Below are positions 1 through 64,000 of a DNA stretch of 64,000 bases, one piece after another (position 1 is the first letter of the stretch; the number at the start of each line of letters is the position of its first letter). Source of the stretch: Thermococcus stetteri (lineage in GTDB: Archaea > Methanobacteriota_B > Thermococci > Thermococcales > Thermococcaceae); the NCBI RefSeq assembly GCF_017873335.1, contig NZ_JAGGKB010000004.1, positions 62,001 through 126,000 on the forward strand. Direction: 5' to 3'. The notes beneath the pieces are model-generated. The model saw only the letters and a list, made by a program, of their open reading frames with translations, was not told the origin of the DNA and did not search any database. Both the position numbers and the translations under genes were made by a program.

Positions 1-264
1 GTACATCCTGAGCCTCTCTGCGATGAGCTTGTTGTCGCCGGCGATGCCTATAAAGTGCGTCTTAACTCCCTTCTCCTCGAGGATCTTGAAGAGGTGGGCG
101 CTTATCTGGGCGTTGAGCCAGCCCTTTCCTCTGAACTGGGCCTTTTTCTCGCCGTTAAAGGCCGTCGCATCGTCCTTGAACTCCAGGATTACCTTCTCCT
201 CATCCAGGGGGATTACCTTCTTGGCCTTGCCTTCGTAGACATCCACGATAATCACCATTTTCAT
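1..264 (-). CDS. purC: Phosphoribosylaminoimidazole-succinocarboxamide synthase PurC, N-terminal part
   Basis: PurC joins CAIR and aspartate to give SAICAR in de novo purine synthesis. Only the first 88 codons lie in the window and the gene runs off the left edge. The N-terminus carries the family pattern VYEGKAKK, then [11 protein letters not shown] and [10 protein letters not shown], and THFIG, which form the ATP-binding part of the SAICAR synthetase fold. Two ATGs are possible, at 264 and 258. A TATA-like box near 279-290 would put transcription start near 258-264, so the message is close to leaderless and I cannot decide between them. The gene is divergent from purF, so two purine genes share one 160-bp control region. 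Confidence 0.93.
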
Positions 265-425
265 GTAAAAAGCTTGGCCTTTTTAAGAATTTTTTGTCAT
301 TAAATTGTTAATACATGGGCAAAGCTTTTAAACACTGACCTGCAAAAATCTGGCGTATATGTGGGCTAGATAAACACCTTAAAATCAAAGAGAACTGGTC
401 ATAGAAAAGGCATCCGGTGAGAGCA
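265..425. promoter_or_regulatory. Divergent purC/purF control region
   Basis: This gap separates two divergent purine biosynthesis genes. A T/A-rich box at about 279-290 reads toward purC. A box gcttttaaac at 324-333 reads toward purF and would start its transcript near 357, leaving a leader of about 70 nt before the GGTGA ribosome binding site at 416-420. The positions fit archaeal TATA spacing, but I found no operator that I can name. Confidence 0.5.
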
Positions 426-1778
426 ATGCGCGAGAAGTGCGGGATCTTCGCGGCAGCCACAGAGAACGCACCGAAAAAGGCTTACTACGCCCTGATAGCC
501 CTCCAGCACCGCGGCCAGGAGAGCGCTGGAATAAGCGTCTGGAAGCACAGGATAAGGACGGTATCGGGTTTGGGCCTCGTTCAGGATGTCTTCAACGGAA
601 AGGCCCTCTCATCCCTCCGCTCCAACCTTGCCATTGCCCACGTCCGCTATTCGACTTCCGGTTCTCTCACAGAGACCCAGCCCCTTGAGACGGAGTGCTG
701 TGGGAAGAGGATAGCAATAGCCCACAACGGCACCCTCACCAACTTTCTCCCCCTGAGAAGGAAGTACGAGGGTATGGGGGTTAGGTTCCACCACTCAGTA
801 GACTCCGAACTCCTTGGGATTTCGTTTCTCCGACACCTTAAAGAGACCGGGGACGAGTTCGAGGCCATGAGAGGGGTGTTCAACGAGGTCAAGGGTGCTT
901 ACTCGGTTGCCCTCCTCTTCGACGGCAAAATCATCGTCGCGAGGGATCCCGTTGGGTTCAGGCCCCTGAGCTATGGAACAGGAGACGGCCACTACTTCGC
1001 GAGCGAGGACTCGGCCTTGAGGCTCTTCGTTGACGAAACCGAAGGCGGGGAAATCAGGGACGTTCAGCCCGGCGAAGTTTTCCTTATTTCAGAAGAGGGA
1101 GTGGAGAGCAGGGTTCTGGCGAAGGAGAGGCACCACCACTGCGTCTTCGAGTACATCTACTTCGCCCGGCCCGACAGCACAATAGACGGCGTGAACGTCT
1201 ATCAGGCGAGGGTCAGGATGGGAATGGAGCTGGCGAGGGAAAGCCCCGCCGACGGGGACGTTGTGATAGCCGTTCCAGATTCCGGAAGGGCCGCCGCGCT
1301 GGGCTTTTCGATGGAGAGCGGGATTCCCTACTCCGAGGGACTGATAAAGAACCGCTACATAGGAAGGACTTTCATCACCCCCGGCCAGTTTTACCGCGAG
1401 CTCAAGGTCAAGCTCAAGCTCTCGCCGGTGAGGGAGGTAATAGATGGAAAAAGGGTTGTCCTCATCGATGATTCAATCGTCCGCGGAACCACTATGAGGA
1501 GGATAGTCTCCCTCCTAAGGAAGGCAGGTGCAAAAGAGGTGCACGTGAGGATCTCCTCGCCCCCGATAAGACACCCCTGCTACATGGGAATAGACCTCCC
1601 AACGAGGCACGAGCTGATAGCGGCCTTCGGGAGCGTTGAGAAGGTGCGGGAAGCGATAGGCGCCGACAGTCTCGCTTATTTGAGCGTTGAGGGTCTTATC
1701 AGGGCCGTTGGCAAGAAAGACCTCTGCCTGGCGTGTCTCACCGGGGAGTATCCGGAGTGGTCCTTCAGGTTTTACTGA
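426..1778 (+). CDS. purF: Amidophosphoribosyltransferase PurF
   Basis: PurF makes 5-phosphoribosylamine from PRPP and glutamine, the first committed step of purine synthesis. The 450-residue product has an N-terminal Ntn glutaminase domain: the nucleophile Cys sits in MREKCGIFA after a very short propeptide, followed by [18 protein letters not shown] and HNGTLTN. The C-terminal phosphoribosyltransferase domain has the PRPP loop [13 protein letters not shown] (about residue 345) and CYMGID. ATG at 426 is preferred over the in-frame GTG at 417, because that GTG is part of the GGTGA ribosome binding site. The 3' end overlaps the tail of the convergent decayed PIN gene by 14 bp. Confidence 0.96.
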
Positions 1779-2254
1779 ATCGCTTCCTCAGGGCTTCAAC
1801 AACTTTTTCACTGAAGCAGACTCCTTTGGCCCTGAGCTCAAGCAGAAGGGGTTCAAGATCTTCTTCCAAAAGACCCCTTTCTTTGGCGATGAAAAGCAAC
1901 GCCAGGGTTCCCGCAACCTTTATCCCAAGGGACTTCGCTATGAGCCTCGGAATCTTCTCATCGAGAATCAGCAAAATCCGCGTTCAGCTCTCCGGCGAGC
2001 ACTATGGCCTCGGCCTCTCCAATCTCGATCTCCCTCATGAGGATCTCAACGCTCAATCTGTCGTTTACGTCCTGAACCTTTATCCATTCTGCTTCTCTCA
2101 CTTCTCGGGAGCCAGGGCGGCCTCTACCCTTCTCGACTACCTCTATCCATACGGCTCTGGGGATGATAATCTCGCCGAACAGCTCCCGTAGAAGTTCCAG
2201 TTTTCCAATCTTTGCGAGAGCTATCAGCGGCCCGGAGTCGGATACGACTATTAT
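1765..2254 (-). pseudogene. PIN-domain toxin (DUF3368-like), start codon lost and frameshifted
   Basis: Read on the minus strand from 2254, the frame gives VVSDSGPLIALAKIG, the usual N-terminus of DUF3368 PIN nucleases, then continues to ELNADF. There it breaks at a TTTT run near 1974-1977. One T too many shifts the frame; after removing it, the reading continues ADLLILDEKIPRLIAKSLG and on to the end. No ATG, GTG or TTG exists in the N-terminal frame after the upstream stop. The place where Met is expected holds ATA ATA (2249-2254), with a good ribosome binding site GGAGAGGT just before it. The gene overlaps the end of the UPF0175 antitoxin gene, a standard toxin-antitoxin order. Two separate lesions suggest an inactive toxin. 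Confidence 0.8.
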
Positions 2255-2511
2255 AACAACCTCTCCAGGGTTTCTATGTCCTCCTGGAGGTCTTCTTCAG
2301 TGTAGCTCAGGGGGACGCCTTTGGAGGCCAGAATTTCCATCATCTCTGCTTTGCTGACCCCGGCAATCTCTGCAGCCTTTCCAAGGCTAACTACACCCTC
2401 CCGATAGAGTTCAACGGCGAGGTATATCCTGACGAGCTTTGGTAGCTGTTTCTCATCGACTCTGAGGATTCGCGAGAGGTCTGAGGGAATGACAAAGGTA
2501 ACCTCTCCCAT
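2251..2511 (-). CDS. UPF0175-family antitoxin
   Basis: An 86-residue protein of the UPF0175 family, commonly paired with DUF3368 PIN toxins in archaea. The N-terminal third has a short beta strand (EVTFVIPSDL). The middle part, LGKAAEIAGVSKAEMMEIL, looks like a helix-turn-helix suited to operator binding, and the tail is acidic. The ATG at 2511 is preceded by GGTGGGAAG. The family role is to bind and neutralise the PIN nuclease and to autoregulate. Because the partner next door appears broken, this antitoxin is probably a leftover, or it acts on a toxin elsewhere in the genome. Confidence 0.82.
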   Translation of the reverse strand: MGEVTFVIPSDLSRILRVDEKQLPKLVRIYLAVELYREGVVSLGKAAEIAGVSKAEMMEILASKGVPLSYTEEDLQEDIETLERLL

Positions 2512-2568
2512 CTTCCCACCGTATCCAGTTGTTTGTGGGGCCCTAAAAATATGTCGGCGGTGGATCGA

Positions 2569-4548
2569 TTAGACCTTTCTGATCCTCGCCGCCGCGAACT
2601 TGAGCTCCGGCGTTCCGGCCTTGTTGAGCGCCGGGCTCGTCAGCCTGTTTACCTTGAAGTGGAATGGAACTACTACGAGCCCCCTGGGAACGTTTTCAAC
2701 CTCTGCCCTCATCCTTATCTTCCCGCGCCTCGTCTCTATCTCAACCAAGTCCCCGCTCTTTATCCCAAGCCTCTCAGCGTCCTCACGGCTTATCAGTGCC
2801 CTCGGTTCTCCCATGAGCTTGACCAGGGAAGGGCTCCTCAGAGTCATCTCCCCCGTGTTGTAGTGGCCTATGAGTCTCACGGTTGTGAGGACGAAGGGGT
2901 AATCCTCGTCGGGGCTCTCCCAGGGTGCTATCCTTTCGACAGCCATGAAGCGGGCCTTTCCATCAGGCGTTGCAAACTCCCAGGTGTGGAGCCTCTTCTT
3001 AGGTAAGAAGATTCCTTCGCTCTTCTTCAGCTCCTCGACGCTCTTCTCCTCGAGCTCCGGGAAGAGCCTGAAGTACTCGGCGGTTATCTCCTCAACCGAG
3101 GTGTAGTTGAAACCCGGCAGACCGAGCACCCTTCCGAGCATCGTCAGTATCTCCCAGTCGGGCTTTGAGTCGTACGCTGGCTCGCAGGCCTTCTCGCTCC
3201 ACTGGATTCTCCTCTCGCTGTTCATGTAGCTTCCAGCTTTCTCGCAGAACGCCGAAGCCGGCAGGAGGTAGTGGGCATAGCGGGCCGTTCTCGTGGGGAA
3301 TATGTCCTGAGCGACGAGGAGGTCGAGCTTCCTCAAGGCCCTCCTCACCCTCGTGAAGTCGGCCTCGCTTACAGCAGGGTTCTCGCCGACGATGTAGAGG
3401 GCCTTCACGTCCCCCTTCTCCACCGCGTCCCACAGCTCGGTGAGGTAGAGACCTCTCTCAGTCGGGAGATCGTCGACGCCCCAGAGCCTCGCCACCCTCT
3501 TCCTGAACTTCTCGTCGGTGAGCGGGACGTAGCCGGGCAGGAACTCACTGAGGGCTCCCATGTATGCCGCTCCCTGGACGTTGTTCTGGCCGCGCATCGG
3601 GTAGAGACCGCCCCTCTCGCCGATGTAGCCGAGGAGAAGTGCGAGGTTTATCAGGGCTAAGGCGTTCTCAACTCCAGAAACGTGCTGAGTGATGCCCATT
3701 CCCCACATCACCGCCCCGCTTCCGGCGAGGGCGAACTCCCTTGCAACTTCCTCAATAGTTTCCGCCGGGACTCCGGTTACTATCTCGGCGTATTTTGGCG
3801 TGTACTTTTTGACCGCCATCCTTATCTCGGAGAAGCCGGTAGTTCTGCTCCTTATGAACTCCTCGTTGTAGAGCTCCTCCTCGATTATGACGTGGGCCAG
3901 CGCGTTGGCTAGGACTATGTCTGTCCCGGGCCTTATCACGAGCTTGTAATCCGCGAAGGCCATGCTCCTCGTCTCCCTCACGTCAACGGCGATTATCTTA
4001 GCACCGTTCCTCTTCGTCCTCAGGATGTAGTCCATAACGACTGGATGGGTCTCGGCTGGATTGTATCCCCAGATCAGGACGGATTTGAACTTCGTTATGT
4101 CCTCATAGGGGTTGGTCTGAGCTCCAGTGCCGAGGGAGAGCTTGAGGGCGTGGACAGAAGCTTCGTGGCAGAGCCTTGCACAGTTGTCTATGTTGTTCGT
4201 GCCGAAGAGGCGCGCTATCTTCTGGATTAGGTAGTTCTCCTCGTTGGAGACCTTGGAAGACGCCAGAAAGGCAACAGCATTGGGGCCGTAAAGCTCCCTT
4301 ATCTCAAGAAGCTTTTTTGCTATCTCATCGATCGCCACTCCCCATGAAATCGGGACCATCGAGGAGCCGACTCTCTTGAGGGGCCTCTTGAGCCTTTCCC
4401 TCGACTTCACTATCTCCGTTGCGTGCAGGCCCTTCGGGCAGAGCTTCCCCCTGTTCGGCTCGCCCCTGTACGGTTTAACCTTCAGTGTAGTCGGGTCTAT
4501 CAGGATGTTGCAGCCAAAGCCGCAGTATGGGCAGACGACCTTCCTCAC
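2569..4548 (-). CDS. fdhA: Molybdopterin oxidoreductase, formate dehydrogenase alpha-like
   Basis: A 659-residue protein of the formate dehydrogenase alpha family. The N-terminus binds one 4Fe-4S cluster through C6, C9, C13 and C37 (CPYCGFGC ... KLCPKG). The bis-MGD domains follow, and the C-terminal molybdopterin dinucleotide-binding domain begins around residue 540 (LTTVRLIGHYNTGEMT). In NCARLCHEASV, C127 occupies the place of selenocysteine in E. coli FDH-H, so this is the Cys version. The start is GTG at 4548 behind GGTGGTAGC. No electron-transfer subunit, hydrogenase or formate transporter gene lies next to it, so the electron partner is unknown. No signal peptide is visible, so it is probably cytoplasmic. 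Formate is the likely substrate, but related oxidoreductases cannot be excluded. Confidence 0.85.
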   Translation of the reverse strand: MRKVVCPYCGFGCNILIDPTTLKVKPYRGEPNRGKLCPKGLHATEIVKSRERLKRPLKRVGSSMVPISWGVAIDEIAKKLLEIRELYGPNAVAFLASSKVSNEENYLIQKIARLFGTNNIDNCARLCHEASVHALKLSLGTGAQTNPYEDITKFKSVLIWGYNPAETHPVVMDYILRTKRNGAKIIAVDVRETRSMAFADYKLVIRPGTDIVLANALAHVIIEEELYNEEFIRSRTTGFSEIRMAVKKYTPKYAEIVTGVPAETIEEVAREFALAGSGAVMWGMGITQHVSGVENALALINLALLLGYIGERGGLYPMRGQNNVQGAAYMGALSEFLPGYVPLTDEKFRKRVARLWGVDDLPTERGLYLTELWDAVEKGDVKALYIVGENPAVSEADFTRVRRALRKLDLLVAQDIFPTRTARYAHYLLPASAFCEKAGSYMNSERRIQWSEKACEPAYDSKPDWEILTMLGRVLGLPGFNYTSVEEITAEYFRLFPELEEKSVEELKKSEGIFLPKKRLHTWEFATPDGKARFMAVERIAPWESPDEDYPFVLTTVRLIGHYNTGEMTLRSPSLVKLMGEPRALISREDAERLGIKSGDLVEIETRRGKIRMRAEVENVPRGLVVVPFHFKVNRLTSPALNKAGTPELKFAAARIRKV

Positions 4549-4620
4549 GCTACCACCTGTTCGGCAAGAAAAAGTTAAAACTAAAAAGCTTTTTGGCTAA
4601 AATTGGAAAGAATTTGCCAA

Positions 4621-5214
4621 TCAAAGCGCCTTCCTCAGGAAGTACTCGTGGACCCTCGTGTCGTCGGTAAGCTCAGGGTGGAACTCAAGGCCGATGATGT
4701 TGTCCTCCTCAACCCCGACGATTCTCTCCCCGAGCCAGGCTATCGGCTTAACCCTATCACTGAGGAGCTCCACTATCCTGGGAGCGCGGATGAAGACGCC
4801 GGTGAAGGCTTCATCGCTGAAGGCGAGCCTTATAGGTGCTTCAAAGCTGTCCACCTGCCTGCCGTAGGCGTTCCTGTTCACCTTCACGTCGAGTAGTTCA
4901 AGGAACTTCTGCTCCGGAGTGGCCCCAATAACTTCCTTGGAGAGCATTATCAAGCCGGCGCAGGTGCCCATGATGGGAAGCCCTTCCTCGCCTAGCTTCT
5001 TAACCGGCTCGAAGAGGCCGTTCTTGACCATGAGCCTTGATATGGTCGTACTCTCTCCACCTGGGATGATGATGGCGGAGATCCCCTCAAGCTGTTCCGG
5101 TTTCCTGAGCCAGATGACCTCTCCGGAGACGCCGAGGTTTTCAAGGGCCCTCCTGGCGGCCGTTATGTGCTCCTCAACGTCGCCCTGGAGGCCAATAACA
5201 CCTACCTTGACCAT
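4621..5214 (-). CDS. pdxT: Pyridoxal 5'-phosphate synthase glutaminase subunit PdxT
   Basis: PdxT hydrolyses glutamine and passes ammonia to PdxS to make pyridoxal phosphate. The 197-residue product is a class I glutamine amidotransferase: KVGVIGLQGDVEEH at the start, PGGESTT, the nucleophile Cys in MGTCAGLIML (about residue 80), and the His/Glu pair in EFHPEL near the end. ATG 5214 is chosen because GGTGGTAGC precedes it and the conserved sequence starts there. The open frame does continue upstream. It sits 31 bp after pdxS on the same strand, forming a pdxST operon with both subunits of the synthase. Confidence 0.96.
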   Translation of the reverse strand: MVKVGVIGLQGDVEEHITAARRALENLGVSGEVIWLRKPEQLEGISAIIIPGGESTTISRLMVKNGLFEPVKKLGEEGLPIMGTCAGLIMLSKEVIGATPEQKFLELLDVKVNRNAYGRQVDSFEAPIRLAFSDEAFTGVFIRAPRIVELLSDRVKPIAWLGERIVGVEEDNIIGLEFHPELTDDTRVHEYFLRKAL

Positions 5215-5245
5215 GCTACCACCCCAAAAGAGTGAAAGAAGAGGT

Positions 5246-6253
5246 TCAAACGCCCCTCTCCTCAAGGCGAACCTCAAGCTCCTCTATGTCCTGTCCGTGC
5301 ATCGGCTCGCCTATCTCCTTGCTGATCTCGACGAGAAGGTCCGGCTCGTCCCAGTGGTTTACAGCTTCAACTATGGCCCTGGCCATCTTGGGTGGGTTAG
5401 AGCTCTTGAAGATTCCAGAGCCTACGAAGACACCGTCCATGCCCATCTGCATCATCAGGGCAGCGTCGGCAGGAGTTGCGACTCCACCGGCCGCGAAGTT
5501 GACGACGGGAAGCCTTCCGAGCTTCTTTATCTCAAGGAGAACCTTGTAGAGGCCCTCAACGATCTCGCGGTAGGTGTAGTGGCCGTAGACGGGCTCGTTT
5601 TCAAGCACCTTCTGCGGAAGCCCGGCTATCTCCTTGACGTTGAGGGAAAGCCTGAGGTAGGGCTCCGCGAACTTCTCGGCAATGGCATAGACCTGTTCGT
5701 CGGTCATGGCCTGTATCTGCCTGATGCCCTCAGCCACGAGGCGGACGTGCCTCACAGCCTCGACGATGTTGCCGGTTCCTGCCTCGCCCTTGGTCCTTAT
5801 CATGGCCGCGCCTTCCCATATCCTCCTGACCGCCTCGCCGAGGTTTCTCGCACCGCAGACGAAGGGAACGGTGAACTCGCGCTTGTCGATGTGGAAGAAC
5901 GGGTCCGATGGCGTGAGGACTTCACTCTCGTCTATCATATCCACGCCGAGGGCCTCAAGTATCTTTGCCTCTGCGACGTGGCCGATCCTGACCTTGGCCA
6001 TCACGGGAATTGTAACGGCGTCCATGATTTCCCGAATCTTCTCAATCGGGGCCATCCTGGCGACTCCGCCTACCTTTCTGATGTCGGCGGGAACGCGGTG
6101 AAGGGCCATAACTGAAACGGCACCTGCCTCCTCAGCTATTCTCGCCTGCTCCGCGTTGGTGACGTCCATTATGACGCCGCCTTTCACCATCTTTGCAAAG
6201 CCCCTCTTCAGTCTCTCAGTCCCCTTAGCCTGAATAATATCGAGCTTTCCCAT
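5246..6253 (-). CDS. pdxS: Pyridoxal 5'-phosphate synthase lyase subunit PdxS
   Basis: PdxS condenses ribose 5-phosphate, glyceraldehyde 3-phosphate and ammonia into pyridoxal phosphate within a PdxS12-PdxT12 complex. The 335-residue TIM barrel is nearly identical in pattern to known Pdx[26 protein letters not shown], and MAKVRIGH with the imine-forming lysine, then [15 protein letters not shown] and [12 protein letters not shown]. It starts at ATG 6253 behind GAGGTG. A TATA-like box on the minus strand at about 6285-6294 would serve pdxS and the following pdxT. Confidence 0.97.
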
Positions 6254-6368
6254 AGTCTACACCTCGGTTATAAAAATCCTAAACCCTAGAATATAAGTCT
6301 TCCCGCAACAAACATAAACTTATGTCGAAGGATGTTCAAAAAATGCAGAGAAAGAGCGAAAAAGTTCA

Positions 6369-7202
6369 TCAGAGCCTGCCGATTATTTCAAGGCTGACAT
6401 CGAAGTTTTTGACCGAGTGCGTTAGGTAACCGAGGCTAATAACGTCAACGTCGAGCTTAGCGTATTCCGTTATGTTCTCGGGGGTTACTCCGCCGGAGAC
6501 CTCTATCCTGACCCTCTTTCTCAGTCCCTCACGCTTCAGAGCCTCAACGACCTCCGCTATTTCATCCGGCTTCATATTGTCGAGCATGATCACATCTGCC
6601 CCCGCCCTGGCCGCCCTGAGTGCATCCTCAAGGCTCTCCACCTCGACCTCAACAACCTTGTAAACTGAGAACTCCTTCGCGCGCTTTATCGCCTCCTCAA
6701 GTGGAACGAGGGCGAGGTGGTTGTCCTTTATCAGTATCGCGTCGCTTAGGGAGAAGCGATGTGTTTCCCCGCCTCCAATGAGGAGTGCGCGCTTGTCAAT
6801 CGGCTTGAGGAGTGTTTTCCTCGTCCCGGCAACTCTGACCTTCGGGTTCACCTTTTTGACCGTTTCAGAGAGCCTCCTGACCTCGGTCGCTATCCCGCTC
6901 ATCCTGCCCATTATGTTCAGCGCCGTCCTCTCGACGAGGAGGATTGCCCTCGCGTTGCCCTCAAGCTCAAGGACGATGTCTCCTTTCTTAACCCTCTCCC
7001 CATCACGCTTTTTGACTTTAACTTTAACTCCAAAGTGCTCGAAGAGGGCATTCGCCTCCTCAATGCCCGCTATAACCCCATCCTGCTTCGCTATGATTAC
7101 GGCCCTTGCACCCAGCTCCTCCGGAATAACCGCCTCACTCGTTACGTCCCCAAAGGTGGCATCTTCCTCGATGAACCTGAGCAGATAGCTGAGCGGAACC
7201 AT
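6369..7202 (-). CDS. nadC: Nicotinate-nucleotide pyrophosphorylase (quinolinate phosphoribosyltransferase) NadC
   Basis: NadC turns quinolinate and PRPP into nicotinate mononucleotide in NAD synthesis. The 277-residue protein shows the N-terminal alpha/beta sandwich (EDATFGDVTSEAV), RTALNIMGRMSGIAT, the substrate-binding AGTRKTLL and GGGETHRFSLSDAILIKDNH, and the barrel strands VIMLDNM and RIEVSGGVT. An upstream extension of the frame is ignored because ATG 7202 has a strong GAGGAGGTGA site at the right distance and matches the family start. It is a single gene, separate from pdxST, and diverges from the nucleotidyltransferase at 7313. Other nad genes are not in the window. Confidence 0.95.
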   Translation of the reverse strand: MVPLSYLLRFIEEDATFGDVTSEAVIPEELGARAVIIAKQDGVIAGIEEANALFEHFGVKVKVKKRDGERVKKGDIVLELEGNARAILLVERTALNIMGRMSGIATEVRRLSETVKKVNPKVRVAGTRKTLLKPIDKRALLIGGGETHRFSLSDAILIKDNHLALVPLEEAIKRAKEFSVYKVVEVEVESLEDALRAARAGADVIMLDNMKPDEIAEVVEALKREGLRKRVRIEVSGGVTPENITEYAKLDVDVISLGYLTHSVKNFDVSLEIIGRL

Positions 7203-7312
7203 AACCTTCACCTCCTCAAAACCCTCTCGTTTCCCCTTTATTTTGCTTTCCATGTTGAATTTCTGCGGGGAATAGTTTTTATTCTTTGAACGCAAAAATA
7301 GAAGGGGAAGTC

Positions 7313-8557
7313 ATGATGATAAGAAAGGCTGTAATCCCTATAGGAGGGGAGGCCACAAGGCTCCGTCCGCTCACGATAGAGACTTCTAAGGGCCTCGTCA
7401 GGCTCCTGAACAAGCCCATCCTTGAGCATTCTATTCTGAGCCTCGCGAGGGACGGGATAGAGGAGGTCTACCTGGGCGTCAAGGGCTACGTGAACTACAC
7501 CACTCTCTTTGACTACTTCCGCGAGGGCTACTGGCTGAAGAAGAAGTACGGACTTGAGAAAGAGGTCAGAATACGCTACATGCCGCGCTACGAGAGCAGG
7601 ACCAACGGCGATGCCGTGTGGTACACGATGGTGTACTACGGGATAAAGGAGCCCGTCGTGGTCATCCAGGGGGACAACATCTACCAGCTCAATCTGCGGG
7701 ATATGTTCGAGTGGCACAGGAAGAAGGATGCCTTCATGACGATAGCCCTTCAGTCCGTGGAAGACGTCACGGGCTTTGGGGTTGCCAAAATCGACGACGA
7801 CTACCGCATTGAGTACTTCGTCGAGAAGCCCAGGCCGAAGGAAGCCCCCAGCAACCTCGCAAACACCGGAATCTACATCCTCTCCGAGAACTTCTGGGAG
7901 TTCCTCGACGAGGACTGGGCGGGGGAGATGAAGGAAACCGGAAGGCTGGACTTCGGGGGAGACGTAATTCCGGCCCTCATAGAGCACGGCTATGAGGTCT
8001 ACGGCTATCCTATGGAGGGCTACTGGTTCGACGTCGGTACACCAGAGAGGTACCTCAACGCGGCCATGTACCTGCTCCACCACCTCTCGCCCGAGGACAT
8101 TGAGGCGGTTGAAATAACGCACGACGTCTACATGCAGGGAAAATCGGAGATGTCCGAAAGCCTCAGGAGGAAGTTCAGGGAGATGATTAAGACCGGGAAT
8201 ATCCTCGTGGAGGGGAAGGTGCTCCTCGGAAGGCACATCAGCATTGGGAGAGGGACTGCACTCGAAGACGCCGTCATAGACAACTACACTATTGTGGGAA
8301 ACAACTGTGAGATCCTCCGCTCCGTTGTCATGGACAGGGTAAAGCTCGGGGACAACGTCAGGATAGTGAACTCTATAATAGGCAGGCATGTAGAGATTGG
8401 GAACAACGTGAGGATAGTGAACTCTGTAATCGGGGACAACGCCGTTATCGAGGATAACGTGAGGATGTACAACGTCAAGATATGGCCGCACGAGTTCGTG
8501 GAGAAAGGGGCCACGCTGGAGCACTACACCGTTAGGACGGGGGTGCCGAGAAGATGA
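7313..8557 (+). CDS. Sugar-phosphate nucleotidyltransferase with left-handed beta-helix tail
   Basis: A 414-residue NDP-sugar pyrophosphorylase. The N-terminal Rossmann-like domain has the signature GGEATRLRPLTIETSKGL (usually GGxGTRLRPxTxxxPK), VIQGDNIY for nucleotide/metal binding, VEKP and the product-site WFDVGTPERY. From about residue 300 onward come hexapeptide repeats (DNVRIVNSIIGRHVEIGNN) that form a left-handed beta helix. Mannose-1-phosphate guanylyl- or glucose-1-phosphate thymidylyl/uridylyltransferase activity is possible, and the sugar cannot be told from sequence. Two adjacent ATGs, 7313 and 7316, compete. GAAGGGGAAG lies before both. It overlaps the next gene by ATGA. Confidence 0.9.
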   Translation: MMIRKAVIPIGGEATRLRPLTIETSKGLVRLLNKPILEHSILSLARDGIEEVYLGVKGYVNYTTLFDYFREGYWLKKKYGLEKEVRIRYMPRYESRTNGDAVWYTMVYYGIKEPVVVIQGDNIYQLNLRDMFEWHRKKDAFMTIALQSVEDVTGFGVAKIDDDYRIEYFVEKPRPKEAPSNLANTGIYILSENFWEFLDEDWAGEMKETGRLDFGGDVIPALIEHGYEVYGYPMEGYWFDVGTPERYLNAAMYLLHHLSPEDIEAVEITHDVYMQGKSEMSESLRRKFREMIKTGNILVEGKVLLGRHISIGRGTALEDAVIDNYTIVGNNCEILRSVVMDRVKLGDNVRIVNSIIGRHVEIGNNVRIVNSVIGDNAVIEDNVRMYNVKIWPHEFVEKGATLEHYTVRTGVPRR

Positions 8558-9033
8558 TTAAGATTGGAGTAAAGCCAGTCTTATTAGTGGCGTATTCCTT
8601 TCTTGTTTTTCTCCTCGAAACCTATCTCGGAATCGGCAACTGGGGGATCATTGGCCTCTATATGATCACGCGGAGAGTAGGGCAGAACCCCTGTGTTCCC
8701 TTCTACTGCGTTACCTCAACCTGGATTCTCGCCGTTGCTATTTTAATAGCTCCGCTCATCTTCGGCTACCTCCTACTTGAGCGCTACGAAGCCCTGAGAG
8801 AGCACTCGAAAAGCCATATTCTCTTCGGCCTCCTCCTTGTTCCTGTTGGCCTTTGCAGAACTCTTAATTCTGGTGGTCTTGTAACGATGCTCTACTTCCT
8901 CTCCCTTGCAACCGGTTTGTCGTACCTCCTCCAGCGGAACTACTACGAAAAACACCTTCCCGAGCTCGCTCTAGTAGGTTTTACGTGGTTTTTGATAACA
9001 CATGCACTGATGCTCAAGCCTTGGGCGTGCTGA
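8554..9033 (+). CDS. Hypothetical membrane protein, about five helices
   Basis: A 159-residue protein with about five hydrophobic segments (residues 7-27, 54-77, 90-106, 109-127, 139-155). I do not recognise the family. A loop with NPCVPFYC between the first two helices and a C-terminal WAC give it three cysteines. Its ATG overlaps the stop of the nucleotidyltransferase gene (ATGA), so the two are co-translated. That suggests a link to cell-surface or lipid-linked sugar work, but this is inference from position only. Confidence 0.7.
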   Translation: MIKIGVKPVLLVAYSFLVFLLETYLGIGNWGIIGLYMITRRVGQNPCVPFYCVTSTWILAVAILIAPLIFGYLLLERYEALREHSKSHILFGLLLVPVGLCRTLNSGGLVTMLYFLSLATGLSYLLQRNYYEKHLPELALVGFTWFLITHALMLKPWAC

Positions 9034-9108
9034 GGAACTTTGATATCCTCACGCTTAACCCAATCGAAAGGTATTAATCCCTCGTGCCCAACTAATTTCG
9101 GTGGGAGA

Positions 9109-9522
9109 ATGCACTACGAGGAAGTTGAGGTTCTCCTTCAAAGGTCAGAGGACTATATGGAGCTCGCCAACGCCGCTTTTGAGAATGAGAAGTACGATAC
9201 TGCGATCTTCCTCGCGGAGCAGGCTCTCCAGTTTTACCTCAAAGCCCTGCTGATTAAATACGCTGATCTGAGGCTGAGGACTCACTCGGTAAGGGAGCTT
9301 CTGGCGGCCCTTGGGAAAGCCCTTGAGGCGGAGGAGAGTGTCGCTGGCTTCATAAGGTCGCACCGAAGCCTCCTGAGGGAGCTTGAGGATGCCTACATAG
9401 GGGCGAGGTACGAGCCGAGGCGCTACTACCGCGAGGACGCTGAGGAGCTTATTGAGTTCGTGGGGGAGATTTTTGACTTCGTGGAGGGCCTTGCAGATGA
9501 CTTCGAGAGAAAAAGCCCTTGA
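9109..9522 (+). CDS. HEPN-domain protein (COG1895-like)
   Basis: A 137-residue all-helical HEPN protein. The pattern runs LLQRSEDYMELANAAFENEKY, AIFLAEQALQFYLKALL, then RTHSVREL and GARYEPRRYYREDAEE, typical of HEPN proteins paired with minimal nucleotidyltransferases. Such pairs are toxin-antitoxin modules in which the HEPN part is an RNase and the MNT part neutralises it by adenylylation or binding. The strict Rx4-6H RNase motif of HepT is not obvious here, since only RTH/RLRTH is present. ATG 9109 follows GTGGGAGA directly and the conserved region begins there. It overlaps the MNT gene by 26 bp. Confidence 0.85.
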   Translation: MHYEEVEVLLQRSEDYMELANAAFENEKYDTAIFLAEQALQFYLKALLIKYADLRLRTHSVRELLAALGKALEAEESVAGFIRSHRSLLRELEDAYIGARYEPRRYYREDAEELIEFVGEIFDFVEGLADDFERKSP

Positions 9523-9865
9523 GGCAATGATCGAGCGCGGGAGAAAGAGGTACCTCATGATAAAGAACTACAAGCGCTACCTTCCCGTGATAAAGAGGGC
9601 TTGCGAGGAAGTCTTTGGTGAGTGCGAGCTCTACGTCTTCGGTAGCGTCCTGACCGGGAAGTTTACGGCCGGGAGCGACGTTGACCTGCTGATAAAGGTG
9701 AGAGAAGTCCCAAAAAGCCTCCGCGAACGGGCAGAACTTGAGGCGAGAATAGAGGAGCTCGCGGGTCTGCCCGATTATCACCCCTTTGAGTTCCACATCG
9801 TCGATGAAGATGGGTTCAGGAGATACGCAAAACTGCTGAAAGCCGAACTGAAAAAAGTGGAATGA
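9497..9865 (+). CDS. MNT-type nucleotidyltransferase domain protein
   Basis: A 122-residue minimal nucleotidyltransferase of the DNA polymerase beta superfamily. The active-site signature is YVFGSVLTGKFTAGSDVDLL (GSx10-12SDxDL), with a later FEFHIV that supplies the third acidic or strand position. In HEPN-MNT modules this protein is the antitoxin and can modify the HEPN partner. ATG 9497 lies 8 nt after GGAGGG, inside the end of the HEPN gene, so translation is coupled. Convergent with the MFS gene that ends 8 bp away. Confidence 0.86.
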   Translation: MTSREKALEAMIERGRKRYLMIKNYKRYLPVIKRACEEVFGECELYVFGSVLTGKFTAGSDVDLLIKVREVPKSLRERAELEARIEELAGLPDYHPFEFHIVDEDGFRRYAKLLKAELKKVE

Positions 9866-9872
9866 AACGAGT

Positions 9873-10997
9873 CTAGTCTCTCTTTTTTGCAATCCACAGG
9901 AGGAACAGTCCAGCCGCTATGAAGCCCACAAAGCTCGCACCATAGGGCAGCGTTGCATTGATGCTTGCCAACGCACCGGCTATGAACGGCGTCACAAGTC
10001 CGAGGACTCTGTTGTAGCTCGATATCGCCGCATGGAACTCGCTCGTCTTTTCTTTTGGAATCAGCCTGAAGAACCACGAGCGGTAGAAGGGGAACCACAG
10101 CGCGTTGCCGAAGTCTCCGATGGCGTAAACGGCCAATGCAAGCCAGAAGGATGGAGAGAGCGCCATTACGAATGCGTAGAGGGCGTTGAGGAACATCCCA
10201 AACGCTATCGCGTGGAAGCCCTTCCCCTTCGGAACGCGCTCGCTTGCGTATGTACCGACTATTCTCATCAAACTGCTCGCGACGATTATCAGGGTTACTT
10301 CGAAGACCGTCTTGTGTAAAACAAAGACGACGTAGTTTATGAGGATGAACCCCGGAGCGAGCCCCCACGCGAGGGTCAGGAGGGTCTCAAAGGCGAGGAG
10401 AACTTTAAACTCGCCCGCTTTGAATGTGAACCCTTCCGGACTTATCCTCTCCTCCTTCCCGACGCTTGGAAGGAAGAGCCAGAGGTAGGTGACCGTCACG
10501 ACGGAGAAAAGGCCGAAGAAGATGAAGGTCAGCCGGTAGTGCTCCGGTTCAGTGTAGACGTAGCCGAGGAGGTAGCCCATTATCGGAAAGCTCACAATGG
10601 TCGCTATCTCGGGCAATCGGAGGTGCCAGGCAAATATCTCCTCGTACCTGTCCTCTGGATATATGATCTGCTCGTAGGCCCGATAGAGAGGATAGAGGAG
10701 CGTGGAGAGTTTCTCGACCGCCCGACCTCCGAAGAGTATCAGGGGCGCTATCGCTCCCTTGGCGAGGCCATACATGACGTAGGCTATTCCGTCGAGGATG
10801 TCTATCGCTATCAGGCCCTTTTTGATGTCCCAGCGGTTGAAGAGCCTGCCGAATATGTATGTGAGCGGAATGGCGGCGATGTTGACTATCATGAAGAACG
10901 CTCCGACTTCGAGGACGGAGTAACCCGTCATCATGAGGTAGAGCGGGAAGAGAATCCAGACTATCAGCCCAGGGGCTATTAGCGTGTGGTAGATCAT
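9873..10997 (-). CDS. MFS-family transporter
   Basis: A 374-residue integral membrane protein with roughly 11-12 hydrophobic segments and the arrangement of a major facilitator transporter: a charged loop FNRWDIKKG after the second helix, and a central hydrophilic loop (PSVGKEERISPEGF) near residue 190. The substrate is unknown. The start is doubtful. ATG 10997 has no good ribosome binding site, and the ten codons upstream to a TGA (reading IPREAKAY just before the Met) look like coding sequence but contain no start codon. The true N-terminus may be slightly longer with a small lesion. Confidence 0.82.
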   Translation of the reverse strand: MIYHTLIAPGLIVWILFPLYLMMTGYSVLEVGAFFMIVNIAAIPLTYIFGRLFNRWDIKKGLIAIDILDGIAYVMYGLAKGAIAPLILFGGRAVEKLSTLLYPLYRAYEQIIYPEDRYEEIFAWHLRLPEIATIVSFPIMGYLLGYVYTEPEHYRLTFIFFGLFSVVTVTYLWLFLPSVGKEERISPEGFTFKAGEFKVLLAFETLLTLAWGLAPGFILINYVVFVLHKTVFEVTLIIVASSLMRIVGTYASERVPKGKGFHAIAFGMFLNALYAFVMALSPSFWLALAVYAIGDFGNALWFPFYRSWFFRLIPKEKTSEFHAAISSYNRVLGLVTPFIAGALASINATLPYGASFVGFIAAGLFLLWIAKKRD

Positions 10998-11167
10998 GTA
11001 GGCCTTAGCCTCTCTCGGAATCTCGCTTCAGTGCATAGAAAGAGGTGAAAAACTTTGCATTTAAGCTTTTGGGTATTCGGCATGATGCGGCATGAGATTG
11101 AGCCTTGGCTTTCTTCTGCTCACCCTTGACCACAACCGCTAAATGGTTGAGCATCTAACTAAGGATC

Positions 11168-11614
11168 ATGCCCGACGAAGACCTCGCCAGGGAAGTCCAG
11201 GAGCTCAGGGAGGCCCTTGAAGCGCTGAAGAAGAGCTTCGAGATAGTTTCGCACATGGCACAGTCCTACCTTCGGCTCCTCAACCTCTACGCCGAATACG
11301 GCGGGCTGAGCATAGACGTTGTTATTCCAGAGATAAAGCACGACCCGATAGCGAGGGAGATAGTTAAGATTCTCTTCGACCTAAGGAGGGCCAACGTGAG
11401 CCAGATAGCACGGGAGCTCAAGGGGAGGCGCGGGAAAGCATCGCGCAACACAGTCAGGGTAAAGCTTGAGGAGTTGAAGGAGCTGGGAGTTGTGAGGGAA
11501 GTACCGTCTGGGGGAAGCAAAGGCAAGGTCTACGCCCTCTCCCGCGATGTGGTCAGGAAGTGGTTAGAACTGATCGGAATGCCGATTAAGTTTGAGCACG
11601 CTAACGATTATTGA
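11168..11614 (+). CDS. Winged-helix transcriptional regulator
   Basis: A 148-residue protein. Residues 1-45 are a coiled-coil-like helix (LAREVQELREALEALKKSFE). Residues 58-130 form a winged helix: REIVKILFDLRRANVSQIARELKG, a recognition helix SRNTVRVKLEELKELGVV, and a wing GSKGKVYALS. It starts at ATG 11168 near AAGGAT. It ends 11 bp before the next gene, with which it probably shares a transcript. Targets are unknown; it may regulate the two small genes behind it. Confidence 0.78.
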   Translation: MPDEDLAREVQELREALEALKKSFEIVSHMAQSYLRLLNLYAEYGGLSIDVVIPEIKHDPIAREIVKILFDLRRANVSQIARELKGRRGKASRNTVRVKLEELKELGVVREVPSGGSKGKVYALSRDVVRKWLELIGMPIKFEHANDY

Positions 11615-11624
11615 GGTGGTGGAT

Positions 11625-12119
11625 ATGGTAGGCACGGAGAAGATTGAGAAACTGATTGACGAGATCGTTGAGGAGATGAAGACTGCAAAGAGCCCGGAAG
11701 AGCTCGACGCCCTTCAGAGGAAGGTGGACATGCTGGAGGATCTCATAGATGCCATCGAGGGCGACAAGGACATCGAAAAGGCGGCCCAGCTGATGGACAA
11801 GGTAGGACCAATGGTGGAGAGCATTCTCGGTCCACTCAAGGAGCTCCTTAAGGAGCTCTACGACCCGGAGAAGATGGCAGCCATGGGCAAGAGCGTGGCC
11901 GAGTTCTACAAGAACCTCGTGGAGGCAGGCATGGACAAGGAGGCCGCCCTCGAGCTGACGAAGGAGTACATGGCCAGCATAAACGTTGCCAAAACCCTCA
12001 CCGAGACCTTCGCAAACATGATGGCAAGCAAGGGCGGCAACGTGAGCGTTAACATCCCCTTCAGTCACAAAAAGGTCAGGGAAGTCGAGATTGAAGAAGA
12101 GGAGGAGAAGGAGGAGTGA
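11625..12119 (+). CDS. Hypothetical helical protein with acidic tail
   Basis: A 164-residue protein, almost wholly helical and charged, with heptad-like stretches (IEKLIDEIVEEMKTAKSPEE, LDALQRKVDMLEDLIDAI) and a C-terminal run of glutamates. I do not recognise a family. ATG 11625 follows GAGGTGGTGGAT. It lies between a winged-helix regulator and a 73-residue basic protein whose GTG start overlaps its stop codon, so the three genes look like one operon. Confidence 0.7.
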   Translation: MVGTEKIEKLIDEIVEEMKTAKSPEELDALQRKVDMLEDLIDAIEGDKDIEKAAQLMDKVGPMVESILGPLKELLKELYDPEKMAAMGKSVAEFYKNLVEAGMDKEAALELTKEYMASINVAKTLTETFANMMASKGGNVSVNIPFSHKKVREVEIEEEEEKEE

Positions 12120-12337
12120 GCTTAATTAGTTCTCTCCTTAAGCTTCTCTTTTTCCATATTCCCAGGTCTCTCTTCCAAATTGCTGGGATAGTTCGGATTG
12201 TCCGCAGGGGAAGGAGGGCCTTCAGGAAGGCCCTGAAGAGGGAAGGTCTTCCAGAGGATGTTGTTGATGTTCTCGTTGAGGAGTTCTTTGTTGAGGTTGA
12301 CTGGAAGGAGCTAATTTTTAGAAAGGAAAGGGACTAA
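12116..12337 (+). CDS. Hypothetical small protein
   Basis: A 73-residue protein with a hydrophobic N-terminal half (SLISSLLKLLFFHIP), a strongly basic middle (RIVRRGRRAFRKALKREG) and an acidic C-terminal part (VVDVLVEEFFVEVDWKEL). It may be membrane-associated. The GTG start overlaps the TGA of the preceding gene (GTGA), which supports translation. Function unknown. It is convergent with the acetyltransferase gene that ends 4 bp into its tail. Confidence 0.6.
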   Translation: MSLISSLLKLLFFHIPRSLFQIAGIVRIVRRGRRAFRKALKREGLPEDVVDVLVEEFFVEVDWKELIFRKERD

Positions 12338-13143
12338 ACCAGCCCTTTTCTGAACACCAGCACGTTCGGCTCGTCAGTCTCGTCCCAGAGGCTCAGACCG
12401 AGCCGCTTGAGGCCGGGCAGGACCGGCATCATGCTCGCCGGGAGCATGAGCTCAAAGGCTCCGTCCCTCTCCTTCGCCACCCACGCCATAGCCGGGAGCA
12501 TGGCCTTTATGCACCCGAGGCCGAACGAGAGCGGCGTGAAAGTTGTTCTTCCCTTCTCGGCCAGGAACTTGAAGCCCGCTATTTCATAAACCTCTGCCCT
12601 CTTTCTCAGCCACTCAAGCGCTTCCCCGCCCCTGTGGACAAACTTCCAGCCGAGCGGTATTATGCCGAGCGTGAGATCCTCCATCGTCAGCTCCGCCTGC
12701 TCGGGCTCCACCGGCTCAAAGTTCTCAACCTTTCCGGCAAGGCTGAGGAAACGCGCGAGAACCCTAAAGCCGTCCTTCTTCGCCATCGCTATGCTCTCCC
12801 TGTTGAGGAAATACGTGGAGAATTCGAGGGCTTCTATTTTACCCTCTTCAGCCAGCTCCTTTCCTCTCTCGACTATGAAGTTGTGGAGCATTCTTCCAAA
12901 GCCTCTACCGCGGTAGTCCGGGTGTACTCTTAGCCCTTCCATCCAACCGACTTTCCTTGGCAGAAGGGTGAGCTTCGCCGTCCCTATTACCTTTCCTTCA
13001 AGCTCAAGGACGTAGAAGTTCCCGTCTTCAAGCCACTTGTCGAAGACGCGCGCTAAATAATCTTCACCGCCCCACGTCAGCCTCGCTATTTCCTCGATGA
13101 AGGGCTTATCTTCGGGTTTGGCCTCGCGGATGATGGGTTTCAT
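12334..13143 (-). CDS. GNAT-family N-acetyltransferase with C-terminal extension
   Basis: A 269-residue protein. The first 150 residues are a GNAT domain: IREAKPEDKPFIEEIARL, GTAKLTLLP, and the acetyl-CoA-binding loop RGRGFGRML preceded by LRVHPDY. The remaining 120 residues form a second domain (FVHRGGEALEWL ... RKGLV) with a GNAT-like feel, as in archaeal proteins annotated simply as acetyltransferases. The substrate is unknown. It starts at ATG 13143, and a second GNAT gene lies just upstream on the same strand. Confidence 0.85.
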   Translation of the reverse strand: MKPIIREAKPEDKPFIEEIARLTWGGEDYLARVFDKWLEDGNFYVLELEGKVIGTAKLTLLPRKVGWMEGLRVHPDYRGRGFGRMLHNFIVERGKELAEEGKIEALEFSTYFLNRESIAMAKKDGFRVLARFLSLAGKVENFEPVEPEQAELTMEDLTLGIIPLGWKFVHRGGEALEWLRKRAEVYEIAGFKFLAEKGRTTFTPLSFGLGCIKAMLPAMAWVAKERDGAFELMLPASMMPVLPGLKRLGLSLWDETDEPNVLVFRKGLV

Positions 13144-13173
13144 AGCAGTTCACCTGGTAGGGGTTATTCAACT

Positions 13174-13728
13174 TCAGGTTTTAGGACTTTGGGCTTTCCA
13201 CTCTTCTCGAATCAGCTCGTATAATAGCTCGTCTATGTATTTCCCATCGCTCCAAACGTGGTCCTTGAGCCTTCCCGCCGGGGCAAACCCGTTCTTTTCA
13301 AGAACCCTTATAGAAGCCCCGTTATCGGCGTGCACTTTCGCCCATACTTTGTGAAGGTTCAGGTGGTTGAAGGCATAGTTCACCAGAAGGGCCACCACTT
13401 CGGTTCCGTAGCCCTTACCGCGCTCTTCAGTGGCTAGATAGTAGAATATCTCGCCCCACCTCGCCTGGTAGTTTACCCAGTTGAAGCCAGCGACACCAAC
13501 GAGCTTTCCGCTCCCGTTTTCAACCACGGCAAAAATGGGCATCTTGTCCTTGTTCTTCTTCATCTCCTCGTAGAACTCCTCTTCTTCCTCTGGGAGGGTG
13601 AAATAAGCGGAGTTAAAGAGTGCCCTCGCAGTGCTCCGCTCGTTGAACCACTTCCAGCTTTTCCGGAGGTCTTCCTTGAGGAGAACTCCGAGGGAGACTT
13701 TTTCTCCCTTTAGGATTAGTGGTCGCAT
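13174..13728 (-). CDS. RimJ/RimL-type GNAT acetyltransferase
   Basis: A 184-residue GNAT protein of the RimJ/RimL type, which often acetylates protein N-termini or small amines. Signs are LGVLLKEDLRKSWKWFNER, the acetyl-CoA loop ATEERGKGYGTE, VNYAFNHLNLHKVWAKV, and NGASIRVLEKNGF close to the end. ATG 13728 is chosen because GGTGACA precedes it and family similarity starts there; the open frame upstream is non-coding in style. The two GNAT genes are 30 bp apart and may be co-transcribed. Confidence 0.86.
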   Translation of the reverse strand: MRPLILKGEKVSLGVLLKEDLRKSWKWFNERSTARALFNSAYFTLPEEEEEFYEEMKKNKDKMPIFAVVENGSGKLVGVAGFNWVNYQARWGEIFYYLATEERGKGYGTEVVALLVNYAFNHLNLHKVWAKVHADNGASIRVLEKNGFAPAGRLKDHVWSDGKYIDELLYELIREEWKAQSPKT

Positions 13729-13824
13729 TGTCACCACAGAGATTACAACACAAAAGAGTTTTAAAAGTTTGCTTTTGGAGGTAACCTTTTTATGGATTCC
13801 TGTGAGTACCACTTCGGTGGTGGT

Positions 13825-14663
13825 ATGAATCCTCTGATTGTATTCACCCTGGCGTTCCTCCTCTCCATGACGAAAGGCCTGTATACTAAGCCCCTCGTAA
13901 AGATGTTTCAGGAAAATTCGGGGAGATAGCAGGCTACTGGCTATTCACGTCGCTCTTCACGATCTTCCTTGCGGTGCTCGTTACAATCCTGTGCTCTGAG
14001 GTTTACTTCGTCCGCTGGGATTTCCCCTAAGGGATTTTATGATATTTTTCTCATTGGCCCTTTTGAGCCTCGTTCCCGGCATCCTCGAATTTCGGGGCTT
14101 TCTTCGTCCAAAAAACCAAGGAAGAAAAAGAAGAGCTGGAGCTTGCAAAAAGCCTGACCTTTGCTCAGGCGGCCGTTGTCCAGATTATAAGTGCTGCCCT
14201 GCCAGAAGAGCTGGTTAACCGCTATGTTTTCCTGGGCCTTTTATCGCTCTGGAACCCTCTGGCGGGGCTGGTGGGGATGTCCATCTTCTTCGGAATATCT
14301 CACAAGTTCTCGCATCCCAACAGGCGCTGGAGCACTCTCCTATCTAACACTCTCATAGGATTCGTCCTTGGCTGGGCGTATCTTTACACGAAAAGTCTCC
14401 CATTGGTGATGGCGGTTCACTGGCTCGTAGATATGCTCCCTTGGGCATACGTGAGGTACGAGAGTGCTAGAAAGGCGATCCTAGGGATGGCCATCCTTTT
14501 TGCGGTCTTGCCTCCAGTGATCCTCAGGAGCGAACTAACTAAGGTAGCTGATTATCTAGGCGGGGTATACCCAACCAGCGGCTTGCTTTGGGGAGCCTTT
14601 ATAGGACTTTCCATGCTGGGTGTTGCTTACGCCGGGCTTTTAATGAGAAGGAGGAAAGTATGA
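13825..14663 (+). pseudogene. CPBP intramembrane metalloprotease, multiply frameshifted
   Basis: Starting at ATG 13825 (after GGTGGT) the reading is MNPLIVFTLAFLLSMTKG, ending prematurely at GGGAGATAG. The continuation GEIAGYWLFTSLFTIFL lies in another frame after a shift near 13915. A second shift near 14025 (at CCCCTAAGG) is needed to continue LRDFMIFFSLALLSLVPG, and a third near 14105 to reach the C-terminal half. That half holds the CAAX-protease-like motifs: EELVNRY (EExxxR), SHKFSHP and MAVHWLVD. Summed, the pieces give a complete multi-helix CPBP (Abi) protein of about 280 residues. At least three lesions mean decay, or poor sequence here. The last frame alone (14271-14663) would give 130 residues but lacks the EExxxR glutamates. 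Confidence 0.75.
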
Positions 14664-14665
14664 CT

Positions 14666-14977
14666 TCAGCCATCGCTTTTCTCCAGGTGGCTCAGTCTCA
14701 GGTACTCCCCAAGGAATCCTAGGACTTCCCCTGCCTTGGAACCAAGGCCGAGCACCAGCAGAGCTATTGCGAACGTCAACCTCGCCTCCGACAGACCCAG
14801 TTTGTCGGCTGCAAAGCCGTAGACCGCGTAGAAAACAGCCATCACTAATCCAGCGAGCATCTTGTCTAGCGAAAGCAGTGTGACCCTCCTCTCGCTGGGT
14901 ATCCTGTGCTGGAACTCTATGTTCAGGTTGAACCCAAAGGCCGCCGTTAGGATTGTGAGAGTTATCCCACGGGGCAC
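14666..14977 (-). CDS. Small membrane protein, start uncertain
   Basis: An open frame with two hydrophobic segments (ITLTILTAAFGFNL; LAGLVMAVFYAVYGFAA and RLTFAIALLVLGLG) and a charged loop between them. The frame stays open upstream to 15178, but that part overlaps the divergent cbiZ gene and is not convincing. The only plausible in-frame start near the hydrophobic part is GTG at 14977, without a clear ribosome binding site. The true gene may start elsewhere or be degraded. Function unknown. Confidence 0.4.
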   Translation of the reverse strand: MPRGITLTILTAAFGFNLNIEFQHRIPSERRVTLLSLDKMLAGLVMAVFYAVYGFAADKLGLSEARLTFAIALLVLGLGSKAGEVLGFLGEYLRLSHLEKSDG

Positions 14978-15080
14978 TAGTTGCAGAGAGTGGGATGTTA
15001 TGCTCTTCGCATCCCTCGGAGTTTTGCCTCCAATATCGAGAGCGCGACAACTTTTTAATGCGCAATGAGACCACCCCCTC

Positions 15081-15662
15081 ATGAGACACTTCATCCAACC
15101 ATTTGATGAGCCAATGTTGTCTCTGAGCAACGCTCCCCACAACGGGGGCCTCTTTAGGGCTAACGGATTCTTCTTCATGATGGTTCACAAGAACTATTCG
15201 GGTGACTATAAGGCCGACTGCCAGCGGTTCGAGAGGGAGAACAACCTCAAAGACTTCGTCGGCTTCATGACGGCGGCGGACATCGAGAAGGTGTTGGCCG
15301 TCTCGAGGAGCGGAAGCGTTACCGCCTATGTGACAGCCGGAGTAACGAATCCTGCGGTAGCGGGCGAAATACCTCCTCCCTGGAAGCCCGGAACGATAAA
15401 CATAGCCGTCGTGATCGAGGACGGCCTGACCGTTGGGGCCATGGCCAACGCGATAATGACGGCAACGGAGGCAAAGACCTACACCCTTCTGAAGCTCGGC
15501 TACAACGCGACCGGGACGACGAGCGATGGCATTGGAGTTTTCGCCTTCGAGGGAGAAAAAGAGTGGGCGGGAACGGCGACTGAGCTCGGGATAAACATCG
15601 GACGGGCTGTTAGAAAGGCGCTTGAGGAGAGCTTGAGGAAGTGGGAAAAGAACAGAAAATGA
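15081..15662 (+). CDS. cbiZ: Adenosylcobinamide amidohydrolase CbiZ
   Basis: CbiZ removes the aminopropanol tail from imported cobinamides, giving adenosylcobyric acid so that foreign corrinoids can be rebuilt. The 193-residue product has the family pattern: LSLSNAPHNGG, GFFFMMVHKNY, VSRSGSVTAYVTAGVTNPA, then INIAVVIEDGLTVGAMANAI and NATGTTSDGIGVFA. ATG 15081 follows a T/A-rich box (ctttttaatg, about 15050-15059) at a distance fitting a short or absent leader. It lies at the left edge of the cobalamin region and supports a salvage role. Confidence 0.92.
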   Translation: MRHFIQPFDEPMLSLSNAPHNGGLFRANGFFFMMVHKNYSGDYKADCQRFERENNLKDFVGFMTAADIEKVLAVSRSGSVTAYVTAGVTNPAVAGEIPPPWKPGTINIAVVIEDGLTVGAMANAIMTATEAKTYTLLKLGYNATGTTSDGIGVFAFEGEKEWAGTATELGINIGRAVRKALEESLRKWEKNRK

Positions 15663-15671
15663 AGAAGGATG

Positions 15672-16673
15672 TTACATCATTTTCATGAGCCTTCTGTACA
15701 GCTCTTCAACCTTCGCGGAGACCTCTTCAGGTGAGAACCCTGCCTTGATAGCCAGCCAGGTTGCTCCGCCTGCCCCTACGCCCTCCTTGACGTAGCCCCT
15801 CTCATAGTCCCTTAATCCTTTGAACTCGCTCTTCGAAAAGTCGAGGTCGGCTGCGTAGGTGATTACACCTATCTCCTTCGCCGTTTGGAGGAAGGTGGCG
15901 CTTTTGTCACTTACCACCCACTTCGTGGTTGCTATCATGAACCTGCTCAGATCCTCTCCAAGAGCCTTTAGGAGGGCCGAAACGGCCAGCATCTGCGTAC
16001 CGCCCGCTAAAACCACGTTCTTCCTGAAGCCGAGGGAGAGACCGATAACAGTCGCCATCATTGGATCGCCGAACTGCCTGAGGGCTTCGAGCGGGTTGTC
16101 CTTCAGTTGGCCGTTATCAATTCCCACCCTCCTGAAACCCTCCGCTATAACCTTCTCCTTGAGGGTCTGGGGATTTTCCGGTGAAGCTGAGCTCGTCCTT
16201 GCATCGTAGCCCATAGCCCACAGCACCGCCTGGGCCGTGGTGGTTCCGCCGGGAGTTGATTCGCCTATGACAAGCTCATCTACCCCACTCCTGTTCAGCT
16301 CCTCGCCAAGAAGCTTTGCCATCCTGATTATCTCGCCGAACTCCGGAAGGGCCGGCCCTTTCCTGAAGTCCCTTCCAACGGCTGAGCTTATGTGCACGTG
16401 AGGAACTAGGGGGGCCAAATAAGTTCCGCCCCTGACCACGAGGACCGGGAAGTTGGCGAGCTCCCTCGCGGCTTTCGTTATTATAGCCGGCGTTGGGTGT
16501 CCCTCCGGAGTTACGGGTATCGCGTCTATTATCCTCGGCTTCTCATAGAAGAGGTATTCGGCATCCGCCGGAGGTGTGAGCTTGGTGAGCTCAGGCGTTG
16601 CCCCCGCGACGCTTATTCCAGGAATGGTGCTCACCTCTGTGTTCCCGAGAACGAGAAGGAACAGGCTCTCCAT
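15672..16673 (-). CDS. cobT: CobT-related phosphoribosyltransferase-like protein (UPF0284)
   Basis: A 333-residue protein of the archaeal UPF0284/TIGR00303 family, related to nicotinate mononucleotide:dimethylbenzimidazole phosphoribosyltransferase, which activates the lower ligand of cobamides. Visible motifs are [46 protein letters not shown] and the C-terminal [18 protein letters not shown] 16673 follows GGTGGTCTGA. It faces away from the radical SAM-cobQ operon across 54 bp. The exact lower-ligand base used is unknown. Confidence 0.87.
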
Positions 16674-16727
16674 TCAGACCACCGTGGACTTTTTATCCAG
16701 ATATATTTAAACCTGTTGGGTGGTCTC
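16674..16727. promoter_or_regulatory. Compact divergent promoter of cobT-like and radical SAM-cobQ genes
   Basis: Only 54 bp separate two divergent cobalamin genes. The T/A-rich core (ttttatcc and atatatttaaa, about 16690-16711) can supply a TATA box in each direction at roughly the right distance from both starts. The two ribosome binding sites, GGTGGT on each strand, flank it. Shared control by one regulator is likely but no operator is recognisable. Confidence 0.5.
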
Positions 16728-17465
16728 GTGAGGGTCTATCACATTGTCAGGTTCAAGAGTGAAAGCGCCTACGTTCTCTTCGACGGCTGCAGCTGGAACT
16801 GCTCCTTCTGCGTGTGGAGGGAGGTAACGCGCTGGAGCCTCTGCCTGCCCGAGGAAACACGCAGGACTCTCGAGGCACTGTGGGAAAATGGAAAGGTCAG
16901 GTATCTTTCAGTTGATGAAGTGGTCGAGAAGCTGGAGGAAGCCGAGGTAACCAGGGCCTTCCTCGGTGGTGGAGAGCCGACTTTAGACCCGGAGCTTAAG
17001 GCTCTAATGCGCGCCCTTCGGAGGGAGGGAATAAAGCCGTGGCTCGTCACGAACGGCGAGAACCTTGACGATGAGATGGTGGAGCTCGCGGAGGGAATAA
17101 CCTTCAGCATAAAGGCCCTTGACGATGACCTCCACAGGGTCGTAACGGGCGTATCGAACGCGAGAGCACTTGAGAACTTCAAACGCTACGCCAAAACCGG
17201 AAAGCTCGTTGCTGAGACTGTATTTGCACCGGGAATTGTTGAGTGCGACGAGATAGAGAGGATTGCCCGTTTCATTGCCTCCATTGACCCAACCATGGCG
17301 CTCAGGATAGACCCGCTCGTCCAGGGCGTGAACCTCGAAAGGGTCGACGATTGCATAGAGCGATTGAAGGGAATCCTTCCCGGTACGAACAGGATTCGGG
17401 TTAAGGGAAAAGTTGAGCCTCCCGAAGTCCTCTACCCGGAGGTGGAAGAATGGGTAAAACCCTGA
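16728..17465 (+). CDS. Radical SAM protein coupled to cobQ, function unknown
   Basis: A 245-residue radical SAM enzyme. The cluster motif is CSWNCSFC (CX3CX2C, about residues 17-24), in the position typical of activase-like members. It is followed by the SAM-binding [10 protein letters not shown] (GGE motif) and later strands [10 protein letters not shown] and [11 protein letters not shown] 16728 is chosen since GGTGGT stands just ahead; the frame upstream overlaps the divergent cobT-like gene. It overlaps cobQ by 16 bp, so the two are translationally coupled. No reaction in cobamide assembly is known to me for this protein. It may modify the lower ligand or activate another enzyme. Confidence 0.85.
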
Positions 17466-18901
17466 TGGTTCAGGGGACGATGTCAGGGGCCGGAAAGTCC
17501 CTCCTCGTTGCGGCCCTCTGCAGGGTATTCACCAACCTCGGCTACGACGTCGTTCCCTTCAAGAGCCAGAACATGAGCCTCAACTCAGCACCAAGCATCG
17601 AGGGCGGAGAGATAAGCCGCGCCCAGTATCTGCAGGCAATAGCGTGCAGAAAAAAGCCGAGCGTGAAGTTCAATCCAATCCTCCTCAAGCCAGAGGGAAA
17701 CCTGAGGAGCCAGGTAGTCTTCATGGGGAAGCCGGTAGGTAGCGTTTCTGCCTGGGATTATATGCTCTCACGGAAGGAAGAGCTCTTCGGGAAGGCAATG
17801 GACGTCCTGAAAGGCCTCATGGAAGAACATGACCTCGTGATAATCGAAGGTGCTGGCTCACCTGTCGAGATAAACCTCAAGGACTACGACATAGCCAACA
17901 TGCGTGTGGCAAAGGCCGTTAACGCTCCAGTCATCCTGGTGGCGGACATAGACAGGGGAGGGAGCTTCGCCCAGATCGTTGGGACAATGGAGCTTTTGAG
18001 CGAGGAGGAGCGAGAGCTAATCCTCGGCTTCGTCTTCAACAAGTTCAGAGGTGACCCTTCCCTCCTGGAACCGGGCTTCGAGTTCCTTGAGAGGCGCTAC
18101 GGAAAGCCCGTTCTCGGAGTAGTTCCTTACGTTGAGCACCGCTTACCGGAAGAGGACTCTCTCGCCGAGTTCCCGAAGGTTAAGGGCGAGCTTCACATAC
18201 AGGTAATCAAGCTCCCCCACATAAGCAACTTCACGGACTTTGAACCGCTCCACTGGGCGAACGGGGTTGATTACGTCACCAAAGCGGAGGAAATCGAGGG
18301 TGACGTTATCATAATCCCCGGGAGCAAGAACACGGTGGAGGATTTGCTCTGGCTTCGTGAAAATGGCTTTGAAGATGCTATACTAGAGGCTCATCGCGAA
18401 GGCGCTTTCGTCGTTGGAATCTGCGGCGGCTTCCAGATGCTAGGGAAGAAGATAATAGACAAAGTTGAGTCGAAGCGCGGTGAGGTAAGGGGCATTGGCC
18501 TTCTGCCAGCCAAGACCGTCTTCGAGAAAGTCAAGAGGACGAACCACCTGAAGGCCCAGGTTCTATGGGGGCCGGCTAGGGGAATGGGGGTTGAGGGTTA
18601 CGAGATACGCTTCGGCAGGAGCACCTCGGAGAGGCCCTTCTCGGTCATAACTGCTATCAACGGGGCGAAAACCTTTGAGCCTGAAGGGGCAATTGGCAAG
18701 AGCACCTTTGGAACTTACCTTCACGGTATATTCCACAACTTCGCTTTTACTGAGCGCTTTCTCAACATGCTGAGGACAGAGAAGGGCCTTGAGCCTATGA
18801 AAATAGAAGGCTGGAGCATCGAGGAAGAGATAGAGAGGTTCTCAACGGTCGTTGAGAGGAATCTCGACGTGGGGAGAATTTTGGAGGGGCTGGGGCTCTA
18901 G
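17450..18901 (+). CDS. cobQ: Cobyric acid synthase CobQ
   Basis: CobQ (CbiP) amidates four side chains of adenosylcobyrinate a,c-diamide to give cobyric acid, using glutamine and ATP. The 483-residue product has an N-terminal P-loop GTPase-like domain ([51 protein letters not shown]). A C-terminal class I-like amidotransferase domain carries the nucleophile Cys in [10 protein letters not shown] and the His in GTYLHGIF. It begins within the end of the radical SAM gene. Together with CbiZ it would allow recycling of trimmed corrinoids. Confidence 0.95.
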
Positions 18902-19809
18902 TGACACCTCTGGAGTATCTTCTTTGTGGCTTTCTCCAGCTTTCTCATCTCTGAAGCAAGTCTCTTGGCGAGCTCTTCCCTTTCTTTCTCCGTCATCTCG
19001 AAGGGAGGCTTTTCGAGGGGATAGTAGATGCTCATCCTCTTTGAACCCCTAGTTGTTCCGGGAGGTTCCTCCCATTTAATCTCCGAAGGGGGAATGCCCA
19101 AAGCTTCAGCTATTTCATCGGCGTGCTCCTTGAGACATCTCTGTATTCGTTCGTTTTCCTCGGATGATGGTTTTCCTATGTAAATACCAATCGCGAACTT
19201 ATCCTCCCATATGCGCCACTCGTAAGGAACATCGGAAACCCCACTGCCGAACACCATCCGGTACCCGGGTTGAGGTCTCAGGTTTTTACCGTATCTCTCA
19301 AGAACCCTCCTCCAGATGTCCAGATAGAGTTCCTGCCGGGGACTTAATTTATTAGCGATGTTTCTGCCAATTTTTTGCCATTGATTTGGCATAACAACAA
19401 CATCAAAATCTACTGCGTAGGGAGAACTTCCAATCCTAACGGCTTTTACCTCCAGCCCAAAGAACCCAATATCTTGGCCTGCGTTTTCGTTCAGCCAGTT
19501 TAATGCCTGCTTGTGTTCATCCGAAAATTTCTCGGCTATCCATACTATAACCTTAGCATCTACCCCAGAGGCATACGTGAGAATTTTTCCAAGGTGGTCG
19601 TGGTTTGTCTTTCCAAACTGATTCTCAATGATAACCATTGCCCCGCTGTTGGTATCCCTCGCAAGTATGTCCGCGAAATAGTTTCCAATCTGATATTCTC
19701 TTTTGATGTCCTCAAGTTCCACGCCTATTTTCTCTTCAAGAATCTCAATGTTTCCAACCAGCAAGACCTTCCTAATCGGGGAGATGTTCAAACGAGCAAT
19801 TTCTACCAT
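18898..19809 (-). CDS. DUF4268-like protein with PD-(D/E)XK nuclease-type core
   Basis: A 303-residue protein. Residues 45-110 resemble a PD-(D/E)XK nuclease core: [25 protein letters not shown] gives the D and E-x-Q/K positions, then [21 protein letters not shown]. The C-terminal half matches DUF4268-type proteins ([12 protein letters not shown]; a charged helix at the end). These are often found near restriction or defence genes, but here it follows cobY and a small membrane gene. The lysine of the motif appears as Q, so catalysis is uncertain. ATG 19809 follows GGGGTGATGGT. Composition is somewhat AT-richer than its neighbours, hinting at transfer. Confidence 0.75.
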
Positions 19810-19813
19810 ACCA

Positions 19814-20029
19814 TCACCCCAAGTAATCCTCAGGGCCCTCAAGCTCCTTGGGTGGGTGTCTCTTCACCCACCAGAGCTTCAGGCGGACGTAGAGGTAGAA
19901 GCCGAGGAAAACGAGCAGGCCGATGAGGATTAGAACTATCCCAACAACCAGGAAGCCGAAGAAGAACAGCAGTCCGAGGATTAAAATCCCGATGAAGGCC
20001 AACGCGCCCTTGAACTCCTCGTCCTCCAT
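19814..20029 (-). CDS. Small membrane protein
   Basis: A 71-residue protein with two closely spaced hydrophobic segments (ALAFIGILILGLLFFFGFLV and VLILIGLLVFLGFYLYVRL) and a short basic and acidic tail ending EGPEDYLG. ATG 20029 follows GGTGGGAAG. It begins 49 bp inside the end of cobY and ends close to the DUF4268 start, so all three are probably on one transcript. Family not recognised; a link to cobamide assembly, whose late steps are membrane-bound, is only positional. Confidence 0.65.
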   Translation of the reverse strand: MEDEEFKGALAFIGILILGLLFFFGFLVVGIVLILIGLLVFLGFYLYVRLKLWWVKRHPPKELEGPEDYLG

Positions 20030-20565
20030 CTTCCCACCAGCTCCCCTATCCTCTCCGCGAGCTTTAACTCTTCCGGCGTGTTCACGTTCAGCGCCAAAAG
20101 CGGGTTATCAAGCTCAAAGAACCGCTCCCCCTCTAAGCCCACCGCATTGAGGCCCACTATAGCGTAGCCCCTGTAAACGAGGGGTTTAATGTCTCCTGGG
20201 ACCCTCTCAATGGGTAAAACCCCGGTCAGGCTTTCCTTTCCATCGAAAGCGCTCTTAATCGAGTAGAAATCGCTCGCCTTTACGAAGGGAAGGTCCGCGG
20301 ACGAGCTGATGAAAGGCCCGAACTCCCTTAAAAGCCACTTCACGTCCTCAACGTAGCCCCTCCCGGGGGTCTCGACGAAGGGAACCCCCTCCCTGAGGCA
20401 GAGCTCCTTCGTCTTTGGAGTGTTTCTTGAGAGGGCCACGATGGTTTCGTCAACCGCTGATGCGGCTTCGTAGACCCTGAGGAGCATTTCCTTTCCGGCT
20501 ATCTTCAAAACCGGTTTTTCCCTCCCCATTCTGCTCGACCTTCCGCCCGCGAGGATGATTATCAT
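19981..20565 (-). CDS. cobY: Adenosylcobinamide-phosphate guanylyltransferase CobY
   Basis: CobY adds GMP from GTP to adenosylcobinamide phosphate in archaeal nucleotide-loop assembly. The 194-residue protein has the nucleotidyltransferase signature ILAGGRSSRMGREKPVLKI, SSADLPFV for metal binding, and NVNTPEEL near the end. ATG 20565 matches the family start; the additional upstream frame is not used. The C-terminal 20 residues (WRTRSSRARWPSSGF) overlap the start of the next gene and look like read-through, as no earlier in-frame stop exists. Confidence 0.9.
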   Translation of the reverse strand: MIIILAGGRSSRMGREKPVLKIAGKEMLLRVYEAASAVDETIVALSRNTPKTKELCLREGVPFVETPGRGYVEDVKWLLREFGPFISSSADLPFVKASDFYSIKSAFDGKESLTGVLPIERVPGDIKPLVYRGYAIVGLNAVGLEGERFFELDNPLLALNVNTPEELKLAERIGELVGRWRTRSSRARWPSSGF

Positions 20566-20615
20566 GGGAGTTGATAGAGGGCAACGGTTAAAAGGCCTTC
20601 CGTCCAACTACCTCT

Positions 20616-21746
20616 ATGCGACTCGCCGGCGTGCTATTCCTCTCGCTCCTCATAGTGTTGGCATCCGCCTGTCTTTCAAACGCTCCAGCGGGGGAGAAAA
20701 CCAGCGTGACTTCGGTCTCATCCTCTTCCCGTCCTATGCCTAAGACGACGTCTTCTCCTGCTCTCCCTATATCGCACACCTCCTCTCCGGCTCCATCGAA
20801 CTCAACCTCGCCCAAAATAGCTCAGCAAAACGTAACATCAACGACACAGGAGACTCCAAAACAGGAAAACTTAAGCCAACTCCAGCATAATGGAACACTA
20901 AACCTTTCCTTGGTTAGGAGCTGGGCATACTGGCTCCAGAACGCAAGTCCGGAAATTATAGCGAAGAGCGGCTTCGACTTAATCGTCATGGACTACTCAA
21001 GGGACGGGGGCGACGAGACGGCCTACACGCGGGAGGAAATCGAAATGATTAAGAGGGCCGGCGTAATTCCCATAGCCTACATCAGCATCGGCGAAGCTGA
21101 GGACTACCGCTTCTACTGGAATGAGAGCTGGAAGACGAAGCCACCAGACTGGCTCGGCCCGGAGAACCCCGACTGGCCAGGGGATTACGCCGTTAAGTAC
21201 TGGGACGAGAACTGGAAGCGAATCGTCTTTGAGTACCTCGACAAAATCATCGCGCAGGGTTTTTCCGGGGTTTATCTCGACAAGGTCGATGAGTACCGGT
21301 TCTGGGCCGAGAACGGCTACAACGAGAGCTGGGCTGCAAAGCAGATGGTTGAGTTCATACTCCAGATAGCCAACTACACCCGCTCCAAAGCTGGTAAGGG
21401 TTTCATCATAATCCCCCAGAACGGAGAGTGGCTCCTCAACTACGACAACGGGAGCCTTTTGAGGGCCGTCTCCGGCTGGGCGAGTGAGGATGTCTTCTAC
21501 GACGGCCTCAAACCGAGCCCTTGGACGGACGAGAAGGTTATCTTCTTGGACTCAGTTGCCAAAGCCGGAAAGGTTGTCCTCGTGGTGGACTACGTTGACA
21601 ACAGAACAAGGGGCGAGGAAGACCTCGCCAGAATCCTCGATTTTATAGAGAAGGCCCGGGAGAGGGGATACTTACCCTACGCGGCCTTCGAGGATAGGAA
21701 ACTCGATAGACTCGATGTGATTCCGGGGATTCAGCCTCCCACGTAA
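20616..21746 (+). CDS. Lipoprotein with GH114-like (endo-alpha-1,4-polygalactosaminidase) domain
   Basis: A 376-residue exported protein. A lipoprotein signal with lipobox LASAC places the lipidated Cys at residue 19. A Ser/Thr/Pro-rich linker follows to about residue 105. The rest is a TIM barrel of the GH114/MJ1477-TM1410 type: [70 protein letters not shown], and [12 protein letters not shown]. The acidic residues D, E and D in these strands are the likely catalytic ones. It probably degrades or trims surface polysaccharide. It converges with cobS, overlapping by 16 bp. Confidence 0.85.
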
Positions 21747-22432
21747 GCCCAAGCAAACGCCATGATCAAAAGCGTCCCGGCCCTCGTTATCTCCGCTGAT
21801 GCACCCAAGCAGTCCCCGTTGATACCTCCAAAGTTCTCAATGCTGAGCTTGATCACGTAGGCCCCAATGAAGAGTCCAGGGATTCCAGCTAAAGTTTTCG
21901 GCTCGAAGATGACAAAGGGAATGTAAAGCAGAACATAGAAGAGAGTTCCAAAAGCCAGCTGCTTCCCGCTCATCCCCTCCATGAAGTAAGCCCCCAATCC
22001 ATCGCCGAGGGGCCTTCCCGTCGCCAGCGCGAGGAGCATGGCCATCTTGGAGTTCAGCTCCGCCAGAAAGAGCGCGTAGAACGGGAGGAGCTGGAGGGAG
22101 TAGACCTGGAGGATGAGAACCATAACGACCGCAAAAAGTCCCGCTATTCCAGTGTTCACGTCCTTCATAGCATGAATTTTTCTTTCTCTGTCGCCCTTGA
22201 CCATTATTCCGTCCGCCCAGTCCGCTAAACCGTCAAGGTGGAGAAGGCCAATCGTAAAGTAGAGGGCCAGAACGGCCAGAACGTTGGAGAGGGGGAGCTT
22301 GAGATAGAAGATGAGGGTCGGAAGGGCGGAGCTAACCAGCGCCACAATTGGGAACGCCCAGAGCTCTTCTCTCGCCCTCTCGAAGTCCCCCTTCGCCGGA
22401 ACCCGCGTCAGGAACGGAAGGACGTTTCTCAT
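21731..22432 (-). CDS. cobS: Adenosylcobinamide-GDP ribazoletransferase CobS
   Basis: CobS joins adenosyl-GDP-cobinamide with alpha-ribazole (or its phosphate) in the membrane, completing the nucleotide loop. The 233-residue product has about six hydrophobic segments and the family motif [15 protein letters not shown] with its metal-binding aspartates, [13 protein letters not shown], and [18 protein letters not shown] 22432 is used, since the GTG at 22441 belongs to the GGTGGT ribosome binding site. It lies near cobY and cobZ in the cobalamin region. Confidence 0.94.
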
Positions 22433-22468
22433 AGCAACCACCGGAACGCTTTAAAACGCCGAAACCGA

Positions 22469-23041
22469 TCATCGCCTATGGAGCGGAAGACCCTTTACCG
22501 CCTCCTGCTTCCCGTCGTGCTTGTCCTTGCGGTCATCTACACGCTCGGCCTCATCGGAGTGGTCCCCTTCAGGGTCAGCTACTACATCACGATATTCTTC
22601 ATACTCCTCTTCATCTTCCTGCGCTGGGAGGAGCGGCTCGGAAAATAGCGCCGTCATGCATCCGGCTATGAATCCTCCGACTGCGTCGTCGAGGAACGGC
22701 GGAAGCTCCTTCAAAATTCCCGGCTTCCTCGTGTCGTAGTAGAAGAAGTTGAAGAGCGCCATCTTTCCACCTATGTACTCCGCTATGTTTATCCCGATGA
22801 GCTCATCGGCCACGAGGTTAACGGGGTCGCCTTCAACTTTGAAGCCCTCCTCAAGAAGTACCGCGGCCATGAGGAGTGCCTGGACGTTGACATCGTTGAG
22901 ATAGCGAAGCATGAGTCCCCTCAGCCTCTCGCGGATTTTTCCTGCTTTTTCCCCTATGTAGAGCTCCATGGCTGCGTCAAGCATCTCTTCGAGGGTTATT
23001 CCCTTCGATTCGAGCTTTTGGAGGAGTTTATGAGTGTTCAT
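22469..23041 (-). CDS. cobZ: CobZ-like alpha-ribazole phosphatase (PgpA family)
   Basis: PgpA-family protein. In archaea such as Methanosarcina the CobZ member removes the phosphate from adenosylcobalamin 5'-phosphate or alpha-ribazole 5'-phosphate. The family part, residues 1-135, includes LESKGITLEEMLDAAMELY, DPVNLVADELIGINIAEYIGG and PPFLDDAVGGFIAGCMTAL. The remaining 55 residues are a hydrophilic acidic tail (EDEEEYEEY...) that lies antisense to a small membrane gene and has weak codon bias. It is probably read-through to a distant stop. ATG 23041 follows GGTGAGAGA and overlaps the preceding gene (ATGA). A role in cobamide rather than phospholipid synthesis is inferred from the neighbours. 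Confidence 0.82.
   Translation of the reverse strand: MNTHKLLQKLESKGITLEEMLDAAMELYIGEKAGKIRERLRGLMLRYLNDVNVQALLMAAVLLEEGFKVEGDPVNLVADELIGINIAEYIGGKMALFNFFYYDTRKPGILKELPPFLDDAVGGFIAGCMTALFSEPLLPAQEDEEEYEEYRDVVADPEGDHSDEAERVDDRKDKHDGKQEAVKGLPLHRR
22478..22648 (+). CDS. Small two-helix membrane protein, antisense to the end of cobZ
   Basis: A 56-residue protein with two hydrophobic helices (LLLPVVLVLAVIYTLGLIG and YYITIFFILLFIFLRW) and a charged tail EERLGK. A T/A-rich box (ctttaaaac, about 22449-22457) lies about 25 bp before ATG 22478, fitting a leaderless message. Third codon positions are strongly G/C, as in genuine genes of this genome. It lies wholly within the C-terminal extension of cobZ on the other strand. 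I favour this strand as the coding one there. Function unknown. Confidence 0.6.
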   Translation: MERKTLYRLLLPVVLVLAVIYTLGLIGVVPFRVSYYITIFFILLFIFLRWEERLGK

Positions 23042-23679
23042 TCTCTCACCAGCCCGAACCTGGCCCACCAGTATCTCTCGCTCTCCTCAGGGGACTTCAC
23101 CTCGAGCTCAAACTCCCCACCGAGGAGGGGAGAGGCAAGAACGACCGTGTGGAACTCGCCGGCCTCTCCAAGGGGGTCAATTCCGGGGTTCGCTTCGAGG
23201 AACCTCTCCAGGTCCCCAACCGAGCGGAAAGTGTATCCAAGCCACCTCCTCCCGAGCTTTTCCCGGTTCACAGCAATTATGACCCACTTAAACCCTTCCT
23301 TGAGCATCTCCTCGGCAAGCCCTTTGCTTTCCCTCCCCCAGAGGGGTTCGAGCGGTTTTACGCCCGCTTTCTCAGCAAGGGAGTTCACCCACTTCAGGTG
23401 CTCCTCAAGGAAAACGTCGCCCGCTATGAGGTAATCAACGCCGAGGGACCCGATGAACTCCGCTAAGGCCTCACTTCCCTCCCCCATATCGAAGGTGAGG
23501 AGGGCTTTCCCCATGTCCTCAGCCAGCGTTTTCAACGCTTCAAGGTTCTCCCAGTGGGGGGAGAGGCCTATCGTGGTTTTGAGCGTTAGAAGGTAAGGAA
23601 CTTCAATCCCCCTCTTTTCTGCCAGGTAGAGGGCATAAAGCCCGTCCTTGCCGCCCGAGAAGAAAGCGACTCCCCTCAA
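23038..23679 (-). CDS. ATP-pyrophosphatase of the diphthine-ammonia ligase family
   Basis: A 213-residue N-type ATP pyrophosphatase. The P-loop-like FSGGKDGLYALYLA is at the N-terminus. YLIAGDVFLEEHLKWV, PLWGRESKGLAEEM and AGEFHTVVLASPLL follow, matching the MJ0570/DphA family in which these residues handle ATP and the carboxylate to be amidated. Diphthamide synthesis is the known role, but a second paralogue inside a cobalamin operon could instead amidate a corrinoid or lower-ligand part. The start is TTG 23679, overlapping the stop of the zinc-ribbon gene, with GAGGGAAGG ahead of it. Confidence 0.83.
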   Translation of the reverse strand: MRGVAFFSGGKDGLYALYLAEKRGIEVPYLLTLKTTIGLSPHWENLEALKTLAEDMGKALLTFDMGEGSEALAEFIGSLGVDYLIAGDVFLEEHLKWVNSLAEKAGVKPLEPLWGRESKGLAEEMLKEGFKWVIIAVNREKLGRRWLGYTFRSVGDLERFLEANPGIDPLGEAGEFHTVVLASPLLGGEFELEVKSPEESERYWWARFGLVRE

Positions 23680-23924
23680 AGCCTTCCCTCCATTCTGGCC
23701 CTCTCATACTCCTCGCGTATCTTTTGAAGCTCCTTTTCGTCCACGTAGGGAATAACTGCCCCGCAGTCGAGGCAGAGCCACGGATATGCGTGGGTGGGGC
23801 CCTTTATGGCCTCTCTGAGACCATGCTTCCAGGGTGCCTCCCAGAAGTACCGGGCGTATCCTGCCTGATAGTTCTTGCCCTTTACCATAGTTCCACCACA
23901 AAGGGGGCACTTTTTCGTCTCCAT
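23676..23924 (-). CDS. Zinc-ribbon protein
   Basis: An 82-residue protein with a four-cysteine zinc ribbon: CPLCGG at residues 6-11 and CLDCG at about 51-55, with an aromatic, basic insert between (YARYFWEAPWKHG) and a charged helix at the end. Function unknown. It is translationally coupled to the following ATP pyrophosphatase (TTGA overlap) and so heads an operon with cobZ. It may be an accessory or metal-binding partner. Confidence 0.75.
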   Translation of the reverse strand: METKKCPLCGGTMVKGKNYQAGYARYFWEAPWKHGLREAIKGPTHAYPWLCLDCGAVIPYVDEKELQKIREEYERARMEGRL

Positions 23925-23966
23925 ACCACCACCAAAGCTATAAACCCCATGGAGTTTTTATCCATT

Positions 23967-24754
23967 ATGCTCCTTGGACTCGAAGAACTCAAGAGAACCG
24001 CGGGGGTTTATCTAAATCCGAAGAACCTGAGGGTTATGCCGCTCTACATCAGAAACTGGCGGGACTTCCTGGCCCTCGACGAGAAGACCTACGGGGTCTA
24101 TGCGAGGACTATTTACAACCCTTCCCAGAGGTTCCTCGTGGTCTCAGATGATGACAGGCAGAAGGCTAGAAAACTCGGGGAGCTCTATCGCAAACTCCTG
24201 GAGAACCCATCCCACTTCTGCGGCGAAGAGAACTACCGCTACCAGCTGAAGGTCGGGGAATTCGATGGCCTGCCATTTGCCAACGGCTGGCCCGGGTTTG
24301 GGGTGGTGCTCGTAGGTGAAGCACCTGGAAGGGGGGGGGCTGCGGAAAGACCGGGGTCTGTTTTTACCGGGACGCCTCGGGGATGCTCCTCAGAAAGGTC
24401 CTCTTCTCCCTTGGAATCAATCCCGACTTCGTTTACATAACAAACGCCGTCAAGTGCAATCCTCCAGAAAACAGGCTCAGGGGCGTCCCCGAAGGTGCCC
24501 TGGAGCTACTGGCTGAAGAACTGGAAGTTCTAAAGCCGAAAGCGATTTTTGCCATAGGTAAAACTGCTGAGAGGGCCTTAACTGAACTCGGCTTTGATGC
24601 AGTCTACTTCCATCACCCTGCCTGGTACGTGAGGAGGGGAGTGAGGGAACCTGATAGGGAGATTCTTGAGGAGTACCTGGTTATTCTGGACTCGGTAAAG
24701 TCCTTTAAAGCGGGTTACACTTATAACCCCCGAGGCAGATTGTCCCACCAATGA
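23967..24754 (+). pseudogene. Uracil-DNA glycosylase superfamily protein, frameshifted in a poly-G tract
   Basis: From ATG 23967 the frame reads MLLGLEELKRTAGVYLNPKN and on to VVLVGEAPGR, the first active-site motif of uracil-DNA glycosylases. It is then lost at a run of nine G (24330-24338). Removing one G restores GRGGCGKTGVCFYRDASGM, ITNAVKCNPPENR, AIFAIGKTAERAL and the second active-site motif HHPAWYV, ending at 24754. The whole would be about 262 residues and belongs to the iron-sulphur UDG group with GEAPG and the HP motif. Without correction only the first 120 residues are made. This may be a sequencing error or a variable tract. Its end overlaps the next gene by ATGA. Confidence 0.78.
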
Positions 24755-25059
24755 ACCCTGTAAGGCAGCTGCTCTGGTGGCTCATTGCGGGAAGTGAAGG
24801 GGGTTTCAACAGGGCGAGGATAATAGCGGCCCTTAGGGAGAGGCCGTACAACGCGAGGCAGCTCGCCAGAAGACTCGGCCTGAACTACACCACCGTCCGC
24901 TACCACCTTGAGGTTCTCCAGAAGAACGGACTGATAACATCAACGGAGAACCGCTACGGGAGGATGTACTTCCTTTCGCCCGTTCTCTTGGAGAACTACG
25001 GAGAGTTTGAGGAGATATGGGCTAAAGTCAGAGAAGATGCCCGGGAGGGGGAGAAATGA
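24751..25059 (+). CDS. ArsR-like winged-helix regulator
   Basis: A 102-residue winged-helix protein: ARIIAALRERPYNARQLARRLGLNYTTVRYHLEVLQKNGLI with a wing YGRMYFLSP. This is the common archaeal ArsR/HTH_20 pattern for DNA-binding dimers. The start ATG 24751 overlaps the stop of the glycosylase gene, and its stop overlaps the start of the membrane protein behind it. It may control its own operon. No metal-binding cysteines are visible, so it probably is not a metal sensor. Confidence 0.82.
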   Translation: MNPVRQLLWWLIAGSEGGFNRARIIAALRERPYNARQLARRLGLNYTTVRYHLEVLQKNGLITSTENRYGRMYFLSPVLLENYGEFEEIWAKVREDAREGEK

Positions 25060-25478
25060 AAAAAGCTGTGGTGGTTATCATTATCGCTGCCGGCATTTTG
25101 GGGGCGCTCATTGGATACAGGTACGTTGGGCCCCCCGGCCCCGGTGAGGTGCAAAGGGTAATTCACAGCAGGAGCGTTGTCGATCCCTCCACCGCCAAGC
25201 TCTACACGACCATCAAAGCCGGATTGACGTCACTTAGCGCCGCCATGAGCATCGTGCTCCTCTGGATATACGGAAACCTCTACAGGAAGCTCCGCTCGGA
25301 GTTCACGCTCGGGCTGATTGTAGCCACCTCTGCCCTGCTCGTGTACGCGGTGACGGCCAACCCCATCTTCCACACGCTGATAGGGCACAGGGCAATAGGC
25401 CCCGGGCCCGTTCTCGTGATTCCCGACTTCTTCATTACCCTCGCCCTGGCGGTGCTCCTCTACCTGGCCCTGAAATAG
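25056..25478 (+). CDS. Hypothetical membrane protein, four helices
   Basis: A 140-residue protein with an N-terminal helix (KAVVVIIIAAGILGALIGY), an extracellular-style loop, and three further helices (about 57-73, 84-101, 121-139). Function unknown. It is translationally coupled to the winged-helix regulator before it (ATGA), a common arrangement for small regulator-membrane protein pairs in Thermococcales. Its 3' end overlaps the convergent glycosyltransferase gene by 44 bp. Confidence 0.7.
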   Translation: MKKAVVVIIIAAGILGALIGYRYVGPPGPGEVQRVIHSRSVVDPSTAKLYTTIKAGLTSLSAAMSIVLLWIYGNLYRKLRSEFTLGLIVATSALLVYAVTANPIFHTLIGHRAIGPGPVLVIPDFFITLALAVLLYLALK

Positions 25479-26703
25479 GCCCTCCAATCCTCGGGGCAGG
25501 CCTCCCAGAGAGTGCGAAGCCAAAGAAAGCCTGAAGCGACGAGATGTCAATTAACAATACGAGGGCGAGCAGCGCGTAGCCTATAACCCAGCCTTTCCTT
25601 TCTTCCACCAGCTTTCCGATTGCCACCCCCGCCAAAGCGGCCAGTGCCGGTGCCATCGGGAGGTAGAAGCGCGTCATAAATATGTAAAGGCCAGTTCTCA
25701 ACCACTCGTACTGGAAGTAGAGGCCAAAATATGCCAGAAACCAGAGGAGCAGAAGGAGCGTTGCCCTGTTCTTCCGCCCGATGTATACCCCCACCGGGAG
25801 GAGCACAAGCGATGGAAAGCCCTCAAGGAGGAGCTTTGGATGGGTTAACAGGTTTCTCCAGAGGAGCCCGAGACCTTCCTCCAGTCTTCCCGCCAGGATG
25901 TACTGAAAAGCGAAGTTCGTGTAGCCTATCGTCTTTGAGTAGCCGACCGAGAAGGGCGAACCAAAGACCGAATTGTTGTAGGCCATCAGGAGCAGGAACA
26001 TGGGAATCGACGCCCCCAGGACGATTCCGGAGTAGCGAAGTGCCTTTCTTCCCCCTTTCCTGGTTAGCCAGAGGGAATAAACGAGGAGTGCTGCGTAAGC
26101 TACTGCGTTGGTATACCTTACCAGCACCGAAAAGCCAAGCGATAGACCTGAGAGAACGCCCCTCTTCCAGTCATCCCCTTCAAGGCCCAGGTAGAAGAAT
26201 GCAAGGCCGAGGAGCACGAAGACCATGCTCACGAAGTCGGACATGTAAACCCTGTAGAACATCGCCAGAAAGGTCGCGTTCGAGAGGAGGATTAGGGAGG
26301 AGATTAGGGCGGCCTTGGGGTCGAAAGCCCTCGCCACCATCCTGTAGAAGACAGGAATGGCAAGGAGTCCAAAGATGAAGTTTACGAACCTCTCGATGCC
26401 CAGCTTGTGGAAGAAGGCGAGGATGAAAGGATAGCCCGGGGCCTTTTCGAGGGCGTAGCCCATGCCAACGTTAACGTACTGGATTGAACGGAAGCCGCCA
26501 ACCGCGAGGCCTTTTTCCGCGACCTCCCTTTGAAGCTCCACAAGCTCGGAACGCGTTACTACGAGCTTTCCTTCCGCAAAGGCTCTCATGGCGGCGTAGT
26601 ACGTGGCATCGTCCGGCTCGATGAACCTGACCGGAAGGGTCAGCAGAAGGGAGAAAACCACTAAAGCGGCCACAAAAACCATCGCCAAGAGTTCTCTTCT
26701 CAT
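25435..26703 (-). CDS. Membrane glycosyltransferase (ArnT/PMT-like, GT39-type)
   Basis: A 422-residue polytopic protein with about ten hydrophobic helices. The first periplasmic loop carries the acidic pair EPDDATYYAAMRAF just after helix 1, which fits the DD/DE motif of dolichol-phosphate-sugar-dependent GT-C transferases. VRYTNAVAYAALLVYSLW and a large outer loop follow. The substrate is unknown; surface glycan or protein glycosylation is likely. The last 20 residues, rich in Gly/Pro/Arg, overlap the convergent gene and may be read-through. It starts at ATG 26703. Confidence 0.8.
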   Translation of the reverse strand: MRRELLAMVFVAALVVFSLLLTLPVRFIEPDDATYYAAMRAFAEGKLVVTRSELVELQREVAEKGLAVGGFRSIQYVNVGMGYALEKAPGYPFILAFFHKLGIERFVNFIFGLLAIPVFYRMVARAFDPKAALISSLILLSNATFLAMFYRVYMSDFVSMVFVLLGLAFFYLGLEGDDWKRGVLSGLSLGFSVLVRYTNAVAYAALLVYSLWLTRKGGRKALRYSGIVLGASIPMFLLLMAYNNSVFGSPFSVGYSKTIGYTNFAFQYILAGRLEEGLGLLWRNLLTHPKLLLEGFPSLVLLPVGVYIGRKNRATLLLLLWFLAYFGLYFQYEWLRTGLYIFMTRFYLPMAPALAALAGVAIGKLVEERKGWVIGYALLALVLLIDISSLQAFFGFALSGRPAPRIGGPISGPGRGAPPGRG

Positions 26704-26762
26704 CCCTTATCACCCTAGTTCCCATCGGGTCGTTAGATTTATACATTTTCACATCAAAAAGG

Positions 26763-29372
26763 TTAACCAGACAGAAAATCCTCCGGGTACCAGTGGACCG
26801 TAAAGATCGCATTGCGGAAGGTTCCATCTGGAGAGGTTTTTCCAAAGGGATTTACATAGGCCCAGACGACCTTTCCATCTGGTGCGACCTCTTCAAACCT
26901 CCCAAGAGGACCGTAGCAGATTAGCGTATTGCCGCTCGGAAGCCTCTCCGCTCCGGAAATCCTGTCCGCGTAGTATTGAGAGCGATAGTTCCATATGACT
27001 TCCGCATCCTGCGTTGGAGATTTTCCAAAGGCGTCTTCCGGAACATCTACCTCCAAAACGCTTGAAAATCTGCCGTCAGGTCTTCCCTGGCCGTTGTTGA
27101 AAATTAGGATGTTCCCTTCTCCAGGATAGCCTTCGGGTATCCACTGGGCCGCATGCGGGCCAAATAAAACGGTATCTCCATCTTCGCCGTAGGCTTTTGG
27201 ATTCCCCCATCTGTAAAGCAAGTCGCCTCCCTTTCCGTATTTCCCACCTTCATGCGATGCAGCCTCTTCTGTTGTTGTGCTGTGGTCTATAACCCATATC
27301 TCGTTGAAGTTGTGGACAGTAAGGAGTATCAGGTCGAGCTCGGGGTTGTAGTCAACCGAGTTTATGTGGAGCCAGTCCGGATCCTTTGGATTTCCCACCT
27401 TGTAGTTGAGGTTTATCCTTTCAGGGTGCTCCTCAACGTCTCCATAGTTCGGCTTTGACGGGTCGTATTCCTGTATCAGGTGGTCCCAAGCACACCACTT
27501 CCAGACTATCTCTCCCCCTTCTTTACCCTCCGGCTTCACCTCAATTATGCATTCAGACCATATTCCCTCTTCAGGCACGAGCTCAGGGTTCATTCCGTTT
27601 TCTATTGCCTCGGCCCTTGACTTCTTATCCCAGACTATCATCAGGATGTTCCCGTTGGGCAGTGGCTCAATATCGTGGTGGGTGCAGTAGTTCTCAGAGC
27701 AGTAGCGGAACTCCCACAGAAGGTTGCCCTCCCAGTTGAACTCCTGAACGACTCCCCCGGCACCGCCCGCCTTGCTGAAGGGTGAATCCTCCACCTTTCC
27801 CGTTCTCAGCAGGTGCCCGTTTTCGAGGAGGTAAGCGTTCTGTCCGGGAAAGTACTGAGTGGCCCATGAGTGGATAACGGCTCCATCATAGTTTATCAGG
27901 TAGGTTTTCTTTGAGGACAGCGGGCTGAAGAGGATGTAGCCTTCAGTTGCGTTCTCACTCTTCAACACCACCCCCGTGTTGTTCTTCCCACCCAGGCCCT
28001 GATAATCCACGCCCGGTGAGGAGCTCTCGTTTGAAGCTGGCGTAACGTTTGCGTCCCTTACAAGTCTGACGAATGCGCATATCCTGACAACATCCCCCTG
28101 AGGCCCGTGACCGTAAGGATACCTGCTTGGATCTCCCGTCTTTGGATCGGACCTCTGTGCTCCAGCCCCGTGGACGTCCATGAGCTTATATCCTTGCGGA
28201 GTATTCATCCAGCCGAGGGCCCTTCCGAAGGCAATGTAGACGGCATTTCTCCCGCCCCCAAACATAGAAACATGCGTCGTGCTCGTCCAGTAGTAGGGGT
28301 AATCAAGCTCTCCACCCTCGTTGACTATCGGAGTAACGTTGAAGATTGGGTCTATTGCAGGCCCCCTTTGAGCAGGGTTTACGGCATCTGGAGCGCGGGT
28401 GTAATCAACTATAGACTGAAGCTCCTTTGCATTCGGCAATCTCCAGTCGCTGTAGCCGAGGTAATTCTCCTCGTTCATCCTCTGAACATACTCTAAGGCC
28501 TCCTCCCAGTCCATACAATAGCCGCTGTCGTTCTTCGTCCACATAAGGCCAGTTGCCCTGTCGGTAATCGTTCCATCGCCGTTGTCAACGAAATCGTTCT
28601 TCCCGTATTCGGGGTTGCCCCTCACGAAGAGCACGTAGAACTTCTTTGTTATTGGATAGGCCTTGATCCTCCCGTCGGCAAAGTTAACCCCAAAAACTGC
28701 CTCCTGTCCTCTCATGACCTTCCCAACGTACCTGGTCGAGGAGAGGAACTGGGCATCGATTATCCTCTCTCCGGCTTTTGTGTCACCGTAGGCGAACTCA
28801 AAGTAGTTCGTGTCGATGAAGGGGACGAGCTTGCTCGTGTCTGCTCCATCGTAGCCGCTTGGGTCAACTCCGCTGAAAACTATCAGGGAATAGAGCTCCT
28901 TTATACTTGGAAGCCTCCAGTCGTCATAGCCAAGGTACTTTTCCTCGTTCAGCTTTTTAACGAACTCCAAGGCTTCTTCATACGTCATCTTGTCCTCGTA
29001 GTTTATTTCTCCATCCCCGTTCCAGTCGGGACTCCTGGTCCACATGAGGCCGGTGTTTAAGTCCGTGACGGTTCCATCTCCATTGTCGCGGTATTTTGGC
29101 TGGTAGCCTTCGTACTGGGCATCCTGGCCGTAGAGGGGCTCTCCCGGCTCCGGACACGCTATCTCTTTCCCGGAAGTGTCGTAGCACTTCTCCTGCCCCG
29201 TATCGACCACCGTGTAGGGATAGGGCGTCTTGATAGATTCCAGTTGAGTTTCTTCTCCATGGCCTTCCGTGCCTGTACCTTCGGAAGTACCGGTGCCAGT
29301 GCTGAAGATGTAATGACCCACCGCCCCGATCAAAAGGGCAGTGAGAGCAAGTGCAAAGAGCCCCTTCCTCAT
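26763..29372 (-). CDS. Large exported protein: two DUF1566 domains plus arylsulfotransferase-like propeller
   Basis: An 869-residue protein. An N-terminal helix (residues 4-24) acts as signal or anchor. Residues 90-260 and 265-450 are two copies of a DUF1566/Lcl domain, each with DNGDGTVTDLNTGLMWT or DNGDGTITDRATGLMWT and YLGYDDWRLPSIKEL or YLGYSDWRLPNAKEL. Residues 480-869 resemble arylsulfotransferases of the ASST type: YLINYDGAVIHSW, CTHHDIEPLPNGNIL with candidate catalytic His, WLHINSVDYNPELDLIL and HAAQWIPEG. It probably acts on the cell surface. Joining these two families in one archaeal protein is unusual and the sulfated substrate is unknown. It has its own promoter (acccttttatccg, near 29410) and no operon partner. 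Confidence 0.85.
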   Translation of the reverse strand: MRKGLFALALTALLIGAVGHYIFSTGTGTSEGTGTEGHGEETQLESIKTPYPYTVVDTGQEKCYDTSGKEIACPEPGEPLYGQDAQYEGYQPKYRDNGDGTVTDLNTGLMWTRSPDWNGDGEINYEDKMTYEEALEFVKKLNEEKYLGYDDWRLPSIKELYSLIVFSGVDPSGYDGADTSKLVPFIDTNYFEFAYGDTKAGERIIDAQFLSSTRYVGKVMRGQEAVFGVNFADGRIKAYPITKKFYVLFVRGNPEYGKNDFVDNGDGTITDRATGLMWTKNDSGYCMDWEEALEYVQRMNEENYLGYSDWRLPNAKELQSIVDYTRAPDAVNPAQRGPAIDPIFNVTPIVNEGGELDYPYYWTSTTHVSMFGGGRNAVYIAFGRALGWMNTPQGYKLMDVHGAGAQRSDPKTGDPSRYPYGHGPQGDVVRICAFVRLVRDANVTPASNESSSPGVDYQGLGGKNNTGVVLKSENATEGYILFSPLSSKKTYLINYDGAVIHSWATQYFPGQNAYLLENGHLLRTGKVEDSPFSKAGGAGGVVQEFNWEGNLLWEFRYCSENYCTHHDIEPLPNGNILMIVWDKKSRAEAIENGMNPELVPEEGIWSECIIEVKPEGKEGGEIVWKWCAWDHLIQEYDPSKPNYGDVEEHPERINLNYKVGNPKDPDWLHINSVDYNPELDLILLTVHNFNEIWVIDHSTTTEEAASHEGGKYGKGGDLLYRWGNPKAYGEDGDTVLFGPHAAQWIPEGYPGEGNILIFNNGQGRPDGRFSSVLEVDVPEDAFGKSPTQDAEVIWNYRSQYYADRISGAERLPSGNTLICYGPLGRFEEVAPDGKVVWAYVNPFGKTSPDGTFRNAIFTVHWYPEDFLSG

Positions 29373-29632
29373 ACGATCACCTGAATACTGAATGTTGGGC
29401 GTACGGATAAAAGGGTTTTCCGAAATCTCACCAAAATCTTTACAAAATTCAGATGAAGGACTTCATTCTATCTCGACGGCATATCGAGTCTTTGAGCTTC
29501 TTTACTGCTTTTGGGCGGTCTTTCTCCTTCACGGGGAATGTGCTCCGGTTGAGTTGTCTTTGCATCAATCTCTCACCGAGCCGGGCGGCGGAAGGGTTAA
29601 AAGGGATAAAATATCCGTCATCGTGAGACAAG

Positions 29633-30520
29633 ATGCAGGCAGGACTTGCAGTCTTCATCCTCGCGTTACTCTGGGACCTGGCACTCGGTGAGCCGCCCGG
29701 GAAGCTCCACCCCGTGGTCTGGTTCGGAAGGGTAGCAGGCTTTCTCGACTCCCGCTACAGAAGGCGTTTTCCTGTCACCGATTTCATAGCTGGCTCCTTC
29801 ACAGCGCTGATTGTAATTTCCTTTGCCCTCATGCTCTCATTCTCAGCATTCCACGCTCCATTTCCACTCAACTACCTCCTTGCAGTTTACTTTCTCAAAA
29901 GCTCCTTCGCAATAAGAAGCCTCTACGAGCACGTTTCGAGGACGGTAACAGAGGACATCGAGGAGAAAAGAAGGGCCGTCTCGATGATAGTGAGCAGGGA
30001 CACGAAAATCCTAGACGAGGCCCATCTGAACTCCGCTGCCATAGAGAGCCTCGCTGAGAACCTGAACGACTCCGTTGTGGCACCCCTCTTCTACTTCCTC
30101 CTGTTTGGGCTCCCGGGGGCTGTTGTTTACCGTGCCGTGAACACTCTCGACGCCATGCTCGGCTACCGAAACGAGCGCTATGAGTTCTTCGGCAAGTTTT
30201 CGGCCAGACTCGATGATGTCCTGAACTTAATCCCAGCCCGCATAACGGCGCTTCTCTACCTCCCTCTCGGCGGGGGGAAGGTTTTAGAGTACTACCGGCT
30301 GGCGAGGTTCAAGCTCAACTCTGACAAGCCGATAGCGGCGATGAGCGCAGTCCTCGGGGTGTGGCTGGAGAAACAGGGTCTCTACCGCTTCCCGGGCAGG
30401 GAGCCCAGAAACGAGGACATCGAGAGAGCCCTGAGGGTTTACTGGCTGGTGGTTGGAGAGTGGGTCTTAATCGTGGTGATGCTTCTCGCAACGGGGGTGT
30501 GTCCATGCTTGAACCTGTAG
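29633..30520 (+). CDS. cbiB: Adenosylcobinamide-phosphate synthase CbiB
   Basis: CbiB (CobD in some schemes) attaches aminopropanol or its phosphate to adenosylcobyric acid in the membrane. The 295-residue product has about five hydrophobic segments and the family motifs [53 protein letters not shown] and [16 protein letters not shown]. Its end overlaps the next gene by 16 bp. A T/A-rich box (ggttaaaaggg, about 29595-29605) precedes it. It opens the second cobalamin gene block. Confidence 0.94.
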
Positions 30521-31473
30521 AGTTCTCTGCATACCATGGTGGGGCGAGAAAGAAGGATGAGGGGCTGATAGACTTTTCAGCTTCACTAAACCCTTATCCG
30601 CCGGAGTGGCTGGATGAGATATTCGAAAGGGCCAGGAAGATAAGCGACAGGTATCCATACTACGAAGAGCTTGAGGAAGGCCTGTCCGAACTTGTAGGAG
30701 AACCCGTTACCGTAACGGCGGGCATCACAGAGGCTCTCTACCTCATTGGAGTCCTAGCGTTAAGGGGCCGGAGTGTTATAATCCCCAAACATACGTACGG
30801 CGAGTACGAACGAGTTGCGAGAATTTTTGGGGCAAAAGTCATCAGGGGGCCAAACGATCCTGAGAGGTTATCCCAGCTCGTGGAAAACGGCACCGTTGTC
30901 TTTTTCTGTAACCCCAACAACCCCGATGGGAAGTTCTACAGGGTGAGGGAGCTAGGGCCACTTATAGATGCCGTTGAAGACAAAAATGCCCTTCTCGTAC
31001 TCGACGAGGCTTTCATAGACTTCGTGGAAAGACCGGAGAGCCCCGAAGGGGAGAACATAGTGAAGCTGAGAACTTTTACCAAGAGCTATGGCCTGCCCGG
31101 GATAAGAATCGGCTACATCCTGGGGTTTCCAGAGGCCTTCAAGAGCGTCAGGATGCCGTGGGCAATAGGTTCAACGGGTCTAGCGTTTCTTGAATTCCTC
31201 CTTGAGGAGAGGTTTGAGCATCTAAAGAGGACAATGCCTCTTATCTGGAAGGAGAAAAGGCGGATTGAAAAGGCCCTTGAAGTCAGGAGCGATGCGAACT
31301 TTTTCATAAAGTACGTTGGCGACGCAAAAAATGCAGTTAAGGAGCTGAAGAGAATGGGAGTACTCGTGAGAGATTGCACCAGCTTTGGCTTACCAGAATA
31401 CGTCCGGTTCTCGGTCAGAAGGCCGGAAGAAAACGATGTCTTAATCCGAGCGTTTTTAGAAGCCCTGCCATAG
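30505..31473 (+). CDS. PLP-dependent L-threonine-O-3-phosphate decarboxylase-like protein
   Basis: A 322-residue aminotransferase-fold (class I/II) enzyme similar to histidinol-phosphate aminotransferase and to CobD of Salmonella, which makes aminopropanol phosphate for CbiB. Motifs: [14 protein letters not shown] at the N-terminus, [24 protein letters not shown], the PLP-binding lysine in [16 protein letters not shown], and [14 protein letters not shown]. The start is set at ATG 30505; the long upstream frame overlaps cbiB. Coupling to cbiB supports the decarboxylase role, but histidinol-phosphate transamination cannot be excluded. Confidence 0.85.
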
Positions 31474-31559
31474 CCACTGCATAACTCTGGCCTTTTTATC
31501 CAATAACTTTTTAAGCTCATGCCCAATTCAGAGTCGGACAAATAATCCAGGTGATAAAA

Positions 31560-32585
31560 ATGAAGAAGAGCAAGCTCCTCGGAGTGCTTTTCCTCGTGGC
31601 CATTGTTTTTGTGAGCGGGTGCATAGGGAGCTCGAGCCACACCCAGAACACATCTGCACCGAGCACAACCTTAAGCCCAACCCAGACTCAAACCGAAACC
31701 ACCTCAAGCTCCTGCAACTGCCCGAAGGCCAAGCCCTACTACCCGATAACCATCACCGATTTCGCCGGTAGGAACGTCACAATCGAGAAGGAACCGGAAA
31801 GGATAGTCTCCCTCGCCCCAAGCATCACTGAGACCCTCTACTTCCTCGGTGCCCTCGATAGGGTCGTCGGCGTTACTAAGTTCGACGACTTCCCGCCCGG
31901 AGTCCAAGAGGGCAGAACCGCTGTTGGCGGCTTCAGCGACCCGAACATCGAGGTAATAGCATCCCTGAAGCCTGATCTCATCTTGGGAACTTCAATGCAC
32001 CTCAAGTACCTCGACCAGCTCGAGAAGATAGCTCCCGTTATAATCATAGACCCCAAGAACATGGAAGAGGTCTATGAAGCCATAGGGCTTCTCGGGAAGG
32101 TTCTCAACAAGAGAGAGAAGGCCGACGGTGTAATCCAGTTCATGAAGGCAGAGGTCAGCTCCGTTGAGTTCCGCGTCGCCAACAAGACAAGGCCCAGGGT
32201 TCTCTTCATAAGCTGGTGGAACCCGCTTTATGTCCCTGGCAACGACACATTCCAGGATTCCCTCATAGAGCTCGCCGGCGGTGAGAACGTCTTCCACGAC
32301 GCTAAGGGCTGGGCACAGGTCAGCCTCGAGGAAGCCGTCGCAAGGAACCCGGAGATAATAATCCTCTCGGCCCACGCCAGGGCCACCATCGATGACATCT
32401 GCAACAGCCCGCTGGCCAACACCGACGCGGTGAAGAACGGCGGAATATACTTCGTCAGCGACGACAACGCCATCTCAAGGCCCGGGCCCAGGCTCGTTGA
32501 TGCCCTCAAGGAGCTCTCCTATTTCATCCACCCTGAGGCCTACGGCTATCACTTCCAGCCCGTTTCGTGCCCAGTTGAGGGATGA
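31560..32585 (+). CDS. btuF: Corrinoid ABC transporter substrate-binding lipoprotein BtuF
   Basis: A 341-residue lipoprotein that would capture cobalamin or cobinamide for a BtuCD-type importer. The signal peptide ends in the lipobox FVSGC with C21 lipidated. A Ser/Thr linker follows, then a type III periplasmic-binding fold: ERIVSLAPSITETLYFLGALDRVVGVTKFDDFP, GFSDPNIEVIASLKPDLIL, LFISWWNPLYVPGNDTFQDSLIELAGGENV. The start is ATG 31560 behind CCAGGTGAT. The permease and ATPase are not in the window. A siderophore role is possible, but the cobalamin setting favours corrinoids. Confidence 0.88.
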   Translation: MKKSKLLGVLFLVAIVFVSGCIGSSSHTQNTSAPSTTLSPTQTQTETTSSSCNCPKAKPYYPITITDFAGRNVTIEKEPERIVSLAPSITETLYFLGALDRVVGVTKFDDFPPGVQEGRTAVGGFSDPNIEVIASLKPDLILGTSMHLKYLDQLEKIAPVIIIDPKNMEEVYEAIGLLGKVLNKREKADGVIQFMKAEVSSVEFRVANKTRPRVLFISWWNPLYVPGNDTFQDSLIELAGGENVFHDAKGWAQVSLEEAVARNPEIIILSAHARATIDDICNSPLANTDAVKNGGIYFVSDDNAISRPGPRLVDALKELSYFIHPEAYGYHFQPVSCPVEG

Positions 32586-32653
32586 ATTCTTTTCTCCCTG
32601 TTTTATTTTGGCAAAAACCTTCCAGAAAGTTCAAGAACAGAAAAGAGAAAGAA

Positions 32654-33889
32654 TCACGCGCCGAACTTCTCGCTCCTGTTCATCAGGTCCATCATTATGG
32701 GCACTATGTCGTGGCCCTTTATCCTGCCGATTCCGCCGCGCATGCACTCCCTCTCTCCGAAGCTCTCGGTATGGTCAGGCCTTACTCCTCCACCTGCTAT
32801 TAGAACTGGAACCGGGTCGCCGCTGTGGTTCATGACCTCGCACGGTGTCGAGTGGTCGCCGGTTATCGCTATGACGAGGTCTTCGAGGTCGACGTGCTCG
32901 AGGATGTATCCTATCATCCTGTCGGCCTTCTCTATCATCTCGGCCTTGAGCTTCGGGTTGTTGTCGTGGCCGGCGGCATCGGTTGGCTTGAAGTGCAGGA
33001 AGACGAAGTCGTAGTCCTTGAGCAGTTCAACGACTTTCCTGGCCTTCGCCATCTCGTCGGTGTTGTACTCTCCGGTGGCTCCCTCGGGAGTGTAGACGTT
33101 GAAGCCTATCGCTCTCGCTACACCTTTGACGAGTGAGACCGCTATCACCGCTCCGGCTTTCACCTTCCACTGCTCGGTGAACTTCATCGGTATGTCCGGA
33201 TAGGTTCCGGCACCGCGGATGAGGAGGTAGTTGGCAACGGGCTTTCCTTCCTTTCTGCGCTTCTCGTTTATTGGGTGCTTGTCAAGGACTTCGTGTGCCT
33301 GTCTAACGAACTCCTCAAGAATTTCGGCAACATTCTTGCTCTCCTCGTCCCCCCAGGTGAACCTGTGCGGCGGCTTTCCGGCCTCGTGTGGGTCGTTCTC
33401 GCCGACGCGGTAGCCCTTCGCCATGCCCTTGAGAACCAGAACGGCCCTGTGGCCGGTCGCACCTACGAAGATGAAGTCCACCGGGAGCTTAACGTTCTCC
33501 TGGATTGCCTTGGCCAGCTCATGGGCCTCCTCGGTGCTTATTCTTCCGGCCCTCCTGTCGGTTATTATCCCGTTCTCAATCGTGGCGAAGTTCACGCGGA
33601 AGGCCAAATCGTCCTCGTCGAGGTCGAGACCGACTCCTAGAGCCTCGAGGAAGCCCCTTCCGCGGTAGACCTTGTAGGGGTCGTAGCCGAATATCGAGAG
33701 GTGAGCGGTGTCGCTTCCAGCAGGCTGGCCGGGTTTTATCGGATCCTGCTGGCCGAGGATTCCCATCTTGGCGAGCCTGTCCATGTTTGGGGTGTTCGCG
33801 TACTCAAGCGGTGTCTTTCCGCCGAACTCTTTAATCGGCCTGTCGCCGAGACCGTCGAGGATTACCAGGAGTCCCTTTCTTTTCTTCAT
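32654..33889 (-). CDS. apgM: 2,3-bisphosphoglycerate-independent phosphoglycerate mutase (archaeal type)
   Basis: This enzyme interconverts 3- and 2-phosphoglycerate in glycolysis and gluconeogenesis. The 411-residue product belongs to the alkaline phosphatase superfamily ApgM group: LLVILDGLGDRP with a metal-binding Asp, KPGQPAGSDTAHLSIFGYDP with the catalytic Ser/Thr, FLHFKPTDAAGHDNNPKLKA, and ITGDHSTPCEVMNHSGDPVP near the end. ATG 33889 follows GGTGATAGAC. It is a single gene between btuF and a divergent cation exchanger. Confidence 0.95.
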   Translation of the reverse strand: MKKRKGLLVILDGLGDRPIKEFGGKTPLEYANTPNMDRLAKMGILGQQDPIKPGQPAGSDTAHLSIFGYDPYKVYRGRGFLEALGVGLDLDEDDLAFRVNFATIENGIITDRRAGRISTEEAHELAKAIQENVKLPVDFIFVGATGHRAVLVLKGMAKGYRVGENDPHEAGKPPHRFTWGDEESKNVAEILEEFVRQAHEVLDKHPINEKRRKEGKPVANYLLIRGAGTYPDIPMKFTEQWKVKAGAVIAVSLVKGVARAIGFNVYTPEGATGEYNTDEMAKARKVVELLKDYDFVFLHFKPTDAAGHDNNPKLKAEMIEKADRMIGYILEHVDLEDLVIAITGDHSTPCEVMNHSGDPVPVLIAGGGVRPDHTESFGERECMRGGIGRIKGHDIVPIMMDLMNRSEKFGA

Positions 33890-33992
33890 GTCTATCACCG
33901 GTAGTGATTACGGGAGGGGGTTTAAAGGTTTTCCGGGCCACCGGATAAAACTTTATGAACCCCCTTTCAAATCTCCTGACGGTGAGAGAAAA

Positions 33993-34928
33993 GTGGAAAT
34001 GGTTGCGTGGGTGGGCTCAATAGTCATTGGGATAATCCTGTTGGTTATATTTGGGGATAAGCTCTCCGATAAAATCGTTGAGGTTGCGGAAAAGGCGGGG
34101 GTTTCTCCCTTGATTATAAGCCTCGTCGTCATAAGTCTCGCAACGACCCTTCCGGAGATAACGACGAGCGCAATGGCGAGCATCACCAGGGCGGAGGGAA
34201 TAGCCCTCGGAAACGCCCTCGGGAGCATCTTTGCCAACATAGCGCTGATCCTCGGCCTTGCATCGGTCATCAAGCCCCTGAAGGCCGGGAGGGGGGCTTA
34301 CGAGAACTCCCTCGTAATGCTCGCTTCCCTCGGCTTCCTCATGTTGCTCTCCATTGATGGAACTCTTTCGAGGCTCGACGGCGCCCTCCTCCTCGGTGCC
34401 TATGCAGTCTATTTAAGGTGGCTCTACAAGAAGCACTTCGAAAAAGGACGCGAAGACGGCTCAGAACGCCACACCAAAGCGACGGCCCTCGACTACGCTC
34501 TGCTCCTCATATACGGTGGGCTGATGGTAGTTGGGGCAAGGCTCGTTGTTTACGGTGGCAGAAACATCGCAGAGGCCCTTGGGGTGGCGGAGTACGTTAT
34601 AGGTGCCACCATTGTTGCCATCGGCACCTCCCTGCCCGAGATGACGAACGCCCTCTACGGGGCAATAAGGGAGCGCGGAAGCATAAGCGTTGGCAACATA
34701 ATCGGTGCAAACATAATGAACGCCCTCGTAGTCCTCGGCCTGGCTGCCCTCATAAGACCGCTCCCTACGGGTGCATCAACTCTGACTATCGTGCTAGTTC
34801 TCATGGCAATGCTCCCGATGATAGCCGAGCTGAGGCGCTCAGGTAGTCTAGACAGAAAGATTGGGACTTACTTTTTGGCCCTCTATGCGGTGTACCTCTT
34901 CCTGCTCTTTTCGGGGGCGAAGCTCTAG
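33993..34928 (+). CDS. Sodium/calcium exchanger-family (CaCA) cation antiporter
   Basis: A 311-residue membrane protein with about ten helices and the two inverted alpha repeats of the CaCA family. Repeat one: VISLATTLPEITTSAMASI and NALGSIFANIALILGLA. Repeat two: VAIGTSLPEMTNALYGAI and NIIGANIMNALVVLGLAALI. The conserved Glu in each (S/T)LPE motif binds cation. It is likely to export calcium in exchange for sodium or protons. The GTG at 33993 has GGTGAG six bases ahead; ATG 33999 is an alternative. Confidence 0.9.
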   Translation: MEMVAWVGSIVIGIILLVIFGDKLSDKIVEVAEKAGVSPLIISLVVISLATTLPEITTSAMASITRAEGIALGNALGSIFANIALILGLASVIKPLKAGRGAYENSLVMLASLGFLMLLSIDGTLSRLDGALLLGAYAVYLRWLYKKHFEKGREDGSERHTKATALDYALLLIYGGLMVVGARLVVYGGRNIAEALGVAEYVIGATIVAIGTSLPEMTNALYGAIRERGSISVGNIIGANIMNALVVLGLAALIRPLPTGASTLTIVLVLMAMLPMIAELRRSGSLDRKIGTYFLALYAVYLFLLFSGAKL

Positions 34929-34937
34929 TTAGCTACT

Positions 34938-36516
<1,579 letters not shown>

Positions 36517-36532
<16 letters not shown>

Positions 36533-37281
36533 CCCAGCCCCTTGAGGATCATCCTTATCGCCAGAAAGGCCATCACGACGGCGAAGGCCTTCGTCAAGTG
36601 GGCCGCCTTCGTCTTCCTCGCTATCTTCGCCCCGAGCTGAGCACCGATTATCAGGCCCGGGACTAGGAGGACAAGCCACTCAACCTCGACGTTGCCGAGC
36701 ATGTAGTGCTTTATCGCTCCCGAAGTGGCCGTAAAGACTATGGCGAAGCTCGAAGTCGCGACAGCGTAGTGTATCGGAAGGCCCATGTAGGTCAGGAAGG
36801 GCACGTTTATGGCTCCACCTCCGATTCCGAGGAGCCCGCTGGCCACTCCAGCTACGAAGCCGCCGACCGGGACGAGCTTGTAGTCGAGCTTTACCTCCTT
36901 CAGCTCGACCTCGTGCGGCTCCCTGCTCTTCTTCCGGTAGAGCCTTATCGCCACGAGGAGGAGCACCACACCGAAGATAACCTTCAGCTGGGAGGAACTT
37001 ATATAACTAGTCGCCCACGCGCCGATGTAGGCCCCTATGACTGCCGTTGATGCCAGCAAAAGGCCGGCCTTGTAGTGTATCCTCCCCTGCCTGTGGTATG
37101 CTATAGCCGCGCTAAGGGATGTGAAAACTATCGCCGCGCTGGAAGTCCCTACGGCATGGTGTATCTCGACGCCGAGGAAGTTAAGGGTGGGAACTATCAG
37201 AAAGCCCCCTCCGAGGCCGAACATAGCGGCGAGGATCCCTATGAATATACCGACTCCAAAGTATGCGATGTATTTGAGCAA
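36517..37281 (-). CDS. TauE/SafE-family sulfite exporter-like permease
   Basis: A 254-residue membrane protein of the TauE/SafE (DUF81) family, with two internal repeats typical of the group: FGLGGGFLIVPTLNFLGVEIHHAVGTSSAAI and LLGIGGGAINVPFLTYMGLPIHYAVATSSFAI. About eight helices. Members export sulfite, sulfoacetate or related anions; the substrate here is unknown. The start is TTG 37281, supported by GGAGGTGAT just upstream. It lies 13 bp after the M42 peptidase gene on the same strand. Confidence 0.88.
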
Positions 37282-37294
37282 CTGATCACCTCCG

Positions 37295-38290
37295 CTAAAG
37301 CTCGAAAGCTATCGCCTCTATCAGCTTTATAAGCCCCTCAAGGTCTCCGATGTGGAGCGTCTCGACCTCGCTGTGGAGGTACTTTATCGGAACGCTCAAA
37401 GCCAAGACCTCACTTTTGTCCTGGAAAACTGACGCATCCGTTCCCCCTCCGGTAACTCCTATCTGGAGCGGGATTTCGTTCTTCGACGCTATTTCAGCGA
37501 CCTTTCTCGCGAGCCTTCTCGTGTAGATGGCCGAGTTATCAGCGGCCCTTATCACTGGTCCACCGCCGAGTTTAACGTCGCCCGTTAAATCGGCACAGCA
37601 GCCGAAGGAGTCAACAGCGAAGGCGTACTTTGGAGAGTACTTCTGGGCCAAGAACTTCGCTCCCTTAAGCCCTATTTCCTCCTGAACGGTGAAGGCAAAG
37701 ACGTACTTGCCGTCTAGGTCGTGGTCAACAAGATCCTTTATCGCCTCGACGAGGGCAACGACGCCAAAGCGATCGTCAAGCGAGCGCGTTGAGACGTAGC
37801 GGTCGTTCAGGACGGCGAAGTGCTTCTTAAAGACGGCGTAGTCAAGAACCTTGACGCCGAGTGCCTCAGCCTCCTCCCTGCTATCTGCACCGATGTCTAT
37901 CACGAGCCTGTGCCAGGGAACCGTCTCGAACTTTCTCTCAAGGTTCAGGTGGACTGGCAAAACCCCAATAACGCCGTCGAGCTTCCCGTTCTCGGTTATC
38001 ACGTCGAAGTGCCGCCCGTAGAGGAGCCTGTCGTCGATGCCACCGACCTTCCTGAAGGTAAGCTTCCCGTCGGGCCTTATGCCTGTGATAAGAAGTCCTA
38101 TCTCGTCCATGTGTGCCATGAAGACTGCCTTCGTCTCGCCCTCGCCGAGCTCGACGACGAGGTTTCCAATGGTGTCCACGGTGTAGTCGGCGTAGGGCTC
38201 TATCCACTCGGCTATCTTCTCCCTAACCCTCTCTTCGTAGCCCGAAATGCCAGGAATCTGGGTTATCTCCCTCAGCTCATCAATCAGCAT
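37295..38290 (-). CDS. M42-family metallo-aminopeptidase
   Basis: A 331-residue enzyme of the TET/M42 family that trims peptides from proteolysis inside the cell as a dodecamer. Metal and catalytic residues are visible: VFMAHMDEIG with the first metal His and Asp, SLDDRFGVVAL with the bridging Asp, FTVQEEIGLKGA with the catalytic Glu pair, AVDSFG with the metal Asp, and YLHSEVETLH with the last His. Specificity is unknown. ATG 38290 follows GAGGTGGTTGTG, and the GTG at 38299 is not used. It forms an operon with the downstream TauE-like gene and perhaps the upstream dehydrogenase. Confidence 0.92.
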   Translation of the reverse strand: MLIDELREITQIPGISGYEERVREKIAEWIEPYADYTVDTIGNLVVELGEGETKAVFMAHMDEIGLLITGIRPDGKLTFRKVGGIDDRLLYGRHFDVITENGKLDGVIGVLPVHLNLERKFETVPWHRLVIDIGADSREEAEALGVKVLDYAVFKKHFAVLNDRYVSTRSLDDRFGVVALVEAIKDLVDHDLDGKYVFAFTVQEEIGLKGAKFLAQKYSPKYAFAVDSFGCCADLTGDVKLGGGPVIRAADNSAIYTRRLARKVAEIASKNEIPLQIGVTGGGTDASVFQDKSEVLALSVPIKYLHSEVETLHIGDLEGLIKLIEAIAFEL

Positions 38291-38300
38291 CACAACCACC

Positions 38301-39302
38301 TCAAAGCATCTTAACTTCTTCCGGCGGGCGAACCTTCACGACTTCCCTGTTCACAAGGTCTTTCGGTATCTCCCCCCTCAGAACGGCGAGAAGGTTCTTC
38401 ACCGCCTGGAAGCCCATGTCTTCCATCGCTTCCCTACTCAGGCCCGCGTGGTGTGGAGTTAAGACCGTCTCCCACTCGTACTTGAAGAGCGGGTGTTCCG
38501 TTACAGGCTCTTTCTCGAACACATCGGTAGCGTAGCCCTTCAGTTTACCCTTTTCGATGGCCCTGACGACGGCTTCCTCGTCCACGAGGGTTCCCCTGCC
38601 TATGTTTACCAGGTACTTGCCCTCAAGGAGCTTCAGGCGTTCCTCGTTGATGATGTGGTAGGTTTCGGGCGTTGCAGGTAGGGCGAGGATGACGATATCG
38701 CTCTCCCTCAGGACTTCTTCAAGCGGGAGGTACTTCGCCCCGACCTCAGCTTCGATGTCTTCTTTCCTCGAGCGCGACCAGTAGAGTATCTCGGTTCCCA
38801 TTGCCCTCATTCTCCTCGCTATGGCCTTTCCAATGGCCCCCATTCCGAGGATTCCGACCTTCTTCCCGTAGACCGTCTCGATGTCCTTGAAAGTGCTCCA
38901 TATCTTGGCGTGGCTGTCCCACTCACCCTTTCTGATTAGCTTATCAGTGTAGACGAACTTCCTGAGAAGGGCTATCGTCAGGCCAACGGCGAACTCTGCC
39001 ACAGCCTCGCTCAGAACGCCCGAAACCTTGGTAACGTAGATCCCTCTCTCTGTCGCGGCTTCCACATCGACGTGATCGTAGCCGGCCGAATGACAGCTTA
39101 TGACCTTGAGTCTCTCGGCCCTTTCAATCACATCTCTCGGAACCCTGTTCAGCGGAGAGACGATAAGCCCGTCGTAGTCCTTAATTTTCTCGGCCAGCTC
39201 CTCAACGCTCGGGTAGAGGAGAAAATCAACGTCCGCGTACTTCTTCAGCTCCTCAACTGGCTTGCTCTTCATCTTAAAGACGACCAGAACCTTCGGCCTC
39301 AT
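38301..39302 (-). CDS. NAD(P)-dependent D-2-hydroxyacid dehydrogenase
   Basis: A 333-residue D-isomer-specific 2-hydroxyacid dehydrogenase, related to glyoxylate reductase and phosphoglycerate dehydrogenase. The NAD(P) loop is VGILGMGAIGKAIA, followed by WSRSRKED, whose residues after the second strand favour NADP over NAD. The catalytic Arg (NIGRGTLVDEEAV), Glu (ATDVFEKEPV) and His (LTPHHAGLS) are present. The substrate cannot be read from sequence. Its stop lies 10 bp before the M42 start, so the two may be co-transcribed. Confidence 0.88.
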   Translation of the reverse strand: MRPKVLVVFKMKSKPVEELKKYADVDFLLYPSVEELAEKIKDYDGLIVSPLNRVPRDVIERAERLKVISCHSAGYDHVDVEAATERGIYVTKVSGVLSEAVAEFAVGLTIALLRKFVYTDKLIRKGEWDSHAKIWSTFKDIETVYGKKVGILGMGAIGKAIARRMRAMGTEILYWSRSRKEDIEAEVGAKYLPLEEVLRESDIVILALPATPETYHIINEERLKLLEGKYLVNIGRGTLVDEEAVVRAIEKGKLKGYATDVFEKEPVTEHPLFKYEWETVLTPHHAGLSREAMEDMGFQAVKNLLAVLRGEIPKDLVNREVVKVRPPEEVKML

Positions 39303-39401
39303 GGTACCACCTTAAGATACACATCGAAACGAGCCTAATAAGGTTTTTGGAACCGGGAAAGCTTAAAAATAAAAGGGCGCTTTCCCGTGTAGGTGGTCGA
39401 G

Positions 39402-40847
39402 ATGGCGGTTGAGAGGAAGAAGTGGAGCGAGAATTTCAGCGAGTGGTACAACGAGCTGATCGAAACTGCTGGAATACAGGACAAGCGCTACCCGGTCAAG
39501 GGTATGAACGTCTGGCTCCCGTACGGGCTTAAGATTATGCGCAACATAGAGCGCTTCATCCACGCCGAGATGGAGAGAACGGGCCACGATGAAGTTCTAT
39601 TCCCGGCGCTCATCCCTGAAACCGAGTTCCAGAAGGAGGCCGAGCACATAAAGGGCTTTGAGGGAGAGGTTTACTGGGTGACCCACGCCGGCCACGACCC
39701 GCTCGATGTCAGGCTCATTCTCCGCCCAACGAGCGAGACGGCAATGTACTCGATGTTCTCACTCTGGATAAGGTCTCACGCTGACCTGCCCTTCAAGATA
39801 TACCAGATCGTCAACGTCTACCGCTACGAGACCAAGCACACGAGGCCGCTAATCAGGGTTAGAGAGATCAGCAGGTTCTTTGAGGCCCACACGGCCCACG
39901 ACAGCTACGAGGATGCGGAGAGGCAGATAAAGGAAGACCTTGAGATATTCGACAACCTCGCGAAGTTCCTCGCGCTTCCGTACATCATATCCAAGCGCCC
40001 GGAGTGGGACAAGTTCCCGGGAGCTTACTACTCCCTCGGCGCTGAGGTCATGATGCCCGACGGCAGGACGCTTCAGATAGGCACGATGCACAACTACAGG
40101 CAGAACTTCGCCAAGGCCTACAACATCCAGTACGAGACTGAAACGGGTGACCACGAGTACGCCCACCAGACGACCTTCGGAATGAGCGAGAGGCTCCTCG
40201 CGGCGGTCATAGCAATCCACGGCGACGACAGGGGAATGGTGCTCCCGCCGACGATAGCGCCGATACAGGTCGTCATCGTTCCGATACCCAAAAAGGACAG
40301 CAAAGCAGACGTTTTCGCCTACGCTAGGGAGATAGCCGAGGAGCTTAGAACCGCCGGAATCAGAGTCCACGTTGACGAGCGCGACATAAGGCCCGGAAGG
40401 AAGTACTACGACTGGGAGCTCAAGGGCATCCCGCTCAGGATAGAGGTCGGCCCGAGGGACGTGGAAGGAAAGAAGGCCGTCCTAGCCAGAAGGGACACCC
40501 TCGAAAAGACGACCGTCAAGAGGGAAAACATCGTCGAGGAGGTCAGGGAGACCCTCGATGCAATTCATGAGAACCTCTACCAGAGGGCGAAGGAGTTCCT
40601 TGAGGGCCACATCAAGCGCGTTGAGACTATCGAGGAGGCAAAAGCTGTCTTTGAGGACAGGCGCGGAATCGTCGAGGTCCCCTGGTGCGGCGAGGAGGAG
40701 TGCGGCCTCAAGATGGAGGAAGAGCTCGAGGCGAAGATGCTCGGAATCCCGTATCCGGAGGAGAAGGCGAAGGCTCCTGAGGGCAAGAAGTGCCCGGTCT
40801 GTGGCAGAGAAGCGAAGTTCATCGCGAGGTTCGCGAGGACTTACTGA
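39402..40847 (+). CDS. proS: Prolyl-tRNA synthetase (archaeal type)
   Basis: Charges tRNA-Pro. The 481-residue class II enzyme has motif 2 ([20 protein letters not shown]), the ATP site [37 protein letters not shown] as motif 3, an anticodon-binding domain ([14 protein letters not shown]), and the archaeal/eukaryotic C-terminal zinc module with CGEEECG and [14 protein letters not shown] 39402 follows AGGTGGTCGAG. No editing insertion is seen. Single gene with its own T/A-rich box (gcttaaaaataa, near 39361). Confidence 0.96.
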
Positions 40848-40870
40848 TCCCTCACCAAAACTCTTTTAAC

Positions 40871-40908
40871 ATTTTTGAATCGTGATAATATTATGGCGAT
40901 TCAAAAAT
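40871..40908. repeat. Perfect 12-bp inverted repeat across the start of the ATPase-nuclease gene
   Basis: The arms atttttgaatcg (40871-40882) and cgattcaaaaat (40897-40908) are exact reverse complements around a 14-base loop. The loop contains the likely ribosome binding bases GTGAT and the ATG at 40893. In RNA a hairpin would hold the start codon in its loop. In DNA it would be a palindromic operator just downstream of proS. Confidence 0.8.
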
Positions 40909-42263
40909 TTGTCGACCGGGATGAGGAGCTGAAAACACTTGAGAGGTTGTACAATAGGCCGGGTTTCACCCTCGTCCTTGTAACGGGGAGGCGAAGGATA
41001 GGCAAAAGCCGCCTTGTCCGGGAGTTTCTCAAAGGAAAAAAAGCCGTGAGCGTCCAGTTTGAAAAGAGGGTGTGGGAGTACAACCTGGACAAGTTCAACA
41101 GGGCCATCGCCGAGTACTTTGGAATCCCCCATCCGGGCTTCAAGAGCTTCACGGATGCGTTCAGGTTCATAGTCTCTCAGACTGGAGAAAGACTCGTTGT
41201 TTTCCTGGACGAGTTCTCCTACCTGCTCAGGTATTCTGAGGTCGAGGCCGAGTTCCAGAGCATCGTGGATGAAGTTCTCCGGGAGAGCAACGTCATGCTG
41301 ATCCTCTCCGCGTCCTCTGTTGGCCTGCTGAAAAGGAGCTTCTTTGAGTACTCAAGTCCTCTCTACGGCAGGAGCGATGCCACCCTGAACCTCCAGCCGC
41401 TTCGGTTTGGACACCTTTTTGAGTGGTTTGAGGGAGTCTCCCCGGAGGATGCGGTAAAGCTCTACGCCGTGACCTCTGGCGTTCCTCGGTACCTCGAAAT
41501 GTTCCAAGGAAAAGACGTCGATAATGAAATACGGTCGAACTTCTTCGATCCGAACTCGTTCCTCTTCCGGGAGGCAAAAGAGCTGCTTGAAGAGGAGTTC
41601 AGAGAACCGGAAACGTACTACACGATACTTGAAGCCGTTGCCAGGGAGAAGACCCGGGTGAACGAGATCGCCCAGAGCTCGTATCTCGAGCCCTCAAAGG
41701 TGGGGCGGTACCTCAGGGTACTGGAAGACCTCGGGATACTGAAGAGGGAGCTCCCAGTTGGAAGGAAAGCCAAGAGGGGCATATACCGGTTTAAAGACCT
41801 GTACTTTGCGTTCTGGTTTGCGTTCGTGGCTCCGTACTTTGAGGAGATAGAGAGCGGCTTTCCGGACGGTGCCTTCTACAACTTCGAGGAGGGCTTCAAC
41901 AGGTACCTCGGCTTCGCCTTTGAGGAGATAGCGAGGCAGAGCATCATCGAGATGAACAGAAAGGGCATGCTTCCCTTCAGGCTCACCGAGCTCGGTAGAT
42001 GGTGGTATAGGGGAGAGGAAATCGACCTCGTCGGGCTGAACGGGAGGGAAAAGAAAGCCCTTCTGGTGGAAATCAAATGGAAAGACCTTAAGAGACGGGA
42101 GCTGGAAAGGATTCTCCGCGATCTGGAGAGAAAGGCCTCGCTGATGGACTTGAAAGGGTGGGAAGTCCAGTTCGGGATCATCGCCAAGAGTGCAGAACCC
42201 ATCGAGGGTGGTTTGGTCATAGACCTGGATGGTCTAAGAGAGGCATGGGGTGCTGGCGGATGA
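40893..42263 (+). CDS. Archaeal ATPase with C-terminal DUF234/PD-(D/E)XK-like domain
   Basis: A 456-residue protein. Residues 1-220 are an archaeal STAND-type ATPase: FVDREELKT-like start, Walker A GRRRIGKSRLVREFL, Walker B VVFLDEFSYLL. A winged-helix linker follows (VNEIAQSSYLEPSKVGRYLRVLEDLGIL). The C-terminal domain (DUF234) resembles a PD-(D/E)XK nuclease, with GEEIDLVGL and LLVEIKWKDL giving D and ExK. Family members are common in archaea, with unknown targets. ATG 40893 lies inside an inverted repeat. It is coupled to the carbamoyltransferase (ATGA). The pair may form a conditional unit, but function is unproven. Confidence 0.88.
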   Translation: MAIQKFVDRDEELKTLERLYNRPGFTLVLVTGRRRIGKSRLVREFLKGKKAVSVQFEKRVWEYNLDKFNRAIAEYFGIPHPGFKSFTDAFRFIVSQTGERLVVFLDEFSYLLRYSEVEAEFQSIVDEVLRESNVMLILSASSVGLLKRSFFEYSSPLYGRSDATLNLQPLRFGHLFEWFEGVSPEDAVKLYAVTSGVPRYLEMFQGKDVDNEIRSNFFDPNSFLFREAKELLEEEFREPETYYTILEAVAREKTRVNEIAQSSYLEPSKVGRYLRVLEDLGILKRELPVGRKAKRGIYRFKDLYFAFWFAFVAPYFEEIESGFPDGAFYNFEEGFNRYLGFAFEEIARQSIIEMNRKGMLPFRLTELGRWWYRGEEIDLVGLNGREKKALLVEIKWKDLKRRELERILRDLERKASLMDLKGWEVQFGIIAKSAEPIEGGLVIDLDGLREAWGAGG

Positions 42264-43870
42264 TCCTCGGAGTCCACGACGGCCACGACGCTGGGGCTGT
42301 CCTGATAGATGGCGAGAGGATATTCGCGGTGAACGAGGAGAGAGTGAACCGCGTTAAAAAGTACCGCGGCTTCCCGGAGCTAAGCATCCGAAAAGTCCTT
42401 GAGATGGCCGAGGCAAATCCTGAAGACGTCGAGGTCATAGCCGTTGCCGGGATATTCAGGAAGCAGAAAAGGCTCCTCGAGCTTGAGGAAAACCTAAAGG
42501 TAATTTTCGGAAAAGACTTCAAGAGGAAAGTCCTCTTCGTCGAACACCACCTTGCCCATTCGGCCTCGGCCTACTACACTTCCGGCTGGAGGGACGCAAT
42601 AGCTTTGAGCATAGACGCGGCTGGAGACGGGCTTAGCTCGTCAATCTACATCGCGAGAGACGGCGAGATGATAAGAATAGCCCAGAGCACTTACTTAGAT
42701 TCTCTCGGCGACTTTTATGCGTCTGTTACTGAACTCCTCGGCTTCAAGCCGATGAGGCACGAGGGCAAAGTGATGAGCTTAGCGGCCTACGGGAAGCCCA
42801 CCTACGATTTGAGCGCGATAATCGAGCTCAACGGCCTAACCTTTGAGAACCACCTGAAGGTTGTCGGCGTTGAAGCGACAAGAAGGCTCGCGGAGCTGTT
42901 CAAGTACCCGCTGAAGCACGCGAAGGAGATAGCAACCCAAATGAAGCGCGGGAAGCTCGACGGAAAGCTCCAGAGAAAGGCGATAGAAATAGCGGCCAGC
43001 GCCCAGGCTCACTTGGAGAAGCTCGTTGAAGAGCTCGGCCTCAGGCTTAAAGGTTACTCCCTGCCGGTGGCCTACGCTGGAGGAGTTGCCCAGAACGTCA
43101 AAGCCAACGCGGTTTTAAGGCACGTCTTCGGGGATGACAGCATCTGGATCTTCCCGGCGATGGATGACGGCGGTCTCGCCTTTGGGGCGGCGGTATTCGT
43201 AAAGGCCCAGTTCGAGAGGCTCGACGGAAAGTGGAGGCCTTCTAAGCTGGAGCACGTTTATCTAGGGCCGGAGTATTCGAGCGAGGAGATAGAAAGCGTC
43301 CTCAATGAAGAGGGGCTTGCCTATGAGGAGATAAGCGACGTCCCAGGATTCATTGCCGACGCTCTTGTCGAAGGAAAGCTTGTGGGTCTCTTCCAGGAAA
43401 GAATGGAGTACGGGCCGAGGGCTCTGGGCAACCGCTCAATTCTCGCCGACCCGAGGGACGAAAGTGTGAAGGAAAAACTCAACGTCGCCCTTAAGAGGGA
43501 TGTCTTTCAGCCCTTTGCGCCTTCAATGCTCTGGGAGAAGGCTGGGGAGTACCTTGAAGACCTGAACGGAAGGCCCAACGAGTTCATGACGATGAGCTAC
43601 ACCGCGAGCGAGGAGTTTAGAGAAGTGGCTCCCGCCGTTGTCCACGTTGACAGCACGACAAGACCGCAGGCTGTGAGGAAAGAGATCAACGAATTGTACT
43701 ACCTTGTAATTGAAAAGTTCAGCAAACGGACGGGGCTTGGTGCAGTGCTCAACACGAGCTTCAACATGCACGGGGAGCCGATAGTCTGTTCACCTGCCGA
43801 TGCTGTGAAGACTTTCAGGGAGGCCAAACTCGATCGCTTAGTCATCGGGAATTTTGCAGTATCACGTTGA
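42260..43870 (+). CDS. NodU/CmcH-family carbamoyltransferase
   Basis: A 536-residue O-carbamoyltransferase. The N-terminal Kae1-like domain contains ILGVHDGHDAGAVLIDGERIFAVNEERVNR, the metal-binding FVEHHLAHSASAYYTSG, and LSIDAAGDGLSSSIY. The C-terminal part has LFQERMEYGPRALGNRSILADPR for carbamoyladenylate chemistry and VLNTSFNMHGEPIV. Such enzymes carbamoylate sugars or secondary metabolites using carbamoyl phosphate and ATP; the acceptor is unknown. The start ATG 42260 overlaps the ATPase stop. The frame upstream of 42260 is inside the ATPase gene and is not used. Confidence 0.92.
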   Translation: MILGVHDGHDAGAVLIDGERIFAVNEERVNRVKKYRGFPELSIRKVLEMAEANPEDVEVIAVAGIFRKQKRLLELEENLKVIFGKDFKRKVLFVEHHLAHSASAYYTSGWRDAIALSIDAAGDGLSSSIYIARDGEMIRIAQSTYLDSLGDFYASVTELLGFKPMRHEGKVMSLAAYGKPTYDLSAIIELNGLTFENHLKVVGVEATRRLAELFKYPLKHAKEIATQMKRGKLDGKLQRKAIEIAASAQAHLEKLVEELGLRLKGYSLPVAYAGGVAQNVKANAVLRHVFGDDSIWIFPAMDDGGLAFGAAVFVKAQFERLDGKWRPSKLEHVYLGPEYSSEEIESVLNEEGLAYEEISDVPGFIADALVEGKLVGLFQERMEYGPRALGNRSILADPRDESVKEKLNVALKRDVFQPFAPSMLWEKAGEYLEDLNGRPNEFMTMSYTASEEFREVAPAVVHVDSTTRPQAVRKEINELYYLVIEKFSKRTGLGAVLNTSFNMHGEPIVCSPADAVKTFREAKLDRLVIGNFAVSR

Positions 43871-43989
43871 AAAGCCTTGTTTTTAGCTGTTCTCCTTTTT
43901 CACCAGTTTTGGAAGAAAATAGGCCTTACTTGGGGTTTGGGAAGTTTTTAATAACGTTTGGTTACCATCTGACAATGAGTTACGTTAAT

Positions 43990-44327
43990 GGATGGAATTG
44001 TAACGAAATTTTTTCGAGATATTGAAGAACGGCTTGTCCAGGCTTCTTTTGTATACTCTCCTTATGGAAATTTGATATTTTTGAATAAAGATGCAGGAAA
44101 ACAGATTAATCTCGATCTGCACTCCTCAAAACGCTCGGGAAGTGTTATGCTCATTGTTGTGCATGCCCTCAGCGGAAGGAGGAGAATTGAGTGCTTCCTG
44201 AAAAGTCCTTTCACAGTCCTCAAATCGGAGGTTTTTGGGAACTTTTCAAAGTACCCTTTGCGGAAAAGCTTATAAGATTTGAGTGTCTTTAGTAGTTTAG
44301 AGGGCAAAAGAAGGAAGAATCCGCCCT
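43990..44327 (+). promoter_or_regulatory. CRISPR leader region
   Basis: The AT-rich stretch directly left of the first repeat, on the side away from the degenerate last repeat, is the expected leader that promotes array transcription and new spacer entry. The last 90 bases include a TATA-like aagcttataag at about 44266-44276 and an aagaaggaag purine run. An open frame of 95 codons (43988-44275) runs through it. I regard it as doubtful. The left border of the leader is not known. Confidence 0.65.
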
Positions 44328-47300
44328 GTTGCAATAAGACTCTTGGAGAATTGAAACCGTACAGCCGGTACCAGTGGTCCCGAGCGCTCACTGGTTGCAA
44401 TAAGACTCTTGGAGAATTGAAACCCTTTCAAGGTGGAGGGAGTTGTGTGACTTTTAAGAAGTTGCAATAAGACTCTTGGAGAATTGAAACATAATCATAT
44501 TCATTGATGAAGCTCACAACTACTTCAGGTTGCAATAAGACTCTTGGAGAATTGAAACAAACATAGCTTTCGCCCTGTTATAAACCTCCCCGAGACGTTG
44601 CAATAAGACTCTTGGAGAATTGAAACAGGGTATGAAGAGCGCCCAAAAGCCACTAAGCCCGAAGTTGCAATAAGACTCTTGGAGAATTGAAACCCCTATC
44701 CCGGAAAAGGAAAGGAAAACGGGGAAAAACTGTTGCAATAAGACTCTTGGAGAATTGAAACTCCCTTACACCATGGACGCGGGAGCGGTTAGAATTGAGT
44801 TGCAATAAGACTCTTGGAGAATTGAAACTATAATGCGCGTTGAGGACCTTTGGCACTCCAGTTCCTGTTGCAATAAGACTCTTGGAGAATTGAAACTTAG
44901 CCGTCGTCCAGATCCCACGCGGGATCACCTGCCTTAAGAAGTTGCAATAAGACTCTTGGAGAATTGAAACATGGCAAAAACAAAGCACGGAGACGTCGCT
45001 GTTGAAGGTTGCAATAAGACTCTTGGAGAATTGAAACCCAAGGGGGCATTCCTCTCAATACTCCCTCACATTCCAGGTTGCAATAAGACTCTTGGAGAAT
45101 TGAAACAGGGTTGTTTGTCATTGCGAGCATCGCTATGCTACCGACGAGTTGCAATAAGACTCTTGGAGAATTGAAACCCTTTTTCAAAGTAAACATCACT
45201 ACCCCCTGACTCACTCGTTGCAATAAGACTCTTGGAGAATTGAAACTTCAACGAACTTTCTAAATTGCCTTATTGTCTTTATGGTTGCAATAAGACTCTT
45301 GGAGAATTGAAACCTAAAAACTCTATTATGTCTCCAAACCTGTTTGTTTCTGGTTGCAATAAGACTCTTGGAGAATTGAAACACTGCAATCACACTCGAC
45401 CTTGTGAACAATGTGAAATGTTGCAATAAGACTCTTGGAGAATTGAAACCTTATTATGCAAAGACGGATTTGAGTAATGTTGATGATAATAGTTGCAATA
45501 AGACTCTTGGAGAATTGAAACTCGAAGAGGCTCGGGAGGGTCCAAAAGCGAGTAACCTCCGTTGCAATAAGACTCTTGGAGAATTGAAACATGTTATAGG
45601 TTGTGAACCCCCACCAGACAGTATTCACGTTGCGTTGCAATAAGACTCTTGGAGAATTGAAACTTTTTCTTTCTGCGTTTTAGGAACTCTTCAAAACTAG
45701 TTGCAATAAGACTCTTGGAGAATTGAAACCTGAACAAAGCCAACGCGATGCCCTTCTTCACGTCCTCGTTGCAATAAGACTCTTGGAGAATTGAAACAAA
45801 GCACCCACGCTCATGACGTTAGTATCCCTTCCCACGTTGCAATAAGACTCTTGGAGAATTGAAACTCCCCCCGGTACGCACAGCCCCCTTGCTTCCCTGT
45901 GTTGCAATAAGACTCTTGGAGAATTGAAACAGACATGGTTGAGGAGGACCCAGAAGGTGCCGTCCCAGTTGCAATAAGACTCTTGGAGAATTGAAACGTG
46001 TTCAGCTACAGCAGAAGGCAGGTAGGAGAGATTGTGTTGCAATAAGACTCTTGGAGAATTGAAACTCAGCACAGAGCCAAACACCAGTAAAGCAAGCAAA
46101 ACCGGTTGCAATAAGACTCTTGGAGAATTGAAACCTCCTGAAGTCTGTATATATCAACCCTTCAAATAGTTGTTGCAATAAGACTCTTGGAGAATTGAAA
46201 CTCTTCACTGCCGTTTCGCCACCGTGCTTATACCTGCCGTTGCAATAAGACTCTTGGAGAATTGAAACACAAAATTCACCTTAGACTTTTCAAAGAATGT
46301 GAAAAGTTGCAATAAGACTCTTGGAGAATTGAAACATTGGCTTGGTTGAGTCTTGGAATGCATTTTTGGCAGACGTTGCAATAAGACTCTTGGAGAATTG
46401 AAACCTTTCACTGACTCCATGCCCCTAAACATGCCAAGAACTGTTGCAATAAGACTCTTGGAGAATTGAAACAACTATCTTTCGCTGGTCCTCTTTGATT
46501 TTTTCAATGGTTGCAATAAGACTCTTGGAGAATTGAAACATTGCTCATCAGTAAATATAATCTCAACAAGAGTTGCAATAAGACTCTTGGAGAATTGAAA
46601 CGTGTGTTGTCAATAGGTAATTATCGGTAGAGCTTATAAGTTGCAATAAGACTCTTGGAGAATTGAAACCTTGAAAAGAATAGGTCTTTCTCCTGGCCCT
46701 TTATCCAATGTTGCAATAAGACTCTTGGAGAATTGAAACCTTGGTTCAACACAACAGACCGAACCATCGCGGCAGTTGCAATAAGACTCTTGGAGAATTG
46801 AAACGGTTGAATCCATACACAGCGTCCTCAACATGCACCTTCGTTGCAATAAGACTCTTGGAGAATTGAAACATCGGTGGGTAGAGGGGTTATAGTAACG
46901 TATCCGTTCGAGTTGCAATAAGACTCTTGGAGAATTGAAACTTGATGTATTACTACCATAAGCAACAATGGAAATGAAAAGAACGTTGCAATAAGACTCT
47001 TGGAGAATTGAAACTCTTATGGTGTCGTTGGTGAAGATGTAGCCGCTTTCAGGTTGCAATAAGACTCTTGGAGAATTGAAACAAATTTTGAATATGCCCG
47101 TGTTCGTAAGCGTCTCCGCGTGTTGCAATAAGACTCTTGGAGAATTGAAACTGATATTTCTTGCTGTATTTCGCGTTAAAGAGTTCCTCCAGTTGCAATA
47201 AGACTCTTGGAGAATTGAAACAGCAATTAACTGGTGAGCCATATGGTGAAGAAAATATCGGTTGCAATAAGACTCTTGGAGAATTGAAACTCATCAGTTT

Positions 47301-47421
47301 TGAAAGTAGTGTACTTAATGAGCACAACGTTGCAATAAGACTCTTGGAGAATTGAAACTCATCAGTTTTGAAAGTAGTGTACTTAATGAGCACAACGTTG
47401 CAATAAGACTCTTGGAGAATT
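44328..47421 (+). CRISPR. CRISPR array, 46 repeats and 45 spacers, no adjacent cas genes
   Basis: A 30-bp repeat, beginning GTTGCAATAAG and ending GAATTGAAAC, recurs 46 times from 44328 to 47397, every 62-73 bp. By eye the first 45 copies are identical. Spacers are about 32-43 bp. Orientation: the repeat ends in ATTGAAAC, the 8-nt 5' tag type of Thermococcales crRNAs, and the leader is to the left. The last copy is altered. The last two spacers (47291-47328 and 47359-47396) are identical. No cas genes are in the window, so the array must use Cas proteins encoded elsewhere (type I or III). Confidence 0.98.
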
Positions 47422-47436
47422 AGGTAGAAACCCAAA
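47397..47436 (+). repeat. Terminal CRISPR repeat interrupted by five bases
   Basis: The last repeat keeps its first 25 bases to GAATT, then has AGGTA before GAAACCC. It looks like a repeat with a 5-bp insertion before the tag, so the tag of the last unit is broken. Trailing degeneracy is normal for the oldest end of an array and confirms the leader side. Confidence 0.8.
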
Positions 47437-47454
47437 ACGGAAGAAAGAAAGGCA

Positions 47455-48696
47455 TCAGAAGAGCCACTGGTTCTCGATACACTCGTCGCACGGCGGCTTC
47501 TCGCCGGCGATGGCCTTGAACTTCTTGTAGATACACTCCGGAAGACCGAGCGGACAGCGATCCGGGTACTGGCCGGGCCTTACCTTTGTCGGGTCGAGCT
47601 TGACCTTTATGTAGGCCTCGTACTCCTCGACCTTCTTCCACGGGAGTATCTTAGCACCGTAGATGACCAGGTCGTCCGCAATCTTTGCGTAGTCGCCGAC
47701 GACGGCGTTCTCCTTGATGATGACGTTCTTTCCTACGACGACACCCTCGCCGAGGATGGTGTCCTTGAGCTCGGCGCGCTCCTTGATGATGTCGTTGCCA
47801 ATGAGAATCGAGCGCTTAAAGTACGCCTTGTCCTCCACGATGGTGTTCGGGCCGATGTAGGTGTAGGCCTTTATCTTGACGCCGTGGCCGATCTTTGCCC
47901 CTTCATCGATGTAAACCGGGCCCTGTATTTCAACGTCGTCGGGAACTTCAGCGCCCTCCTTTATTGTGATGTACCCGTTGTCCTTCGCTATCTCGTCCAT
48001 GGCTATCTGGTGGGCGTAGAAGAGGTCATCCGGCGTTCCAAGGTCGACCCAGTAAGCGTCCCTGGGCATCCTGTAGGCGTAAACTTCGCCCCTGGCCACG
48101 AACTTCGGGAGGATCTCTCTCTCAAAGTAGACCTCCTTGTCCTTAGGAATCTCTTCGAGGACTTTCTTGTTCACGACGTAGATTCCAGCGTCCACGAGGT
48201 TCGTCTTAGGCCTGTGGGGCTTCTCCTCGAAGTGGGTAACTTTCCCGTTCTCGTCCGTTTCAACGACACCGAAGCGCTCCGGGTCGTAGACCTTGGTCAC
48301 CGCAACCGTTATCAGTCCATCGTTGTTCTTGTGGGCCTCTATCAGCTCCTTGAAGTTGAAGTTTGTGAACACGTCACCGTAGATAACCAGGAAGTCGTCG
48401 CTCACGTACTCTTCAACGTTCTTAAGCGCTCCACCGGTTTCAAGGGGCATCGGGTCGTTCACGAAGCGGATGTCCTTCGGATAATCGGCCATCTTCTCGT
48501 CTATGAACTCCCTGATCTCGCCGCGCATGTAGTGGACTGAGAGAATAACCTCGTCGATCTCGGGTATCTTCTCGATGTTCTCGAGGAGGTACTGGAGGTT
48601 GGGCTTTCCGAGGACCGGGACCATCGGCTTCGGCCTCGTTGAGGAAATCGGCCTGAGGCGGGTTCCAAAACCACCCGCGAGAATAACTGCCTTCAT
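47455..48696 (-). CDS. Sugar-phosphate nucleotidyltransferase with hexapeptide domain and four-cysteine tail
   Basis: A 413-residue NDP-sugar pyrophosphorylase. N-terminal signature LAGGFGTRLRPISSTRPKPM, then VIYGDVFTNF, FEEKP, and WVDLGTPDDL. From about residue 245 come left-handed beta-helix repeats (GAKIGHGVKIKAYTYIG; GVVVGKNVIIKENAVVG). The last 35 residues are different: CPLGLPEC and PPCDEC hold four cysteines that could bind zinc or a cluster. Mannose-1-phosphate guanylyltransferase is the likeliest activity, unproven. ATG 48696 follows GGTGATGATT. A paralogue lies at 7313. Confidence 0.9.
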   Translation of the reverse strand: MKAVILAGGFGTRLRPISSTRPKPMVPVLGKPNLQYLLENIEKIPEIDEVILSVHYMRGEIREFIDEKMADYPKDIRFVNDPMPLETGGALKNVEEYVSDDFLVIYGDVFTNFNFKELIEAHKNNDGLITVAVTKVYDPERFGVVETDENGKVTHFEEKPHRPKTNLVDAGIYVVNKKVLEEIPKDKEVYFEREILPKFVARGEVYAYRMPRDAYWVDLGTPDDLFYAHQIAMDEIAKDNGYITIKEGAEVPDDVEIQGPVYIDEGAKIGHGVKIKAYTYIGPNTIVEDKAYFKRSILIGNDIIKERAELKDTILGEGVVVGKNVIIKENAVVGDYAKIADDLVIYGAKILPWKKVEEYEAYIKVKLDPTKVRPGQYPDRCPLGLPECIYKKFKAIAGEKPPCDECIENQWLF

Positions 48697-48778
48697 AATC
48701 ATCACCGGTATAAACTTCACGGGGAGGCTTATATATTTTACGGCTGTAAAATATATCCCCGCCAGTGACCAATGCCCA

Positions 48779-49045
48779 TCACTTCCCGGTGGAGAAAGCC
48801 TTCTCCGTGAGCTTGAATGCCCTAACTCCCGTGGGACGGATGCAGGAACCCCTGCAGATCTTCCTCAGTGGACATGTCTCGCAGGCCTTCGAGCCGAACT
48901 TCACACTCTCAACGTATCCGAGGCTCTCAAGGATCTTGATGATGTCCTCCACCTCTTGTCGGGTCATTCCAAGCCTTTTGGCTATCTCCGCCTCGTCAGC
49001 TATTCCACTCCTGATCAGATCCAGAACGTCTTCCAGTTTCCCCAT
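48779..49045 (-). CDS. feoC: FeoC-like iron-sulphur winged-helix regulator
   Basis: An 88-residue protein. Residues 1-50 form a winged helix (IADEAEIAKRLGMTRQEVEDIIKILESLGYVE). Residues 55-68 carry C55, C58, C64 and C68 (CETCPLRKICRGSC), a spacing that can hold a 4Fe-4S cluster, as in FeoC/FeoC-like proteins. It ends the feoA-feoB-feoC run, so it could control FeoB turnover or transcription in response to iron or oxygen. Starts at ATG 49045, 41 bp after feoB. Confidence 0.85.
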   Translation of the reverse strand: MGKLEDVLDLIRSGIADEAEIAKRLGMTRQEVEDIIKILESLGYVESVKFGSKACETCPLRKICRGSCIRPTGVRAFKLTEKAFSTGK

Positions 49046-49086
49046 GTGACCACCTCATAACTCACACCAAACAAAAAAAGGAAAGA

Positions 49087-51069
49087 TCAAGAAGGGCCGA
49101 GGGCAATACCCACGTGCCATATTAGAATGCCAACGATGGAAGCCACGGCTATCATGTACAGTGTTGTGAACAGCGCCCACTTCCAGTTGCTCTCGGCCCT
49201 TATGGCGCCTATGGTAGCTATGCACGGAATGTAGAGGGTGGTAACGACCGCTAGTACGTAGGCCTGAAGAGACGTCATTGCAGTCCTTATCGCTTCTTCA
49301 CTGCCGTAAAGGACGCCGTAGGTGGAGATGACGTTCTCCTTGGCTATGATGCCGAAGAGCAGGCTCACCGCCGCCTTCCAGTCGAGGCCCATAAGCCTTA
49401 TGTACGGCTCGAAGAAGTAGCCGAGCCTCTCCGCGTAGCTCTTCCCGCTTCCTATCTGGACCGGGTAGTTGCTGAGGTACCAGATAATTATGGCACCGAG
49501 GAGTATAACAGTCCCGGCCTTCTTCACGAACTCCTTGCTCCGCTCCCCTGAGTGGAGTATCACAGTCTTCCAGCTCGGGATGAGGTACTCCGGAAGCTCG
49601 ATAACGAAGGGGCTCTCCTCACCCTTGACAACGAAGTGGCTGACGAGCCAGGCCGAGAGCAGGGCGACGACTATCGCTATCATGTAAACGCTGAGGGCAA
49701 CCAGGGCGTGGTTGGAGCTGAAGAATGCCCCGGCCAGGAAGCTGATGACGCTCAGCCTCGCCGAGCACGGGATGAAGGGGTTCACGAACATGGCAACTAA
49801 CCTGTCCCTCTCCTCCTCAAGGGTTCTGGTTGCCATAACTGCCGGAACGTTACAGCCGAGGCCGAGGATTAAGGGAATAACCGCCTTCCCCGGGAGGCCG
49901 AACTTCCTCATGATGCCCTCCATCAGCACCGCTACCCTTGCCATGTATCCAACGTCCTCCAGTATGGAGAGGGCAAAGAACAGGAGGAAGACCAGCGGAA
50001 AGAAGCTTAAGACTGCCCCAACGCCGCCGATTATACCGTCAACGAGAAGTCCTCTAAGGGTCTCGTTGGCTATGTGGGGGGCAAGCCACTGGCCGAAGGA
50101 GTCAAACAGGTCTCCCAGCCACTCCTGGAGAGGCAAGCCCAGAGCGAAGACGAACTTGAAAACCCCGTAGAAGACTATCGCGAGGGCTATGAATCCATAA
50201 ACGGGGTGCACAAGGATCCTGTCGAGCTGGTCAGTAAGGCTTTCCTCTTCTTTGCCCGCGTAGCTCATGAACTCGTGGGTGAGCCTGTCTATGAACTCGT
50301 ACTTCTGGCTGGCTATTATGAGGTCCATCGCCCTGCCGTAGCGCGCCTCGGCTTCACCAATGTGGGTCATTATCTCCTTCAGCTTCTCCTCGCCGATGTG
50401 CCTGAGGACGAGCTTCATGACCTCGTCATCACGCTGGAGGAGCTTTATTGCCAGCCAGCGGAGGGGGTAGCGGTTCTCAAGCTCCGTTCCCTTGAGACAG
50501 CCTATTATGTGCTCAATCTCCCTCTCCACCTCTGGGTCATACTTCGGAACGACGGGGTTCGTCTTTGTCATTCCGTGGGCCATCTCGTATATCTTTTCCT
50601 TCAGCTCATCGATTCCTATCCCTTCCTTGGCGTTCATGGCGACGACGGGGACTCCAAGGGCCTTCGACATCTTCACCGGGTCGATCCTTATTCCCTTCTT
50701 CTCGGCAAGGTCTATCTTGTTGAGGGCTATGATCACGTTTTTCAGACCCATCTCGAAGATCTCTATAGTGAGAAGGAGGTTTCTGAGGACTGAAGTTGAG
50801 TCGATGATGTCAACAACAACATCTGGATTCCCGGTGAGAAGGAAGTTCCTCGCAACAAGCTCGTCAATAGAATGGGCTGTCAAGGAGTAGGTTCCGGGCA
50901 GGTCAACCACGAGGAACTTCTCCCCTTTATGCTCGAAAACACCCTCCTTCTTCTCTACCGTAACACCCGGCCAGTTGCCCACGTGCTGTCTCATCCCTGT
51001 GAGGTCGTTGAAAACCGTCGTCTTTCCAACGTTGGGGTTTCCAGCTAGGGCGACAACCTTCATTGCCAT
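49087..51069 (-). CDS. feoB: Ferrous iron transport GTPase FeoB
   Basis: A 660-residue FeoB. The cytoplasmic GTPase domain has G1 GNPNVGKTTVFN, G2 VEKKEGV region, G3 DLPGTYSLT, G4 NKIDLAEK and G5. A helical guanine-dissociation-inhibitor-like spacer follows to about residue 270, then about eight or nine membrane helices with two Gate motifs: EDVGYMARVAVLMEGIM with LILGLGCNVPAVMATRT, and FGIIAKENVISTYGVLYG. ATG 51069 has GGTGGTTCAA ahead; ATG 51063 is an alternative. It imports Fe2+ across the cytoplasmic membrane. Confidence 0.96.
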   Translation of the reverse strand: MAMKVVALAGNPNVGKTTVFNDLTGMRQHVGNWPGVTVEKKEGVFEHKGEKFLVVDLPGTYSLTAHSIDELVARNFLLTGNPDVVVDIIDSTSVLRNLLLTIEIFEMGLKNVIIALNKIDLAEKKGIRIDPVKMSKALGVPVVAMNAKEGIGIDELKEKIYEMAHGMTKTNPVVPKYDPEVEREIEHIIGCLKGTELENRYPLRWLAIKLLQRDDEVMKLVLRHIGEEKLKEIMTHIGEAEARYGRAMDLIIASQKYEFIDRLTHEFMSYAGKEEESLTDQLDRILVHPVYGFIALAIVFYGVFKFVFALGLPLQEWLGDLFDSFGQWLAPHIANETLRGLLVDGIIGGVGAVLSFFPLVFLLFFALSILEDVGYMARVAVLMEGIMRKFGLPGKAVIPLILGLGCNVPAVMATRTLEEERDRLVAMFVNPFIPCSARLSVISFLAGAFFSSNHALVALSVYMIAIVVALLSAWLVSHFVVKGEESPFVIELPEYLIPSWKTVILHSGERSKEFVKKAGTVILLGAIIIWYLSNYPVQIGSGKSYAERLGYFFEPYIRLMGLDWKAAVSLLFGIIAKENVISTYGVLYGSEEAIRTAMTSLQAYVLAVVTTLYIPCIATIGAIRAESNWKWALFTTLYMIAVASIVGILIWHVGIALGPS

Positions 51070-51098
51070 TTGAACCACCCTATTCCCGAAGCTTTCTC

Positions 51099-51326
51099 CT
51101 AAAGCTTTCTAACGAGGATTCTCGATGCCATTCCCCTACCGACGGCAAAGCGGGTACCGCTAACGTTGATGATTATCGGGCCCGGGTTGTAGACTTCTAC
51201 GACTTGGACTATTGCCCCGGGGGCTATTCCCATCCCGAGCAACCTGTTCCTAAATCCAGGGCCTCCCTGGAGGTTAACGACGATCCCCCTATCTCCTGGT
51301 TTCAGCGAGTTTAATGGGACTATCAT
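51099..51326 (-). CDS. feoA: FeoA, SH3-like partner of FeoB
   Basis: A 75-residue beta-barrel protein of the FeoA family: VPLNSLKPGDRGIVVNLQGG, NRLLGMGIAPGAIVQVVEV and GTRFAVGRGMASRILVRKL. FeoA supports FeoB activity, probably through contact with the GTPase domain. ATG 51326 is preferred, spaced by ATGCTC from GGTG. It is the first gene of the feo operon, 29 bp ahead of feoB, and its promoter carries a DtxR-like palindrome. Confidence 0.92.
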   Translation of the reverse strand: MIVPLNSLKPGDRGIVVNLQGGPGFRNRLLGMGIAPGAIVQVVEVYNPGPIIINVSGTRFAVGRGMASRILVRKL

Positions 51327-51337
51327 GAGCATCACCG

Positions 51338-51386
51338 TTAGGTCTCCCTAATTCTATCCTAAGTCCATCGAGAACCTTAAAAACCT
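51338..51386 (-). promoter_or_regulatory. feo promoter with DtxR-like operator
   Basis: On the minus strand a TATA-like gtttttaagg sits at about 51376-51385. The predicted transcription start, about 25 bp downstream, falls in or next to a palindrome TTAGG-GAGA-CCTAA (51338-51351). A further TTAGG half-site is at about 51358-51362. These match DtxR/MDR1-type boxes (TTAGGnnnnCCTAA pattern). An iron-dependent repressor bound there would block transcription. Confidence 0.65.
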
Positions 51387-51755
51387 TTGGTGGGCCTAAC
51401 AAAACTTAGTGGTTCGAAGACCGTTTTTTTAGGTTTTAAAAACTCCCCTGACAGTGCGTGATCCTACCCAGAGGCCCAAGAACGAGACCAGAGCACTCCA
51501 CTGCTCAGGGGTACTCCTACTGATATTTCCTCCTCGCACTCACAAAAATAACAGCCTAGCCGCGCCGAAAATAGCTGGAGAACTATAACTGTGCCAAGGT
51601 ATCGGTTCGTCTTGGTAGTAGGCTTTTATACAGAGTCCAGCCCACACCTCGGGAGAGAGTCCACTGTAATTTTGTTCAGTGAAGATACTAAGTTTTAAAC
51701 TTCAGGTTTTCAAACTGCTTAAATAGTCTCGTGAGGACTTTTATCGGTGTAACTT
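51387..51755. other. Intergenic region between feoA and the NROR-like gene
   Basis: A 370-bp stretch with no convincing frame on either strand. On the right is a TATA-like gcttaaatag (about 51717-51726) with a GGTGTAAC before the NROR-like start. A second pair of half-sites (GGCCTAAC and CTTAGTGG, 51395-51415) resembles the feo operator boxes. The middle (51440-51700) holds nothing I recognise; a short RNA cannot be excluded. Confidence 0.5.
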
Positions 51756-52841
51756 ATGGACGTCGTTGTTATAGGGAATGGCCCTGGCGGGATAGAGCTT
51801 GCCAAGGAACTTTCGGGGGAGCATCGGGTAACTATTATTGAAAAGGAGAGGGTGCCCTTTTACTCAAAACCCATGCTGAGCCACTACATAGCCGGTCTAA
51901 TTGAGAGGGAAAAGCTCTTCACATACCCCATTAGCTGGTACGAGAGGAGAGGGATAGACCTGAGGCTTGGAGAAGAGGCCAAGCTGATTGACAGGGCGAG
52001 AAAAGTCCTCATCACGGACAAAGGGGAATACCCCTACGACGTTCTCGTGATAGCCACCGGAGCCAGGGCAAGGGAGCCAACAGTGGAGGGGAAAGAACGC
52101 CTCCTCACACTCCGAAGTGTTGAGGATGCGGACAGAATAAAGACCTTGCTTGAGGAGCACGGAGAGGCAGTGGTGGTCGGGGGAGGATTCATAGGCCTTG
52201 AACTGGCCGGGAACCTCGCCAAGGCAGGCTACGGCGTTAGACTCATTCACCGCCGAGAGACCTTCCTCGGCTTGGATGAAGAGCTCAGCGGGATGATAAG
52301 GGAGAGGCTTGAGGAAAACGGAGCCGAGTTCTACCTGGAAACTGAACTCTTGAAGGCGGACGAGGGTGGAATCTACACGAACAGGGGCTACGTGGAGGGG
52401 AAGGTGAAGATCTGTGCCATAGGGATCACGCCGAACGTCGAGATAGCGAGGAGGAGCGGGATACACACGGGAAGGGGCATTCTGATAGACGACCGCTTCA
52501 GGACATCTGCCAGGGACGTCTACGCCATCGGGGACTGCGCCGAGTACGGCGGGATAATCTGCGGCACTGCAAAAGCCGCCATTGGCCACGCAAGGGTTCT
52601 CGCTAAGCTTCTCAGGGGAGAGGAAGACCGCTACCCATTCGAACTCCGCTCCTCCGTCTTCAAGTTCGGCGACCTGCCAATAGCCATAATTGGAAAGACA
52701 AAGGGAGAAGGAGAGTGGCTGGACGAGCACACCAAGGCCTTCTTCCGGGAGGGGAAGATGGTCGGAGCCGTTGTCATAGGGGACATTAGGAGGGTATTTT
52801 CCATTGAAAGAGAACTGAAGAGGGAGCTTTACGGGACCTGA
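51756..52841 (+). CDS. FAD/NAD(P)-dependent oxidoreductase, NROR-like
   Basis: A 361-residue flavoprotein close in layout to NAD(P)H:rubredoxin oxidoreductase of Pyrococcus (about 360 residues). FAD site: [17 protein letters not shown], and [16 protein letters not shown](P) site: [19 protein letters not shown]. Second FAD site: [17 protein letters not shown] short C-terminal domain follows. It would reduce rubredoxin for superoxide reductase and rubrerythrin. A rubredoxin gene is not in the window. Starts at ATG 51756. Confidence 0.88.
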
Positions 52842-52955
52842 AGGTCTGGAAGTCTTCTCTCTCCAACTCCCTTCTTCTGATGACCAGAGACCTAAGTTAG
52901 AACTCGAGAGAACCGTTTCGATATCTTTATAAACGTGCTAATGGAAACTTCAACC

Positions 52956-54128
52956 ATGCTCAGCGGTTACGGAAGGGACGCGAAGATACTCATAGCAGCC
53001 AATGCCGTCGGCCAGCTCTTCCTCCAGTTCTCGATATTCATAATGCCCTTCTACCTCCGCGCCCTCGGCTATGGCATGGACTCAATGGGCCTCTTCTTCT
53101 CCGTCCAGACCTTCACCGGCGGGCTGTTCTTCCTCATAGCGGGCCAGATCTCCCTCAGGCTTGGTTATAGAAAGACACTTTTCCTAGGTGCGGTTCTCGG
53201 CCTTTTGGGAAGGCTTTTTCAGGTTTTGGCACTCAACAAGTACGTTCTCCTCCTCGGGTTCTTCCTCGTGGGAGTCAACATGGGAATCAGACAGCCGAAC
53301 TTCTCCGCACTGCTGAGCGAGGAGGTTGGAGAGAAGCTCAGGCACCACGCCTTCTCGATCAGCTTCGGCCTCGGGACGATATTCAACGCGGTCGGAGTCC
53401 TCATAGCGGGCTTTGCCCCCGATTTTCTGACCGAGACATTTGGGCTTACCCCCGAAATAGCCTACCGCCTAGTCATCTCGCCTGCGCTCCTCCAGTTTGC
53501 CCTAGTGATCCCGGCCCTGCTCGTCATTCGGGATGTCCCGGTGAAGAGCCCGAGGATAAACTGGAACAGGGAGCTGGTGGTCAAGATTCTGAAGTTCTCC
53601 ATTCCAAGCGCCCTCATCGGGCTTGGAGCGGGCATAACGATCCCCTACATGAGCCTCTACTTCAACACCCGCTTCGGCCAGACTTTAGCTGCTATAAGTG
53701 GCGTCTTCTTCTTCCAGCAGCTGGTCATGGGACTCGGCTCCTTCGGGCTCCCAAAGCTTGTGGAGAAGATAGGGCCAGTAAACGTCGTCACTTCCTTCCA
53801 GCTTACCGCGGCCCTCCTCTTCGCCACGTTTCCGCTGATTGATGTCTTCCTTCTGGCGGCCTTCCTCTACATCGTCCGCTCCATCCTCATGAACATCGTC
53901 TGGCCGATAAACGACTCCTTCATGATGGGCTTCTTCACGACGGAGGAGAAAGCCACTGCTGCAGGGATAAGGAGGGCGTTCTCGACCTTCATGCGAGGCG
54001 CTGGGAACTACATCGGCGGGGTGCTCTTCTCAATCTCCCTCAGCTACCCGTTCTATGCGACTGCCACGCTGTACGTGGTGGCAACTCTGATATTCTACGG
54101 CTTCTTTGCGAGGTACAACAGGGCCTGA
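52956..54128 (+). CDS. MFS transporter
   Basis: A 390-residue major facilitator protein with about 12 helices. The loop between helices 2 and 3 has the family pattern GQISLRLGYRKTLFLGA, and the one between 10 and 11 ends in FFTTEEKATAAGIRRAFSTFMRGAGN. The substrate is unknown. A TATA-like tttataaac at 52926-52934 puts transcription start near 52955. The Met at 52956 is thus a leaderless start, and the earlier ATG at 52941 lies too close to the TATA box. It is followed by a convergent ferritin-like gene. Confidence 0.86.
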   Translation: MLSGYGRDAKILIAANAVGQLFLQFSIFIMPFYLRALGYGMDSMGLFFSVQTFTGGLFFLIAGQISLRLGYRKTLFLGAVLGLLGRLFQVLALNKYVLLLGFFLVGVNMGIRQPNFSALLSEEVGEKLRHHAFSISFGLGTIFNAVGVLIAGFAPDFLTETFGLTPEIAYRLVISPALLQFALVIPALLVIRDVPVKSPRINWNRELVVKILKFSIPSALIGLGAGITIPYMSLYFNTRFGQTLAAISGVFFFQQLVMGLGSFGLPKLVEKIGPVNVVTSFQLTAALLFATFPLIDVFLLAAFLYIVRSILMNIVWPINDSFMMGFFTTEEKATAAGIRRAFSTFMRGAGNYIGGVLFSISLSYPFYATATLYVVATLIFYGFFARYNRA

Positions 54129-54153
54129 AAGGGAATATAAAAGGCGGAAGGCT

Positions 54154-54678
54154 TCAGAAGTTGAAGTTTATATCCTTCATGAGCTGGTCGTAGAGCTCCT
54201 CCTTGTAGAGCTCCGGATAGCGCATTATGTAGTCGTACTGCTTCTTGAGGATGTTGTAGTGGTTCATCTCCATGTCCGCGAGCATCTCGAGGAGTATCTT
54301 CGTCTTCTCGGTGGTGGCGTACTTGGCGAGCTCCCGGTAGAGCTTTTCGCTCACCAGCTCTGCCTGCATGGCAATCTCATAAACCTCATCGAGGTTCAGG
54401 TCAGGCTTCTTGATGGCCTCGGCCATCTTCTCCGCTATGACCTTGAACTCGCCCATGACATCGATCTCTATCTTCCTCGGCTCGCCAGCCTCTCCATTGA
54501 AGCGCTCGGCCATCTTCTCTATTATCTCCCGGTGTTTGTCCTCTTCCCTTGCCAGAAAGAGCAGCTCGTCCCTTATGATGTCGCTCTTCGTCATAGAAGC
54601 GAGCTTTTCGTAGGCCTCCTTAGCCTTTATCTCAGAATTTATGGCTATGTCAAATATCTCCTTCTCGGTAACCTCCAT
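54154..54678 (-). CDS. Ferritin-like/rubrerythrin-type diiron protein
   Basis: A 174-residue four-helix protein. The metal ligands follow the rubrerythrin pattern: EIKAKEAYEKL in helix 1, AREEDKHREIIEKM in helix 2 (ExxH), EIAMQAELVSEKLYREL in helix 3, and ADMEMNHYNILKKQ in helix 4 (ExxxH). No rubredoxin-like Cys4 domain is present. It may reduce peroxide or store iron. The start ATG 54678 follows GGTGATCCTGC. A link with the nearby NROR-like enzyme is likely, although it is on the other strand. Confidence 0.85.
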   Translation of the reverse strand: MEVTEKEIFDIAINSEIKAKEAYEKLASMTKSDIIRDELLFLAREEDKHREIIEKMAERFNGEAGEPRKIEIDVMGEFKVIAEKMAEAIKKPDLNLDEVYEIAMQAELVSEKLYRELAKYATTEKTKILLEMLADMEMNHYNILKKQYDYIMRYPELYKEELYDQLMKDINFNF

Positions 54679-54885
54679 GCAGGATCACCGTACTATCTTG
54701 GTCTTTGTTCTTATTAACGTTTTCGGAATCCCGGAAGAGGATCGGCGGCTTTCGTGGTCTTAACCCGTGGGTGAAAAGACGACGACCACTTGGAGGTCTT
54801 CTCTTGTCCTGTGGAACGATCTGGAACGCTCCCGTTTCACCGGGTTCCTAATATCGGTGAGCCTCCAACTTATAGCGGTGGTAGT

Positions 54886-55677
54886 ATGGACAGGGCAAGG
54901 CTGCTCCTCGTTGCCATAATAATAGACATAATAGCGATAGGGGCAGTTGTAACGGCCATCTACCTTGAGAACTCAAAGGGCAAATCAGAGGACACTTACG
55001 CTAAAGAGACTCCAATAGAGGGGGTTCTAAAGCTCTACACCACACCAACCGGCCCAGTGAAGAGCATCAACGGCACAGCGGTCGGCAACGTCACTTCCCA
55101 AGGCAAGATCCTCCATTTCGATGGAAGCGGGTACGTTGACCTCAGCGGTGCCATCGGCGAAGTATCGGATATGAGAGTGGGAACCATTTCACTTGTCTTC
55201 CGTTATGAGGAAACCGACCAGAACGTCCTCCCGATCCTCTACTTCGGAGATAAGGAGGGAAAAAGCCTCTTCATAATCGAGATAGGGCACAGAGGGCTCA
55301 AGAACAGGCGGCTCTACGTAACTTGGATACCTGAGGGAAACAGGCCGGCCCTCTGCTTCGACAGCGGCTTCAACCTCAAGCCGGGAAAGTGGTACCACCT
55401 CGTCGTCGTTGTGAGTGAGAACGGAAACACCGCGTACCTCAATGGAAGGGAGATGACGTGGAGGCACTACAACTTTGGGAACGAGAGCATGAGGCTCTTC
55501 TTTGAGGACATCCCGGGTAAGGAGCTCTTCGCCCTCGGCTATGGCAAGACGAGCGACCTGATAACGCCGGAGTTCCTGTACTTTCACGGAGACATAGCCG
55601 ACCTCAGAATCTATCCCTGGCCACTGAGCGGGAGCGAAGTGAGGGAGCTGTTCCAAGAGCTGCGCGCCGGGAGCTAG
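54886..55677 (+). CDS. Membrane-anchored LamG/concanavalin-like domain protein
   Basis: A 263-residue protein with an N-terminal helix (residues 5-25) and a single LamG-like beta-sandwich: LHFDGSGYVDLSGAIGE, RVGTISLVFRYEE, GKWYHLVVVVSENGNTAYLNGREM, and DIADLRIYPWPLSGSEVRELF at the end. Such domains bind glycans or proteins on the outside of the cell. ATG 54886 follows GGTGGTAGT, with TATA-like cttatagcg just upstream. It converges with the next gene, overlapping by 4 bp. Confidence 0.8.
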   Translation: MDRARLLLVAIIIDIIAIGAVVTAIYLENSKGKSEDTYAKETPIEGVLKLYTTPTGPVKSINGTAVGNVTSQGKILHFDGSGYVDLSGAIGEVSDMRVGTISLVFRYEETDQNVLPILYFGDKEGKSLFIIEIGHRGLKNRRLYVTWIPEGNRPALCFDSGFNLKPGKWYHLVVVVSENGNTAYLNGREMTWRHYNFGNESMRLFFEDIPGKELFALGYGKTSDLITPEFLYFHGDIADLRIYPWPLSGSEVRELFQELRAGS

Positions 55678-56099
55678 CTATTCACCTTTCCAATCTTCTT
55701 CAGGAAGTTTTTATAGACCTCCTTCAGCTCCTCGACCTCTTCGAGGTCTTCGATGAAGCCGAGCTTCGAGTAGAACTCCTCCATCTTCTCCAGGTCTCTG
55801 AGCAGGGAAGTTGCGTCCTTCTCCATCCTCTCCTTCAGGCTCGCCCCAAGCTCGTTCTCAACCCGCTCGATGAACTCCTCCCCCAGCTCGTAGACCCCTT
55901 CCCTTGCTATTCCAAAGACCCTGTATGGCCTCTCCGACAGTTTGAGAACGAAGAGGAGCTGGACGAGCCTTTCAAGGTTCCTCCTGCTCGATGACGGTAT
56001 CGAGAGGTAGTGGATTCCCTCGTCGAAGTAGACCACGAGGTACCAGGAATCGGGCCTTATCGGGAAGCTCCTATCCTCGCCTTTCTTCACCGCTCCCAT
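55674..56099 (-). CDS. Hypothetical protein
   Basis: A 141-residue soluble protein. The N-terminal half looks like beta strands (WYLVVYFDEGIHYLSIPSSS; RPYRVFGIAREGVYELG). The C-terminal half is a charged, coiled-coil-like helix (SLKERMEKDATSLLRDLEKM). No family recognised. The start ATG 56099 lies 25 bp from the msrAB stop, so it probably follows msrAB on the same transcript. A role in oxidant repair is only positional. Confidence 0.65.
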   Translation of the reverse strand: MGAVKKGEDRSFPIRPDSWYLVVYFDEGIHYLSIPSSSRRNLERLVQLLFVLKLSERPYRVFGIAREGVYELGEEFIERVENELGASLKERMEKDATSLLRDLEKMEEFYSKLGFIEDLEEVEELKEVYKNFLKKIGKVNS

Positions 56100-56124
56100 C
56101 GGATCCCCTCACTGGGTAGTCAGC

Positions 56125-57141
56125 TCACTTAAAAAGATCTTCGTAGGCCGTGTAGCCGTACTTCCTCAGTTCTTCCCTCGGAATGAAGCGAAGCGAGGCG
56201 GAGTTTATGCAGTACCTCTTTCCCGTTGGTGTGGGCTCGTCGAAGACGTGGCCGAGGTGAGAGCCCGCAAAGCGGCTCCTTACCTCCCGCCCGCAGAGGA
56301 AGCCCTCACACTCCTCGGCCTCAACCACTGCCCATCCTTCCAGGGGCTTCGTGAAGCTCGGCCAGCCTGTCCCCGAGTCGTACTTGTCGAGGGAGCTGAA
56401 TAGGGGTTCGCCGGAGACGATATCAACGTAAATCCCCTCCTCGTGGTTGTCCCAGTACTCGTTGTTGAAGGGCTCTTCCGTGTCCCCACGCTGTGTAACC
56501 CGGTACTGGAGGGGCATTAGCAGGCTTTTAAGCTCGGCATCGCTTGGCTTAACGTAGCCGAACCAGTAGCGCTTCCTCTCGGGAAAGAGGCGGAAGTGCC
56601 CCTTCTTCCCCCAGACGGACTTTATGAACCCGACCCTTCCGGAGTAGAGCTTGTAATGCTTGTAGTTCGTCTCAAAACGGAAGTAGTAGCCCTGGTGGTA
56701 GTCCTCGGCTGGATAGAACTCCTCCGCCGGGAGGATCTCTGTAACTATCGGCTTATCTAATATCCTTGAGAGCTCAAGCCTCCTCTTAGACTCCTCCGCG
56801 AGTTCCCTCTGCTCCTCGGTGAGGTAGTATATGGCCGTCCTGTACTGGTCTCCCCTATCGGCGAACTGTCCGCCCGGGTCTGTCGGGTCTATGTTCCGCC
56901 AGAAGACCTCCAGAAGGCGCTCGTAGGAGATTTTCGAGGGGTCGTAGATTACCTTCACCGCCTCCCTGTGGCCCGTCTCACCCGTTGAGACGAGCTCGTA
57001 GGTGGGGTTTTCAACCCAGCCGCCTGTGTAACCGGATACAGCCTCGATAACGCCGGGAAGCCTCTCAAAGGCCTCCTCCATGCACCAGAAGCAGTTGCCG
57101 GCGAATACCGCCATACCGGGTTCAGTTTTGACACCAGTCAT
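56125..57141 (-). CDS. msrAB: Bifunctional methionine sulfoxide reductase MsrAB
   Basis: A 338-residue fusion that repairs both S- and R-methionine sulfoxide. MsrA domain, residues 10-165: [12 protein letters not shown] with catalytic C17 and a partner Cys at 20, [32 protein letters not shown]. MsrB domain, residues 200-330: [36 protein letters not shown] with catalytic Cys near 311. The usual zinc CxxC pairs of many MsrB are absent. ATG 57141 has a short GTGAT site; the GTG at 57147 is not used. It faces the korAB transcript across a shared TATA region. Confidence 0.93.
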
Positions 57142-57169
57142 TATCACATCCCTAACCGAATGATGTCGG

Positions 57170-57186
57170 AAATCTTTATATAGCTT
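57170..57186. promoter_or_regulatory. Nearly symmetrical TATA box shared by msrAB and the kor leader ORF
   Basis: The sequence ctttatatag at about 57174-57183 reads as a good TATA box on both strands. Toward msrAB it puts transcription start near 57152, 11 bases before ATG 57141. Toward the right it puts it near 57204, just at the GGTGG site of the leader ORF. Use in both directions would make the two operons compete. Confidence 0.5.
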
Positions 57187-57215
57187 TGCGTACTATCACC
57201 TGTCGGTGGTTAAAA

Positions 57216-57320
57216 ATGAACAGAAGTGCTCTAAGGCGCATTCTCTCCATTTTTAGTTTTAGGCTGATGCCCAAGGGAAGGGCCTTTCAAAGGGCAGGCC
57301 CAGGGCGGTTCCGGTGGTGA
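57216..57320 (+). CDS. 34-residue leader ORF before korA
   Basis: ATG 57216 follows a strong GGTGG site, and the frame ends at TGA 57320. The product is short and very basic: MNRSALRRILSIFSFRLMPK, then GRAFQRAGPGRFRW. Its last codons, TGG TGA, supply the ribosome binding sequence GGTGGTGAGG of korA, six bases before ATG 57327. The coupling suggests that translation of the small frame helps or controls translation of korA. It could also be a true small protein. Confidence 0.55.
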   Translation: MNRSALRRILSIFSFRLMPKGRAFQRAGPGRFRW

Positions 57321-57326
57321 GGAAGC

Positions 57327-59039
57327 ATGAGTGAGTTTAAGGGGGAAGTTTCCATCGTCTTGGGCGGAGCGGCCGGACAGGGCATTCAGACCGTCGAGGA
57401 AATCCTGACCAATGCCCTCAAGAAGTCCGGCTACCACGTCTATGCGAACAAGGAGTACATGTCCCGCATCAGGGGCGGGATAAACACGACCGAGATTAGA
57501 GTTTCTTCGAGGCGCGTCAGGGCCTTCATAAAGAGGATAGACATCCTCGTGCCCTTCAAGAAAGGCACCCTCAGCTGGGTGAAGGACAGGCTCGGCGAGA
57601 ACACCGTAGTTCTGGGAGAAAAAGAGAACGTCGAGGAGGAGTTTTTGGGCAAGGTCAACCTCGTTGAGGTTCCGCTCACGAAGATGGCGATGGAAGTGGG
57701 GAGCCAGCTCTATCTCAACACGACGGCGGCTGGCCTGATAGTCGGCCTCTTCCACGGCGACTTTGGTGCCGTCGAGGAGTACATAAGGAAGCGCTTCGGG
57801 AGCAAAGGCGAGAACGTGGTCAAGAAGAACATCGAGGCAGCCAAGAAGGGCTACGAGCTGGGTATTAAGCTCTGCGAGGAAGGGACGATAAGGGTTGAAG
57901 TCGAGAGGGACGAGAAAGTCCGTGAAGAGGTTCTCCTCACAGGAACGGAGGCCGTAGGGATAGGAGCCTTCGCCGGAGGAATGAACTTCCTGAGCTTCTA
58001 CCCGATGAGCCCGTCAACGGGAGTCTCCACCTTCGCCGCCCAGCACGCCGAGGAGTTTGAAATAGTTGTCGAGCAGGTCGAGGACGAGATTTCAGCCATA
58101 AACATGGCGCTTGGAGCGTGGTTCGCCGGGGCGAGGGCCATGGTGAGCACTTCCGGTGGCGGCTTCGCATTGATGAGTGAGGCGATAAGCTTAGCGGGAA
58201 TGGCCGAGAACCCGGTGGTGATTCACCTCGCCCAGAGGCCTGGACCGGCTACCGGTTTGCCGACGAGGACTATGCAGGGCGACCTAAACCTGGTTCTCTA
58301 CGCCGGCCATGGAGATTTCCCTAGGATAATTCTGGCACCGGGAAGCCTTGAGGAGGCCTTCTACCTCACTGCTGAAGCATTCAACTTGGCTGACAAATAT
58401 CAGGTTCCGGTGATAATCCTCACCGACCAGTACTTCGTTGACACCTACTACAACCTTCCTGCCCCGGACGTGGAGAAGGTGCGCTTTGAGAGGCACATCG
58501 TCGAGGCGAAGCCCGGATACAGGAGGTACGAGCTGACCGAAGATGGAATCTCGCCGAGGGCCGTTCCGGGCTACGGCGAGGAAGTTGTGGTTGCGAACGG
58601 CAACGAGCACGACGAGTGGGGAGACATCACCGAGGATGCCGAGCTTACCGTAAAGATGCAGGAGAAGAGGGCAATCAAAAAGCTCGAGACGATAAAGAAG
58701 GACGCTCCTCTGCCGAAGCTGATAGGCAAAGAGGACGCAAAGTACCTCGTCATAGCCTGGGGTTCAACGCTCCACGTCGTTGAAGAGGCAATCGAGAAGC
58801 TCGGAAGGGAGGACGTTGCCCTGCTCCACTTCAGCTGGGTCTACCCGCTCAACCCGAAGGTGAGGGAGTTCTTCGAGGACAAAGTCCTCATCGATGTGGA
58901 GAACAACATAACCGGCCAGTTCGCTGAGCTCCTCAAAAAAGAGTTCGGCGTTGAGGTACATCATAAGATTCTGAAGTACGACGGGAGGCCCTTCTCTGTT
59001 GAAGAGGTTCTTGAGGGCCTCAAGGGGGTGGTAGAATGA
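57327..59039 (+). CDS. 2-oxoacid:ferredoxin oxidoreductase, fused gamma-alpha subunit
   Basis: A 570-residue subunit. Residues 1-190 are the gamma domain ([37 protein letters not shown]). Residues 200-570 are the alpha domain with the TPP pyrimidine region: [55 protein letters not shown] and [17 protein letters not shown]. It decarboxylates a 2-oxoacid to the acyl-CoA and reduces ferredoxin. The two-gene form resembles 2-oxoglutarate-type (Kor) enzymes, but the substrate is unproven. It has a leader ORF ahead and overlaps the beta gene by ATGA. Confidence 0.92.
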
Positions 59040-59920
59040 ACGTTCAGCTTCCGACCGGGAGAGAGCTCTTCGAGCCGAAGAGGCCCGGGAGCCAGGACAT
59101 CGCCTGGTGCCCTGGATGTGGAAACTTCGGCATAAGGAACATTCTCATCTCTGCCCTGGCCGAGCTCAACCTCAAGCCCAACCAGGTTGCCATCATCAGC
59201 GGCATCGGTCAGGCAGCAAAGATGCCGCACTACATCAACGCCAACGGCTACCACACGCTCCACGGAAGGGCAATCCCGATAGCGACTGGAGTTAAGGCGG
59301 CAAATCCAGAGCTTACGGTCATAGCCGAGGGCGGAGACGGCGATATGTACGCCGAGGGTGGAAACCACCTGCTCCACGCCATCAGGAGGAACCCGGACAT
59401 AACGGTCCTCATCCACGACAACCAGATCTACGGTCTCACGAAGGGGCAGGCATCGCCGACGACGATGAAGGGCGTGAAGACGCCAACGCAGCCTTGGGGA
59501 GTGTTTGAAGAACCTTTCAACCCGGTTGCCCTCGGGGTTGCCCTGGACGCTTCCTTCGTGGCGAGAACCTTCATGGGCTACTTCAAGGAGAGCGTGGAGA
59601 TAATCAAGAAAGCCATCAAGCACAAGGGTCTGGCCATAGTGGACATCCTGCACCCCTGTGTGAGCTTCAACAAGGTCAACACCTACGCCTGGTACAGGGA
59701 GCACACCTACTGGATGGAAGACCACGACCCCTACGACAGGGAGGCCGCCTTCAGGAGGGCAATCGAGAGCGACCCGATACCGCTCGGAATCTTTTACATC
59801 AACGAGAAGCCCACCTTCGAGGAGATGGTTCCTGCTTACAGGAAGGACAAAACTCCCCTCTGGAAGAGGGAGCCTAAGCTCGACCTCGTGGAGAAGTTCT
59901 TCGAGGAGAGGAAGCTTTGA
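59036..59920 (+). CDS. 2-oxoacid:ferredoxin oxidoreductase beta subunit
   Basis: A 294-residue subunit binding TPP and a 4Fe-4S cluster. CPGCGNFG near residue 25 gives two cluster cysteines. The TPP-Mg motif is [19 protein letters not shown]...[14 protein letters not shown], and a further Cys is in [10 protein letters not shown]. It pairs with the fused gamma-alpha subunit from the overlapping gene before it. No separate delta ferredoxin subunit is present. The operon ends with a T-rich terminator after 59936. Confidence 0.93.
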
Positions 59921-59936
59921 AAAGGGCTCTAAGAGG

Positions 59937-59947
59937 TTTTCTTTTTT
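59937..59947 (+). terminator. Oligo-T terminator after the oxidoreductase operon
   Basis: The run ttttctttttt follows the beta-subunit stop by about 16 bases. Archaeal RNA polymerase ends transcription at such T-rich stretches. Confidence 0.55.
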
Positions 59948-60071
59948 CACTTTGTCCCCTTAATTAGAGGAATGCTTTTGAAGGGAACTAAGAGCGCTTG
60001 GAGAAAGCTGAATGTGGTTCCCGTGGGATTAGCGTTGATTCTAGTGGAAAGAGATAAAAAGCACAAGAAAG

Positions 60072-60209
60072 TTAGGAACCACTAACATTCTTTCCTCCAT
60101 CCGTTCTTTCATAAACCTTCTCGATAACCTTGGCCAACTCGGGCATGAAGTCGTCGAAGGTCTTGTATTTATCCCTGTGCTTCATGTAGTCGTTCACATA
60201 GGCGTTCTG
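60072..60209 (-). pseudogene. C-terminal fragment of an unknown protein, cut by the IS605-like element
   Basis: On the minus strand a frame enters from the element border at about 60209 and reads NAYVNDYMKHRDKYKTF then DDFMPELAKVIEKVYERTDG to a stop at 60072. The 45 residues show good codon use and helical character, but no start codon with a ribosome binding site is present. It looks like the tail of a gene whose front has been lost where the mobile element joins. I do not recognise the family. Confidence 0.55.
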
Positions 60210-60605
60210 ACCTCCTTCCCGCCTTGAAGGGCGAGGGTTCCAGCGAATTAACCCCTCGCCAGCGGGCGGTTCGGTTTACGGGCACTCACTCATTTCCTAC
60301 TCCTGTTGCCGGTTTCGGCTCGGCCCGAGGGCACGGTCTTGTGCCCGTTACCCCTACCGGCCAAAGCCGGATTGGGGTTATCGCTTAGAGACCGAACTCC
60401 AGTTTTTGACTGCCCAAACAGGCAGTATTTCGAAGGACGCCTGCCAGCCCGCAGGAGGACACGATGAAACCCCTCATCTCATCGGGTTGTTTTGAGTGGT
60501 CTCTTCGAGACCCTTACTAAACTCCAAAAGTTTAAAAGGGTTTTGACTGTTGAAAGGCTGTTGGGCGGTTTACTGTATCCCCGCCCTAAAGGGCGAGGCT
60601 TTCAG
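60209..60605 (-). mobile_element. tnpA/tnpB-less IS200/IS605-like element (MITE) rich in hairpins
   Basis: About 400 bp with no gene. Both ends have subterminal palindromes of the IS605 kind. At the right on the plus strand, ccccgccctaaagggcgagg (60579-60598) has perfect CGCCCT/AGGGCG arms. At the left, cccgccttgaagggcgaggg (60218-60237) is the imperfect counterpart. Read on the minus strand the left end gives CTCGCCCTTCAAGGCGGGAA then GGAGGTC, the form seen at right ends of TnpB elements in Thermococcales. The inner part has many hairpins: GGGCAC/GTGCCC, CCGGC/GCCGG, ACTGCC/GGCAGT, CCTGC/GCAGG, GGTCTC/GAGACC. It may keep the scaffold of the TnpB guide RNA without TnpB. Confidence 0.6.
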
Positions 60606-60615
60606 AAGAAAAAAG

Positions 60616-61635
60616 TCAGATATTCTCTCTCAGGTCAATGACGTGCTCCAGCTCCGGTCCCGTCTTTATCAGCCCCACGGGAACCCCAACTCTGTCCTCT
60701 ACTTCCTCAACGAACTCCTTCGCTTTCTTTGGAAGCCTATCGTAGTCGGTAACTCCGAAGGCGTCCTTGTCGTACTTGTCGAGCATCGTCAGAGCGAGCA
60801 TGGTGGCCCCGTTCAGCTTGGCCGAGTAGCGGGCGAACTCGAAGTCGAACCAGCCAACCCTTCTCCTTCTGCCCGTAACAGTCCCGTACTCAACGAGGCC
60901 GAGCCTTTCGGCCTCTTCCTGGCTCATCTCGGTCGGGAAGGGTCCGGCCCCAACCCTCGTTGGGAAGCTCTTGAAGACGACGATGACGTCATCGATCCGG
61001 GTTGGACCGACTCCAACGTCGCTCGCTATCGCAGATGCTGTCGTGTCCTTTGATGTGACGTAGGGGTAAGTCCCGTAGTAGAGGCTCAGTCCGAAGCCCT
61101 GAGTTCCTTCTATGAGGACCAGCTTACCTTCATCTAGGGCATCGTTGATCTCCTCGGCAACATCCGTCAGGTACGGCTCAAGCTCTTTGATGTCCTTCGC
61201 AAGCTTTGCCCTTCTCATGACCCTATCGGCGTTCGCCGGCCCGCAACCGCTCCCGGTAGTTCCGATTTCTTCGTGCAGGTGATGGTTGCTCCTGTCAAGT
61301 TGCTTGTGTGCCTCCTCGATTATAGCACAGCGGTAGTCTATTCCAACCCTCTTGGCAACGTTGAAGTCCTTTAGGTGCTCAAGCTCGTGAAAGAAGACCT
61401 CAGGGTCAACGAGAACGCCAGCACCGACGAGAAGCCTTGCCCTAGTCTGCATGAAGCCAGTCGGAAGCTGTCTCACCGCGTATTTCTTTCCATTTATGAA
61501 AACGCTGTGGCCGGCGTTCGTTCCGACGCCGCCGCGGGCTATTACCTCCGGCTCATCCTTGAGGGCAAGGTAAGCTATAATAGAACCCTTGCCCTCGTCT
61601 CCCCATTGACCGCCAACGACGATGTAGCTCGGCAT
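60616..61635 (-). CDS. purA: Adenylosuccinate synthetase PurA
   Basis: PurA makes adenylosuccinate from IMP, aspartate and GTP on the way to AMP. The 339-residue product is the short archaeal form: [19 protein letters not shown] with the phosphate loop, [48 protein letters not shown], and [14 protein letters not shown]. It starts at ATG 61635; a TATA-like cattataaac at about 61669-61678 precedes it. The poly-T run just after its stop is a likely terminator. Confidence 0.96.
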
Positions 61636-61755
61636 GGCTCTTACCCATATTTAAGTCAAGAAGGGGTTTATAATGCTTTCGATATTGACATTTACTTGTT
61701 AAACACCCCACGAAACCATTAAATCCATTGGCGAGAATTCTACATGGTGGTGCTT

Positions 61756-62013
61756 ATGGCCTGTTTGGAGATAGATCCAGAGAGGAGGGTCGTTATTGTT
61801 AGATCCGAAGATGGAAAAGAGATCAGGGAGTTAAACCTCGAGGATCTTGCCGAGATCGTGGAGTTTGGGTACGCAACACCATGGAACATTACAAAGGACT
61901 CCCTCGAGAAGGTGGCGCTCGTCCTTGAAGACCTCGCCTACCTAGCCCAGAGCCGTGAGGAACTCCCGGAGAAGGAAGTCCTCATTGACATGCTGAAGAA
62001 AAGAAAGTATTAA
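61756..62013 (+). CDS. Hypothetical small acidic protein
   Basis: An 85-residue protein: ACLEIDPERRVVIVRSEDGK as likely beta strands, then LNLEDLAEIVEFG and a helical acidic C-terminal half (SLEKVALVLEDLAYLAQSREEL). No family recognised. ATG 61756 is chosen because GGTGGTGCTT precedes it. It lies 35 bp before the epimerase gene and may be co-transcribed with it. Confidence 0.68.
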   Translation: MACLEIDPERRVVIVRSEDGKEIRELNLEDLAEIVEFGYATPWNITKDSLEKVALVLEDLAYLAQSREELPEKEVLIDMLKKRKY

Positions 62014-62048
62014 AAGAGACCATGTCCCTTGTATAACAGGTATTGGCC

Positions 62049-62975
62049 ATGATTAAGAACAAGTTAGTCGTTGTTACAGGAGGGGCGGGTTTTATAGGCT
62101 CCCATCTCGCCTGGGAGCTTGTAAAAGACAACGATGTAATAATAATCGACAACCTCTACACCGGAAAGGAGGAGAACGTCCCGCCCGGTGCCAGGCTTAT
62201 AAAGGCTGACATACGGGACTACGAGGCAATAGCCGAGCTAATAAGCAACGCGGACTACGTCTTCCATGAGGCGGCCCAGGTAAGCGTCGTCGAGAGCATT
62301 AGGGATCCGGTCTTTACCGAAGAAGTAAACGTCCTTGGCACACTCAACGTTCTCAAAGCCCTTATTGAGGGCCATGGAAAGCTTGTATTTGCCTCATCAG
62401 CCGCTGTCTACGGGGACAACTCAAACCTCCCCCTAAAAGAGACGGAGAGGCCGAAGCCGCTCTCTCCCTACGGTGTCACCAAGGCAACTGCTGAGGAGTA
62501 TCTACGAGTTTTTCACGAGCTTTACGGTCTGCCGGTCGTTTCTCTCCGCTATTTCAACGTCTTCGGACCGAGACAGAGCGCCAACCAGTACGCGGGCGTC
62601 ATAAGCATCTTCATAAACCGCGCACTGAGGGGAGAGCCTTTGATCATCTTTGGAGATGGAAAGCAGACGAGGGACTTCATATACGTCAAAGACGTGGTTA
62701 GGGCTAACCTCCTGGTAGCCGAGAGCAAGAGGGCCAACGGAAGGGTTTTCAACGTCGCAACCGGAAATGAAACCACGATCCTAGAGCTTGCGATGAAAAT
62801 AATCGAGATAACGGGAACCACTAGCTCCATAGTCTTCGACAAACCAAGACCAGGCGACATAAGGCACAGCAGGGCCGACATAAGCGAGATCAGAAAACTT
62901 GGCTTTGAACCGGCGTGGAGTCTCGAAGAAGGACTGAAAAAGACGGTAGAGTGGTACCTCAAGAATAAACTGTAG
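62049..62975 (+). CDS. galE: NAD-dependent sugar-nucleotide epimerase (UDP-glucose 4-epimerase-like)
   Basis: A 308-residue extended short-chain dehydrogenase. NAD site VTGGAGFIGSHLAWEL, then IIIDNLYTGKEENV; the catalytic Ser/Tyr/Lys are in FASSAAVYGDNS and SPYGVTKATAEEYL; YFNVFGPRQ and FGDGKQTRDFIYVKDVV complete the epimerase pattern. Likely interconverts UDP-glucose and UDP-galactose or related sugars; the exact substrate is not certain. ATG 62049 is used rather than TTG 62043. It converges with the prefoldin gene. Confidence 0.9.
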   Translation: MIKNKLVVVTGGAGFIGSHLAWELVKDNDVIIIDNLYTGKEENVPPGARLIKADIRDYEAIAELISNADYVFHEAAQVSVVESIRDPVFTEEVNVLGTLNVLKALIEGHGKLVFASSAAVYGDNSNLPLKETERPKPLSPYGVTKATAEEYLRVFHELYGLPVVSLRYFNVFGPRQSANQYAGVISIFINRALRGEPLIIFGDGKQTRDFIYVKDVVRANLLVAESKRANGRVFNVATGNETTILELAMKIIEITGTTSSIVFDKPRPGDIRHSRADISEIRKLGFEPAWSLEEGLKKTVEWYLKNKL

Positions 62976-62987
62976 AAAGGGCTTCCA

Positions 62988-63428
62988 TCACTTTTTGACG
63001 CCGAAACCCATTGCCTGCTTCTGCTGGATCTCCTGCGCTTTTTTAGCCAGCTCCCCAAGCTGGACCTCAAGCTTCCTGAGGGCGTCCTGGGTCTTAGCTA
63101 TCGCCTCCTCGTACTCCTTGATGCGCTTTTCGAGGTACACTATCGAATCGTCAAGGCTCTTTTCAACGGCGTAACCGGCCCCGACACTGACTATTGCGTT
63201 CTTGGCATCGAGGATCTTGCCCTTAAGGAACGAACCGGCCCCAATTGGGACGAGGATTTCTACTTCGCCCTCCTCTTTTTTGAGACCTTCAAGGGTCTCT
63301 TTGACCGCCTGGAACTCGTTCTTTCCCAGAGTTAATAGCTCAAGGTTCTGGGCGAGTAACTGAGCCTGGGCCTGAAGGAGCTGGTACTGGTACGCAAGCT
63401 CTTCAAGCTTTTTGGTTTCCTCCGCCAT
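62988..63428 (-). CDS. pfdA: Prefoldin alpha subunit
   Basis: A 146-residue chaperone subunit that forms a hexamer with prefoldin beta and hands unfolded proteins to the thermosome. It has two long coiled coils (residues 3-45, [20 protein letters not shown]; and 95-140, [20 protein letters not shown]) joined by beta hairpins ([37 protein letters not shown]). ATG 63428 follows GGTGGTTGAA; the upstream frame is not used. It follows the partial gene at the window's right end on the same strand. Confidence 0.94.
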
Positions 63429-63500
63429 TTCAACCACCGGGATGAATTGGAGACGGTATCTTTTAAGATTTTGGACTGCCAAGAGTTGAAATGCCTGGTG

Positions 63501-64000
63501 CTAACAGTTGTAGCACAGCATCGCTACCCTCTTTAACAGTATGACGCGGTGGAGCTTGCCGTTGATTATCCTCGCGTTGGATATCTTGTTGAGGTGGTGA
63601 ATCCGCTTCCTCTCAAGCGCCACCAGGTCAAGCTCGCGGAGAACCTTAACGAAGTCCTCCCAGCGGATCTTCAGCCACTTTGAGTACTCCTCGAAAAGCT
63701 CCTTCTCGACTACTCTGTAAACTCTCCCGTCCACCACGTATCTAGTGACCCTCTTTGGCAGTTCCTTCCTCAGGCGCCAGCGAGCATGGAGAGGCTCCTG
63801 CATTTCGTAAACGGCCTCATCCATAGACTTTCCATCGATCATCATCTTGAGAATTATTCCCAGGATTCTGTTTATCCTGTCCGGAACGCCGACAACGTCA
63901 CCTTTGAGGACTATCTTCCTCCTCCTAACTCTAATGCCGACGCTCTCCAGCTCTTCGCCGATTTTTGGCGTTGTTTTCTTCTTGTTCCCGCCGGTGTCAA
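63501..64000 (-). CDS. Unrecognised conserved-looking protein, N-terminus outside the window
   Basis: The frame is open from the right edge to the stop at 63501, at least 166 codons. The internal Met at 63845 is not the start, because the reading upstream (IGEELESVGIRVRRRKIVLK, VGVPDRINRILGIILK) continues as coding sequence. The visible part is rich in Arg, Lys and Glu with likely helices (EYSKWLKIRWEDFVKVLREL) and ends RVAMLCYNC with a CxxC-like pair. I cannot name the family. It precedes pfdA on the same strand, 73 bp away. Confidence 0.7.
   Translation of the reverse strand, partial: DTGGNKKKTTPKIGEELESVGIRVRRRKIVLKGDVVGVPDRINRILGIILKMMIDGKSMDEAVYEMQEPLHARWRLRKELPKRVTRYVVDGRVYRVVEKELFEEYSKWLKIRWEDFVKVLRELDLVALERKRIHHLNKISNARIINGKLHRVILLKRVAMLCYNC

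Follow-up and report, generated by a model that had tools for sequence, protein, structure and literature searches.

The window, by which we mean the whole 64,000-nucleotide stretch of Thermococcus stetteri DNA analyzed here, carries a 408-bp segment that is a non-autonomous IS200/IS605 element without a protein gene and probably with a guide-RNA gene. We observed its anatomy, its homology to tnpB 3′ ends, its conserved structure and its mobility. Beyond this, we put at about three in four the probability that this PATE carries an ωRNA gene, would be moved in trans by TnpA and would be kept in place by a TnpB that cuts unoccupied alleles. With ten copies in the genome, about 70 full-length copies in the family and empty sites in relatives, the element is not a chance arrangement. 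A first-pass annotation of this DNA had described a tnpB-less IS605-like element that may keep a guide-RNA scaffold; the observation is confirmed and the interpretation supported, while its mobilization in trans and the use of its RNA by TnpB from another locus are steps that we infer.

A protein-free IS200/IS605 element adjoins purA

The ends of the element were fixed by aligning the ten copies of its own genome, which have unrelated flanks, and by the empty sites of sister copies in relatives (Table 1). The feature had previously been placed at 60072-60605; positions 60072-60206 turned out to be what is left of a host gene, and the earlier left boundary fell about 9 bp short. The remark that some 400 bp hold no protein gene was borne out, 60207-60614 being free of protein genes. 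Transposase genes are thus absent, as in a non-autonomous element, and no tRNA was found nearby. The IS605-type palindromes reported near both ends are present, each inside a 26-nt direct repeat (85% identical). They are near-terminal palindromes rather than terminal inverted repeats and are common to autonomous IS605 elements. On the minus strand, the terminal bases (...GGCGGGAAGGAGGTCAG) form the right end that also follows about a dozen tnpB genes or tnpB remnants in the genome; the first-pass annotation had noted their likeness to right ends behind TnpB genes. At its other end, the element adjoins the purA stop codon.

Table 1. Features of the element and its surroundings (positions in the window)
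Feature	Position	Strand	Remarks
Complete tnpA/tnpB-free IS200/IS605-type element (PATE)	60207-60614	minus	408 bp; left end 60614, right end 60207
Left-end near-terminal palindrome	60579-60598	minus	CCTCGCCCTTTAGGGCGGGG; left-end consensus shared by TnpA+TnpB elements of G076
Right-end hairpin/near-terminal palindrome	60218-60236	minus	
Target site/transposon-adjacent motif position	60615-60619	minus	CTGAC here; overlaps purA stop codon
Promoter motif	60530-60545	minus	BRE CAAAAC 60545-60540; TATA-like box TTTTAAAC 60537-60530; predicted transcription start near 60510
Element-specific 5′ RNA domain	60409-60513	minus	Hairpins 60498-60513, 60467-60489, 60409-60426; covarying pairs, e.g. columns 224-237 (UA 36/CG 25)
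ωRNA scaffold core	60207-60381	minus	P1 60348-60381; P2 60329-60346; P3 about 60279-60328; right-end hairpin 60218-60236; terminal AGGAGGTCAG
Presumed guide segment, 20 nt	60187-60206	minus	AACGCCTATGTGAACGACTA; DUF4932 gene sequence; position by analogy with TnpB ωRNAs
C-terminal remnant of DUF4932 (PF16286) gene	60072-60206	minus	Upstream half flanks another copy (G000:C6:40482)
purA	60616-61635	minus	Name from reading of translation
porB	59036-59920		Beyond DUF4932 remnant; name from reading of translation

Insertion is precise and copies have recombined

In 52 of 69 copies the left end directly follows TTAC, and the empty sites of sister copies rejoin at one base; insertion thus takes place 3′ of a short fixed target, which is not duplicated. 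The empty site of copy c06 in the relative G028, for instance, runs uninterrupted from ...TTAC into TCGGGG.... Outside the right end, each copy is followed by a different sequence, after a nearly invariant GTCAG.

The window copy is flanked on its left by CTGAC, not TTAC, a flank that was acquired through recombination. Its right flank and the left flank of copy L002 (c02, G000:C6:40482-40879) are the two halves of one DUF4932 gene. This gene is contiguous in five relatives, and in G044 the junction of GTTTAC with AACGCC is exact; in G028, the DUF4932 gene is next to porB, and about 175 kb separate them from purA. One element therefore inserted after TTTAC, and later recombination between two copies exchanged their flanks. 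This explains the remnant of a broken gene that had been noted just outside the right end: the gene is indeed broken, with the refinement that its left half was split off by recombination with another copy. Because the halves were separated in this way, the original target of the window copy is not found in one piece in its own genome. By comparison with relatives, in which purA and porB lie far apart, recombination between the window copy and L002 has rearranged the chromosome.

Two other copies have unusual flanks. L004 (c04, G000:C2:78593-78984) stands in place of a 41-bp segment of its counterpart L191; the last bases of this segment, immediately ahead of the insertion point, are TTAC, as though the element had inserted and a short stretch between TTAC motifs had been lost in one event. 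In G040, the sequences that match the left and the right flank of L010 (c10, G000:C2:355299-355696) lie on different contigs, which may reflect a second rearrangement mediated by these elements.

Copies form an old tnpB-less lineage in Thermococcales

The host genome (2.03 Mb, 7 contigs) holds ten copies, spread over all contigs but one: the window copy, eight with 85-96% identity to it and one with 75%. They have a common start and stop, unrelated flanks and invariably the right end AGGAGGTCAG, and they have diverged from one another by several percent. About a dozen further sites match the last 53-59 nt only, and nearly all of these are the 3′ ends of tnpB genes or remnants; in intact tnpB copies of this genome, the stop codon lies 41 nt before the right end.

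Matches to the element were found in 78 of 94 Thermococcales genomes. We counted 70 full-length loci in 27 genomes, the ten own copies included, most foreign ones being 66-79% identical to the window copy; since copies were located by similarity to the window copy, diverged classes are missed, and full-length copies occur in at least 27 genomes. Of the 70 loci, 69 were aligned. The named GTDB collection yielded loci from MAGs only, and the viral contigs searched yielded none.

Autonomous elements encoding TnpA (153 aa) and TnpB (438 aa) between the same left and right ends occur in sister genomes, and those of G076 show 0 mismatches to the consensus search patterns of both ends. The first-pass annotation had made its reading depend on related ends lying beside tnpB in Thermococcales, and they do, both at about a dozen loci of this genome and in these complete elements of a sister genus. 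Behind the strongest PF07282 matches of other genomes, this right end was almost never found; these mostly belong to different TnpB subfamilies, with many members of 394 aa and with ends of another kind, and our tnpB comparison is limited to the related subfamily. The best E-value of the element and the number of tnpB genes are correlated across 74 well-assembled genomes (rho 0.76), which fits a dependence on TnpB and may only reflect a common IS load.

In a tree of scaffold cores (recombinant L104 left out), tnpB-less and tnpB-linked sequences are split by one branch with support 100/99. The tnpB-less copies thus form a single clade and an old lineage, not a product of fresh decay. The interior of P3 and the first hairpin are specific to each class. 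None of the ten own copies holds a remnant of tnpA or tnpB; a few distant copies retain a short 3′ piece of tnpB, which fits an origin from a tnpB 3′ end. We also considered the window copy as a fresh deletion derivative of a tnpB element, and rejected this for its separate clade and the absence of a tnpB remnant.

Scaffolds have also been exchanged between the classes. L244 (G008:C1:954900-957300) is a decayed, frameshifted tnpB element with the P3 of the tnpB-less class, a natural scaffold chimera, and L104 is the reverse chimera. Both suggest that scaffold modules are interchangeable.

TnpB proteins are available in trans

Three tnpB genes of the related subfamily have open frames of 445-455 codons (stop to stop) in this genome, in addition to truncated and contig-end copies; one tnpB copy has its right end at G000:C5:132868 and another lies at G000:C1:124235. 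All three nearly full-length proteins, and also truncated copies, carry the RuvC D-E-D motifs GIDLG, EAFTSQTC and NADLVGA. The Glu of EAFTSQTC lies six residues before the zinc finger, the “alternative E” position described in PMC10711439. On these motifs, an active site in the three proteins is plausible. The Thermococcales IS605 TnpBs of the related subfamily, at L253-L260 and related loci, have DLG as well as this RuvC-II Glu in its alternative position (ExxxxxxC ahead of the zinc finger); discussion of such a combination has otherwise concerned IS607 TnpBs and Fanzors.

The sole Y1 TnpA of this genome (L257, G000:C4:56800-60300) is frameshifted, and its tnpB is fragmented; its right end is of the same type. 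With no other TnpA, the copies may no longer be mobile here. As it encodes no protein, the element probably relies on proteins from related elements elsewhere in the genome. The broken TnpA, together with the divergence of several percent among copies, would also suit a dead relic, which once worked with TnpA and TnpB and is now inert in this strain. Such a history would overlap with our preferred reading, which concerns the element as a kind, and we regard it as rather doubtful: apart from a deletion in L009, a short way downstream of the promoter motif, all ten copies have kept promoter, scaffold and right end; the genome still encodes three nearly full-length TnpBs; and RNA-guided retention would not need TnpA.

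The element carries a conserved ωRNA-type scaffold and a promoter-like motif

We compared the tnpB-less and tnpB-linked ends with covariance models, whose E-values are rough. Model R1, built from 22 tnpB-linked 3′ ends only, finds 60207-60372 with 97.8 bits (E 9e-30), the next match in the 64-kb window reaching 7.6 bits. Model R2, built from tnpB-less elements of other genomes only, retrieves every tnpB end of the related subfamily with 85-131 bits, and the decayed TnpA locus with 53 bits. Both sets of scores owe something to the last 56 nt, which are nearly identical and which transposition by itself would preserve; stems P1-P3 are not part of this stretch. The element therefore has a scaffold homologous to tnpB 3′ ends that stops at the right end, as in ωRNAs. 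The proposal that a guide-RNA scaffold has been kept holds in sequence and structure alike, through these models and through covarying pairs.

The internal hairpins seen by the first-pass annotation are real and are conserved with covariation in the 69 copies, with double-sided changes in 32 of 60 predicted pairs. Like ωRNAs, the element thus has a secondary structure supported by covariation. When both classes were aligned jointly (alignment A4), P1-P3 were paired in nearly every sequence (96.9% paired; score 0.292 versus 0.084 ± 0.010 for shuffled alignments and at most 0.083 for slid ones). In P2, pairs 65-76, 66-75 and 67-74 have changed on both sides in many rows, and in P3, pairs 81-136 (C-G versus A-U) and 85-132 (C-G versus G-C) show compensatory swaps between the classes with zero unpaired rows. 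Non-Watson-Crick cells in the internal stems of this strand are G-T rather than A-C by 171 to 64 (24 pairs versus 9, p = 0.014). This excess is expected if this strand is the RNA; both the asymmetry and the hairpins could partly reflect selection on the single DNA strand that is transposed. The minimum-free-energy fold of the window RNA alone is mildly better than that of shuffles (z = -2.0), so the structural claim rests on covariation and not on energy.

Upstream of the structured part, a BRE/TATA-like motif is common to all copies (69/69), the AAA of the BRE and one T of the TATA-like box being invariant. The TATA box lies 23 bp from the start of transcription in T. kodakarensis (PMC4247193). 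With this spacing, transcription is predicted to start near 60510, at the first hairpin, and to give an RNA of about 300 nt plus guide (about 320 nt). Within the 5′ domain, 60467-60513 contains a conserved stretch, CAACCCGATGAGATGAGGGGTTT, that is also recognizable in the HgcC consensus; its role is possibly TnpB binding, L7Ae-like binding or stability.

TnpA recognizes hairpins near both ends of IS200/IS605 elements, and the hairpins and right end could have been retained solely for its needs in single-stranded DNA. The element would then be a pure MITE/PATE whose RNA-like structure is a leftover of a tnpB-bearing ancestor, and PATEs have been published as transposase-free mobile repeats without an RNA role (PMC3119063). 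We find this unlikely. P2 and P3 are far from the ends, yet their pairing is kept with compensatory swaps relative to tnpB scaffolds; the invariant promoter-like motif has no known role in transposition; leftovers should have decayed in so old a lineage; and the chimeras have swapped the scaffold domain itself.

A model for RNA-guided retention in trans and its known counterparts

In our model of an ωRNA-encoding PATE, TnpA of another element would move the PATE in trans by peel-and-paste. Its own promoter would drive an RNA of about 320 nt that starts near 60510 and ends in host sequence just outside the right end. A TnpB encoded elsewhere would trim and bind this RNA, and would then cut chromosomes that have TTAC and the guide-matching sequence and lack the element. 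Repair from an occupied copy would restore the element, which would thereby maintain and multiply itself, riding on TnpB with nothing but an RNA.

A broader possibility, which we advance tentatively, is that Thermococcales harbor an ancient, self-standing lineage of protein-free guide-RNA transposons that parasitize, or arm, TnpB in trans, with their own promoter, a 5′ RNA domain and a diverged scaffold. In some genomes tnpB-less guides at least equal tnpB-linked ones in number, and TnpB would be a shared nuclease with a genome-wide repertoire of guides, some of them maybe adopted by the host.

Taken with its predicted RNA, the element appears to be a protein-free archaeal counterpart of the fungal “ghost” guide-RNA loci, which are the direct precedent for an ωRNA that serves a nuclease encoded at another locus. 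At the ghost Spu-1 loci of Spizellomyces punctatus, transposon ends and an ωRNA likewise occur without a nuclease gene, in conserved elements of about 550 nt, and a ghost scaffold works with the Fanzor protein of another locus in human cells (PMC10432273). Ghost loci outnumber nuclease genes, and their scaffold differs from the linked one in one stem (PMC10432273). Unlike our element, Spu-1 is eukaryotic, bounded by inverted repeats and associated with Fanzor1; the element is archaeal and IS605-type, with palindromic ends, TTAC, a TnpB that combines DLG with the repositioned Glu, its own BRE/TATA and family-wide conservation.

In prokaryotes, the PATEs of Haloquadratum walsbyi set the precedent for the DNA architecture and resemble the element in being transposase-free, in having near-terminal palindromes common with IS605-type transposons, in inserting without target duplication and in their many copies; they are mobile although nearly all TnpA genes are broken (PMC3119063). 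Their description predates the knowledge of guide RNAs, and the parts of their account available to us contain no analysis of an RNA scaffold, promoter or covariation (PMC3119063). A PATE-like element of Halanaerobium hydrogeniformans (271 nt) retains a left-end hairpin together with 58 nt from the end of tnpB and all 160 nt of the right end (PMC7290912). It is a single copy and apparently a simple internal deletion, whereas the window element belongs to an old, diversified lineage with its own 5′ domain. Protein-free PATEs are also said to have been described among Geobacillus IS605 elements by Meers and colleagues (Nature, 2023).

Should TnpB use the RNA in trans, the smallest selfish element of this kind would be about 400 bp of DNA with a guide RNA as its sole product. 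Prokaryotes would then provide a case of nuclease use in trans, as has been proposed for Fanzor ghost loci, and this would explain how an old protein-free lineage persists in many genomes. The copies would also be a natural source of alternative scaffolds for nucleases that are both compact and heat-stable.

HgcC RNAs resemble TnpB ωRNAs

At gathering scores, no Rfam family matches the element. Below threshold, it matches HgcC (RF00062; 25.9 bits, threshold 50) and sot0042 (RF02656; 17.9 bits, threshold 88). The tnpB 3′ ends of the genome score better with both, again below threshold (HgcC 33-45 bits, sot0042 35-51 bits). The first-pass annotation would have been contradicted by a match to an unrelated RNA family; these weak matches are to related RNAs. 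A sub-threshold match of the Mo/W riboswitch to tnpB ends was rejected as a chance match of similar hairpins. The family sot0042 is a haloarchaeal sotRNA, now called a TnpB ωRNA (PMC12558985). TnpB ωRNAs and sotRNAs (RF02656, RF02657) have the right-end scaffold position and the common core of the element; sotRNAs are linked to tnpB, and the tnpB-less class differs in the interior of P3 and in the first hairpin.

Like the element, HgcC has the 3′ end AGGAGGUCAG followed by unconserved sequence. HgcC also coincides with tnpB 3′ ends (L210, L213, L216, L205 and the tnpB ends of this genome). By sequence, the HgcC RNAs of hyperthermophiles are most likely TnpB ωRNAs; a search of mainly open-access literature found no paper calling HgcC an ωRNA. 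It is suggested, then, that these long-unexplained RNAs are TnpB guide RNAs. Conversely, the weak HgcC match and the transcription of two T. kodakarensis HgcC RNAs unlinked to a transposase gene (PMC4247193) could make the element a stand-alone, host-used small RNA that regulates genes beside incidental IS ends, which is highly improbable, as ten precise-ended copies at unrelated sites and empty sites in relatives mark a mobile element and HgcC, matching tnpB 3′ ends best, is more likely an ωRNA than an independent regulator.

A genetically tractable species in which to look for such RNAs is T. kodakarensis, where one (HgcC4) seems to be expressed. We take G024 to be the KOD1 chromosome of this species. 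RNAs of the tnpB type lie in it at 251, 425 and 743 kb, in agreement with HgcC1-3 in TK0298, TK0495 and TK0850. It has one strong tnpB-less-type RNA, at 1,474 kb (1,474,313-1,474,475), in a truncated copy without tnpB. Going by the spacing of gene numbers only, this RNA is probably HgcC4 (TK1679); simple interpolation would place TK1679 nearer 1,504 kb, which makes the assignment less than certain. HgcC4 is transcribed and is not linked to a transposase gene (PMC4247193).
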